Shown here in pieces: positions 1-32,341 of a stretch of 32,341 nucleotides of DNA. Both the position numbers and the translations under genes were made by a program. Each line of letters starts with the position of its first letter. Positions within the stretch are counted from its first letter, which is position 1. Under the pieces are notes generated by a model. The model was not told the DNA's origin. It made no database searches and worked only from the letters and a program-made list of their open reading frames with translations. This DNA is from a virus. The stretch lies in the IMG/VR virus record IMGVR_UViG_3300018481_000054, positions 1-32,341 of that record. One strand, written 5' to 3'.

Positions 1-53
1 CGCGCCAAATGGCCCCCCCTCGTGTGGAATTGGGAGCATTAGTTGCCCGGATG

Positions 54-62
54 TGCTATACT
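54..62 (+). promoter_or_regulatory. Extended -10 promoter for a leaderless terL transcript
   Basis: TGC-TATACT is a good extended -10 element. Only seven bases separate TATACT from the ATG at 70, so transcription would begin at or next to the start codon. No convincing -35 is present; the best position reads GAGCAT. The same geometry occurs at the gene starting at 25011. It is a single short motif, so confidence is moderate. Confidence 0.45.
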
Positions 63-69
63 GATCCCC

Positions 70-1917
70 ATGGCAGATCCCAACCACGTGTGGACTCGCC
101 CATGGAGGCGACTGCAGAACCAGGTCCTCGCCGATGCCCGCCTCGCGGACTCGCCCTGCTACAGATGCGGTGGTCCCATCGACTACTCGCTCCCCGGCAA
201 TGTGCCGACCGGCCCCACAGTCGACCACCTAGAGCCGATGATCCAGGGGGGCGAGCAGATCGTCGACCCCAGCCTCCTAGCCGTTTCGCACATGAGTTGC
301 AACTCGCGCCATGGAGCCCTGGTCGGCAACCTGGCACGAGGCCGACAACTCCATGAAGGCCCCCATCTCGAGGTCAGCCAGCTCCCAATGTGGGACCCCT
401 CTCAGTACGAGGGAGATGGTGGGATATTCGTGGCGGTTGGTGGGGAAATGCCGCCAGTGTGGTCCAGTTGCGAGTGGATTTCCGCCCTTGCTGAGGAGCT
501 AAATAACTTCGCAACGTGGCCCCGTCTCATGTCGCACCCGCACCCTCGCGCGGTCGGTACATATGGCCCAGCCATCGTGGCGATCATGGAAGACAGGCGC
601 AGGAACGACCCCCTCACCCCCGAGCGAGCAAAGACCCTCAGGTGGTGGCAGAAGCTCGTAATATACCGAATGTATGAGCACGATCAGGCCGGCGAGCTGG
701 TTTGGCGGAAGGTGCTGGTGTCCACGTCCCGGCAGGTCGGCAAGTCCGTGTGCCTGCGGGAGATAGCCCTACACCGGATGGCCGACCACCAGCGGTACGG
801 AGAGCCGCAGTTGGTGCTGCACGTAGCCAAGGATCTGGGCATCGCCGACGAGATCCAGCGCCCCGCCCGCCAGTGGGCGAACATGGTGGGAACCCCCTGG
901 CATGGAGTTGGAGGCAACGGTCGCTGGGCGGTGGAATTCCAGGGCGTCCTCGGCCGCTGGATCGTGCGCAGCCAGCAGGCAGTCTACGGCTACTCAGCTT
1001 CCCTGGCCCTGATCGACGAGGCGTGGGATATTGACCCCGAGCACATCTCCGAGGGCATCGAACCCACCATGGTGGAGCGGGAGCAGTCGCAGATGCTGAT
1101 GGTCTCGACAGCCCACCGCGAGGCTACCCCCCTCTACCCAGACCTTCGTATGCCCGCCATCGACAACCTCACCAACCCCAGCGATGACGTGCTCCTCATC
1201 GAGTGGTCGGCTCCACCCAACGCTGATGAAGCCCACATCGCCGCCCACCGGATGGCGAGCCCGTACTGGGATCACCGGCGAGCCCACTTCATCAACTCCA
1301 AGGTGGGCCAGGAGGGGTTCCGCGAGCAGTGGCTCAACATCTGGCCCGACATGGGTGGCAACAAGGTCTTGTTCGCCCCACGTGAGCTCATCATGGCAGC
1401 CATCAACCCCGGCCTCAAGGTCACCGCAGGTACGGAGTCCCGCACCTTCGCCATCTACCCCGCCGCAGACCAGACTCAATGGCATACAGTTGTAGCGGGT
1501 ATCAGTGGCGATGAAATCCTCATCCAATACGTGGACTCTTTCCCCACGGCGAAGGCTGCGATCGCACACGTAGCGCAGGAGGCTAGAACCGGGGTGCCGT
1601 CAGACCTCGTAATCCCAAGGGTCCTCAGGGGGCGGATTCCCAGGCTCGCCGGCGTCCGCACCATCGTTCAGGCCTCCGAGTCGGACATCGCAGCAGCCAC
1701 CACCATCATTCGTCCGTTGCTTCTCGTGGGTAGGGTGCGGCATGATGGGCATGAGGTATTGGCGGACCACATGGCGAGGTCTGCCCTGGAAGTCCATGGC
1801 GACACCTTGAGGATTTCTTCCAAGGAGAGCGAAGGCAACGTGGAGGCAGCGAAGGCGGCAGTTCTCGCCGGCTGGTGGGCGTCCCGCCTTGACCGACCGA
1901 GCGCCGTCGTCGTATGA
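70..1917 (+). CDS. terL: Terminase large subunit with N-terminal HNH nuclease domain
   Basis: This is the ATP-driven DNA packaging motor, which docks on the portal and cuts the genome. From the ATG at 70 it has 615 residues. An HNH-type domain comes first: C30-x2-C33, D52-H53, then H74, C77-N78 and H81-G. The ATPase follows, with Walker A TSRQVGKS (219-226), Walker B LALIDEA (312-318) and coupling motif STA (346-348). The C-terminal part aligns by eye with the RNase H-like nuclease. However, the usual first acidic residue is Y463 (FAIYPAAD), the second falls at I515/P516 and the third at N590 (GNVEAA), so this nuclease looks inactive. A TTG at 43 has a GGGAG upstream, but an extended -10 (57-62) lies just before the ATG at 70, so I prefer a leaderless start there. 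No small terminase is seen in the window. The ATPase assignment is firm; nuclease loss is inference. Confidence 0.93.
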   Translation: MADPNHVWTRPWRRLQNQVLADARLADSPCYRCGGPIDYSLPGNVPTGPTVDHLEPMIQGGEQIVDPSLLAVSHMSCNSRHGALVGNLARGRQLHEGPHLEVSQLPMWDPSQYEGDGGIFVAVGGEMPPVWSSCEWISALAEELNNFATWPRLMSHPHPRAVGTYGPAIVAIMEDRRRNDPLTPERAKTLRWWQKLVIYRMYEHDQAGELVWRKVLVSTSRQVGKSVCLREIALHRMADHQRYGEPQLVLHVAKDLGIADEIQRPARQWANMVGTPWHGVGGNGRWAVEFQGVLGRWIVRSQQAVYGYSASLALIDEAWDIDPEHISEGIEPTMVEREQSQMLMVSTAHREATPLYPDLRMPAIDNLTNPSDDVLLIEWSAPPNADEAHIAAHRMASPYWDHRRAHFINSKVGQEGFREQWLNIWPDMGGNKVLFAPRELIMAAINPGLKVTAGTESRTFAIYPAADQTQWHTVVAGISGDEILIQYVDSFPTAKAAIAHVAQEARTGVPSDLVIPRVLRGRIPRLAGVRTIVQASESDIAAATTIIRPLLLVGRVRHDGHEVLADHMARSALEVHGDTLRISSKESEGNVEAAKAAVLAGWWASRLDRPSAVVV

Positions 1918-2099
1918 GACGCCACGATGTCTTTCAGCTTATTGGTGGTCTTATCGTAGCTCTGGGCCTCGGCCTCATGTGGTACCCCTTCGGCATCGTA
2001 GCCCTCGGTGGCGTCGTGTTCATGGCAGGGATCCTGATGGAACAGTCGAAGGGAGGCGTCCATGGGGCTATTGAGTCTGACAGGCGGACCGGGCCTTAA
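1914..2099 (+). CDS. Small two-helix membrane protein
   Basis: A 61-residue protein of unknown function. Residues about 7-24 and 26-43 are hydrophobic and look like two closely spaced transmembrane helices, followed by a polar tail. The ATG overlaps the terminase stop codon (ATGA), which suggests coupled translation. The 3' end runs 38 bases into the portal gene in another frame, and the portal ribosome-binding site GAAGGGAGG (2048-2056) lies inside it. A membrane protein between terminase and portal is unusual. It could be a holin-like or superinfection-exclusion protein, but nothing in the sequence settles this. Confidence 0.6.
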   Translation: MRRHDVFQLIGGLIVALGLGLMWYPFGIVALGGVVFMAGILMEQSKGGVHGAIESDRRTGP

Positions 2100-3252
2100 G
2101 AATATTGAATACGGCAGCGACGGCGACTGGTGGCGAGGTTACACCCCGTGGCCCGGGATCATCAACGACTCGATAACGCTACCCTACGTTACGCGCGAGA
2201 TCGCGCAAGGGCTCCCAGGTATCGGTCGAGGGGCTGAACTCATCGCCGGAGTGATGTCCCAGATAGCCCCCATCCTCAAGGACGTTGAGTCTAGGCCCGA
2301 GGACATCGCCAAGACCCATGACACCCCCCTGCTCCTTCGTGACCCCACCCCGAATTGGCATGGGCTGCCCGCGTGGCTCGGTGCGGTCACGGAGGACCTT
2401 TTCTACGAGGGCGACGCCTTCGGCTATCGTGGCCCCGAGGTCTCCGACTACCGAGGTTACCCCACGAGTCTACCCCTCTTGCAGCCAGAGCGGATGGCAT
2501 ACCAGGAAGGCGAGTACATCTTCTCAACCGACACCGGCCAGGAGAAGCTCGCCCCCAGTGACATAGTCCACTTCGTTGTAGGGGCCAGATCTGGGTTCCG
2601 CTTCGGTGTCGGTATCCTTGAGCGCTACCAAACCGAGCTGAAGATCATGGTGGCCACCGAGGGAAGCCAGTACGTACTCATGAAGAACGGGAAGCCCATG
2701 GGGGTCCTCTCCCTCGGGATCGATGTCAACGTAGAGCAAGCTCAGCAGTACAAGGCAGGGTTCCTCGAGGCGGTCCGCGACTCCGGGGTGGCCGCGATGG
2801 GCAACGCCGACTTCAAGCCAGTGCAGTGGAACTCTACCGAGCTCTCCATGATCCCCACCAGGGAGTTCAACCTTCGTCTAGCCTCAGACATCTGTGGCGT
2901 GCCACCGTACCTGCTCGGTGTTCCCAGTGAGAGCAGGGTCTACGCGAATATGGAGACGGAGTGGTCAACTTTCATCAAGATCACCCTAGGCCGGTACGTT
3001 CAGGCAATACAGAACGGGCTGTCCCGCTGCTTCCCTCGAGGGTCCACCGTCGTGATGAACACCGATACCCTCGTCAGGTCCGATACCAAGACCAGGTTCG
3101 AGATCTACAGCAGCGCCATCACATCTGGCGTCATGACAGTCAATGAAGCCCGAGCGAGTGAGAACCTATCTCCGATCGCGGAGCCGAAGCCGATCCTACC
3201 GACGAAACCACCGCCCCCCGAAGAAGAAGAGGAGGTTGCAACCGATGAATGA
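2062..3252 (+). CDS. Portal protein (HK97-like)
   Basis: This is the dodecameric ring at the unique capsid vertex through which DNA enters and leaves, and the docking site for the terminase. At 396 residues it has the normal length for HK97-type portals. Recognisable parts are the wing region with WLGAVTEDLFYEGDAFGY (about 108-125), IVHF near 169-172, and the late SDICGVPPYLLGVPSES segment typical of the clip and stem area. The C-terminus is Pro/Glu rich. The start has a strong GAAGGGAGG five bases upstream, and the 3' end overlaps the protease gene by eight bases. Position between terminase and protease agrees with the call. Confidence 0.92.
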   Translation: MGLLSLTGGPGLKNIEYGSDGDWWRGYTPWPGIINDSITLPYVTREIAQGLPGIGRGAELIAGVMSQIAPILKDVESRPEDIAKTHDTPLLLRDPTPNWHGLPAWLGAVTEDLFYEGDAFGYRGPEVSDYRGYPTSLPLLQPERMAYQEGEYIFSTDTGQEKLAPSDIVHFVVGARSGFRFGVGILERYQTELKIMVATEGSQYVLMKNGKPMGVLSLGIDVNVEQAQQYKAGFLEAVRDSGVAAMGNADFKPVQWNSTELSMIPTREFNLRLASDICGVPPYLLGVPSESRVYANMETEWSTFIKITLGRYVQAIQNGLSRCFPRGSTVVMNTDTLVRSDTKTRFEIYSSAITSGVMTVNEARASENLSPIAEPKPILPTKPPPPEEEEEVATDE

Positions 3253-3784
3253 TGACAGGTTCACTAGGCTCACGGCGAAGGTGTCAGAGGCCGAGGCGGG
3301 AACCATCAAGGGGGTCGCTGTCCGATATGGGGTTGATGTCCCTCGCGGGGAAGGGCTGGCGGAGCGGGTCAGTCCGGGGGCATTCCGCGCTCAGCTATCG
3401 GCCCCCAACAGGGTTCAGGTTCTGTGGCAGCACGACTGGGACTCCCCCATCGGGCGCGCAGTCAAGCTCTCGGACAGTGGGGACGAGCTCCTCTTCGAGG
3501 CGCTCATCACCGAGAACGTTGACGTACCCGACGCTCGCAAGGCGCTGGCCCTCTTGCGGGAGGGGATCATCGACGAGATCAGCGTCGGTTTCGAGTGGCA
3601 GACCTGGCATGAGGAGAGGGACAAGACCCACCTCACCATCGTGCACGACAAGGCGCGGCTCCGTGAGTTCAGTGTGGTGACATTCGGCGCTCAGGGTAAG
3701 CAAGCGAAGGTCAAGTCTGTCGCCAGCAAGGGGGGATTGAGTGTCGCAGCGTACCGTGCACGGCTGGCCGCGCTCACAGCGTAG
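3245..3784 (+). CDS. Prohead maturation protease (S78 family)
   Basis: A capsid maturation serine protease that cleaves the scaffold-like part of the capsid protein inside the prohead. It has 179 residues from the ATG at 3245, chosen because GAGGAGG lies just upstream. The catalytic set of HK97 U35-type proteases is visible: H63 in LWQHDWDSPIG, S113 in DEISVGFEW, and E141 in LREFSVV. N-terminal features of the family (GVAVRYG, ERVSPGAF) are also present. It overlaps the portal gene by eight bases and is followed by a 205-base gap before the capsid gene. Confidence 0.92.
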   Translation: MNDDRFTRLTAKVSEAEAGTIKGVAVRYGVDVPRGEGLAERVSPGAFRAQLSAPNRVQVLWQHDWDSPIGRAVKLSDSGDELLFEALITENVDVPDARKALALLREGIIDEISVGFEWQTWHEERDKTHLTIVHDKARLREFSVVTFGAQGKQAKVKSVASKGGLSVAAYRARLAALTA

Positions 3785-3989
3785 CCCCTATAGGGGCCGA
3801 TGCGCTCAGACGGTTCGGACGGGCGTGGAGCAATCTAGCCTAGCCTACCCCTAGGCCCATATGCAATGATGTGCCCAGGCCCACCCCATCTCAACGGTCG
3901 CTACGGCCCCCCGGCTTCGCCGGCCCCCCGAGCTCCCAGGCTAGATGGCCCCGGCGGAAGAGTACCCACTTCTACGCCTAGGAGGCGGA
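3785..3989 (+). other. Non-coding gap between protease and capsid genes with two hairpins
   Basis: No convincing gene is seen here. A perfect palindrome GCCCCTATAGGGGC (3784-3797) begins at the protease stop codon, and CCGGC-TTC-GCCGG (3911-3923) forms a short stem in a C-rich stretch. Neither is followed by a T run, so they may act as RNA processing or stability elements ahead of the highly expressed capsid gene. TTCGGA (3812-3817) with TAGCCT sixteen bases downstream is a weak promoter candidate. The gap ends with GGAGG (3981-3985), which serves the capsid gene. Confidence 0.4.
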
Positions 3990-5153
3990 ATGAGCAAGAA
4001 GCTGATTGAGATGCTCCGTAAGCAGCGTGACGCTGATCGGGCCAGCGCCGAAACCTTCCTCGCCAAGCAGGAGGAAGGCACCGCGCTTACCGACTCGGAC
4101 AAGAAGAACCTCGAGGACCTCACCGCATCGGCCACCGAGCTCGACGTGCGCATCAAGGAGCTCACCGAGCTCGAGATGTCCCGCATGGCCGCCCTCGAAC
4201 TGGACAACAAGTTCGACAACGCGGTGCACCAGTTCAGCTCGGTCCAGGTCAAGGAGCCGGAGCGCGAGACCTCCTTTGGTGAGAAGTTCACCTCCTCCGA
4301 GGTCTTCACCAACTACATGAAGGCTGGCGGCGGGACATCTGGTGTGTTCAGCACTGAGATGGCACTGCTGACCACTGTCGACGCGAACACGGCGTACCTG
4401 CCCCCGGTCAACAGGGTCAACGAGCCAGGTCGCCCGACCTACACCACTCCCCTTCTGGACGCTGAGGGCTACGAGCCCGTCAACAGCAACAGCATCGAGT
4501 GGATCGAGTGGCCGCTCGCCATTCCGCTGGCCAGCGTGGTGGCTGAAGGTGCACCGAAGCCTGAGACGGCCTACCCGCCGGTCCTCAAGACCGCCAACCT
4601 GATCAAGCTCGCTCACCACATCCCAGTGACGCGCGAAATGCTGGAGGACCTGCCCCGCGTGCAGTCCATCATCAGTGGGGTTCTGCTTCAGGGTGTACGC
4701 CTCAAGGCCGAGGAGCAGGCTGCGTCGGCACTCGTCGCTGCTACCCTCCCCACCGCCGAGAGCGACACGCTGATGAAGGCTGTCAGGATCGGCATCGCAG
4801 AGGTCTCCAGCGCAGGGTTCCGGCCGAACACCGTGGTCCTGAACCCGATGGACTACGCGCTCATCGACCTCGAGCTCCTGTCGCTGACCTTCGCAGGTGC
4901 GCGGGCCAACCAGCCTCTGTGGGGGCTGAACGTCGTGCCGGCGAACATCGTGGCTGAGGGCACTGCCTACGTGGGTGACTTCAAGACGGGCATGACGCTC
5001 TTCGATCGCCGTGTCACCAACGTCTACATCACCGACAGCCACGCTGCTGAGTTCATCTCGAACATCCTCCGCATCCTGGCCGAGGCGCGACTGTTCAGCG
5101 CTGTGGTCCGGCCTGAGGCCATCGTCGAGTGCACGGCGGCAGTCATTCCGTGA
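3990..5153 (+). CDS. Major capsid protein (HK97 fold)
   Basis: The main shell subunit. It has 387 residues from the ATG at 3990, chosen over an in-frame upstream start because GGAGG lies five bases before it. Residues about 1-70 are charged and helical (KKLIEMLRKQRDADRASAET, then further Glu/Lys-rich heptads) and match the delta or scaffolding domain that the preceding protease would remove. The rest fits the HK97 fold, including the N-arm and E-loop region around 140-190 and the late A-domain segment near PNTVVLNPMDYALI. Mature length after cleavage would be about 280-300 residues. Confidence 0.92.
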   Translation: MSKKLIEMLRKQRDADRASAETFLAKQEEGTALTDSDKKNLEDLTASATELDVRIKELTELEMSRMAALELDNKFDNAVHQFSSVQVKEPERETSFGEKFTSSEVFTNYMKAGGGTSGVFSTEMALLTTVDANTAYLPPVNRVNEPGRPTYTTPLLDAEGYEPVNSNSIEWIEWPLAIPLASVVAEGAPKPETAYPPVLKTANLIKLAHHIPVTREMLEDLPRVQSIISGVLLQGVRLKAEEQAASALVAATLPTAESDTLMKAVRIGIAEVSSAGFRPNTVVLNPMDYALIDLELLSLTFAGARANQPLWGLNVVPANIVAEGTAYVGDFKTGMTLFDRRVTNVYITDSHAAEFISNILRILAEARLFSAVVRPEAIVECTAAVIP

Positions 5154-5159
5154 TGAGCT

Positions 5160-5197
5160 CCCCGGCTGGTGTTGCTCCCCCGTCGTGCCAGCCGGGG
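5160..5197 (+). terminator. Ten-base-pair stem-loop after the capsid gene
   Basis: CCCCGGCTGG (5160-5169) pairs perfectly with CCAGCCGGGG (5188-5197) around an 18-base loop. It lies between the capsid stop codon and the next ribosome-binding site, and no T run follows. It probably attenuates read-through or protects the 3' end of capsid mRNA, letting capsid be made in excess of downstream proteins. The structure is visible; the function is inferred. Confidence 0.5.
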
Positions 5198-5220
5198 CCT
5201 GGTGAAAGGAGGTAGGGGGC

Positions 5221-5559
5221 ATGGCCGCACTGGTGACCCCAGAGGAGCTCGCCGCTTCGTTGGACTGGCCCCCTACCTCCGTTCTCACTGAGCTCGAGCA
5301 ACCCTGTGATGCTGCTGACATGGTGATTCGGTCCTACCTGGACCCCGCCCTGGTCCATGATGATCACCCCAACGACCGCGAGGCTGCCCTTGCGGTGGCA
5401 ACGCAGATCTATGCGTCCCGGAAATCCCCGGGAGGGCAGATGCAGTCGAATAGCTTCCAGCCCTACATCGTTCCCCATCTCCTGGGGCCAGGGCTCACGT
5501 CGAGGGTGATGGGCCTCATCTCAGTCTGTCGCAAGTATGGGGGGCTGGTGGTGGGATGA
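5221..5559 (+). CDS. Head-tail connector protein
   Basis: A 112-residue protein immediately after the capsid gene, where gp6/gp15-type connectors that bind below the portal are encoded. The sequence opens with VTPEELAASLDW, common in this group, and continues with helical segments (CDAADMVIRSYLDP, EAALAVATQIYASRK) and a C-terminal arm. AAAGGAGGT lies about seven bases before the ATG. It overlaps the next gene by four bases. Family assignment rests on position, length and general pattern. Confidence 0.7.
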   Translation: MAALVTPEELAASLDWPPTSVLTELEQPCDAADMVIRSYLDPALVHDDHPNDREAALAVATQIYASRKSPGGQMQSNSFQPYIVPHLLGPGLTSRVMGLISVCRKYGGLVVG

Positions 5560-5918
5560 GCCCCCTGACCGACGCCCGTCAGGCCGTGGCCGCGAAGTTG
5601 GCAGACATCGGGGTGCGGGTCTACGCTAATCCCACTGAAATCCCAACCCCGCCTTGCATTCAGATCTTCGCCCCTGAGGCCTGGTTGAGTAGGCAGCGGC
5701 TGTCGGGTGGTTCGGTGGATGTCCAAGTCGGGGTCCGCGTCGCGGTGGCCATCGTAGGGGGCAACGCCGAAGCCTACGAGTACATCGAGAATCTAGTGTG
5801 GGCCGTTGTTCAAAAGCTCCCCATCAAGGGGGACGTAGACCCACCCCGGCTTGACAACTCGCAACAGCCGAACATCTACTTCGTAGATGTTGTCACAGTG
5901 GTCCAGGCCCATGATTGA
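5556..5918 (+). CDS. Tail terminator / tail completion protein
   Basis: A 120-residue protein between the connector and the major tail protein, the usual place of the protein that caps the tail tube and joins it to the head. The pattern fits: an N-terminal helix (LTDARQAVAAKLADIGVRVY), a PPCIQIFAPEAW strand region, then alternating strands and one helix (AYEYIENLVWAVVQKL). The ATG overlaps the connector stop (ATGA). An alternative is a minor head-completion protein; no catalytic motif is expected or seen. Confidence 0.6.
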   Translation: MSPLTDARQAVAAKLADIGVRVYANPTEIPTPPCIQIFAPEAWLSRQRLSGGSVDVQVGVRVAVAIVGGNAEAYEYIENLVWAVVQKLPIKGDVDPPRLDNSQQPNIYFVDVVTVVQAHD

Positions 5919-5932
5919 AAAGGAGTAAGACA

Positions 5933-6355
5933 ATGCCAGCTGAATTCCACCTTCTGGGTATCGGGACCCTGACCCTCGGTACCACCCCTCAGGACTTCTC
6001 CGGTGAGGTCTTGGGTGCCAAGGTCACCCACGAGTACGAGGACGTTGGTGAGGACCGCACGATGCTCGATGGTACGGTGCGCCCCGCCTCCACCCGTCGC
6101 ATCGATGGCTTCACTGCTTCGGTGGAGAACGACCTCACCAGTGCTGGGCTCTACCAGTACCTCGTCACCAACGATGGTGAGAAGGTGGCCTTCGCCTTCA
6201 CCCCCAATACTGCTGATGGTGCAGCGTGGGCCGGTGAGGTCGTGGCAGCCCTCCCTGGCGAGGTAGGGGCCGACGAGTTCGGCAGCCCGATCGTGTCTGA
6301 TGTCGAGCTCAAGGCTGTTGGTAACCTCGGCTTCACTGCGGCTACCATCGTCTAG
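5933..6355 (+). CDS. Major tail (tube) protein
   Basis: Forms the stacked hexameric rings of the tail tube. It has 140 residues from the ATG at 5933, chosen because AAAGGAG (5919-5925) sits seven bases upstream. The sequence is beta-rich with many Gly/Thr/Val turns (GIGTLTLGTTPQDFSGEVLG at the start, VELKAVGNLGFTAATIV at the end), as in short siphovirus tube proteins. It directly precedes the frameshifted chaperone genes, the most reliable positional marker for this protein. It is at the small end of the family. Confidence 0.8.
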   Translation: MPAEFHLLGIGTLTLGTTPQDFSGEVLGAKVTHEYEDVGEDRTMLDGTVRPASTRRIDGFTASVENDLTSAGLYQYLVTNDGEKVAFAFTPNTADGAAWAGEVVAALPGEVGADEFGSPIVSDVELKAVGNLGFTAATIV

Positions 6356-6624
6356 TGAAGCTCTCAGCGACGATTCAGGTGGAGGGCCAGGAACCTCAGG
6401 TCATCCACTCACGCCCCGTTGATATCGTCCAATGGGAGAACGGCACGAAGAGGAAGATCACTGACGGCATGGGGCTGGGTGATGTGATGCGCATCATCCA
6501 CTCGGCAGCCAAGCGCCAGGGGTTGACTGAGCAAGGGTTCGAGGACTGGGCTGCTTCACTAGAGGACTTTGATCCGGTGACCCCAGAAGTGGACCCTACC
6601 CCGAAGGATCCGTCAGCCGACTGA
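6355..6624 (+). CDS. Tail assembly chaperone, short form (gpG-like)
   Basis: An 89-residue acidic-tailed protein starting with GTG in a TAGTG overlap with the tail tube gene. It is the upstream part of the chaperone pair that coats the tape measure during tail assembly. There is no enzymatic motif. The assignment rests on position and on the open -1 frame that continues without a start codon after its stop (see the 6355-6770 entry). Confidence 0.8.
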   Translation: MKLSATIQVEGQEPQVIHSRPVDIVQWENGTKRKITDGMGLGDVMRIIHSAAKRQGLTEQGFEDWAASLEDFDPVTPEVDPTPKDPSAD

Positions 6625-6770
6625 TCCTACAACTCGCGGTGACTACCCGCCTTTCTATTGAAGAGCTCAAGCAGTTGGAGTGGCGGGAGATCGAAACCCT
6701 GGTCGATATTCTCAACCAGCAGCATGAGCGGATGAAGGGAGGCAAGCGTGGCCGGCGTTCGAGGCGTTAG
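6355..6770 (+). CDS. Tail assembly chaperone, long frameshifted form (gpGT-like)
   Basis: Beyond the short-form stop at 6624, the -1 frame stays open to the TAG at 6768-6770. It encodes a convincing helical, highly charged tail (RLILQLAVTTRLSIEELKQL, then EWREIETLVDILNQQHERMK, and a basic end). It has no start codon of its own at the right place. The expected mechanism is programmed -1 slippage, as in lambda gpG/gpGT. The likeliest slip site is TACCCCGAAGG (6597-6607), where a proline tRNA on CCG can re-pair with CCC. ACCCCAGAAG (6580-6589) is a second candidate. The product would be about 137 residues. Confidence 0.75.
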
Positions 6771-7188
6771 GGAAACACTAGCAGCCCTCAAGAGCGTCCA
6801 GCCTCTCATCAACATTGCCAACAGGGCAGCAGTACAGGGAGCTGCCCAGAACGCAGCCAGCACCCTCCAGGGCACCGCCCCGAGCGCACCCCTGTCCAAC
6901 ATGGCAGGGGATGGGCCGACGCGAACAGACGTACGCTCGGGGAGGAGCGAGGGGAACAACCGTGAGCGGTTGGTGTCAGTGGTGCTCGTGGGTCCCCGGT
7001 GGACTGTGGCCTCAGACATGGCGAGGAAGGGGGAGGGCACCATGGTCCCCAACCTCAACGCGAAGTATGGTGGCGCGAGTAGGTGGGCATGGCCTGTGGT
7101 TGAGCGAGCTATGCCCACCATCCAGGGTCGCATCATAGCATCTGTTGAAGCTGTTGAGAAGGCTGTCACAGTGAAGATGAGGTACTGA
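6748..7188 (+). CDS. HK97 gp10-like tail protein
   Basis: A 146-residue protein starting with GTG; AAGGGAGG (6735-6742) lies five bases upstream, inside the chaperone extension, which it overlaps by 23 bases. The arrangement resembles the HK97 gp10 group, a tail-completion protein: an N-terminal helix (GVRETLAALKSVQPLINIAN), a long Ala-rich helix, a strand region (LVSVVLVGPRWTVASD), then WAWPVVERAMPTIQGRIIAS. Its place after the chaperones rather than before the tube gene is unusual for gp10, so minor tail protein is the safe alternative. Confidence 0.5.
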   Translation: MAGVRGVRETLAALKSVQPLINIANRAAVQGAAQNAASTLQGTAPSAPLSNMAGDGPTRTDVRSGRSEGNNRERLVSVVLVGPRWTVASDMARKGEGTMVPNLNAKYGGASRWAWPVVERAMPTIQGRIIASVEAVEKAVTVKMRY

Positions 7189-9335
7189 TGGCTATCGTCG
7201 TACCGATTGTCACAACGTTCCACCCACTCGGGATCAACCGAGCGATGGCTGCCATCGCTACTGCCACCACCTCCATGGGTCGCATGCAGGCGGTCGGCGC
7301 TGGAATGAGCAACGTGGGTCGGGCCATGACCCTCGGTGTTACAGCTCCAATCGTGGCGCTGGCAGCGGCTTCAGTCAAGACCGCTGCCCAGTTCGATGTC
7401 ACTATGCAGTCCATCAGGGTGAACACCGACGCCACCGCAGGGCAGATGGAGCAGGCGCGAGCCACCGCCATCAAGTTCGGGCAGGATACGATCTACTCAG
7501 CCAACGATGCGGCTGACGCTTTCCTCGAGCTCACCAAGGCTGGCATGACCCTTGACGAGGTCAACGCCGGGGGGCTCGCATCCACCCTGAACCTGGCCGC
7601 CACCGAGGGCATGAACCTGGCCGATGCCGGGGCTATCATGGCCCAGACCATGAACGCCTTCGGTGTGGAGGCAGACAAGTCAGCAGCGATCACAGACATC
7701 CTGGCGGCAGGGGCTGTCGCATCTACAGCCACCGTGACGGACCTAGCCTTCGGGCTCAAGTACGTTTCCTCGAGTGCAGCGGCGGCAGGCTACGACGTCG
7801 ACGATACCGTGACTGCGTTGGCAGCGCTGAATAACGCGGGGCTGACCGCGAGCACCGCAGGCACCAGCCTCAACCAGATGTTGATGGGGCTCCAGGCTCC
7901 CACGAAGGCAGCCCAAACGGTGATGGATGACCTGGGCATTTCGGTCACCGACGCCAGTGGCGAGCTCCTCCCAATGCAGGATGTCATTGGCGAGCTGAAC
8001 AACAAGATGAAGGACCTGAGCGGCCCGGAGAAGACTGCGGCCCTCAAGGCTATGTTCAATACCCGAGGCATGAGGGCGGCGAACATTCTCCTCAAGGACG
8101 GGGTGGAGGGCTGGGCAGACCTCAACGCCGAGGTCAGTGAGAGTGGCAAGGCTCAGGAGCTCGCCGACGCCAGGATGAGCGGGATGGCCGGCTCCCTCGA
8201 GCGCCTGCGGGGCAGCGCTGAGACGGCAGGGCTCGCCTTCGGTGACGCGCTCAAGCCTCTCATTGACGCAGTGACAGCAGCCCTCAAGTTCCTACTGGAT
8301 GCCTTCACCAACCTCAGCCCCGGTATGCAGAGTGCGATCGCTATCTTCCTGGTGATCGTAGCAGCCATTGGCCCACTGGTGTGGATCATTGGTTCGCTCA
8401 TCACAGCTTTCACCACCATCATCGGGGTGCTGGGGATGGTGACCGCCGCTGGGATGCTGGCAGTTCTGCCCTGGGTCCTCATCGGCGTTGCGGTGGCAGC
8501 GCTAGCCTTCGTCATCATCAAGTACTGGGACGAAATCTGGGGCTTCCTCAAGGGCATCTTCGACAAGATTGTAGGCATAGTCAAGGGGTTCCTAGACTAT
8601 TTCAAGACCTCCTTCCCAGAGACCTTCGCTCTCATCAAGGGAGTTATCACCACCTTCATTGACTTCTGGAAGAGTGTCTTTACGGCGGGCTTCAACTTCA
8701 TCAAGTCGTTCATCTCCATCTGGTGGGACTGGATCAAGACTCTGTTTACGGTGGGGTTCAACCTCCTCAAGGGGATCATCACTGGCTGGTTCAGTGTGAT
8801 AAGCGCGATCTTCTCCACAGCCTTCAACGTGATCTTCACGATAGTCGAGACGGTGCTGGGTGCAGTCAAGGCGCTGTTCTCGGGTGACTTCGATAAGATG
8901 TGGGACATCGTTAAGTCGGGCATTGGGAAGATCCTTGACATCTTCAAGGGGTTCCCAGGCAAGATCCTTTCAGCGTTGGGGAACATGGGTAGCGTCCTCT
9001 ACAACGCTGGTAAGGACTTGATTGAGGGCATGATCAACGGTATCAAGTCGATGGCTAGCGCTATCGGCAGCGCAGTCAAGGGCGTGATCCCTGACTGGGT
9101 TCCCGGCATTGGGAAGTCCGGGCCAGCTCCCTCAGCGTCCAGGGCGTCAGGGGCGTCTGCCCTGGCGCTGGGGGTCCCCACTCTCCACCAGAGGGCGAGG
9201 GCCACCAAGGTCACCATCAACATCAATGGCGACCGTGACCCCTTCGTTACAGCCAGGATCGTGAAGAGGGCGGTGGAGGGCTACGACGTCTCGCAGGGGC
9301 GGGCGCGAGGAGAGCCACTGGCGGTGGCCTGGTGA
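7188..9335 (+). CDS. Tail tape measure protein (TP901 type)
   Basis: Sets tail length and is ejected ahead of the DNA. It has 715 residues, short for the family. At roughly 0.15 nm per residue this implies a tail near 105-110 nm. The TP901 core spans about 60-340 (AAQFDVTMQSIRVNTDATAG, then AADAFLELTKAGMTLDEV). Residues about 380-447 are strongly hydrophobic with several potential membrane spans. About 450-565 is an amphipathic stretch rich in Phe, Trp, Ile and Lys. The C-terminus has a Ser/Ala/Pro segment and a small basic domain. The start overlaps the previous stop (TGATG). Confidence 0.9.
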   Translation: MAIVVPIVTTFHPLGINRAMAAIATATTSMGRMQAVGAGMSNVGRAMTLGVTAPIVALAAASVKTAAQFDVTMQSIRVNTDATAGQMEQARATAIKFGQDTIYSANDAADAFLELTKAGMTLDEVNAGGLASTLNLAATEGMNLADAGAIMAQTMNAFGVEADKSAAITDILAAGAVASTATVTDLAFGLKYVSSSAAAAGYDVDDTVTALAALNNAGLTASTAGTSLNQMLMGLQAPTKAAQTVMDDLGISVTDASGELLPMQDVIGELNNKMKDLSGPEKTAALKAMFNTRGMRAANILLKDGVEGWADLNAEVSESGKAQELADARMSGMAGSLERLRGSAETAGLAFGDALKPLIDAVTAALKFLLDAFTNLSPGMQSAIAIFLVIVAAIGPLVWIIGSLITAFTTIIGVLGMVTAAGMLAVLPWVLIGVAVAALAFVIIKYWDEIWGFLKGIFDKIVGIVKGFLDYFKTSFPETFALIKGVITTFIDFWKSVFTAGFNFIKSFISIWWDWIKTLFTVGFNLLKGIITGWFSVISAIFSTAFNVIFTIVETVLGAVKALFSGDFDKMWDIVKSGIGKILDIFKGFPGKILSALGNMGSVLYNAGKDLIEGMINGIKSMASAIGSAVKGVIPDWVPGIGKSGPAPSASRASGASALALGVPTLHQRARATKVTININGDRDPFVTARIVKRAVEGYDVSQGRARGEPLAVAW

Positions 9336-10912
9336 GCGATCTCACACAGTACCCCGATGTCTACGTCGAGGACGTGAAGCTAAACCCTGGGATCATCCCC
9401 CGGCCCCTGAAGATCACACATGGCAGGTCCACCGCGCAGGTCCAGCCTGACGCTCCCACCTGCGAGTTTGAGTACCTCGGCCCCTACCCTCCCTGCCGCA
9501 TTGGACAGCGGGTAGTAGTCAAACAAAAGATTGTTACGGGTACAGACTCCGGTGACTGGCTAGACTCGATGGTGGAGTGGGTGGACCCACTCATTGATTG
9601 GTATGGGAACCCCCTGTCCGAGTCTAGTCGCTTCGTAGGCAAGGCAGCCACGGTGGTGGCGACCGAGCAAGATGGTCAAGTAGTCTCATGGAAGGTGGTC
9701 TGCATTGGGGAGCAGGCTTCGCTGGGGCGGATCTACGTAGACATGGACCGGCCCTACGAGACAGACTTCGCCAGGGTTCTGGCTATCGCAGCGAAGGTGG
9801 GGGTGGTTGTCAACATAGCGGGGACTACGACCTCCGACCTCGGCCCTGACGCCATTCAGCGTAGCGCACTGAGTGCGTTCCAAGAGCTCTGCAAGTCTAC
9901 GGGTGGGTTGTTCTGGCAAGACCACAGCGGCAACTTCTGGTACGGAGCTCCTAACCACCGAGCCGAGACTACCGACTGGGTGCTCCCTGCTGGGGCTATC
10001 CTCGATGGTGTCGAGTGGAGCTCGGGTGTGGATGACATCCTCAACCACCTCACCATCACATGGCCGGCTCCGGAGCTTCCGCCGGCTCCCATCACTGGCC
10101 CGTGGGCTTACTCTACGAGCACCGACACAGGCAACGACCCAGGCTCAGGAAACTTCCGCACGAACAATGTGGACCCCAACCAGATCACACAGTTCGTGGT
10201 TTCCCAGATTGACGCCACTGGTACCGACGCTTCGTTGTCCCTCATCCGCCGTGGACCTGGCACCAGGATCTTCGTGCAGGAGAAGGCGAACGCTAGCAAG
10301 TGGGCACGGTGGACGTTGATCGACGCAGCGCAGGACAACGGCCAGTGGTTCACGATGTCAGTGGATTTCAACGAGGACGCTGAGGCAGGCCCGCCGGCGA
10401 AGGGTGTGGCCTGTATCATCACCTTCGACTCTAGGACCCAGTTCGAGACAGAGCAGGAAACCTTCAGCGATGACGCCAGCATCGCCATGTGGGGTTTCTA
10501 CGGTGTGGAGATGGAAACCCTGGTGGCCAGTGAGCAGCAGGCGTCTCTCCTAGCGCTCACCATCCTAAGCCGTAGGGCACAACCATACTGGTTGATGCCT
10601 GGCGTTCTCGTGCCATATGAGGAGCTCAACGTCCCGAACACTGTGTCCATGCAGTTCCTGGATGTCTCGGTTGGCATCCTCGCCCCAGTTCCTGACGCAC
10701 CCGCGAACACCCCTGCTGAGCTTCAGCAGTGGGCGGTGGAGGGGTACGTGGAGGAGTGGCGTGAGGATGGCTACTGGGCTCAGCTGTCGTTGTCTGACTG
10801 GGGGCGTTCAAGTAGTTCCATGGTCCGGACTTACGGGAGCGTCCGCGATGGGCTAAACTACGCTCAGGCTGCGGCTAAGACCTACCAGAAGCTCCTAGTG
10901 GAGGTGGTGTAG
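9332..10912 (+). CDS. Minor tail protein, baseplate hub/fibre base with inserted beta domain
   Basis: A 526-residue protein beginning with GTG in a GTGA overlap with the tape measure gene. It sits where distal tail and tail-associated proteins of the tail tip are encoded. Residues about 255-365 look like an inserted beta domain seen in many phage tail proteins: a GSGNFRTNN turn, FVVSQIDATGTDASL, GTRIFVQEKANASKWARW, and a CIITFD strand. The flanking parts resemble a hub-type protein (FEYLGPYPPCRIGQRVVVKQ; SALSAFQELCKSTGGLFWQD). No peptidase motif was found. The exact baseplate role is not determined. Confidence 0.65.
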   Translation: MSDLTQYPDVYVEDVKLNPGIIPRPLKITHGRSTAQVQPDAPTCEFEYLGPYPPCRIGQRVVVKQKIVTGTDSGDWLDSMVEWVDPLIDWYGNPLSESSRFVGKAATVVATEQDGQVVSWKVVCIGEQASLGRIYVDMDRPYETDFARVLAIAAKVGVVVNIAGTTTSDLGPDAIQRSALSAFQELCKSTGGLFWQDHSGNFWYGAPNHRAETTDWVLPAGAILDGVEWSSGVDDILNHLTITWPAPELPPAPITGPWAYSTSTDTGNDPGSGNFRTNNVDPNQITQFVVSQIDATGTDASLSLIRRGPGTRIFVQEKANASKWARWTLIDAAQDNGQWFTMSVDFNEDAEAGPPAKGVACIITFDSRTQFETEQETFSDDASIAMWGFYGVEMETLVASEQQASLLALTILSRRAQPYWLMPGVLVPYEELNVPNTVSMQFLDVSVGILAPVPDAPANTPAELQQWAVEGYVEEWREDGYWAQLSLSDWGRSSSSMVRTYGSVRDGLNYAQAAAKTYQKLLVEVV

Positions 10913-11568
10913 TGACTGGTTACACTGACCCGGATCTACTCCCGTTCCCCAACGACTACAACGTACCTGCCGATGTCCCCGCTGATGTCGAAGCCTTGGC
11001 TGTGGCGACCCAGGCGCTCATCACAGAGCAGCAGGCAATCATCGCGAACCTGGCCCCTATCGGGGTTATCCTCATGTGGCCGCAGGCTTCAGCTCCACCT
11101 GGGTGGCATCTCTGCAACGGGACAGCTCACGGGTCGCCGGCGTTGCAGGCGGTCCTGGGTTCCCCCAACACCCCGAACCTGGCTGACCGATTCATCGTGG
11201 CAGCGGGGGCCTCGTATGGGGTGGGTGCGCAGGGTGGAGCGGCAGCCATTCAGCTTAGCCCAGCCGAGTCAGGGCTCCGCAACCACGCTCACACAGGCAG
11301 CACTGGGTTCATGGACCGAGCTAACGTCCACGCTCACCCCTCTCCCCTGGCCCTCGGCCCCTGGAATGGTGTCAACCAGGACGCTGACACCTCAGCTCGC
11401 TCCTCACCGACTAGGTATGCCTCGTTCGTGAACCCGACAGGGGCAGCAGCAGATACGAACCATACCCACGCTGTGACAGTGGATGCCAGCGGTGAGGCGT
11501 GGGCGGTGGCAGCGCACGAGAACCGACCACCCTACTACGCGCTCACGTACATCATTAGGAAGAGTTGA
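10912..11568 (+). CDS. Tail collar domain protein
   Basis: A 218-residue GTG-start protein overlapping the previous stop by one base. Residues about 49-70 (PIGVILMWPQASAPPGWHLC) match the phage tail collar domain. The C-terminus NRPPYYALTYIIRK is the usual end of this family. Three HxH pairs (NHAH, VHAH, NHTH) resemble the metal-binding histidines that thread trimeric T4 gp12-type short fibres. I infer a trimeric receptor-contact or fibre-tip protein. Confidence 0.8.
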   Translation: MTGYTDPDLLPFPNDYNVPADVPADVEALAVATQALITEQQAIIANLAPIGVILMWPQASAPPGWHLCNGTAHGSPALQAVLGSPNTPNLADRFIVAAGASYGVGAQGGAAAIQLSPAESGLRNHAHTGSTGFMDRANVHAHPSPLALGPWNGVNQDADTSARSSPTRYASFVNPTGAAADTNHTHAVTVDASGEAWAVAAHENRPPYYALTYIIRKS

Positions 11569-11569
11569 C

Positions 11570-12688
11570 ATGGTATCCGTCAATAGCTTCGGTGGTCCCG
11601 GGCAGAACCTGGACAACCCACCGCTCGGTGGGCCGAATGGTTGGGCGGCAGCAGTCGCTGCTGCACTGGACGGGTCAGACGTTCCAGTCAACACAAGGAT
11701 CCAGACCGCTGAGGATGCCATCAGGGCTGACGTCGGGCTCCCCGTTGCTGGCCGGAACCGGCTCATCAATGGCGACTTCGTTGTCAACCAGCGACATTTC
11801 TACAGCACCAGCACCAATGGATATCACACCGCTGACCGGTGGTTCTTGAGTGCAATCGGTGGGACCTTTTCCCTAGAGCACTATTCGGAGTCGACCAACG
11901 ACCTGCCTGAAACCCAACGCTCTTGCCTGCGGCTCACGGCAGGCAGTCAAGTAGGGGCTACCAACCAGGTCACACTCAATCAGAGGATTGAGTATGTCTA
12001 CAACCTGAGTGGGAAGCACGCCACCCTGAGTTTCTGGGCGAAGGGCAGTACCGACGGCATGAAGGTCGGGCCGATGCTGGTTCAGCATTTTGGTCAAGGT
12101 GGGAACCCAGCGCCTCCCATCACTACAGTCATGCCAGTGGTGACTACTACCACTACTTGGACTCGGTACTTCGTCCCAGTTGACGTCCCCTCGATCCACG
12201 GCAAGCAGATCGGCAGTAATGGGGGGCGGGTGTCATTGATTCTATGCATCTCCAATGGGCCGTCTGGTGGGTCACACCCCGGCGTCGGGTTGCAGAACGG
12301 GTCAGTATCGTTCTTTGGTGTCCAACTGGAGGAGGGCGAGGCTACCCCCTTTGAGGAGAAATCCTATGGGGTCACCCTGAGGGAGTGCCAGCGTTACTTC
12401 CAGCGGGTCGGTGGCGCGGCTAGTGGTTATGTCGCTGCAGCGACCATCGGTAGGTTTGCCATCTGGTATCTAGAACAGATGGCCATCACACCAACAGTGA
12501 CTCTAGACCCTGGCTCCCCTGGTGTTCTAAACTCCACACAGGGCAACCCGGTTGTGAATAGTATCGGCCTTCAGGGAGTCTATTCCCATGCGGCGTACAT
12601 CGACGTGAACATTACGGGGACCATGATCGGTGGGCAGGGCTGCCTCTGGTACGGGTTCGTCCTTGAGTTTAATGCAGAGATTCCCTAG
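11570..12688 (+). CDS. Tail fibre/receptor-binding protein with NRLINGDF carbohydrate-binding-like domain
   Basis: A 372-residue protein. The ATG at 11570 follows TAGGAAGAG and lies just after the collar gene. Residues about 1-60 form a short attachment segment. From about residue 62 it shares a beta-rich domain with the end of the collagen-like protein at 14596-16947: [76 protein letters not shown] and ECQRYFQ/ACRRYYQ. Domains of this kind occur in sugar-binding phage fibres. The two proteins may be alternative or cooperating adhesins. Confidence 0.7.
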   Translation: MVSVNSFGGPGQNLDNPPLGGPNGWAAAVAAALDGSDVPVNTRIQTAEDAIRADVGLPVAGRNRLINGDFVVNQRHFYSTSTNGYHTADRWFLSAIGGTFSLEHYSESTNDLPETQRSCLRLTAGSQVGATNQVTLNQRIEYVYNLSGKHATLSFWAKGSTDGMKVGPMLVQHFGQGGNPAPPITTVMPVVTTTTTWTRYFVPVDVPSIHGKQIGSNGGRVSLILCISNGPSGGSHPGVGLQNGSVSFFGVQLEEGEATPFEEKSYGVTLRECQRYFQRVGGAASGYVAAATIGRFAIWYLEQMAITPTVTLDPGSPGVLNSTQGNPVVNSIGLQGVYSHAAYIDVNITGTMIGGQGCLWYGFVLEFNAEIP

Positions 12689-12696
12689 GAGGAATA

Positions 12697-12981
12697 GTGG
12701 CTGATTCATATCTGACTATCTCGGTGGTTGCGGTTGACCAGAACATGCTCAACCGGGTGACTGCCTGCGCAGCTCAGCAGGGTGTCCACAACAGCCCTCA
12801 CAGTTGGGCGGCGCAGAATCAGTACGCTTGGGCTTCCTCGCCGACGTGGGCCGAGAAGTGGGACTACGCTGTGGCGAACGGTGTGGAGGAGCCCGGTGCT
12901 GATCCAGCAGTCATCACCGACATCGACATCCTGACCACCGTGCAGGGTCTACTCAATGCACCGCCAGGACAAGTGGGATGA
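12697..12981 (+). CDS. Conserved small protein between tail and lysis genes
   Basis: A 94-residue GTG-start protein with an excellent CTAGGAGGAATA upstream. It is mainly helical, with paired Trp-rich motifs (SWAAQNQYAWASSPTWAEKW) and an acidic C-terminal half ending PPGQVG. Small proteins of this type occur beside fibre and lysis genes in actinobacteriophages, but no function is known to me. Strong translation signals suggest an abundant virion or lysis-timing protein. Confidence 0.6.
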   Translation: MADSYLTISVVAVDQNMLNRVTACAAQQGVHNSPHSWAAQNQYAWASSPTWAEKWDYAVANGVEEPGADPAVITDIDILTTVQGLLNAPPGQVG

Positions 12982-13184
12982 ACAAGATGGGATGGGCGCT
13001 CCTAGTCGTCACAGGGGGGCTCGTCCTCGTGGGCTGCATCGTGTACGCCTACGACTATGTTGGGGTGGCCCAGTTCCTTTGGGTGATCGCATCTGGAACA
13101 GCCGGTGGCACCGTCGCTATCTTCGTGGATGATGAGGTCAATCGCGACCACAAGATCGAAGAGCTTAGGAGGCAGCCACCGTGA
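12978..13184 (+). CDS. Holin-like two-helix membrane protein
   Basis: A 68-residue protein whose ATG overlaps the previous stop (ATGA). Helix one spans about 6-28 (LLVVTGGLVLVGCIVYAYDY) and helix two about 31-50 (AQFLWVIASGTAGGTVAIFV). A short charged cytoplasmic tail follows (DDEVNRDHKIEELRRQPP). Size, topology and position just before another membrane protein and a peptidase fit a holin that opens the membrane at lysis. There is no sequence signature beyond this. Confidence 0.55.
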   Translation: MNKMGWALLVVTGGLVLVGCIVYAYDYVGVAQFLWVIASGTAGGTVAIFVDDEVNRDHKIEELRRQPP

Positions 13185-13396
13185 CCGGCGAAGACTGGGT
13201 GCCTGGGGTCATCCTAGCGTTCGTTATCTGGGTTGCCTTCATGATCGGGCTCTGTCTGCTGTTCCTGCACTGGTCCCTCAAGCGCATCGACAAGATCATC
13301 GACGCCCAGATCCAAGAGTTAGATGTCATGCCCCCGAAACCTGATGGACCCTTCCGCAACTTCAAGTTGACGAAGGATGATGATGAGCAGCCCTAG
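13181..13396 (+). CDS. Single-span membrane protein of the lysis-like cassette
   Basis: A 71-residue GTG-start protein with TAGGAGG (13166-13172) eight bases upstream and a GTGA overlap with the holin-like gene. One hydrophobic helix spans about 7-30, followed by an amphipathic helix (LKRIDKIIDAQIQEL) and a charged tail. It could be a second holin, an antiholin or a spanin-like factor. Its end overlaps the peptidase start by fourteen bases. Confidence 0.5.
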   Translation: MTGEDWVPGVILAFVIWVAFMIGLCLLFLHWSLKRIDKIIDAQIQELDVMPPKPDGPFRNFKLTKDDDEQP

Positions 13397-14243
13397 GGGT
13401 ATTGAGGAAAGGATCGACTGGTTCCAAACGCACAACCCTTCAGGCTCGGGCATGTGCGCTCAGCACACGTGGCACGCCCTCGGTGGGAACAACGGGAATC
13501 CGCCAGCCTGGTCCTGCTCCGACGCTAACGAGTGTGTGGACAAGGTCAAGGCCTCGGGTCGCTACTGGACCCCTTCGACCTGGGACGGCCCACCCCCGCG
13601 TGGAGCTTGGGTCGGCTGGAAGTACGGGAGCAACGGGCACGCGGCCCTCAGCAATGGTGATGGCACCATCAGCACGACCGACCCCTCGAGCGATCAAGGG
13701 ATGTGTGGGATCGAGAACCTGGACTACCCGAAGAAGTGGGGGTTCAGTACATCTAACGGGCCATACACCGTGTGGACTGACCAGTACAACGGCGTACGAT
13801 TCGAGGTAGGGGCTGGCATGGTCGATGTCTATAACTACAAGTACAGTGGAAAGAGTGAGGACACCAAAGAGATCCCACTCAACGAGTACACCTGGGTCAC
13901 CAAGGACACCGATGACCCTGCCGCGAGTGGGCTTGAGTTCAAGCTGATTTACCTCAACGTGAGGTTGCGGTGGGCGCGCAGAGGGGTCACCAACATCCGG
14001 GTGAAGTATGTGCGTGAGGGCGATGACCCCACTGCCTACCAGGACTATCGAGTGGTACCCCTCGAGGAAGACCCTACTGAGTACCCTCTCGAAGAGGACT
14101 TCCTGATCACCCACATGCACATGGAAGCCGGTGAGAAGGGGATCGGCGGGAAGTGGTATGTCAAGATCACTGGAGTCGGACTGACTTCAGCAGCGGTGGA
14201 TACTCGCTACAACAAGTACGCGACGATCAAGGACAATGGCTGA
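13383..14243 (+). CDS. Cysteine peptidase/amidase, putative endolysin
   Basis: A 286-residue protein. Three ATGs run in tandem (13377, 13380, 13383); the last has GAAGG at the best distance. Residues about 5-145 resemble CHAP/NlpC-type peptidoglycan hydrolases. C25 in SGMCAQHTW is the likely nucleophile and H86 in SNGHAALSNGDG the likely general base, with PPPRGAWVGW before it. The C-terminal half (about 150-286) is a separate beta-rich region that may bind cell wall or structural partners. Two membrane proteins precede it, which favours a lysin. Fibre genes follow, so a virion-associated hydrolase remains possible. Confidence 0.65.
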   Translation: MSSPRGIEERIDWFQTHNPSGSGMCAQHTWHALGGNNGNPPAWSCSDANECVDKVKASGRYWTPSTWDGPPPRGAWVGWKYGSNGHAALSNGDGTISTTDPSSDQGMCGIENLDYPKKWGFSTSNGPYTVWTDQYNGVRFEVGAGMVDVYNYKYSGKSEDTKEIPLNEYTWVTKDTDDPAASGLEFKLIYLNVRLRWARRGVTNIRVKYVREGDDPTAYQDYRVVPLEEDPTEYPLEEDFLITHMHMEAGEKGIGGKWYVKITGVGLTSAAVDTRYNKYATIKDNG

Positions 14244-14599
14244 TGCCTGGTCGCTACGATCTCAATCTGTATCGGGGTGACTCCTACACCTGGCGATTCA
14301 TCCTGTGGGATGACGATGCCCAGACCGTTCCCACCGACTTGACTGGGGCAACAGTCAAGGCTGAAATCCGGGAGAAGTCAGCCGGCACTCACGTGGTGAT
14401 ACTGACGCCGATAATCACACAGCCCAACATCATCGACATCTCGATGACCCCGGCGATGTATGTCGACTGCCCAGTCAAGGGAGTGTGGGACTTCCAGATC
14501 ACCTACCCTGATGGCAAGGTGCATTCCCCCATCTATGGTGACGTGGTGGTGACTGGGGACGTTACAGATTCGGTGGTCATGCCGGTAGCGCGCCGATGA
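14243..14599 (+). CDS. BppU-like N-terminal adaptor, baseplate/fibre protein
   Basis: A 118-residue protein. The ATG at 14243 overlaps the peptidase stop (TGATG), so an in-frame upstream start is not needed. The sequence has the two-sheet pattern of BppU-type adaptor domains: [20 protein letters not shown], then [14 protein letters not shown], then a strand pair ending [20 protein letters not shown]. In related phages such domains anchor receptor-binding proteins to the tail tip. It overlaps the collagen-like gene by four bases and probably forms its base. Confidence 0.55.
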
Positions 14600-16947
14600 C
14601 TACAGTCGTCGTTGAGCCGGGCGAGGGCGAGCCGGTTGTCGTAGTTGACCATGACCCTGTCCAGGTAATCAACATTCAGTACGACCAGGGTGTCGAGGTC
14701 GTCGCGGTGCAGATGGGTGACCTTGGTCCTAAGGTGATCGATGTCACAACAGAGCAGGACATCGAGGTCATCGCGGTGTTCACGGGACAGCAGGGAGCGA
14801 CAGGGCCGCAGGGTCCACAGGGGGAAACAGGCCCGCCAGGGCCAACCGGAGCTGACTCCACAGTCCCAGGCCCGACTGGTCCACCGGGGGCGACCGGCCC
14901 ATCGGGGCCAATCGGCCCTGAGGGAGCACCTGGAGCTGCGTCCACAGTTCCAGGCCCTCAGGGTCCGCAAGGTACGATCGGCCCAACAGGAGCCGCTGGC
15001 CCGCAGGGAGTACCCGGTGCTGACTCCACCGTTCCTGGGCCAGTAGGTCCAACAGGTGCCACAGGGTCGCAAGGTCCTGCTGGCGAGGATGGGGCACCCG
15101 GACCTCCAGGTGCTGACTCTACGGTTCCAGGCCCAGTGGGACCGCAGGGTATCGAGGGGCCGACTGGCCCACAGGGAGACACGGGGCCAACAGGTGCAAC
15201 AGGTTCGCAAGGTCTCACGGGTGCGACGGGTGCGACGGGTCCCGAGGGACCACAGGGTATTCAAGGAACTCCAGGAGCGACGGGGCCAGCCGGTGCGGAC
15301 TCCACAGTCCCCGGCCCGACAGGTCCACAAGGTGCGGCAGGTCCCGAAGGACCACAGGGAATTCAGGGCACCCCGGGAGCGACGGGTGCGACAGGCCCAG
15401 CAGGAGCTGACTCAATTGTCCCCGGTCCAGCGGGACCGCAGGGTGCGACAGGAGCGACAGGAGCTGCAGGGCCACAGGGGATTCAGGGCACGCCTGGAGC
15501 GACTGGCCCGACAGGTCCGGCAGGCGCTGACTCCACAGTTCCTGGCCCGACTGGCCCGCAGGGTATTCAAGGTAATCCTGGTGCGACGGGTGCAGCAGGG
15601 CCGAAGGGTGATACTGGTGCTACGGGTGCGGCCTCTACGGTTCCTGGCCCAGCAGGTCCAGCAGGTGCTCAGGGAGTCAAGGGCGATACAGGACTCACAG
15701 GGGCGACCGGGCCAGCAGGACCAACAGGGGCGACAGGGGCAGCTTCCACAGTCCCAGGGCCGACTGGCCCTCAGGGTGTCAAGGGTGACACAGGCGCGAC
15801 AGGTGCAACAGGGTCGCAAGGTGTACAGGGACCGAAGGGCGACACTGGAGCTACTGGTACAGCAGGTCCAACAGGAGCCACTGGCAGCCAGGGTCCACAG
15901 GGGATCCCAGGCACTACGGGTGCTCAGGGGCCTCAAGGCCCAGCAGGAACGACAGGGGCGCAGGGCATCCAGGGAGTCAAGGGCGACCCCGGTACCCGGA
16001 ACCGCCTGATCAACGGCAACTTCTCGATCATCCAGCGCAGCGGAACGGATGTAACGGTCAGCGGACAGTTCTGTCACGATAGGTGGTACTTCAATTTCAC
16101 CGGGACTGGTGGGACCAGGGTGTACGGGAACAGAACCAACGACGCTCAGTCGCTACCCGAGGGGGCGAAGCAGTTCGCGGGTATCGGGCAGGCAGGCATC
16201 ACAGACCCCACGACGAGCACGACCCTGGGGCAGAAGATTGAGGGTGCTCGGAGTCTGTCGGGCAAGCAGGTCACAGTGTCGTTCTGGGCGCGATGCGATG
16301 TGCTCCCAACGAAGATCGGGGTGCAGTTGGTGCGGAACTTCGGCACCGGGGGCACCACTAGCCCGACCGAGTTCTATGATATCGGGATCGTCACTCTGGG
16401 CGCTGGTGGGGGGCAAGGCCCGTTCCAACGGTACTCCGTAACGGGGGCGCTTCCTGTCTGGGCTGGGCAGAGTGAGGGGACAAACAAAGACAGTCGGATC
16501 ACACTGTTGCTCTACACGTCATGTGGGGCGAACGCTACCTCGGTTGGTGGGATGGGAGTCATCGGTATTCAGAACCGGAACATCCACATCTGGGGCGTCC
16601 AGGTGGAGGCGGGTTCGGTCGCCACTGAGTTTGAGTTCCGCCTGCCCAGCGAGGAATTGGCCGCCTGCCGCAGATACTACCAGTACTACCAACTTCTTGC
16701 TGGTGAGATAGATTCCGCTTCGGGCGGCAACTACGTGTACTTGAACCCCCCAGACGTGGCTACCTTGCGAACAAAGGCTTATACGGCGTCCATATCGGGC
16801 ATCAACCAGGTGAACACTGGTGGCAGTGTCGCAGTCAACCCTGGTGTGTACGTAGAGGCGGAGATGATTTACGTCGTTTTGAACCCGGTGGGGACCCCCG
16901 GCGCATGGTGCCGAGTGTTCGACACTATACTGAACGCCGAACTCTAG
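14596..16947 (+). CDS. Collagen-like tail fibre with C-terminal adhesin domain
   Basis: A 783-residue fibre. Residues 1-64 are a beta-rich attachment region. About 67-467 are Gly-X-Y triplets rich in GATGPQG, GPAG and KGDTG. The triplet run is broken nine times by S-T/I-V-P at residues 88, 116, 144, 175, 236, 273, 313, 347 and 384. From 468 on there is a beta domain shared with the protein at 11570-12688. The collagen part should form a rigid trimeric rod presenting the adhesin. Repetitive DNA here (about 14790-15990) invites length change by recombination. Confidence 0.85.
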
Positions 16948-16955
16948 GAGGAAGC

Positions 16956-17030
16956 ATGACCTTCCGTGACGTGATCCTCATCCTGCTCGTCATCGCAGTG
17001 GTGTTCCTGCTAGTCCTTGCTTTTGACTAG
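16956..17030 (+). CDS. 24-residue single-span membrane peptide
   Basis: MTFRDVILILLVIAVVFLLV then LAFD: almost entirely one transmembrane helix with a short charged start. The ATG is preceded by CTAGGAGGAAGC, nearly identical to the strong site before the gene at 12697, which argues that it is really translated. It closes the plus-strand run. Its last 21 bases overlap the 3' end of the convergent primase gene. Possible roles are a lysis accessory peptide or an exclusion peptide; none is proven. Confidence 0.6.
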   Translation: MTFRDVILILLVIAVVFLLVLAFD

Positions 17031-19034
17031 ACCATCCAGGGTGTCGTGCCCCTTCAGTCGCCACTCGGTGATGGAGGGGAACCCGTCCGTACGCCGGTGC
17101 TGAACCCCGAGTCGCTTCCGCGCACTGTGCACCGCCCCCTTCTTGATCCCCATCTCGAGCGCGTGCTCCATCACCAATGAGCTGGCCACCCAGCCGCCCT
17201 TCCCGGGGTCGCCCTGCTCTTGCAGGAACCTGCTGAGGAAGTCCACCGCGTCGTTGGCGTCCATGAGCGCTTCGCCATCGGTGTTGCTAGCCTGCATGGC
17301 CTCGCGCATGGTGCCATTGAAGTCGGCCCCCCACTTAACCTTCGCCGTGGGGAGCTTGTTCCCCTCGCTATCCAGCACGGTGGCCGCTGTGATGGTGAAC
17401 TCGTGACGTGGGAGAGTATCGCTCGGGCCGAGATTGTTCTTCACTGTGCCGAAGATCCGGTGCGTGTGATCCAGGGGGTGGTGGATCACCGCATGCACCG
17501 ACCTCGCCACCGCAGTAAACGCCTTGCTCGCCATGACTGAGTTGAGGATGTCGTCCCCGCCTGACTTGTTGAAGTGCATGATGCCGAGGGCAGCAGCGTC
17601 GGTGGCCCCCAGCATCTTGGTCATAGGCTCGAGCGCCCTGCGTACCTCACCATCACGGTGGCTGTCCAGGCTGGCGGTCAAGCGGCTGATGAGAGGGTCG
17701 AAGAAGATGAAGGACACATCCTCTTGTCGTATCAGCGCCTCGGTCTTGTTGACATCACGGGGCAGCATCAGCTCCTCGATGTGGGTGTCGCCCTCCATGT
17801 CAACGCTGACAGCTTCCACATGCAGGACCAGGTCGAGGTTGGCATTGTTCGCCATCAGCCGGGGCACCACGACGTGCTCCCAGGAGTCCTCGGTAGCGAT
17901 GATGATGACCGACTTCGGGGTGCCGTAGTCGGCTCCCAGCAGGGTGCCACGAGTGATGGCTGCTGAGGCCCAATAGCCGATACTTGACTTGCCTGTTCCC
18001 TCCTTACCAGCGAGGATGCCTAGTGTTCCCTTGGCTAGTCTACCTTCCCACAGCCAGGTGGCTGCGCTCGGTTGGATAGTGCTCGCTCTGATCACCTTCA
18101 ATCCACTTGACTCGGGGGCTTTGACCTTTGGCTTCTCAGCCTTCGGCCCTATCAGCCCGTCTGTCCACGACCCCCCCGTCAATTCCCCTATGGATAGGGG
18201 TCTATTGGTGGGCAGGTCCATCGAGGAGGAGAACACGTAGACCTCCCCCTCGCCGGTGTACCCGATGGTCCCGCTGACACCCTCGCGTTTCCCCTCCCTG
18301 GTGAAGAGCACGTAGGGTTCGTCACCTCCGCCGGTGTCCAGCATCACATGGTGGACGTGGTACTGCTCTACCATCACATCGATAGCGTCTACAGTGAGCA
18401 GTGGGAGGTTGACCCGGTCACTCTCCTTCAGCGCTCGGCGGATCCCGCTAGCTCGGCCGGCGACCCCGTCCACCACCGACTGGAGCATGTCCACGAACTT
18501 CGCCGGCAGGACCTCGGGTGGATCCCAGGGGTCGCGGTCATCCCATGACCCCCACGGGGTGACGACTCCCGGGGCGACCACCCACCCCGAGTCTGCCCGG
18601 ACGTCGATAAGGTTCGCCCACTGGAGCGGCACTCTGTTGCCGAACATCTTCCCCGTTGGCTTGCGGAGGTAGCGGTGTTCCCCTCCACTGGCGGTGTCCA
18701 CACACCAGCCGGGGGGCAGACCGATGGAGTCAGCGAAGCCCACCCCGTCGAACCCGTGCCTGTCACAGTCGAAGACGATGTACCCCGCCGACCCGGGGAC
18801 CAGCCCCACGCCGAGCACTTCACCATCTCTGTTGTTGATGGCGCGGAACCAGCTCTCGATCTGCTCGGGGTCGGTGGAGCCATCCAGGTGGCCGCGCCCC
18901 CCATTCAGGGGGCGCTTGTTCGTGAGCCCTTTCCTGTCATCCCAAGAGATCCCAACGGGGAAGACCTTGAAGCCTCGAGAGGCCCAGAGCAGGGCGAGGT
19001 TGCGCGCGGTTTCTAGCTCCAGCGCGGTAGCCAC
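17010..19034 (-). CDS. Primase-polymerase / RepA-type helicase fusion
   Basis: A 674-residue replication protein with two domains. Residues about 1-190 are an AEP-type Prim-Pol. The metal-binding pair is D89/D91 in IVFDCDRHG, H120 lies in SGGEHRYLR, and D144 in LIDVRADSGWVVAPG. Residues about 325-540 are a RecA-fold ATPase of the RepA/AAA_25 type, with Walker A GKEGTGKS (343-350), TED (381-383) and Walker B FIFFD (442-446). A C-terminal helical region may be a winged helix. It should prime and unwind phage DNA. The GTG start has a weak ribosome-binding site but follows a small ORF stop by one base. There is no phage DNA polymerase in the window. Confidence 0.87.
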   Translation of the reverse strand: MATALELETARNLALLWASRGFKVFPVGISWDDRKGLTNKRPLNGGRGHLDGSTDPEQIESWFRAINNRDGEVLGVGLVPGSAGYIVFDCDRHGFDGVGFADSIGLPPGWCVDTASGGEHRYLRKPTGKMFGNRVPLQWANLIDVRADSGWVVAPGVVTPWGSWDDRDPWDPPEVLPAKFVDMLQSVVDGVAGRASGIRRALKESDRVNLPLLTVDAIDVMVEQYHVHHVMLDTGGGDEPYVLFTREGKREGVSGTIGYTGEGEVYVFSSSMDLPTNRPLSIGELTGGSWTDGLIGPKAEKPKVKAPESSGLKVIRASTIQPSAATWLWEGRLAKGTLGILAGKEGTGKSSIGYWASAAITRGTLLGADYGTPKSVIIIATEDSWEHVVVPRLMANNANLDLVLHVEAVSVDMEGDTHIEELMLPRDVNKTEALIRQEDVSFIFFDPLISRLTASLDSHRDGEVRRALEPMTKMLGATDAAALGIMHFNKSGGDDILNSVMASKAFTAVARSVHAVIHHPLDHTHRIFGTVKNNLGPSDTLPRHEFTITAATVLDSEGNKLPTAKVKWGADFNGTMREAMQASNTDGEALMDANDAVDFLSRFLQEQGDPGKGGWVASSLVMEHALEMGIKKGAVHSARKRLGVQHRRTDGFPSITEWRLKGHDTLDGLVKSKD

Positions 19035-19035
19035 C

Positions 19036-19137
19036 TCAGTTTGCTTCCCCGGGGCTCACTATGGCATCCTTAGGGTAGTGGCCTCCGTCCGTGGCTTCCG
19101 TGGTGGTTCCTCCGGGCGGAGGCTGCTGTACGTGCAT
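19036..19137 (-). CDS. Possible 33-residue leader peptide upstream of primase
   Basis: The ATG at 19137 has AGGAGA four bases upstream. The reading frame (MHVQQPPPGGTTTEATDGGH and onward) ends in a TGA one base before the primase GTG. This would couple translation and compensate for the weak primase ribosome-binding site. The peptide is Pro/Gly/Thr rich with no recognised domain. The spacing is seen; its coding status is inferred. Confidence 0.4.
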   Translation of the reverse strand: MHVQQPPPGGTTTEATDGGHYPKDAIVSPGEAN

Positions 19138-19237
19138 CCTGTCTCCTGGGTGTAGTTCGCGAGGCCCTGAGAATGACGGAGAAGCTTCGCGGGTGCCGGA
19201 CCTATGGTTGTGGTAGCCCCCCGTGCCAGGAAGCAAA

Positions 19238-19272
19238 GGGGGTGCCCCAGCATACTCTGCTGAAGCACCCCC
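19238..19272 (-). terminator. Stem-loop terminator after the ssDNA-binding-like gene
   Basis: Read on the minus strand, GGGGGTGC pairs with GCACCCCC. Inside lies a second stem, CAGCA/TGCTG, around a five-base loop. CCTTTGCTTCC follows, giving a short T-rich tail. It begins about ten bases after the stop codon at 19283, so it probably reduces transcription into the primase gene. The 19138-19237 stretch otherwise holds no gene or clear promoter that I can see. Confidence 0.6.
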
Positions 19273-19282
19273 CCGCTACCCC

Positions 19283-19753
19283 CTACTTGCGAGCCTTGAC
19301 CAGACCCGCGAGGGCGTCCATGCTGCCGACCGGCGGGGTGTAGACCGCTGTGTACTCCTTCGGCGGGAAGCCCTTGCCCGTCTTCGGCTTCGGCCCATCC
19401 TTCACGTAGGTGATGGACAGGATGCCACCGACGTCGATCCCCGCAGCCCCCGCCGTCTTCACCGCAGCCCTCACGGCGTTGGCCCGAGCCGAGCCCTTGG
19501 GCAGAACCACCAGGCGGTCCCCGTTGTCGTCGTCGATCTCCGGGTCGCGCTCCGCGGTGTTGATCAGGATGGTGACCTCCATCTTGGGGTCGGTCTTCGC
19601 CTCATCCCAGAAGGCAGGCTGGCCGTCGGTGAAGTCCCTGGCCTGCCGTGCCTCCGGCTCGCGCTTGACCTCACCCTTGACGGTGTGGCCGAGGGTCAGC
19701 CAACTCGCCCATGGGGTGCCACCGCTCATCAACATATCGTTTCCGCTGCTCAT
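19283..19753 (-). CDS. Putative phage ssDNA-binding protein
   Basis: A 156-residue protein. The order of segments resembles OB-like ssDNA-binding proteins of actinobacteriophages: WLTLGHTVKGEVKREPEARQ, a DFTDGQPAFWDEAKTDPKME strand region, ILINTAERDPEIDDDNGDR, RANAVRAAVKTAGAAGIDVG, and ITYVKDGP with an aromatic end. It should coat single strands during replication and recombination beside the primase and the nuclease. The ribosome-binding site AAAAGGAG lies in the last codons of the upstream gene. This is a pattern match from memory, not a search. Confidence 0.55.
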   Translation of the reverse strand: MSSGNDMLMSGGTPWASWLTLGHTVKGEVKREPEARQARDFTDGQPAFWDEAKTDPKMEVTILINTAERDPEIDDDNGDRLVVLPKGSARANAVRAAVKTAGAAGIDVGGILSITYVKDGPKPKTGKGFPPKEYTAVYTPPVGSMDALAGLVKARK

Positions 19754-19756
19754 GCG

Positions 19757-20062
19757 TCACTTCTCCTTTTCAGTGTTGCGATGCCCAGCTCTGGGCACCG
19801 GTTTCATCGCGAGCAACATCGCCCGCTTCCCGAGCATCAGCCCGGAGTCAATGGCCTTGCGAGCTGTCGCCGCAGAGGCGTACGGCCCGTAGGCGATCGG
19901 TGGTGTGGTGTCAACGATGACCACCCACCTGACTTCCCCGTCCGACTCCACGACAGCGGTCGCTATCGCATCAGCGGCGGCACGGAGGTCCTCGTATGGT
20001 CCTGCTGTGAGTGCAGCGTAGGCTGACTCACGGTGGTGCTTGAGTGTGCGCTCTTTCATCAT
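19757..20062 (-). CDS. Hypothetical protein
   Basis: A 101-residue protein (100 if the second of two tandem ATGs is used) that overlaps the stop of the small membrane gene before it. It has an N-terminal helical part (HHRESAYAALTAGPYEDLRA), a strand region (EVRWVVIVDTTPPIAYGPYA) and a basic C-terminus. The layout suggests a small alpha/beta domain. No function is recognised. Its C-terminal codons carry the ribosome-binding site of the ssDNA-binding-like gene. Confidence 0.6.
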   Translation of the reverse strand: MMKERTLKHHRESAYAALTAGPYEDLRAAADAIATAVVESDGEVRWVVIVDTTPPIAYGPYASAATARKAIDSGLMLGKRAMLLAMKPVPRAGHRNTEKEK

Positions 20063-20172
20063 ACCGCCAGTGCGATGAGTAGGATGGAGATTGTCACCAT
20101 CATCACGAGCCCAACTGCGATCAGGGTGTAGACGATGATGGTGGCAGCGATGTGCACCCAGTCCCTCTTCAT
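20059..20172 (-). CDS. 37-residue single-span membrane protein
   Basis: Begins MKRDWVHIAATIIVYTLIAV, continues with GLVMMVTISILLIALAV, and is nearly all one hydrophobic helix with a basic N-terminus. The ATG overlaps the nuclease stop (ATGA), and its own stop overlaps the next start, so it sits in a tightly coupled series. A membrane peptide within a replication operon is unexpected. It might tether replication proteins to the membrane, but this is speculative. Confidence 0.55.
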   Translation of the reverse strand: MKRDWVHIAATIIVYTLIAVGLVMMVTISILLIALAV

Positions 20173-20963
20173 GCCCACGCCGGTCGCGAGGAAGACACCG
20201 CCACCCCGGACTTGCGAGCGGCCCGGACAGCGCAAGCGAGCTGGGCATACTTCCACCCCTCATTGATGTCGATCCACACCGGCTCGATCTTGGCGGTACC
20301 CCGCTCCACCTGGATGATGAGCGCCCAGTCCTGGTTGATGTCGAAGTGGCTCCACTCCCCCACCCGGTCCAGGTCCACCATCGGTCGCCCCCAGCGATCC
20401 CTCGAGGGCTCGTTGGAAAGGTAGGGCAGCCCATGGGCGTAGACCCCTGTCTGGATCGCCCACGACATCACCTTGTACCGCTCGTTGGTGATCTCCGCTA
20501 CGCTCTTGGTGTCACCAACGATCACCGTGTCACTCACAACGTGGCGCAGGAGCAGGTCCATGGTTCCTGCGCAGAGTTCGGGCAGCCCCTGAGTCACGAC
20601 GAACATCTCGCTGGCCAGGATCTCGAAGCCGTTGTTGTGGATGAAGTCGTACACCGCCTTGCCATCACTCCTGGCCGGCTCTGGAATCCTGCTGATGTTG
20701 ACTCCCCCATGCAGAGCCTCCACCACCATGTGGATGTTCGTGCCGTCGCTGGCAGCGGTGGCATCGTTCCTCTTCTCAGCCTCGTCGTACAGGGGGCGGA
20801 AGGCTTTCCACCCCGTGTCCTTGACCAGGGCCAGCCGAGTCATGAGGTCATCGTTCTTGGCCACGGTACGGAGCGTGCTCGCGGCGATGTAGGGCATCAA
20901 GCCGGACTTGTCCTCCATCGCCCCTGCGAGGGTGCTCGGTCTGGTGGCTGGTTGGGTGCTCAC
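20169..20963 (-). CDS. Cas4/RecB-type PD-(D/E)XK exonuclease
   Basis: A 264-residue nuclease. Motifs in order are GTNIHMVVEAL (the GxxxH of RecB-family nucleases), GTMDLLL and VIVGDTKSV (catalytic Asp and D-x-K), then WAIQTGVYAHGL (the QxxxY motif). No cysteine cluster of the iron-sulphur Cas4 type is evident. It probably resects DNA ends during recombination, near the putative ssDNA-binding protein. I chose the GTG at 20963 because it overlaps the previous stop (GTGA) and has AGGAAGG eight bases upstream. A GTG at 20996 is possible but less well placed. Confidence 0.82.
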   Translation of the reverse strand: MSTQPATRPSTLAGAMEDKSGLMPYIAASTLRTVAKNDDLMTRLALVKDTGWKAFRPLYDEAEKRNDATAASDGTNIHMVVEALHGGVNISRIPEPARSDGKAVYDFIHNNGFEILASEMFVVTQGLPELCAGTMDLLLRHVVSDTVIVGDTKSVAEITNERYKVMSWAIQTGVYAHGLPYLSNEPSRDRWGRPMVDLDRVGEWSHFDINQDWALIIQVERGTAKIEPVWIDINEGWKYAQLACAVRAARKSGVAVSSSRPAWA

Positions 20964-21409
20964 TTGAATGGCCTTCCTATGTCTAGCCACGGCCACTCTA
21001 TTACGAGCCGTAGGATGGTGTAGTCAGCTGCGAGAGTTGACCTGTTGAGTGGGTGCTCACTGTTCGGCCCGTGGCGGGAGCGGTTCTTCCCATTATGGCG
21101 GTAGTAGCTCTTATGGAGACGGTCCTCGAGCAGCCTAGGTGCTTTATCCTCACGCCCACCCATCCAGAGCTCACTCTCTTCTGGCATGTACTCCCACAGG
21201 AGCGGAACCAGTGGGACATAGAGCCTTGGGGACCAGCACGGGATATTGCCCTCGTAGTCCCCATGGAACACGTGGGGGTCACCCCCTGCGATTTCAGCCA
21301 GCGCCCATGTGTAGAGGCCGAGCTTCATATGGGAGGTCATGCGCCTGCTGTCGTTCCCGCTGCTACCTCCTGGTGCGGGGTTGACCATAGCCGCATAGGG
21401 TCGCGTCAT
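20960..21409 (-). CDS. Unknown protein between nuclease and modification genes
   Basis: A 149-residue protein not recognised. From the ATG at 21409 (ATGA overlap with the previous stop) it contains SHMKLGLYTWALAEIAGGDP, an aromatic/Pro region (CWSPRLYVPLVPLLWEYMP), a basic His/Arg/Asn-rich middle, and LAADYTILRLVIEWPWLDIG at the end. The many His, Trp and Tyr residues could suit an enzyme. A GTG at 21421 would add four residues but has no spacing for its ribosome-binding site. It is coupled to the ThyA-like series, so a role in DNA modification is worth testing. Confidence 0.6.
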   Translation of the reverse strand: MTRPYAAMVNPAPGGSSGNDSRRMTSHMKLGLYTWALAEIAGGDPHVFHGDYEGNIPCWSPRLYVPLVPLLWEYMPEESELWMGGREDKAPRLLEDRLHKSYYRHNGKNRSRHGPNSEHPLNRSTLAADYTILRLVIEWPWLDIGRPFK

Positions 21410-21768
21410 GTAGTCTCGCACCCTTCATCGTGTTGGATGTGGCTGATGGAGAGGAAGGAGTCGTGGAAGCTCCCAATGGGACTGTACCAGTTGATGGCCT
21501 CAGTCATATGCGACTGCCACATGCATGGAGGGAGCAACTGGTCGTTGTAGGCGAACAGGATGCTGTAGCCATCCCTCTGCGCGGCCTGGGCGTCACGGAG
21601 GAGGAAGACTGGAACCGTCCCCGCGTTGCCCCCCCAGTTCACCACGTAGAGCCTGCGGCGCTGCGGGGTGGAGTGGTAGATGGTCCACTCAGCCCCACGG
21701 TCATGCCCGTACGCCTTCACCCGCATCGTCTCGCTGTCCCAGGTGACTGTGGTGAGGAACTTGCTCAT
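21406..21768 (-). CDS. Unknown protein downstream of the dCMP hydroxymethylase-like gene
   Basis: A 120-residue protein whose ATG overlaps the ThyA-like stop (ATGA). The first half looks like a beta-sheet domain (KFLTTVTWDSETMRVKAYGH, then RGAEWTIYHSTPQRRRLYVV). The second half is helix and loop with several aromatics (LLRDAQAAQRDGYSILFAYN; MTEAINWYSPIGSFHD) and late His/Cys residues. No family recognised. Its position makes it a candidate accessory protein of the nucleotide module. Confidence 0.6.
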   Translation of the reverse strand: MSKFLTTVTWDSETMRVKAYGHDRGAEWTIYHSTPQRRRLYVVNWGGNAGTVPVFLLRDAQAAQRDGYSILFAYNDQLLPPCMWQSHMTEAINWYSPIGSFHDSFLSISHIQHDEGCETT

Positions 21769-22586
21769 AGTCCCACGCTCACAGCGGCTGCAAGGCTCTG
21801 CTCGTACTCGGTGGGGTCGTCCACTGGCCTGCCGGCGAGGATGGCTCGGGCTCGCCGGCTGATCTCTGCGATGCCACCCCCCACTGCTCCCCAGCGGGGG
21901 CGGTAGATGAACTCGTGGGACTCGGGCTGCGGCACGGACCTCAGCTCCCTCGCCTTGTCGATGTCGTTGAGATAGAGATGGAGGCTGCCGACGGTGTGGC
22001 AGTACTCGCCAGGCTCGACATCCAGGGCGTCTGCCATCGCACACTGCAACGACGTGAACTGGAAGAGGTCGTAGGGCAGCCCCAGCCAGACGTCGTTGCT
22101 CCTCATGCTGACCCGCATCCCGAGCCGTGGCCCTTGCCAGAGGAACTGGATGGTGAGGGTGCAGGGCACGTCAGCCACGAACCTCTCGAGGTCGTTCGGC
22201 CCGTGGTAGATGCTGACCACAGCCTGCCTGGTTCCGTGGTCCTTCACCAGCAGGGAGTGGGCGCGGGCGAGCTGACCATAGACCCGCTGCCCGTATGCCC
22301 CGTGGAAGATGCCCTCGTCGGCGTACTGTGCCATCGACTTGGAGCCACGCATCACCGTGTCAGGTGCGGCGAGCTGCCCCACGAGCTGGAGTGCCTCCAC
22401 CGCCCCGATGAACTGGCGGGCCTCGCGGTCAGGGAGGTAGACCGGCAGGTGGGGGTGGATGATGTGGGTCGTGTAGTTCTGCACTTCCTTGGTGGCCATG
22501 CCTCGGGCGTTGACCTCAGTTCCGAGCATCGCTGTTTGGATCGCCCAGTAGCAGGCTTCTTGTGGGGTCAGCACGTTCATCTCCAT
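21765..22586 (-). CDS. ThyA-fold pyrimidine C5 enzyme, likely dCMP hydroxymethylase
   Basis: A 273-residue member of the thymidylate synthase superfamily, which adds a one-carbon unit from methylene-tetrahydrofolate to C5 of a pyrimidine nucleotide. The active-site Cys is in DVPCTLTIQFLW. Then come MRSNDVWLGLPYDLF and GSLHLYLND. Thymidylate synthases have PCH, QRSCD, GLPFN and GDTHLY here. The Asn of GLPFN reads the uracil base, and T4 dCMP hydroxymethylase has Asp (D179) there, with CT-x-T, MRSNDV and GSLH as I recall. The Asp in GLPYD therefore points to dCMP as substrate. Overlapping kinase, dUTPase/dCTPase and deaminase genes fit a modified-cytosine pathway. A dCMP methylase is the alternative product type. 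Confidence 0.75.
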   Translation of the reverse strand: MEMNVLTPQEACYWAIQTAMLGTEVNARGMATKEVQNYTTHIIHPHLPVYLPDREARQFIGAVEALQLVGQLAAPDTVMRGSKSMAQYADEGIFHGAYGQRVYGQLARAHSLLVKDHGTRQAVVSIYHGPNDLERFVADVPCTLTIQFLWQGPRLGMRVSMRSNDVWLGLPYDLFQFTSLQCAMADALDVEPGEYCHTVGSLHLYLNDIDKARELRSVPQPESHEFIYRPRWGAVGGGIAEISRRARAILAGRPVDDPTEYEQSLAAAVSVGL

Positions 22587-23062
22587 CAGGTGGTTCCCTT
22601 TCTGATCTGCTTGAGCAGGTTACTGGTGACAACGGTCACCGGCATGTAGAGGATGTCGCCACGGATGGCGAGCTTGAGGAACTCGCGCTGCCCCATCATG
22701 GCGTGGTAGGCGTCGGTGTTGGACTCGCCCCGCCTCTGGATGGTGTCGTTGATCTCCTGGTAGGGGCGAACGATGATGTCCACTCGTGCCCCTTGGTTGG
22801 CGTACCAGAGGCAGACCAGCTCCCAGTTTGACTGGTTCAGGGTGGGCCGGTGGAACCCGAGCTTGGACCACACCTTGGACCCGATGAAGGAGCGGTCCAT
22901 GACCACGTTGGCATACTTAGCGACCTTGACTACGTACTCTTCGAGAGGGTGCTTCCCGTTAGGCACCCCGTAGTGGAACAGGGTAGACCCATCCCGCTGG
23001 AATATCCAGTGAGCATGTGTCGACTTGCCGACGGCATCAGCTCCCTCGAGGATGCTGATCAT
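22586..23062 (-). CDS. Deoxynucleoside monophosphate kinase (thymidylate kinase-like)
   Basis: A 158-residue P-loop kinase from the ATG at 23062, which overlaps the previous stop (ATGA). MISILEGADAVGKSTHAHWI is the phosphate-binding loop, in the form usual for thymidylate kinases. VVMDRSFIGSKVW provides the Asp-Arg motif near the substrate, and RPYQEINDTIQRRGE may be the lid. It should phosphorylate a deoxynucleotide. Next to the dCMP hydroxymethylase-like gene, the natural substrate may be the 5-modified dCMP, parallel to T4 gene 1 kinase. dTMP is the default alternative. Confidence 0.75.
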   Translation of the reverse strand: MISILEGADAVGKSTHAHWIFQRDGSTLFHYGVPNGKHPLEEYVVKVAKYANVVMDRSFIGSKVWSKLGFHRPTLNQSNWELVCLWYANQGARVDIIVRPYQEINDTIQRRGESNTDAYHAMMGQREFLKLAIRGDILYMPVTVVTSNLLKQIRKGTT

Positions 23063-23403
23063 CTGTGGTGGTTCCTCCTTGCCTTGTTGATAGCGGTCTT
23101 CCTGGCGTAGGCTACTGCCCACTCCTCGTCGGTAACGTCGACTGTGATAGCCAGCGCCCCCACGAAGTGTACGACGTCTACGAGTTCCTCGATGTAGGCG
23201 TCACGGTCGAAGTGGGTGGGGTCCCCTATGTCCCACCACTTCCACCCCCTGACCTCTTGCAGGACCTCAGTGGCCTCCACGATCAGCCCGAGCACCATGT
23301 TCCGCACCCATGCTATCTTCTCCTCAGGTGGCAGCACGGCAGGGTCGCCACCGAAGTAGTTGATCTGCAGGTCCCGCGTGCTCGCCAGCCAGTCGGGGGT
23401 CAT
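23059..23403 (-). CDS. All-alpha NTP pyrophosphatase (dUTPase/dCTPase type)
   Basis: A 114-residue helical protein of the dimeric dUTPase/MazG-like superfamily, which hydrolyses (d)NTP to (d)NMP and pyrophosphate. The metal-binding helices are visible: LIVEATEVLQEVRGWKWW carries the E-x3-E set, and YIEELVDVVHFVGAL the E-x2-D set, with a late KTAINKAR. T4 gp56 dCTPase-dUTPase has a similar ELVD-x2-HF motif as I recall. In this operon it could both make dUMP/dCMP and remove unmodified dCTP. The ATG overlaps the deaminase stop. Confidence 0.75.
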   Translation of the reverse strand: MTPDWLASTRDLQINYFGGDPAVLPPEEKIAWVRNMVLGLIVEATEVLQEVRGWKWWDIGDPTHFDRDAYIEELVDVVHFVGALAITVDVTDEEWAVAYARKTAINKARRNHHR

Positions 23404-23831
23404 CGTGCCGACCCAATGATGTGCCAGAGGTCAAGCCCGAGCTTCTCCGCGAGCTCGATGGTGGGGGCGTCAGGGTAGCGCTCCCAGTCGGGGGCGTGGA
23501 GCCAGTAGACCTTCTCGATCCCATACGAGGCTGCCAGCAGGACGCAGGGTGAGCAGGGGAAGTGGGTGACAGCCAGAATACCCCCCCGCGCGAGCGTTGG
23601 GGTGGTGTAGCGAAGGGCGTTGGCCTCGCCGTGGATCACGTACGGCCTGCGACCCTGCCTGTCGTTCCAGTCGATGCTGGCCCCTGCGATGGTCCCGTTG
23701 TAACCGACACCGAGGACGATTCCGTCCTTGTCGAGGACGCAAGCCCCGACCTTGCAGTGGGGGTCTTCGCTCCGCGCTGCCGAGGCCAGTGCGATGTTCA
23801 TCGCATGGTCGGCCCAGGTGGGCCTACTCAT
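23400..23831 (-). CDS. dCMP deaminase
   Basis: A 143-residue zinc deaminase converting dCMP to dUMP. The zinc ligands and catalytic Glu are clear: HGEANALRY (HxE) and FPCSPCVLLA (PCxxC). The N-terminus ADHAMNIALASAARSEDPHC and VGACVLDKDGIVLGVGYNGT are standard for the family. The ATG at 23831 overlaps the end of the upstream gene by eight bases. It feeds the dUMP/dTMP pool, while the neighbouring ThyA-like enzyme seems to draw on the same dCMP, the same pairing that T4 has. Confidence 0.88.
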   Translation of the reverse strand: MSRPTWADHAMNIALASAARSEDPHCKVGACVLDKDGIVLGVGYNGTIAGASIDWNDRQGRRPYVIHGEANALRYTTPTLARGGILAVTHFPCSPCVLLAASYGIEKVYWLHAPDWERYPDAPTIELAEKLGLDLWHIIGSAR

Positions 23832-24045
23832 CTTCGGCCATGTCAGCGTTGTGGAGGTCCAGGATGTGCGACATGATGTTGGGTGCCTGCATGAGCGCCT
23901 GCATGGCGGTCGTGGCCTGCATGTCGGTGTCTTCGGTGGGCAGGAGGGAGAGCTGGACGGACACCCCCGCCTCAGCAACAGCGAACCTGATGTGGCGGCC
24001 GAACTCGTCAGTCCAGACGGTGGCCTCAACTTCAACGTAGTGCAT
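23824..24045 (-). CDS. Small acidic protein, first gene of the nucleotide operon
   Basis: A 73-residue protein with GAGGAGCCACCAC before its ATG. The first half is strand-like (HYVEVEATVWTDEFGRHIRF), and the second half is a Met-rich helix (AMQALMQAPNIMSHILDLHN) with an acidic end. No function recognised. It is the first gene after the promoter at 24099-24127 and overlaps the deaminase gene. Confidence 0.6.
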   Translation of the reverse strand: MHYVEVEATVWTDEFGRHIRFAVAEAGVSVQLSLLPTEDTDMQATTAMQALMQAPNIMSHILDLHNADMAEDE

Positions 24046-24098
24046 GTGGTGGCTCCTCAGTTATCTCGTTCGTCTCATCTCCGGTGTCGTGCACCCTA

Positions 24099-24127
24099 AG
24101 CATAGCGCACCCCCCCTAAGGAAGCAA
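24099..24127 (-). promoter_or_regulatory. Promoter of the nucleotide/replication operon
   Basis: On the minus strand, TTGCTT (24127-24122) and TATGCT (24104-24099) are separated by exactly 17 bases, about 53 bases before the ATG at 24045. The same -35 hexamer and spacing recur at 25041-25018 and 32132-32104. A palindrome is centred on the -35 (see the next entry). Confidence 0.6.
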
Positions 24128-24141
24128 TACCTTAGAGGGGG
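24111..24141. repeat. Palindrome centred on the -35 box: operator or hairpin
   Basis: CTAAGG (24116-24121) and CCTTAG (24130-24135) are perfect inverted arms flanking the -35. They extend to C5/G5 arms with one bulged base. It could be a repressor site that covers the -35, or the terminator of the gene ending at 24158, since it lies seventeen bases past that stop. No T run follows on the minus strand, which favours an operator. Confidence 0.45.
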
Positions 24142-24157
24142 TGATGTGCTACAGATG

Positions 24158-24610
24158 TCAGCCCGCGTCGCGGAGCTCCTCCACCTGCTCGAAGAGGTCC
24201 TCGATGGACAGCGTGCCTGCCTCGAGGGCGTCGAGCGTGGCGTTGGCGACCTTGTTGGAGTCCAGCCCCAGCTCGCCCAGCTCCTTCCAGGTGCACCCGA
24301 GCGCGCGGCGCAGGACGGAGCGCGGGTTCTTCTGGTAGGAGGTCGCGCCCTCGGCACCCCAGGTCTCGCGGTAGAAGCGGCCACCCCGCTCGCCCACGTC
24401 GGAGAAGGTGAGGGTGGGCTCGGCCTCGGTCTCGGGGTCGTTGGGGGCGTCGGTGGCGTCGGGGTTGACACCCGCGATCACCTTCCCGTTGCCAGCGGCA
24501 GCGTACTGAGCAGTGGGGGTCGCCTCGAAGAAGGCGAGAGCCTGGTCCTCGCGAGCGTGCTGGATGACGGTGCCATCGGTAAGGAAAACGGAGTACTTAC
24601 GACTAGCCAT
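24158..24610 (-). CDS. Protein with C-terminal NPR-LEAGT domain, shared with 31614-32018
   Basis: A 150-residue protein from the ATG at 24610, with GAGGAACCACC upstream. The N-terminus (RKYSVFLTDGTVIQHARED) looks like a small beta domain, followed by an acidic linker. Residues about 103-143 (NPRSVLRRALGCTWKELGEL, then GLDSNKVANATLDALEAGTL) match a segment of the protein at 31614-32018 (NPRTQLRDRLGITWAALNVL, then ELDAAAPAKAALAALEAGTT). This helical module has no function known to me. It has its own promoter at 24680-24651. Confidence 0.65.
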   Translation of the reverse strand: MASRKYSVFLTDGTVIQHAREDQALAFFEATPTAQYAAAGNGKVIAGVNPDATDAPNDPETEAEPTLTFSDVGERGGRFYRETWGAEGATSYQKNPRSVLRRALGCTWKELGELGLDSNKVANATLDALEAGTLSIEDLFEQVEELRDAG

Positions 24611-24650
24611 AGCGGGTGGTTCCTCACTTCCTGTTGTAGTTGGAAAGGCC

Positions 24651-24680
24651 ATCATACCATGTCGGGCTGCCGCCACGCAA
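24651..24680 (-). promoter_or_regulatory. Promoter upstream of 24158-24610
   Basis: On the minus strand, TTGCGT (24680-24675), an 18-base spacer and TATGAT (24656-24651) lie about 40 bases before the ATG at 24610. The -35 has the TTGCNT form found at the other minus-strand promoters. Confidence 0.55.
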
Positions 24681-24693
24681 ATGTTCCAGAGCC

Positions 24694-25011
24694 TCATCGC
24701 AGGGCTACTTCGTGCCCGTCGGCGACGACGGCGAGGTGGACGTTGTACGCCATCGATCGGGACACCCCCGCCAGGTTCCCAGCATCGATGTAGTGCATAC
24801 CATCGAGGATGGCGGCGCGGATGACGACTATGGTGGCGTCCCTGGTGGAGTCGTAGAGCTCCTGCGCAGTATGGAACCTGTCGCCGGCTCCGCGCAGGGC
24901 ATCAGCGTGGTGGAACAACAGCTCAGGGTCGAGCTGCTTCCGCGGTCTGCCCAGCGACTGCTGCCTAGTTGTGCGTTTGGGGATCACTAGTGGTTTCTTC
25001 TCGTTTGCCAT
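24694..25011 (-). CDS. Putative helix-turn-helix regulator, leaderless
   Basis: A 105-residue protein with a basic N-terminus (NEKKPLVIPKRTTRQQSLGR). Residues about 65-95 contain ILDGMHYIDAGNLAGVSRS and AYNVHLAV, which reads like a helix-turn-helix (the AGNLAGVSRSMAYNVHL stretch). It stands alone next to the divergent control region and may regulate it. The ATG lies six bases after TATAAT, so its mRNA probably has no leader. A non-regulatory DNA-binding role is possible. Confidence 0.55.
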   Translation of the reverse strand: MANEKKPLVIPKRTTRQQSLGRPRKQLDPELLFHHADALRGAGDRFHTAQELYDSTRDATIVVIRAAILDGMHYIDAGNLAGVSRSMAYNVHLAVVADGHEVALR

Positions 25012-25017
25012 GGGACA

Positions 25018-25046
25018 ATTATACTCCTCTTGCTGCCGGGAAGCAA
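25018..25046 (-). promoter_or_regulatory. Promoter of the leaderless regulator gene
   Basis: On the minus strand, TTGCTT (25046-25041), a 17-base spacer and a perfect TATAAT (25023-25018). The ATG begins seven bases later, at 25011, where transcription would be expected to start. Confidence 0.7.
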
Positions 25047-25127
25047 AGCCTAGTGGTGCGGGCACACTTCAAGATCCGCTATAGCAGGTCACAATTCCTA
25101 CCAGTCGTGTTAAAGGACCCCCAGACT

Positions 25128-25198
25128 AAACAACTGCACGACTAGTAGAGGACTCCGAATCAATCCCTAGACCAGTTGTACAGTCGTTGTAGTTGTTT
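25128..25198. repeat. Imperfect inverted repeat, candidate operator pair
   Basis: AAACAACTGCACGACT (25128-25143) is mirrored by 25182-25198, whose reverse complement is AAACAACTACAACGACT; they differ by one substitution and one insertion. A third partial copy of the AGTCGTG core is at 25103-25109. The right arm overlaps a possible -35. The neighbouring helix-turn-helix protein is an obvious candidate to bind here. Confidence 0.45.
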
Positions 25199-25215
25199 GT
25201 TGTGTTTAATAAGAT
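25187..25215 (+). promoter_or_regulatory. Possible second plus-strand promoter
   Basis: TTGTAG (25187-25192), 17 bases, TAAGAT (25210-25215). The -35 is weaker than in the other sites and lies inside an inverted-repeat arm, so it may be an operator-controlled promoter. Confidence 0.35.
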
Positions 25216-25281
25216 CTTACGAAAGCAGAACAAGGGGACCATCACAACCACCATCGGGCAGGCCCTCCTAGTCTACAACCA

Positions 25282-25310
25282 TTGCATCCACGCTGTCAGG
25301 CTACTATAAT
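25282..25310 (+). promoter_or_regulatory. Promoter of the 25354-27902 operon
   Basis: TTGCAT (25282-25287), a 17-base spacer and perfect TATAAT (25305-25310). Transcription would start near 25317, giving a leader of about 37 bases that contains the AGAGGAATCCACCAC ribosome-binding stretch. Confidence 0.7.
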
Positions 25311-25353
25311 AAGGGGGTGGGCGACCGCCCGCACTACGAGAGGAATCCACCAC

Positions 25354-25602
25354 ATGCCCGACCTTACAGACCCATCAGGGCGGAAGATCACTCGCCAGCC
25401 CCGCGTCTACAGCTCCAACCCAGGGCGGCAGAAGTCCGCGCAGATCTCACGCTCCCGCAAGGCTCAAGCCATACTGAAGGACATGGCCTACTACGGGGAG
25501 GCGATCCCGGAGCAGAGCTGGCAGGCCATGTACCGCGACCTCCTAGCCACCCCCCTCTACAACCCTGCCGGCGAGATCTACCTCATGAAGGAGGGCGAGT
25601 GA
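25354..25602 (+). CDS. Small basic protein, first gene of the rightward operon
   Basis: An 82-residue protein starting at the ATG at 25354, after AGAGGAATCCACCAC. The first half is rich in Arg, Lys and Ser (SGRKITRQPRVYSSNPGRQK) and could contact nucleic acid. The second half is helical (AQAILKDMAYYGEAIPEQSW). No family recognised. It overlaps the next gene by four bases (GTGA). Confidence 0.6.
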   Translation: MPDLTDPSGRKITRQPRVYSSNPGRQKSAQISRSRKAQAILKDMAYYGEAIPEQSWQAMYRDLLATPLYNPAGEIYLMKEGE

Positions 25603-25820
25603 CCCCGACCTGCCCGCGCTGCGGGGAGCCCCTGCCCAACCGTCGCATCCCCGCCCTCTCCCGCTGGGACAATCGCACGTACATCTGCAACAACTGCGGA
25701 ATGGCTGAGGCCCTGCTCCAGTACGAGGCCATGGAGAAGGGCAAGAACCCCTACGACAACATCCACCCAACGGGAGGCTCCATCGTGTGGTCCATCTTCA
25801 AGGGGCGGGTGCGGAAGTGA
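25599..25820 (+). CDS. Small zinc-ribbon protein
   Basis: A 73-residue GTG-start protein coupled to the gene before it. CPRCGEPLPNRR and YICNNCGMAE form a CxxC-CxxC zinc ribbon about 25 residues apart. The remainder contains GKNPYDNIHPTGGSIVW. Such ribbons often act in phage-host protein or nucleic-acid contacts; the target is unknown. Confidence 0.65.
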   Translation: MTPTCPRCGEPLPNRRIPALSRWDNRTYICNNCGMAEALLQYEAMEKGKNPYDNIHPTGGSIVWSIFKGRVRK

Positions 25821-26284
25821 TGCCCATCATCACCTTCGACCTGGACAGCACGCTCGCCGACACCCGCGCCCGTCGCTACCTCATCAATCGCGAGGGTCCC
25901 ACCGACTGGCGGGCGTACTCCATGGCATGCTCGTCTGACGAGCCCATCGCCCACACGGTCGCGCTCTGGCACGCGCTCGCGCCCACCTACAACCTCGCCA
26001 TAGTCACCGCCCGCAACATCCTGGCCAGGGGGCTCACCGAGGAGTGGCTGCTCAAGCACCACATCCGCCCCGACCTCCTACTCATGGCCAGCGATGAGCA
26101 AGCCACCATGGATCACGGAGAGTACAAGAAGGTCAGGGTCCTCGAGGCAGGGCGGCGACTGTCGGGGCACGTCACCCTCCACATCGATGACTGGCCGCCA
26201 GTCGCTGATGCGCTTGCCGAAATCGGGGTCCCCTGCCTCATGGTAACCCCCCCGTCTAGTGAAGGGCCGGGCAACTATGTCTGA
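25820..26284 (+). CDS. HAD-family phosphatase
   Basis: A 154-residue hydrolase. Motif I is FDLDSTLADT (nucleophile D7, acid D9), motif II is AIVTAR, and a late HIDDWPP is the acidic metal-binding motif. A Lys in EYKKVRV is a plausible motif III. Family members of this size remove phosphate from nucleotides or DNA 3' ends (as in the T4 polynucleotide kinase phosphatase domain). Given its neighbours, a nucleotide or DNA-end phosphatase is likely. It is coupled by TGATG. Confidence 0.75.
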   Translation: MPIITFDLDSTLADTRARRYLINREGPTDWRAYSMACSSDEPIAHTVALWHALAPTYNLAIVTARNILARGLTEEWLLKHHIRPDLLLMASDEQATMDHGEYKKVRVLEAGRRLSGHVTLHIDDWPPVADALAEIGVPCLMVTPPSSEGPGNYV

Positions 26285-26429
26285 CCACGACCCGCTGTGC
26301 GAGGTGGATGTCCACGGGAACTTCTGTCAGTGCTGCCTGATCGCCAAGGTCCGCGCCGACGAGCGGGAGCGGATGCACGACGTCTACCACATGGAAGAGC
26401 GCGTCCCTGATCGCCGGGAGCAGCAATGA
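26277..26429 (+). CDS. 50-residue Cys/His protein
   Basis: Overlaps the phosphatase gene by eight bases and the next gene by four. CEVDVHGNFCQCC near the N-terminus gives four Cys and one His within about 15 residues, likely a compact zinc site. The rest is a charged helix (KVRADERERMHDVYHMEERV). No known function. Confidence 0.55.
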   Translation: MSDHDPLCEVDVHGNFCQCCLIAKVRADERERMHDVYHMEERVPDRREQQ

Positions 26430-26686
26430 GTAGGGCGGAGGCCGAGCAGGCCGAGAGGGAAGGGCGGTACGTGGGTGCCCTCGCCCTCTGGTACCAGGTC
26501 CTTTTCGCTGGGCACGACGACATGGAGGATGTCATGGATCACATCGACGCTACCCGCGCATGGTCGCGCGCCCCCGCCGAGCCCCCCGCCCACGGGTGCG
26601 GGAAGGAATACTGCCAGACCCTCGGCTGCCCGCACGCCAAGTTCAAGGTGGTCAAGCGAGACAGGTCCTTCCCATGGAGAGGCTGA
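26426..26686 (+). CDS. Helical protein with C-terminal Cys/His cluster
   Basis: An 86-residue protein (ATGA overlap). The N-terminal helix-turn-helix-like repeat AEREGRYVGALALWYQVLFA resembles a single TPR-type hairpin. The C-terminus has HGCGKEYCQTLGCPHAKF, a probable zinc site. Its end overlaps the glycosyltransferase start by thirteen bases. No function recognised. Confidence 0.6.
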   Translation: MSRAEAEQAEREGRYVGALALWYQVLFAGHDDMEDVMDHIDATRAWSRAPAEPPAHGCGKEYCQTLGCPHAKFKVVKRDRSFPWRG

Positions 26687-27462
26687 GCCTAGCGGTCCCC
26701 TCGTCCATGCGATGGCACCGTACGAGGACTCTGGAGCAACTCGAGGAAGTGTCGCTCCGCATGGACATTTCGTACTACGTCCCCATCGAGCAGTCGGCCC
26801 GCTACCGAATGGCCATGCCCGCGTGGGTCAAGGTCGTCCCTCGAGGCGGGCGTGCCCACCAGGCTCGCACGGCCATCATGGAGGACCACCGAGGGGCCGA
26901 CGTCATGATGATGGATGACGACATCCCCTGGTTCGTGGGCTGCCTGAAGGTGTTCCCCGACAAGGCCAGTGAGAAGGCACCCAAGACCCCGAAGCTCAAC
27001 GCCATGGAAGTGGGGAACATGGGGTTCCGGGCGCTGGATATCACAGGGCTGAAGGCATGGGGGGTCTACCCCGTTCCCTACAGCGGCACTGCCCTCCAGC
27101 CTCGCATCGGGGTCGGGGAGGTCTTCCTCTGCGGTGGCGCGTTCGGGCTCCGTGTCCCCAGCGAGGGCATGGGGTTCAGCGTCGACCTCCACGTCAAGGA
27201 GGACTACGAGATCACGGCCCGCCTCCTCGAGCGTGACAAGGCGGTGGTGCGGCTCGACTGCGTCTGTCCCTACACCGTCGTTGGCGAGGGTGATGGTGGG
27301 ATGGCGGAGCACCGAACCAGTGCTGCCGAGGAGCTGAGCGTCGCCTACCTCACGTCGCAGTGGCCGCAGTGGTTCACGAGGCGAGCCGACCGTGCTGGGC
27401 TGCCGCAGGTCAAGTTCCACAACAAGGTGGACTGGTACGATGTGGGGGAAGTGATGTCGTGA
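26674..27462 (+). CDS. GT-A glycosyltransferase, resembling DNA-base (TAGT-type) transferases
   Basis: A 262-residue protein. The N-terminal strand-helix pattern ISYYVPIEQSARYRMAM (32-48) leads to VMMMDDDIPWF (78-87), whose DDD should bind metal and nucleotide sugar. KEDYEI (175-180) supplies the Glu-Asp pair usual near the acceptor, and FLCGGAFGLRV (151-161) fits the donor pocket. This resembles the transferases described with TET/JBP enzymes in phages that glycosylate modified bases. With a dCMP hydroxymethylase-like gene in the same phage, 5-hydroxymethylcytosine in DNA is a plausible acceptor. Protein glycosylation is an alternative. Confidence 0.65.
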   Translation: MERLSLAVPSSMRWHRTRTLEQLEEVSLRMDISYYVPIEQSARYRMAMPAWVKVVPRGGRAHQARTAIMEDHRGADVMMMDDDIPWFVGCLKVFPDKASEKAPKTPKLNAMEVGNMGFRALDITGLKAWGVYPVPYSGTALQPRIGVGEVFLCGGAFGLRVPSEGMGFSVDLHVKEDYEITARLLERDKAVVRLDCVCPYTVVGEGDGGMAEHRTSAAEELSVAYLTSQWPQWFTRRADRAGLPQVKFHNKVDWYDVGEVMS

Positions 27463-27902
27463 CCCACGTGTGGCTGACGTGCGAGATCCAGGGGACGCCC
27501 AAGCCTCAGGGCTCCATGATGACAAGCGCCACGAGTGCAGCGCTCTGGTACCCAGAGAAGACGAAGCTCCATCGCAACTACGTCATCGACGCGCTCCGTG
27601 GGTGGTGGGAATACGAGCCTGCCACCATGCCCATTCAGCTTGACCTCCTGTTCCGCATGCCCCGCCCCGCGTGGCACTTCGGGACGGGGCGGAATGCCGG
27701 GGTGCTCAAGGCCTCGTCGCCGGCGCAGCATACGCAGACCCCCGACCTCGACAAGCTCGTCCGCCTCGTTGGCGACGCTCTCGTGGGGGCGGGGGTCATC
27801 CACGATGACTCGCAGATCCACACCATCCATGCCGACAAGGTCTGGCTGGCCACGGATGCGAGCGTGGGCAGCACCAGGGTTCGGGTCGGTATCCCTCGTT
27901 AG
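27459..27902 (+). CDS. rusA: RusA-type Holliday junction resolvase
   Basis: A 147-residue endonuclease starting with GTG in a GTGA overlap. Family marks are the N-terminal KPQGSM, then PDLDKLVRLVGDALVGAGVI and DDSQIHTIHADKVWL, which carry the conserved acidic residues that bind metal in dimeric RusA. It cuts four-way junctions before packaging or during recombination. It is the last gene of the rightward operon and ends just before a strong terminator. Confidence 0.85.
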   Translation: MTHVWLTCEIQGTPKPQGSMMTSATSAALWYPEKTKLHRNYVIDALRGWWEYEPATMPIQLDLLFRMPRPAWHFGTGRNAGVLKASSPAQHTQTPDLDKLVRLVGDALVGAGVIHDDSQIHTIHADKVWLATDASVGSTRVRVGIPR

Positions 27903-27910
27903 GCATGGAA

Positions 27911-27939
27911 AAGCCCCCCTGAGAACTTCAGGGGGGCTT
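27911..27939. terminator. Bidirectional terminator between convergent operons
   Basis: AAGCCCCCCTGA (27911-27922) and TCAGGGGGGCTT (27928-27939) form a perfect twelve-base-pair stem with a five-base loop. T-rich sequence follows on the plus strand, and on the minus strand the exit reads TTTTCC. It lies between stop codons at 27902 and 27953 and should terminate both transcripts. Confidence 0.88.
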
Positions 27940-27952
27940 CTCCTCGTGCTAC

Positions 27953-28078
27953 CTACTCGTCATCACCCTCGCTTGGGGAGCAAGTACCCCCCCAGAGGAA
28001 CGAGGCGACCTGGTGCTGCACCCGGTCCTCTTCGGTGGGGAAGACGTAGCCGCAGTACTCACACCTTCGCTTGTCCAT
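27953..28078 (-). CDS. 41-residue zinc-finger-like protein
   Basis: Contains CEYCGYVFPTEEDRVQHQVA, a Cys-x2-Cys followed by His, and a later Cys in GGTCSPSE; probably a single C2H2/C2HC finger. The start codon sits directly after a GAGGAGGAGG run that in the upstream gene encodes a poly-Glu tail, so that run doubles as the ribosome-binding site. It overlaps the upstream gene by 20 bases. Confidence 0.6.
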   Translation of the reverse strand: MDKRRCEYCGYVFPTEEDRVQHQVASFLWGGTCSPSEGDDE

Positions 28079-28283
28079 CCTCCTCCTCCTCCTCCTCGTC
28101 AGCCTCGTACTCGGCCTTCTCGTCGAGAGCGTCGTACCACTCGGGGCTGCCCGGTTCGAAGGCCTGGAACTTCCGGCTGGGGTCCTGTAGGACCTCACTC
28201 CAGTAGGCGCTCGTGAACTCGGGCCTGTCCTCGCACTCGCCGTACAGATGGCCGCAGGCAGGGTAGTCCTCGCAGGTGATCAT
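28059..28283 (-). CDS. Small acidic protein with poly-Glu tail
   Basis: A 74-residue protein beginning MITCEDYPACGHLYGECEDR (three Cys and one His, possible metal site), with an aromatic/Pro middle and a run of six Glu near the end. The ATG overlaps the previous stop (ATGA). The strong negative charge could mimic DNA, as some phage anti-defence proteins do, but the protein is short and this is only a suggestion. Confidence 0.6.
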   Translation of the reverse strand: MITCEDYPACGHLYGECEDRPEFTSAYWSEVLQDPSRKFQAFEPGSPEWYDALDEKAEYEADEEEEEEDGQAKV

Positions 28284-28549
28284 GCGACCTGGTCCTTGTG
28301 CGAGAGGCGAATGTGCTGCGACACCCGCTTGTACCCCTTTCCACAGTACTTGCAGACCTGGAGGTTGAGGGCCTCCGGGGCGGCAGCCATGATGGTGACT
28401 CGGGGGGTGGGCTTCGGCACGGGGGGCACCGGGAACTCGTACGCCATGGGGTGCTTCCCCCTACGAGACAGGAGGCGCTTCAGGGCGGTGGTGGTGATGG
28501 CACCGCTGGCGAAGCCGACGACGAGCCAGATGAGGATGTCGGGGTTCAT
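28280..28549 (-). CDS. Membrane-anchored C2H2 zinc-finger protein
   Basis: An 89-residue protein from the ATG at 28549 (ATGA overlap). Residues about 4-22 (DILIWLVVGFASGAITTTAL) form a single membrane span, followed by KRLLSRRG, a Pro-rich linker, and a C-terminal CKYCGKGYKRVSQHIRLSH that matches a classical C2H2 finger. This predicts an inner-membrane anchor with a cytoplasmic zinc finger. No such family is known to me. Confidence 0.6.
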   Translation of the reverse strand: MNPDILIWLVVGFASGAITTTALKRLLSRRGKHPMAYEFPVPPVPKPTPRVTIMAAAPEALNLQVCKYCGKGYKRVSQHIRLSHKDQVA

Positions 28550-28653
28550 GCCTTCACCCCGTCCATGCACTCCATGCAGAGGACCTCACCGGTCCAGAGT
28601 TTGGTGGCGTCCTCGTGCTTGACGAGCTCGTCACACCATGAGCATTCGATCAC
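28546..28653 (-). CDS. 35-residue zinc-ribbon protein
   Basis: A GTG-start ORF coupled on both sides (GTGA with the gene before, ATGA with the gene after) and preceded by AGAAAGGGA. It encodes CSWCDELVKHEDATKLWTGE and then LCMECMDG, a complete CxxC-CxxC ribbon in a tiny protein. Its frame, overlaps and ribosome-binding site argue it is real. Confidence 0.6.
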   Translation of the reverse strand: MIECSWCDELVKHEDATKLWTGEVLCMECMDGVKA

Positions 28654-28883
28654 TTGCGTCCCTTTCTGTGAGCCACCCTGCGACGGATGGCCTCAATGGT
28701 CCCGTCGCTCAAGGCGAGCGCACGGGGGTCGGTGCTGTCCCAACAGTTCAAGCATCGCTGGCAAGTGACGCGGAACAGGTGGGGCTGGCGGGGGTGCTGA
28801 TCTACGTACATGGCCGAACGGACAGGGAGACCCTGCCCGTCCGGCTTGTCGTAGCAGATGCCGTTGATCATGTAGCTCGGCAT
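28650..28883 (-). CDS. Small Cys-rich protein
   Basis: A 77-residue protein overlapping the previous stop by one base. It contains GICYDKPDGQGLP and TCQRCLNCWDSTD (C-x2-C-x2-C), then a basic helix (GTIEAIRRRVAHRKGRK). It is likely a zinc-binding, possibly nucleic-acid-binding protein. No specific family. Confidence 0.6.
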   Translation of the reverse strand: MPSYMINGICYDKPDGQGLPVRSAMYVDQHPRQPHLFRVTCQRCLNCWDSTDPRALALSDGTIEAIRRRVAHRKGRK

Positions 28884-29104
28884 CAGTAGTCCTCATCCCA
28901 GTGCTCGCCCGCGTAGAGCGGGTCGAAGTCGGCGGGCTGCTCGAACGGGTAGCGCTGTTCGAGCTCGTACTGGAGGTCGAGGCGCTCGCCCCAGTGCTTG
29001 TCGCAGCGGGGGAACGACTTCCCCGTGCTGGACAGGGGGTCGCGGTACTCCACGTCGCCAGCGCAGTTGCCCTGGTGTTCGTCGATGCAGGTGGGGGGAG
29101 TCAC
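28883..29104 (-). CDS. Conserved actinobacteriophage-type Cys/His protein
   Basis: A 73-residue GTG-start protein (GTGA overlap). CIDEHQGNCAGDVEYRDPLS, then FPRCDKHWGERLDLQYELEQ, and the ending PADFDPLYAGEHWDEDY form a pattern I associate with small proteins encoded by many actinobacterial phages. Three Cys and two His could bind a zinc ion. Function unknown. Confidence 0.65.
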   Translation of the reverse strand: MTPPTCIDEHQGNCAGDVEYRDPLSSTGKSFPRCDKHWGERLDLQYELEQRYPFEQPADFDPLYAGEHWDEDY

Positions 29105-29511
29105 AGCCCCTCCTCCTCGGCGCGGTACTCGAGGATGTCGATGAGGCGGTCGCCCATCTCGTCGATCTCCTCCTCGTCGTAGTCGTCCCACATGTCCTCG
29201 ACCACGTCGTCGTCGACCTGCACGGAGAACTCGTAGGTCACGTGCTTGACCACGGCCTTGCACCGCAGCGCCTCCTTGACTCCTTCGATCGCACCCTCCG
29301 CGCTGTCGGCGGGGAAGTTGGGGACCTCCAGGACGATGACCTGGTTGGGGGTGCGGATCTGCACGTTCCACAGGCGCTGGATCAGGTCGCAGCCCAGCTC
29401 CTCGAGGGCGAGGTTGGCGTCCTCGAGGCTGAGCTTGCCCGCCTGGTAGAGCTGGGTGAAGACCCCGGTCACTGCCTTGCGCGGGGGGTCCAACTTCCGC
29501 TCGTCACACAT
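29101..29511 (-). CDS. Hypothetical acidic protein
   Basis: A 136-residue protein with AAAGGAACCACC before its ATG and a two-hairpin leader upstream. An N-terminal helical part (GVFTQLYQAGKLSLEDANLA) is followed by a beta segment (LWNVQIRTPNQVIVLEVPNF; HVTYEFSVQVDDD) and a very acidic C-terminus (DDYDEEEIDEMGDRLIDI). No family recognised. The acidic tail overlaps the next gene start. Confidence 0.6.
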   Translation of the reverse strand: MCDERKLDPPRKAVTGVFTQLYQAGKLSLEDANLALEELGCDLIQRLWNVQIRTPNQVIVLEVPNFPADSAEGAIEGVKEALRCKAVVKHVTYEFSVQVDDDVVEDMWDDYDEEEIDEMGDRLIDILEYRAEEEGL

Positions 29512-29605
29512 GGTGGTTCCTTTCTGCTTGGGCTCCCCGATGGAGCCCTTCGCGTGCCCCCCCACGGCTCGAACGTGGGTGCCTGCCAGCAGGGCTCCTA
29601 TTCAG
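29512..29605 (-). promoter_or_regulatory. Structured leader, family B copy 1 (two hairpins)
   Basis: Fills the gap between two genes. In minus-strand order: GCTGGCAGGCA; stem CCCACG/CGTGGG (29579-29561) with a seven-base TTCGAGC loop; stem GGGCTCC/GGAGCCC (29548-29530) with a five-base loop; and the AAAGGAACCACC ribosome-binding stretch. Copy 2 at 30541-30631 keeps every element with compensatory stem changes. TTCGAGC in a 7-base loop looks like a tRNA T-loop. Confidence 0.65.
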
Positions 29606-29998
29606 TTAGATTCCCCGTGCCTTGCGGATGGAGCTGTCCCAGCGCCACCAGTTGGACTCCAGCCGGCTCCCGAAGACGCGGATGAACTGCGCGAGGTCGG
29701 CCTGCGTGTCGCGCAGGGGCACCCGCTCCCAGTAGATGGGGACGGTGATCATACCCGAGTTGACGGGCACGTTGAACACGTTGGCGGAAGTGGTGGCCCA
29801 CCCGACGCCTTCGATGCCGATGATGCAGTGCTCCACGCCGCGCTCGGTCTTGGCCTCGGCCATCACCAGGGGCTCGACGTAGAAGGTGGCGGGCGGGGCC
29901 TCGCCGTAGATGGCGGTGTAGATGGGCACCAGTAGCTCGGCGAGGGCCTCGCTGTTGACCCGGTTCACCGGCAGGGGGGTGCGGTCGCTGTCACTCAT
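29606..29998 (-). CDS. Hypothetical protein
   Basis: A 130-residue protein from the ATG at 29998 (ATGA overlap). It has an N-terminal helix (NSEALAELLVPIYTAIYGEA), then strands with Val/Ile alternation (TFYVEPLVMAEAKT; CIIGIEGVGWATTSANVFNV; MITVPIYWERVPL), and a helix ending WWRWDSSIRKARGI. It looks like a compact alpha/beta fold. No function recognised. Confidence 0.6.
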   Translation of the reverse strand: MSDSDRTPLPVNRVNSEALAELLVPIYTAIYGEAPPATFYVEPLVMAEAKTERGVEHCIIGIEGVGWATTSANVFNVPVNSGMITVPIYWERVPLRDTQADLAQFIRVFGSRLESNWWRWDSSIRKARGI

Positions 29999-30540
29999 GC
30001 GAAGAGCTCCTTCTCGGTGATGAAGTAGATGAGGCCGTTGGCGTAGACCACGTGGTAGCCGTGGTCGTTCACGTCTCCCACTGCTCGCTGGTACTGGGCG
30101 CACACGTCGCACCCGTCGATGTCGTGCTCGTCACCCTGGTGGTGCGCCCACGCGTCCTCGAGCTCGTCGACCAGCCAGTCCACGGCCTCGCCGATGGAGT
30201 GGATCTCGGCTGTTTCCATGGGCAGGTGGCCCGGCGTGTTCATGCCGCCGACCCACTGGCCTCGCATGCGGGCCACCGTGTACTTCACCAGGTTCTGCAG
30301 CGGCTCCAGCCCGCAGTCCACGAGGGTCTCGCGCACCCCGCGTGCCAGCGCCGCGCTGTTCGGCCCCCACCCCTGCTCGCGCAGGCTGACCTCGAGGGTG
30401 GCCAGCAGCCGGGCCTCGGCCTCCTGGTAGGGCTCGTTCCAGGCTGCAGCGACCTCGTTGTTGTCGTCCGTGGCCACGGCCCAGAAGTGCTCGAGCGCAG
30501 CCTCGGCTGCCGCCCGCGCTGGGGTTCTGTCGTTCTGCAT
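29995..30540 (-). CDS. Hypothetical helical protein
   Basis: A 181-residue protein with GAGAGGAACCACC directly before its ATG. It is mostly helical (ARAAAEAALEHFWAVATDDN; EAEARLLATLEVSLREQGWG; SIGEAVDWLVDELEDAWAHH), with a central MRGQWVGGMNTPGHLPM loop and a late DGCDVCAQY. No known domain. It is preceded by the second family B leader. Confidence 0.6.
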   Translation of the reverse strand: MQNDRTPARAAAEAALEHFWAVATDDNNEVAAAWNEPYQEAEARLLATLEVSLREQGWGPNSAALARGVRETLVDCGLEPLQNLVKYTVARMRGQWVGGMNTPGHLPMETAEIHSIGEAVDWLVDELEDAWAHHQGDEHDIDGCDVCAQYQRAVGDVNDHGYHVVYANGLIYFITEKELFA

Positions 30541-30631
30541 GGTGGTTCCTCTCCTTGCTGAGGGTCCCGAGTGGACCCTACGTGCCCGCCCCCGGCTCGA
30601 ACGGGGGTGCCTGCCAGCCGGGCTGGTGGAG
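30541..30631 (-). promoter_or_regulatory. Structured leader, family B copy 2 (two hairpins)
   Basis: In minus-strand order: GCTGGCAGGCA; stem CCCCCG/CGGGGG (30607-30589) with the same TTCGAGC loop; stem AGGGTCC/GGACCCT (30579-30561) with a five-base loop; then GAGAGGAACCACC. Relative to copy 1 both stems differ in sequence but stay paired, which supports selection on RNA structure. It occupies the whole intergenic gap. Confidence 0.65.
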
Positions 30632-31021
30632 CTAGTAGCAGTCGCAGCAGGACGCCTCGCCGTGGCCGAGGGGGAGCATGCCGGGCAGGTGGCACCCGCA
30701 GTCGCACGGGTCGCCGATCTCCTCGGCCAGCTCGGCCTCCAGGGCCTCGCGCCCGCTACGCTCCCAGTCGGACTGGTCGAGGTCGCGGGGCATGCGCCCC
30801 GCCGCCAGCGCCTCCATGGCCGGGGTGATGAGGCGCTGGCCGCGCCCCGTGCCGAGGGTGCACTCGGCGAGGATGAAGTGGCTGCTGCAGAGGTAGGCCC
30901 ACTGCCCGCTCGGGGTGCGCGCGTCGAACTCGGCGACCGGAATGGCACGCCGCCCCTCTGCCTTGCAGAAGTCGCAGAGGGGGAGCTGGGGAACGTGGGC
31001 GGTGGTGCCGGGGCGGCTCAT
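30632..31021 (-). CDS. Zinc-binding protein with N- and C-terminal Cys clusters
   Basis: A 129-residue protein from the ATG at 31021. CDFCKAEGRRAIPVAEFDAR then WAYLCSSHF form one zinc site, and LGTGRGQRLITP follows; this arrangement is familiar from small actinobacteriophage proteins. The C-terminus adds CDCGCHLPGMLPLGHGEASC and CDCY, six further Cys and two His. Function unknown; metal binding is likely. Confidence 0.65.
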   Translation of the reverse strand: MSRPGTTAHVPQLPLCDFCKAEGRRAIPVAEFDARTPSGQWAYLCSSHFILAECTLGTGRGQRLITPAMEALAAGRMPRDLDQSDWERSGREALEAELAEEIGDPCDCGCHLPGMLPLGHGEASCCDCY

Positions 31022-31119
31022 GGTGGGTGGTTCCTTCCAGGTAGGTGAGCGGCTCGTCAGCGGCGCTTGCTCAAGGCGGCCCGGTCCCCCCCGCGCGGGG
31101 CGGGGGGGATTCGCCGTTA
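31022..31119 (-). repeat. Intergenic repeat, family A copy 1
   Basis: About 98 bases spanning from the next start codon to the previous stop codon. It holds a ten-base-pair stem (31085-31094 with 31100-31109, loop GCGGG), a 46-base stretch identical to copy 2, and the GAAGGAACCACCCACC ribosome-binding segment. The stem differs from copy 2 at positions that still pair. Confidence 0.75.
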
Positions 31120-31518
31120 GAGGGTGCGGGCGTCGAAGCGCTCGCCCGCGTACTGCCACGCGTCGTCGCAGGCGAACATTCCCCCGTCACTCCCGTCAGC
31201 CTCCTCGATGCAGAGCAGCCACGCCTGCTCGCGCATGGCGCGGGGGGCGTCGAGCCACACGGGGCCGTTGCTCCAGGCCACGGTGGCGGTGCCCGAGTCG
31301 CTCGCAATGGGGAGCACCACGCCCGTGGTGCCGTGCTCGCCGGGCACGTGGAGCATGCCCTCGGCGCAGACCTGGTTGCCCATGGTGAAGCAGTTCCAGG
31401 CTGCCTGGTCCTCGTAGACTGGTGCGGGGGCGGCGGTGCCGACCTGGGCTGCGAGGGAGGCTGCCGCCAGCGCGAGGCCGGTGGCTGCCGCAACGCGGCG
31501 GGTGCGAGTGGAGAACAT
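31117..31518 (-). CDS. Secreted protein with four cysteines
   Basis: A 133-residue protein with a Sec signal peptide: basic FSTRTRRV, hydrophobic AAATGLALAAASLAAQVG and a TAA-PAP cleavage region near residue 30. The mature part has C43 and C51 (NCFTMGNQVC), then two later Cys (LLCIEE; FACDD), suggesting two disulphides outside the membrane. An exported phage protein could act in superinfection exclusion or alter the cell surface. Strong AAAGGAACCACC precedes the ATG. Confidence 0.7.
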   Translation of the reverse strand: MFSTRTRRVAAATGLALAAASLAAQVGTAAPAPVYEDQAAWNCFTMGNQVCAEGMLHVPGEHGTTGVVLPIASDSGTATVAWSNGPVWLDAPRAMREQAWLLCIEEADGSDGGMFACDDAWQYAGERFDARTL

Positions 31519-31616
31519 GGTGGTTCCTTTCGGGTAGGTGAGCGGCTCGTCAGCGGCGCTTGCTCAAGGCGGCCCGGTACTCCCCCCGCGCGGGGCGGGG
31601 GGAGTATTCGCCGTTA
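31519..31616 (-). repeat. Intergenic repeat, family A copy 2
   Basis: The partner of 31022-31119. The eleven-base-pair stem ACTCCCCCCGC (31579-31589) pairs with GCGGGGGGAGT (31595-31605) around the same five-base loop; the shared 46-base segment and AAAGGAACCACC follow. The copies start at the upstream TAA and end at the next ATG, so leader and gene arrangement were duplicated as a unit or spread by recombination. Confidence 0.75.
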
Positions 31617-32018
31617 GGAGGCCTTGGCGGCGGGGGCAACCTTCGCGGCCGGGGCGGCGGGCACGTACTTCCACTCCCCGCTCGCAATGGCGGCCTCGGT
31701 GGTGGTACCGGCCTCCAGCGCGGCCAGCGCTGCCTTCGCCGGCGCGGCTGCGTCGAGCTCGAGCACGTTCAGCGCGGCCCACGTAATGCCCAGCCGGTCG
31801 CGCAGTTGGGTTCGGGGGTTGGCGCTGTAGGCCACGGCGGTGCGGGGGAGGAACTTTCCTGCCTTCGCGGGGGCCGGGGCCGGGGCGGCGGCGGGGGCCG
31901 GGGCCTCCACCTTCGGGGCGGCAGCGGCGGCAGCGGCGGCCAACTTCTTCTGGGCAGCCGACTGGCGGGCAGCGGCGTTCGGGCGCGTGCGGGTGTTCGG
32001 CGTGGCGGTGGTGCTCAT
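31614..32018 (-). CDS. Ala/Pro-rich protein with NPR-LEAGT domain
   Basis: A 134-residue protein. Residues 1-66 are Ala/Pro/Lys-rich and likely disordered (SAAQKKLAAAAAAAAPKVEA), and the C-terminus repeats this style (APAAKVAPAAKAS). The middle, NPRTQLRDRLGITWAALNVL plus ELDAAAPAKAALAALEAGT, matches the C-terminal domain of the protein at 24158-24610. Low-complexity basic ends with a folded core recall nucleoid-associated or scaffold-like proteins. It is the first gene of the leftward operon. Confidence 0.65.
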   Translation of the reverse strand: MSTTATPNTRTRPNAAARQSAAQKKLAAAAAAAAPKVEAPAPAAAPAPAPAKAGKFLPRTAVAYSANPRTQLRDRLGITWAALNVLELDAAAPAKAALAALEAGTTTEAAIASGEWKYVPAAPAAKVAPAAKAS

Positions 32019-32096
32019 GGTGGTGGTTCCTTTCGGGTGGGGTGGCCCGCCGCGCGGTGCGGGGGGCCGGGGGGCGCGGCCCCCGGCGGGGGCCAC
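32019..32096 (-). promoter_or_regulatory. GC-rich structured leader before 31614-32018
   Basis: GGCCCCC-GCC-GGGGGCC forms a stem right after the expected transcription start. GTGGCCC near the 5' end can also pair with GGGCCAC close to the ribosome-binding site GAAAGGAACCACC, giving a branched fold. It is comparable in position and size to leader families A and B. Confidence 0.45.
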
Positions 32097-32103
32097 TAAA
32101 AAA

Positions 32104-32132
32104 ATCTTACGCCACCGCGCCCCAAAAAGCAA
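32104..32132 (-). promoter_or_regulatory. Promoter of the right-hand leftward operon
   Basis: On the minus strand, TTGCTT (32132-32127), a 17-base spacer and TAAGAT (32109-32104), followed by a T run and the structured leader. It is the third site with the same -35 and spacing. Confidence 0.65.
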
Positions 32133-32159
32133 ACCCGGTGATCGTGGCGTGCATTACGA

Positions 32160-32330
32160 CAAGGAATGGAACAATGGGGCGCGAAACAATGGGAATAAAC
32201 AATAGGGAATGGGGGGACAAACAATGGGAATAAACAATGCGGAATGGGGGGAGGGAGGAAGAAATGGAAATAAAAACAAATCGAAACAAAAGGAAACAAA
32301 TGGAAACAAAAGAGGGATTTATACGAAAAC
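32160..32330 (+). repeat. Purine-rich right end with direct repeats
   Basis: No gene. The plus strand is nearly all A and G. A 34-base unit beginning AAACAATGGGAATAAACAAT occurs at 32184-32217 and 32219-32252 (period 35, two differences). Then GAAACAAA recurs three times with a 10-base period (32283-32312). Together with the adjacent terminase at the left edge, it may mark the genome end or packaging region. Confidence 0.55.
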
Positions 32331-32341
32331 AATCCGGCGGC

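Follow-up and report, generated by a model that had tools for sequence, protein, structure and literature searches.

A fusion of an HNH nuclease to the large terminase subunit (TerL) marks one large phage family, known here from metagenomes only. The larger result concerns its genome ends (cos): in most of the family they fall within the terminase gene, between the HNH domain and the ATPase, so that the two nuclease-bearing parts are cut from each other. The analysis started from a viral record of 32,341 bases, referred to below as the window. A preliminary description had been made from its sequence alone, in which the in-gene cos of the relatives could not be visible.

The HNH-TerL fusion and its relatives

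The first gene of the window (positions 70-1917; all features are on the plus strand unless stated) is a single open reading frame of 615 amino acids, with an ATG at 70 and an in-frame TTG at 43. Portal, protease and capsid genes were found downstream. The preliminary description had read this frame as an HNH domain joined to a terminase ATPase, and the family searches agreed. The protein matched the TerL family phrog_9 (E = 2.6e-26) and two HNH families, phrog_338 (E = 1.2e-10) and a second one (7e-6). With Pfam alone, every domain of the window protein scored under the cut-off; PF01844 reached just 12.2 bits on the HNH domain, the cut-off being 21.4. No small terminase gene was detected in the usual spot before TerL (window 1-70 and 1918-2062) or in the other parts searched. 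Elsewhere, the window encodes a 783-amino acid protein with collagen-like repeats (14596-16947; PF01391, E = 5e-50) and a primase-polymerase and AAA helicase protein (17010-19034, minus strand; PF09250 and PF13481).

The HNH nuclease domain (73-336) was detected with an HNH alignment of the family (E = 1.9e-21), and this was the sole match of that alignment in the whole window record. The motifs named in the preliminary description were located as C30-x2-C33, D52-H53, H74-x2-C77-N78 and H81-G82. The CxxC...HxxC zinc ligands and the DH...CN core (D52-H53 and N78) are present, and C30, C33, H53, C77 and N78 are invariant columns across 18 HNH domains of the family. The middle Asn of the H-N-H motif is absent from the window protein, which has L69 at the column where clade B (see below) has Asn. 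This Asn is absent from clade A, the window included. In a phage HNH enzyme, the Asn mutant retains partial activity (PMC5304195).

The HNH domain is followed by a linker (337-519), and residues 87-119 were predicted to be disordered from the pLDDT values. In the packaging ATPase domain (556-1359), the Walker A (721-744, S218..RQVGK225) and Walker B (1015-1020, D316-E317) motifs are intact, as had been described. R221, G224, K225, D316 and E317 are invariant in the 62 alignment rows, and the domain has the Walker A and B motifs of an HK97-type TerL. The RNase H-like nuclease domain (1381-1890), in which the catalytic triad is incomplete, was assigned from the fold of the model, with Z of about 12-14 to TerL nuclease domains.

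The AF2 model of the window protein was built with an alignment of 62 rows (the window and 61 relatives) and gave a mean pLDDT of 86.5 and a pTM of 0.67; the model from the single sequence was unusable (pLDDT 32). The best PDB match of the model was HK97 TerL (6z6d; Foldseek E = 1e-17). VIA-align gave a Z of 25.1 across 414 residues for this pair, and the sequence profile match to 6z6d had an E-value of 2.1e-23. In the AF2 model and by the structure matches, the C-terminal domain has the RNase H-like fold of an HK97-type TerL.

Relatives were collected from viral contigs, using as the query an alignment that included distant terminases. When the window protein alone was used against the viral contigs, no matches were obtained. 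The nuclease domain alone matched no phage record, and the cultured phage records gave distant ATPase matches only. The relatives fell into two clades: clade A, with 30-46% identity over the best segment, and clade B, with about 25%. The HNH domain and the ATPase were in one frame in 79 of the 84 contigs spanning the junction. As for the remaining five, three break at or near the cos point and look misassembled, L027 has a divergent HNH domain that the pattern missed, and L028 is truly without HNH. The three contigs in which TerL was joined to unrelated sequence near this site were treated as chimeras. In the tree, the fused proteins formed one clade apart from eight TerLs with separate HNH genes (support 96/92), and the window stood alone at the base of clade A. 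In the open-licence literature, no HNH-TerL fusion and no cos inside a terminase gene was described.

The TerL of L028 (257-1771) is 39% identical to the window in the ATPase and carries a different nuclease domain. We regard it as a domain swap, which could be a natural control for the HNH-TerL fusion.

Catalytic residues of the RNase H-like domain

The catalytic centre of HK97 TerL consists of D302, D388 and D471 (PMC9410871), in the contexts Y-A-G-L-D302, M-A-F-D388 and G-R-I-D471. In the window protein, the alignment places Y463 (TAC, 1456-1458) at D302 (site 1). P516 (1615-1617) takes the place of D388 (site 2); the sequence alignments have a gap there, and this position was read from the end of the predicted strand (511-516) and from the family columns. 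At site 3, G-R-I-D471 of HK97 aligns with G-N-V-E592, and E592 (1843-1845) is the equivalent of D471. N590 (1837-1839), the third catalytic position according to the preliminary description, was ruled out by this alignment, as it lies two residues before E592. Thus, of the proposed loss of the triad, the absence of acids at Y463 and at I515/P516 (now P516) held, but the third site retains its acid. A canonical TerL nuclease has three acids, and one of these is left in the window protein. It is a TerL by its fold and ATPase, but not a canonical nuclease by its active site.

The same sites were compared across the relatives. Site 1 is D or E in 77/77, and the window alone is without this acid. 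At site 2, the relatives have G, T, S, P or V, and an acid was found in 0/77. Site 3 is D, H or E in 19/19 members of clade A; in clade B it is E in 41/58, and E or T overall. Clade B also has a D or E located four residues beyond site 2. Beside Y463, P464 has changed as well, this position being Asp in 18/19 of the clade A relatives. Therefore, Y463 is not likely to be a lone base error. Judged by these residues, the RNase H-like site is weakened across the family, and most strongly in the window protein.

Eroded sites are not restricted to fused proteins. The TerLs of the Omega-type mycobacteriophages WXIN and Zelink, which are related to the window protein in the ATPase, have Tyr in place of the site-1 acid and a non-acidic state at site 2, in a distant alignment in which single residues are uncertain. 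These phages differ in having no fusion and genomes of 110-115 kb, and in Zelink an HNH gene is annotated upstream of TerL. They are examples from the phages with a separate HNH gene, in which this distant alignment shows eroded TerL sites. Because erosion occurs where HNH is a separate gene, the fusion did not cause the erosion of the triad. Furthermore, because the fused relatives keep D or E at site 1 (77/77), the fusion preceded the full loss, which is confined to the window. The preliminary description had tied the fusion to the loss of the original active site, and had named homologues with the same substitutions and without a fused HNH domain as evidence against this. By this alignment, WXIN and Zelink are such homologues, and we dropped a clean link between fusion and triad loss. 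What stands is the absence of acids at sites 1 and 2 in a fused protein; fusion and loss were not one event, and E592 is kept. As a separate observation, gene 10 of Zelink (L009:3367-5727) encodes a TerL with an intein-like insert of ~350 amino acids in Walker A (SRQNGKG...HNS), and the TerL of WXIN is without the insert.

The retention of E592 bears on which domain cuts the DNA. The HNH domain might only help, by nicking one strand or unlocking the motor, while the RNase H-like domain still cuts with E592 and substitute ligands. HK97, which has an intact TerL triad and a required HNH protein, is a precedent for the need of both (PMC9410871). The acids at site 1 of all 77 relatives, the mostly acidic or His residues at their site 3 and the D/E of clade B four residues past site 2 point in the same direction. 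To judge from the acids kept at sites 1 and 3, the domain may still cut in these relatives. In the window, however, the acids of sites 1 and 2 are both absent, and no substitute acid is visible next to Y463. The site-1 acid is normally common to both metal ions. We consider a cutting RNase H-like domain with a helping HNH domain unlikely.

Genome ends within the terminase gene

Among the first 80 contigs, the frame was cut by the left contig end in 46. These cuts were concentrated in the linker between HNH and ATPase, 42/46 falling 46-116 amino acids before W193 of the ATPase. In the control, a related family with separate HNH, 1/80 contigs ended inside TerL. We set the prediction that the HNH half would be found at the opposite end before testing it on the long records. 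In nine of the 11 cut records of at least 13.9 kb, the HNH half was less than 0.5 kb from the opposite end. In seven of these nine (records of 14-22 kb), the two halves of one protein were at the two ends, in a single copy each. Two long records, G008 and G036, had no HNH at the other end, and these are read as incomplete.

The contigs that span the junction contain a DNA element at this site. It consists of a tract of 5-8 T, about 16-22 nt, CCCCGACCCCA or a close variant and, ~10 nt further, TATCCC. The position of the cut is given by this T-tract/CCCCGACCCC element with a precision of a few bases. The pattern T5+...CCCCG was detected in 13/18 spanning linkers, compared with 0.23 expected from dinucleotide shuffles, and in 43/60 linkers of a wider set. 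Starts of the T tract are spread over the three codon phases (11, 15 and 17 cases), and CCCCG is mostly in one phase. Since the T tract occurs in all phases, the element is conserved as DNA and not only as peptide. When left ends were mapped on spanning relatives, 13/20 were at 6-7 nt past CCCCG (six share one reference contig). Right ends stop 18-25 nt past the T tract, and left ends begin 29-30 nt past it. This leaves about 10 nt that neither end contains, which would be expected from trimming of 3′ overhangs during library making. Contig ends are an indirect indication of virion ends; in the relatives with an in-gene cos, they define genome ends at one site.

Several observations were made around this site. 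At its right end, the public contig L093 (record G037) finishes with AGATCGGAAGAG, which looks like an Illumina adapter, as at the end of a molecule. This is also the point at which L090 and L033/L056 appear to be chimeric. In clade B linkers such as those of L075, L277 and L284, repeated AACCAGCC and GAACTGGCG units are present 3′ of the cos element, and these repeats are candidate terminase binding sites.

The same element was found in cultured phages. Of the cultured actinophages checked, ten have an HNH gene no more than about 350 nt from the right genome end and TerL near the left end. The genome of KylieMac ends in TTTTTTAAATAATGGCGGCTCTGGACACCCCGCGCCACC and that of Rhysand in CACCGACACCCCGCCCCA, which is the element of the fused family's cos. 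Ten cluster AN phages have 11-base 3′ overhangs (PMC5513430 Table 1); KylieMac belongs to the same genus and is itself absent from that table. The Arthrobacter phages of cluster AN (KylieMac, Decurrovirus) and the Microbacterium phage Rhysand (Orlajensenviridae) share with the fused family the cos element and HNH coding sequence adjoining cos at the right end. However, their HNH and TerL are separate genes on either side of cos, and no frame runs through it.

Breaks in the linker could also come from strain variation, repeats or assembly limits rather than from virion ends, since viral contigs are often fragments and some are chimeric here (L033, L056/L232). Such causes hardly account for ends that share one position at the nucleotide level, next to a conserved element, in phages of about 25-45% identity, nor for gene halves at opposite ends of 14-22 kb records. 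They also leave the low count of the control family (1/80) and the use of the same element as the genome end of cultured phages without a reason. This explanation is very unlikely.

The position of the HNH sequence likewise bears on its role. HNH domains are common in mobile elements, and that of the fused protein might be a homing endonuclease or another insertion captured by TerL, with no part in packaging. Against this, the fused proteins form a single clade (96/92), the frame is kept in 79/84 contigs and the domain is always beside cos. In the cultured phages, moreover, it is stand-alone HNH genes that adjoin cos at the genome end. A captured insertion seems even less probable than assembly breaks.

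Phage HK97 (TerL gp2, separate HNH protein gp74) is alike in the TerL fold, in cos packaging with 3′ overhangs and in an HNH gene next to the packaging functions (PMC9410871). It differs in its separate HNH protein, its intact D302/D388/D471, its 12-nt overhangs and a cos that lies outside the genes. In the headful phages SPP1 and P22, pac is within terS, the genomes are terminally redundant and the gene is left unsplit. The packaging signal is thus inside a terminase gene in these phages also, whereas in the fused family it is the large-subunit gene that is cut, at cos, and every virion has this gene in two pieces.

A probable one-chain cos terminase and the putative ends of the window

These results are probably best explained by a cos terminase in one chain, in which an HK97-type TerL motor has an HNH nickase fused at the N terminus; in other actinophages, the nickase would be the separate gene beside cos. 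The ATPase would translocate the DNA. The HNH domain would most likely make staggered nicks at cos, giving 3′ overhangs of about 10-11 nt. The RNase H-like domain appears weakened in the family, and in the window, where sites 1 and 2 have no acid, it is probably inactive. For most of the family, every packaging cut at the linker cos would sever the terminase gene. The left end of the virion genome would then encode ATPase and nuclease and the right end HNH, and joining of the ends after injection would restore the frame.

HNH coding sequence borders the genome end, on one side or the other, in every arrangement seen. Because HNH always borders cos and the other nuclease of the window is without its central acid, we infer that the HNH domain does the cos cutting. 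The absence of the middle Asn in clade A, the retention of E592 and the use of both proteins by HK97 argue against certainty on this point.

The splitting of the gene may be merely tolerated, or it may tie terminase synthesis to circularisation. A stronger version, in which the cut is a switch tying terminase expression to circularisation and cos is cut by HNH alone because the RNase H-like domain has become vestigial, is tentative and we hold it to be rather doubtful. If such a switch operates, an injected genome makes no intact terminase before its ends join.

A cos inside the terminase gene would mean that these phages cut an essential gene whenever they package DNA and restore it in each infection. 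HNH proteins have long been suspected to act as the cos-cutting partners of HK97-type terminases, and this division of labour would be tied to one polypeptide, in which each of the two nucleases can be tested by point mutation. The in-gene cos explains the frequent contig ends inside TerL in this group, where gene callers would call the terminase truncated or missing.

For the branch of the window, the cut site appears to be just upstream of the intact gene. No T tract of five or more is present anywhere on the plus strand of the window, and a cos in its linker was rejected for this reason. In L016-L018, the neighbours of the window, 40-60 nt separate the element from the start codon downstream. 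A C run follows 12-15 nt after the left end in L014, L015 and the window, as predicted. A putative left genome end of the window was therefore placed at 1-19, which reads CGCGCCAAATGG followed by C7; its spacing to the C run is that found at the left end of L014 and of L015 and at the predicted left ends of L016-L018. The putative right end is at 32318-32341, where TTT is followed by 21 nt to the end of the record; the relatives have 18-25 nt after the T tract, and the likeness is weak, with three T only. At both ends, the window agrees with its relatives in spacing only. From these positions, the window appears to represent a whole or almost whole linear genome, with a putative cos shortly upstream of the gene, which is unsplit.

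The right end of the window (32100-32341) is purine-rich and non-coding and contains near repeats of AACAATGGGAATAAACAATG, which are possibly part of the packaging region.

Follow-up and report, generated by a model that had tools for sequence, protein, structure and literature searches.

The T4 pathway, in which hydroxymethylcytosine (hmC) enters DNA as a nucleotide, comprises gp42, gp56 (dCTPase/dUTPase), gp1, a deaminase and alpha- and beta-glucosyltransferases. Asp179 and Asp145 of gp42 function in cytosine recognition and water activation, respectively (PMC6400193), and Asp at position 177 (E. coli thymidylate synthase [TS] numbering) is associated with contigs containing modified cytosine (PMC8670742). 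According to work cited in the latter paper, an Asn to Asp change turns TS into a dCMP methylase. MilA, the CMP 5-hydroxymethylase of Streptomyces rimofaciens, shifts its preference from CMP to dCMP when K133 and A176 are changed to Arg and Ser (PMC6400193), and an RB69-type homologue was reported to yield 5-hydroxy-dCMP in Mosigvirus phages (PMC13390438). DNA of the Stenotrophomonas siphophage AXL3 was reported to be resistant to 35 of 37 restriction enzymes, and those that did cut it have A/T-only sites (PMC7504290). TAGT glycosyltransferases include the T2/T6 beta-glucosyl-HMC-alpha-glucosyltransferase, a PF20691 member that acts on glucosyl-hmC in DNA (PMC13216743), and the TET-linked enzyme of the Arthrobacter phage Altadena.

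Gene content of the window

The stretch of DNA analysed here (the window) is an entire IMG/VR record of 32,341 bp. As the record is linear, genes beyond its ends are possible and could be missing from the window. The genome, from an uncultured phage, is small and siphovirus-like, no DNA polymerase was recognised in the window, and searching the phage collection gave no close DNA relative. Four minus-strand genes form a cassette (Table 1) with overlaps of ATGA (4 nt), ATGA (4 nt) and TGATG (1 nt). Third-codon-position G+C is 0.81-0.85 in each gene; this uniformity and the short overlaps indicate that the cassette is not due to chance. The four-gene order is kept in seven IMG/VR loci (L021-L027) from about three lineages, with kinase homologues at the equivalent position. 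Scanning viral contigs with the TS-fold enzyme and the glycosyltransferase as single sequences gave no match, so alignments were used instead.

Table 1. Positions of the cassette and of the glycosyltransferase operon genes discussed in the text
Feature	Coordinates	Strand	Supporting match
TS-fold dCMP hydroxymethylase-type enzyme, 273 aa	21765..22586	-	Pfam PF00303 E=3e-19; phrog_5131 E=1e-36
P-loop (d)NMP kinase, 158 aa	22586..23062	-	GADAVGKST motif; profile match to SPBc2 YorR
All-alpha dUTPase_2/dCTPase-type nucleotide pyrophosphatase, 114 aa	23059..23403	-	PF08761 E=5e-14
dCMP deaminase, 143 aa	23400..23831	-	PF00383 (dCMP_cyt_deam_1) E=3.5e-16; phrog_174 E=3e-28
HAD phosphatase (polynucleotide-kinase phosphatase-like)	25820..26284	+	phrog_415 E=1e-27
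DDD-motif glycosyltransferase, phrog_842/TAGT-like, 262 aa	26674..27462	+	phrog_842 E=4e-9

The initial annotation had described four adjacent, overlapping genes for these enzyme types, and all are present, as supported by Pfam and phrog matches, motifs and overlaps. It had also placed a glycosyltransferase in the neighbouring operon. A DDD enzyme does lie there, in a separate plus-strand operon, and its start was corrected: candidates at 26560 and 26761 were replaced by 26674, since MERLSLAVPSSMRW aligns with the first strand of the relatives. The HAD phosphatase lies upstream of the glycosyltransferase on the same strand and RusA lies downstream. A TET route was sought with Pfam PF12851 and phmmer and, in agreement with the annotation, no TET-like oxygenase was found in the window.

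The deaminase starts at an ATG (MSRPTW) and contains the zinc motifs HGEAN and PCSPC. The dUTPase_2 pyrophosphatase has conserved ExxE and ExxD motifs and matched T4 gp56 over 43 columns (hhalign probability 97%, E=9e-11); as judged from these alignments it is an all-alpha NTP-pyrophosphatase homologous to gp56, and hydrolysis of dCTP is predicted. The kinase starts at an ATG at 23062 with AAGGAGG upstream. No Pfam family was assigned to this protein, and its best PDB profile match was YorR of the SPBc2 prophage (E=4e-5).

Active-site residues and fold of the TS-fold enzyme

The TS-fold gene carries the database label thymidylate synthase. Its catalytic Cys142 aligns with T4 Cys148 and E. coli TS Cys146, and Asp173 is equivalent to T4 Asp179 and to position 177 in E. 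coli TS numbering. Asp139, three residues before the catalytic Cys, is equivalent to T4 Asp145 and occupies the site of Leu143 in TS, while Thr143 replaces TS His147. In E. coli TS numbering the substrate residues are thus D177, T147, D143, R126 and S167. Positions 143/147/177 are Asp/Thr/Asp in the window enzyme, T4 gp42 and 88 of 88 aligned relatives, Leu/His/Asn in E. coli TS and six canonical phage TSs, and Asp/Asn/Asn in the SPO1-like Goe26 and LuckyBarnes enzymes. The C-terminal APVAI-like TS tail is absent, the window protein terminating in AAAVSVGL. From the three substitutions and the absence of this tail we conclude, at the level of sequence, that the enzyme is not a TS.

A structure model of the enzyme (pLDDT 86.9) was compared using Foldseek, and the top seven matches were all MilA, with a TM-score of 0.80 compared to at most 0.63 for TSs among the matches listed. 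MilA is about 22% identical to the window enzyme and has the CTL, ND and D motifs in common with it. Whereas MilA prefers CMP, alignment places R120 and S163 of the window enzyme at the positions of MilA K133 and A176, i.e. the window enzyme has the Arg/Ser pair that moves MilA to dCMP. This pair makes a hydroxymethylase of the ribonucleotide CMP unlikely, and we consider with high confidence that the substrate is dCMP rather than dUMP or CMP. T4 Ser94 is part of the published hydroxymethylase signature, which has Ser (or Thr) at this site, two positions ahead of the active-site Tyr; the window enzyme and 88 of 88 relatives, AXL3 included, have Gly there instead. The Gly replacement makes the hydroxymethyl identity of the C5 product less certain, and hydroxymethyl is the probable product. 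Assignment of this protein as a predicted dCMP hydroxymethylase is well supported.

The glycosyltransferase and the proposed pathway

The DDD motif of the glycosyltransferase spans residues 81-83, and DDD, ED, GG and RT are invariant columns among its relatives. The protein has the DDD, KED and GG..RT motifs and a length similar to those of TAGT enzymes, and its sequence places it in the phrog_842/TAGT group. It matched Altadena gp63 in tblastn (E=4e-7); as its Pfam TAGT (PF20691) score of 18.8 bits is under the curated cut-off of 27.5, this match and that to phrog_842 show relationship only. The DDD motif is conserved, and the AlphaFold model of the glycosyltransferase was too poor (pLDDT 49) to assess the predicted GT-A fold. 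Unlike the TAGT systems, the window has neither an adjacent TET gene nor a first glucosyltransferase. Activity on DNA is predicted as somewhat the better supported option, and family membership makes the putative sugar step in DNA plausible and likely. GT2 glycosyltransferases over the cut-off were found in 14 of 30 D177 records, as compared with 1 of 35 records with a canonical TS (Fisher P=4e-5); the canonical-TS records served as a control, since finding GT2 enzymes in one set would by itself say little. This P value is indicative, as the sets differ in host and habitat and the records within each are related.

From the observed gene content, gene order, homology and active-site residues we infer the following pathway, including all its enzyme activities, the product at C5, the acceptor of the sugar and the degree to which cytosine is replaced. 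The dUTPase/dCTPase-type enzyme would convert dCTP (and dUTP) to the monophosphate, and the TS-fold enzyme would add a hydroxymethyl group from methylene-tetrahydrofolate and water to C5 of dCMP. The kinase would carry out the first re-phosphorylation step of hydroxymethyl-dCMP, while the deaminase would convert surplus dCMP to dUMP, feeding dTTP. The cassette output would be 5-hydroxymethyl-dCTP, with the nucleotide pool shifted away from dCTP. A polymerase, probably that of the host, would incorporate hmC into phage DNA, and the TAGT-like glycosyltransferase would probably move sugar from a host nucleotide-sugar onto this hmC. Taken as a whole, the proposal that the cassette makes 5-hydroxymethyl-dCTP, that hmC enters DNA and that the glycosyltransferase probably adds sugar is moderately favoured. 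Cytosine-specific entry at the nucleotide level, as originally suggested, is strongly supported by the substrate residues, the MilA fold match and the pyrophosphatase-gp56 homology.

The suggestion that the window contains the same set as T4 stands in part. The Asp/Thr/Asp triad, the gp56-homologous pyrophosphatase and dCMP deaminase are common to both, and hmC would enter as a nucleotide in the window phage too. In contrast to T4, the window enzyme has Gly at 94, no link of the kinase to gp1 was shown, neither an alpha- nor a beta-glucosyltransferase was identified in the window, and the cassette is compact and lies in a small genome in which a DNA polymerase was not recognised. AXL3 carries a D177 enzyme, a deaminase, a kinase and an NTP-pyrophosphatase, and resembles the window in these four functions, in the residue signature including Gly94 and in genome type; its DNA is reported to be restriction-resistant (PMC7504290), which counts in favour of the proposed pathway. 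AXL3 differs in gene order, encodes a DNA polymerase I and an additional thymidylate synthase, shows no G/C palindrome avoidance and has no annotated glycosyltransferase.

Alternative explanations and possible protection from restriction

By name, the cassette genes would fit ordinary dTTP supply by dCMP deaminase, dUTPase, thymidylate synthase and thymidylate kinase, in keeping with the database label. This explanation is very improbable given Asp177, Thr147, Asp143 and the lost tail, and ordinary thymidylate synthesis was rejected on these features; moreover, the enzyme groups with D177 relatives (97/89 support for a set of five rows, each of them D177), and AXL3 encodes, in addition to its D177 enzyme, a distinct thymidylate synthase that is annotated as a TS-complementing protein. 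It is also improbable, albeit less so, that the enzyme uses dCMP to make a different C5 product, either 5-methyl-dCMP or the 5-hydroxy-dCMP of the Mosigvirus phages. Gly at the Ser94 position, the RB69-type homologue and the methylase obtained from TS by an Asn to Asp change point in this direction, but Asp143, the counterpart of the water-activating T4 Asp145, stands in place of the TS Leu, Met and Tyr replace TS Trp80 and Trp83, the TS tail is missing, and the best fold match, MilA, is a hydroxymethylase. A third explanation keeps nucleotide-level cytosine modification and assigns the glycosyltransferase to protein, the cell envelope or the DNA of another phage, leaving bare hmC in the DNA. 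In favour of this, the gene belongs to a different operon on the opposite strand, 35 further records from the TS-fold enzyme clade yielded no TAGT-type gene, and some relatives of the glycosyltransferase (L017-L020) adjoin terminase genes, no TET-like gene being evident within the stretch examined. A check of the L016-L020 glycosyltransferases revealed no hydroxymethylase neighbours. Since the nearest named relatives, Altadena and Bumble, lie directly downstream of a TET-like gene, and the T2/T6 PF20691 member acts on DNA, we regard this explanation as somewhat unlikely, and sugar addition to hmC in DNA remains our preferred reading.

All-G/C 6-bp palindromes in the window numbered 55 compared to 125.7 expected, a ratio of 0.44, whereas the ratio was 0.84-0.97 in five GC-rich D177 genomes or loci; counts from one genome are indirect and could have other causes. 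GGGCCC was observed 0 times (18 expected) and CCGCGG twice (15 expected), and each of the four window quarters showed avoidance (0.32-0.69). The window ratio is lower than that of Bxb1 (0.77) and near that of Arthrobacter phage Wawa (0.33). This avoidance speaks against full protection, which is doubtful. The sequence thus gives no support to the earlier claim that the modification protects the genome from host restriction, and near-complete, protective replacement of cytosine seems unlikely. The avoidance would fit a pathway that leaves part of the DNA unmodified or that was recently acquired, so that the genome is still exposed to restriction; with the cassette intact, its order conserved in other lineages and the counts indirect, we consider this explanation fairly unlikely as well. 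More tentatively, the phage may use a hybrid route, in which a MilA-like dCMP hydroxymethylase provides hmC at the nucleotide level and a TAGT-type enzyme, whose nearest named relative acts after a TET-like oxygenase, glycosylates it directly. Neither an alpha- nor a beta-glucosyltransferase would take part, and restriction would continue to act on the genome.

The cassette very probably makes a modified cytosine, which the glycosyltransferase may decorate; this is a known kind of anti-restriction strategy, with its components combined in a somewhat new way. With the four-gene order and the Asp/Thr/Asp signature, cytosine-modifying phages can be picked out of metagenomes in which this gene is labelled thymidylate synthase, and palindrome counts provide a simple way to ask from sequence whether a predicted DNA modification really shields a phage. 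If the glycosyltransferase acts on nucleotide-made hmC, TAGT enzymes would be exchangeable between hmC made by TET and hmC made at the nucleotide level, and this one would provide a new means of labelling hmC.

Gene layout

The window, 32,341 bp long with a G+C content of ~62%, is a linear virus record from IMG/VR, and its terminase has only weak matches, to phages of Arthrobacter, Gordonia and Mycobacterium. The four linked, overlapping nucleotide genes described in the initial annotation are present as one minus-strand operon, with successive overlaps of 4, 4 and 1 bases. The terminase carries its HNH-like domain in the same open frame, a fusion also found in locus L027 (13577–15622). The frames searched in the window showed no recognisable DNA polymerase of family A or B, and a host polymerase may therefore have to use the modified nucleotide.

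Features of the window
Feature	Position	Strand	Remark
Terminase large subunit	43–1917		N-terminal HNH-like cysteine/histidine domain
Collagen-like protein	14596–16947		long Gly-X-Y repeat; probably tail fibre
Primase-polymerase/AAA helicase	17010–19034		sole replication enzyme of that kind recognised
TS-fold enzyme	21765–22586	minus	cassette operon
P-loop kinase	22586–23062	minus	cassette operon
dUTPase_2 protein	23059–23403	minus	cassette operon
dCMP deaminase	23400–23831	minus	cassette operon
HAD phosphatase, polynucleotide-kinase type	25820–26284	plus	operon of, and upstream of, glycosyltransferase
DDD-motif glycosyltransferase	26674–27462	plus	start corrected via alignment with relatives

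The cassette and its TS-fold enzyme

The most plausible reading of the cassette is a dCMP hydroxymethylase pathway of the T4/AXL3 type. IMG/VR loci L021–L027 contain these four genes in this order, representing about three lineages once near-copies are removed, and their last enzyme, of thymidylate synthase (TS) fold, is 43–50% identical to that of the window. The proposed likeness to the T4 gene set was borne out for the pyrophosphatase, which aligned with T4 gp56 (dCTPase/dUTPase; 97% probability, 43 columns), and not for the kinase, whose profile matched SPBc2 YorR and showed no link to T4 gp1. The best outside support comes from Stenotrophomonas siphophage AXL3, which encodes a TS-fold enzyme with Asp at position 177 (D177 enzyme), a deaminase, a kinase and an NTP-pyrophosphatase, and whose DNA withstood all but 2 of the 37 enzymes tried, each of which cuts A/T-only sites (PMC7504290).

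We aligned the window enzyme and 88 relatives with T4 gp42 and E. coli TS (public reference sequence). Positions 143/147/177 (E. coli numbering) were Asp/Thr/Asp in the window enzyme and all 88 relatives, Leu/His/Asn in E. coli TS and six canonical phage TSs, and Asp/Asn/Asn in the SPO1-like Goe26 and Brevibacterium phage LuckyBarnes enzymes. The scan pattern for IMG/VR relatives omitted position 177, yet was selective for the clade of the window enzyme. In gp42, D179 and D145 serve cytosine binding and activation of the attacking water (PMC6400193); in metagenomes, the two sites with the strongest association with modified cytosine are residues 177 and 147 (PMC8670742). The confident structure model (pLDDT 86.9) matched the CMP 5-hydroxymethylase MilA best (TM 0.80), while listed TSs reached at most 0.63. 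Changing MilA K133 to R and A176 to S moves its preference from CMP to dCMP; the window counterparts are R120 and S163, with MilA numbering deduced from an offset that stays at four residues throughout the PDB alignment. As Ser94 of the published signature is Gly in the window enzyme and 88/88 relatives, including AXL3, a hydroxymethyl product is likely, not certain. Related Asp/Thr/Asp TS-fold enzymes are also encoded in actinomycete genomes (Paractinoplanes and Virgisporangium; L187, L188, L190), where their genes may belong to prophages or to nucleoside-antibiotic clusters of the MilA type.

A probable sugar step

A sugar step by a TAGT-like enzyme is probable but unproven. The window glycosyltransferase scored under the Pfam TAGT cut-off. 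Its matches were phrog_842 at E=4e-9 and, from Arthrobacter phage Altadena, a glycosyltransferase at E=4e-7. The TAGT member of T2/T6 puts the second glucose on hydroxymethylcytosine (PMC13216743). The Altadena gene immediately follows a TET-like gene, and the order TET, glycosyltransferase, deacetylase is common to Altadena, Bumble and L016; other relatives (L017–L020) adjoin terminase genes. Our search of the window found no TET-like gene, in agreement with the initial annotation. D177-enzyme records searched gave no TAGT or phrog_842 match. GT2 enzymes occurred in 14 of 30 such records versus 1 of 35 canonical-TS records (P=4e-5), a comparison that is indicative only, as the two sets come from different hosts and habitats, consist partly of fragments and include related records, and as the genes concerned are not neighbours.

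LuckyBarnes encodes a dUMP-hydroxymethylase-type TS-fold enzyme together with two glycosyltransferases that exceed the Pfam cut-off for TAGT (L015:6004–9168). As hydroxymethyluracil would be the likely acceptor, their database annotation as beta-glucosyl-HMC-alpha-glucosyltransferase may be incorrect.

G/C palindromes and the proposed protection

With most C shielded, restriction sites that contain C would be expected to persist without pressure. All-G/C 6-bp palindromes in the window (1–32341) numbered 55 where 125.7 were expected, a ratio of 0.44; each of 2,000 draws of non-palindromic all-G/C hexamers gave a higher ratio (lowest 0.80). Observed/expected counts were 0/18 for GGGCCC, 2/15 for CCGCGG and 0/9.5 for GGCGCC. 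In contrast, D177-type genomes and loci of similar G+C (AXL3, PW916, L027, L029, L100) gave 0.84–0.97. Altadena gave 0.97, and phages in which such genes were not noted varied (Bxb1 0.77, Wawa 0.33). The proposed protection of the genome from restriction is thus doubtful: the avoidance, indirect evidence from one genome, argues against long-standing, complete protection in this phage. The combination of genes is a new variant of an already known principle.
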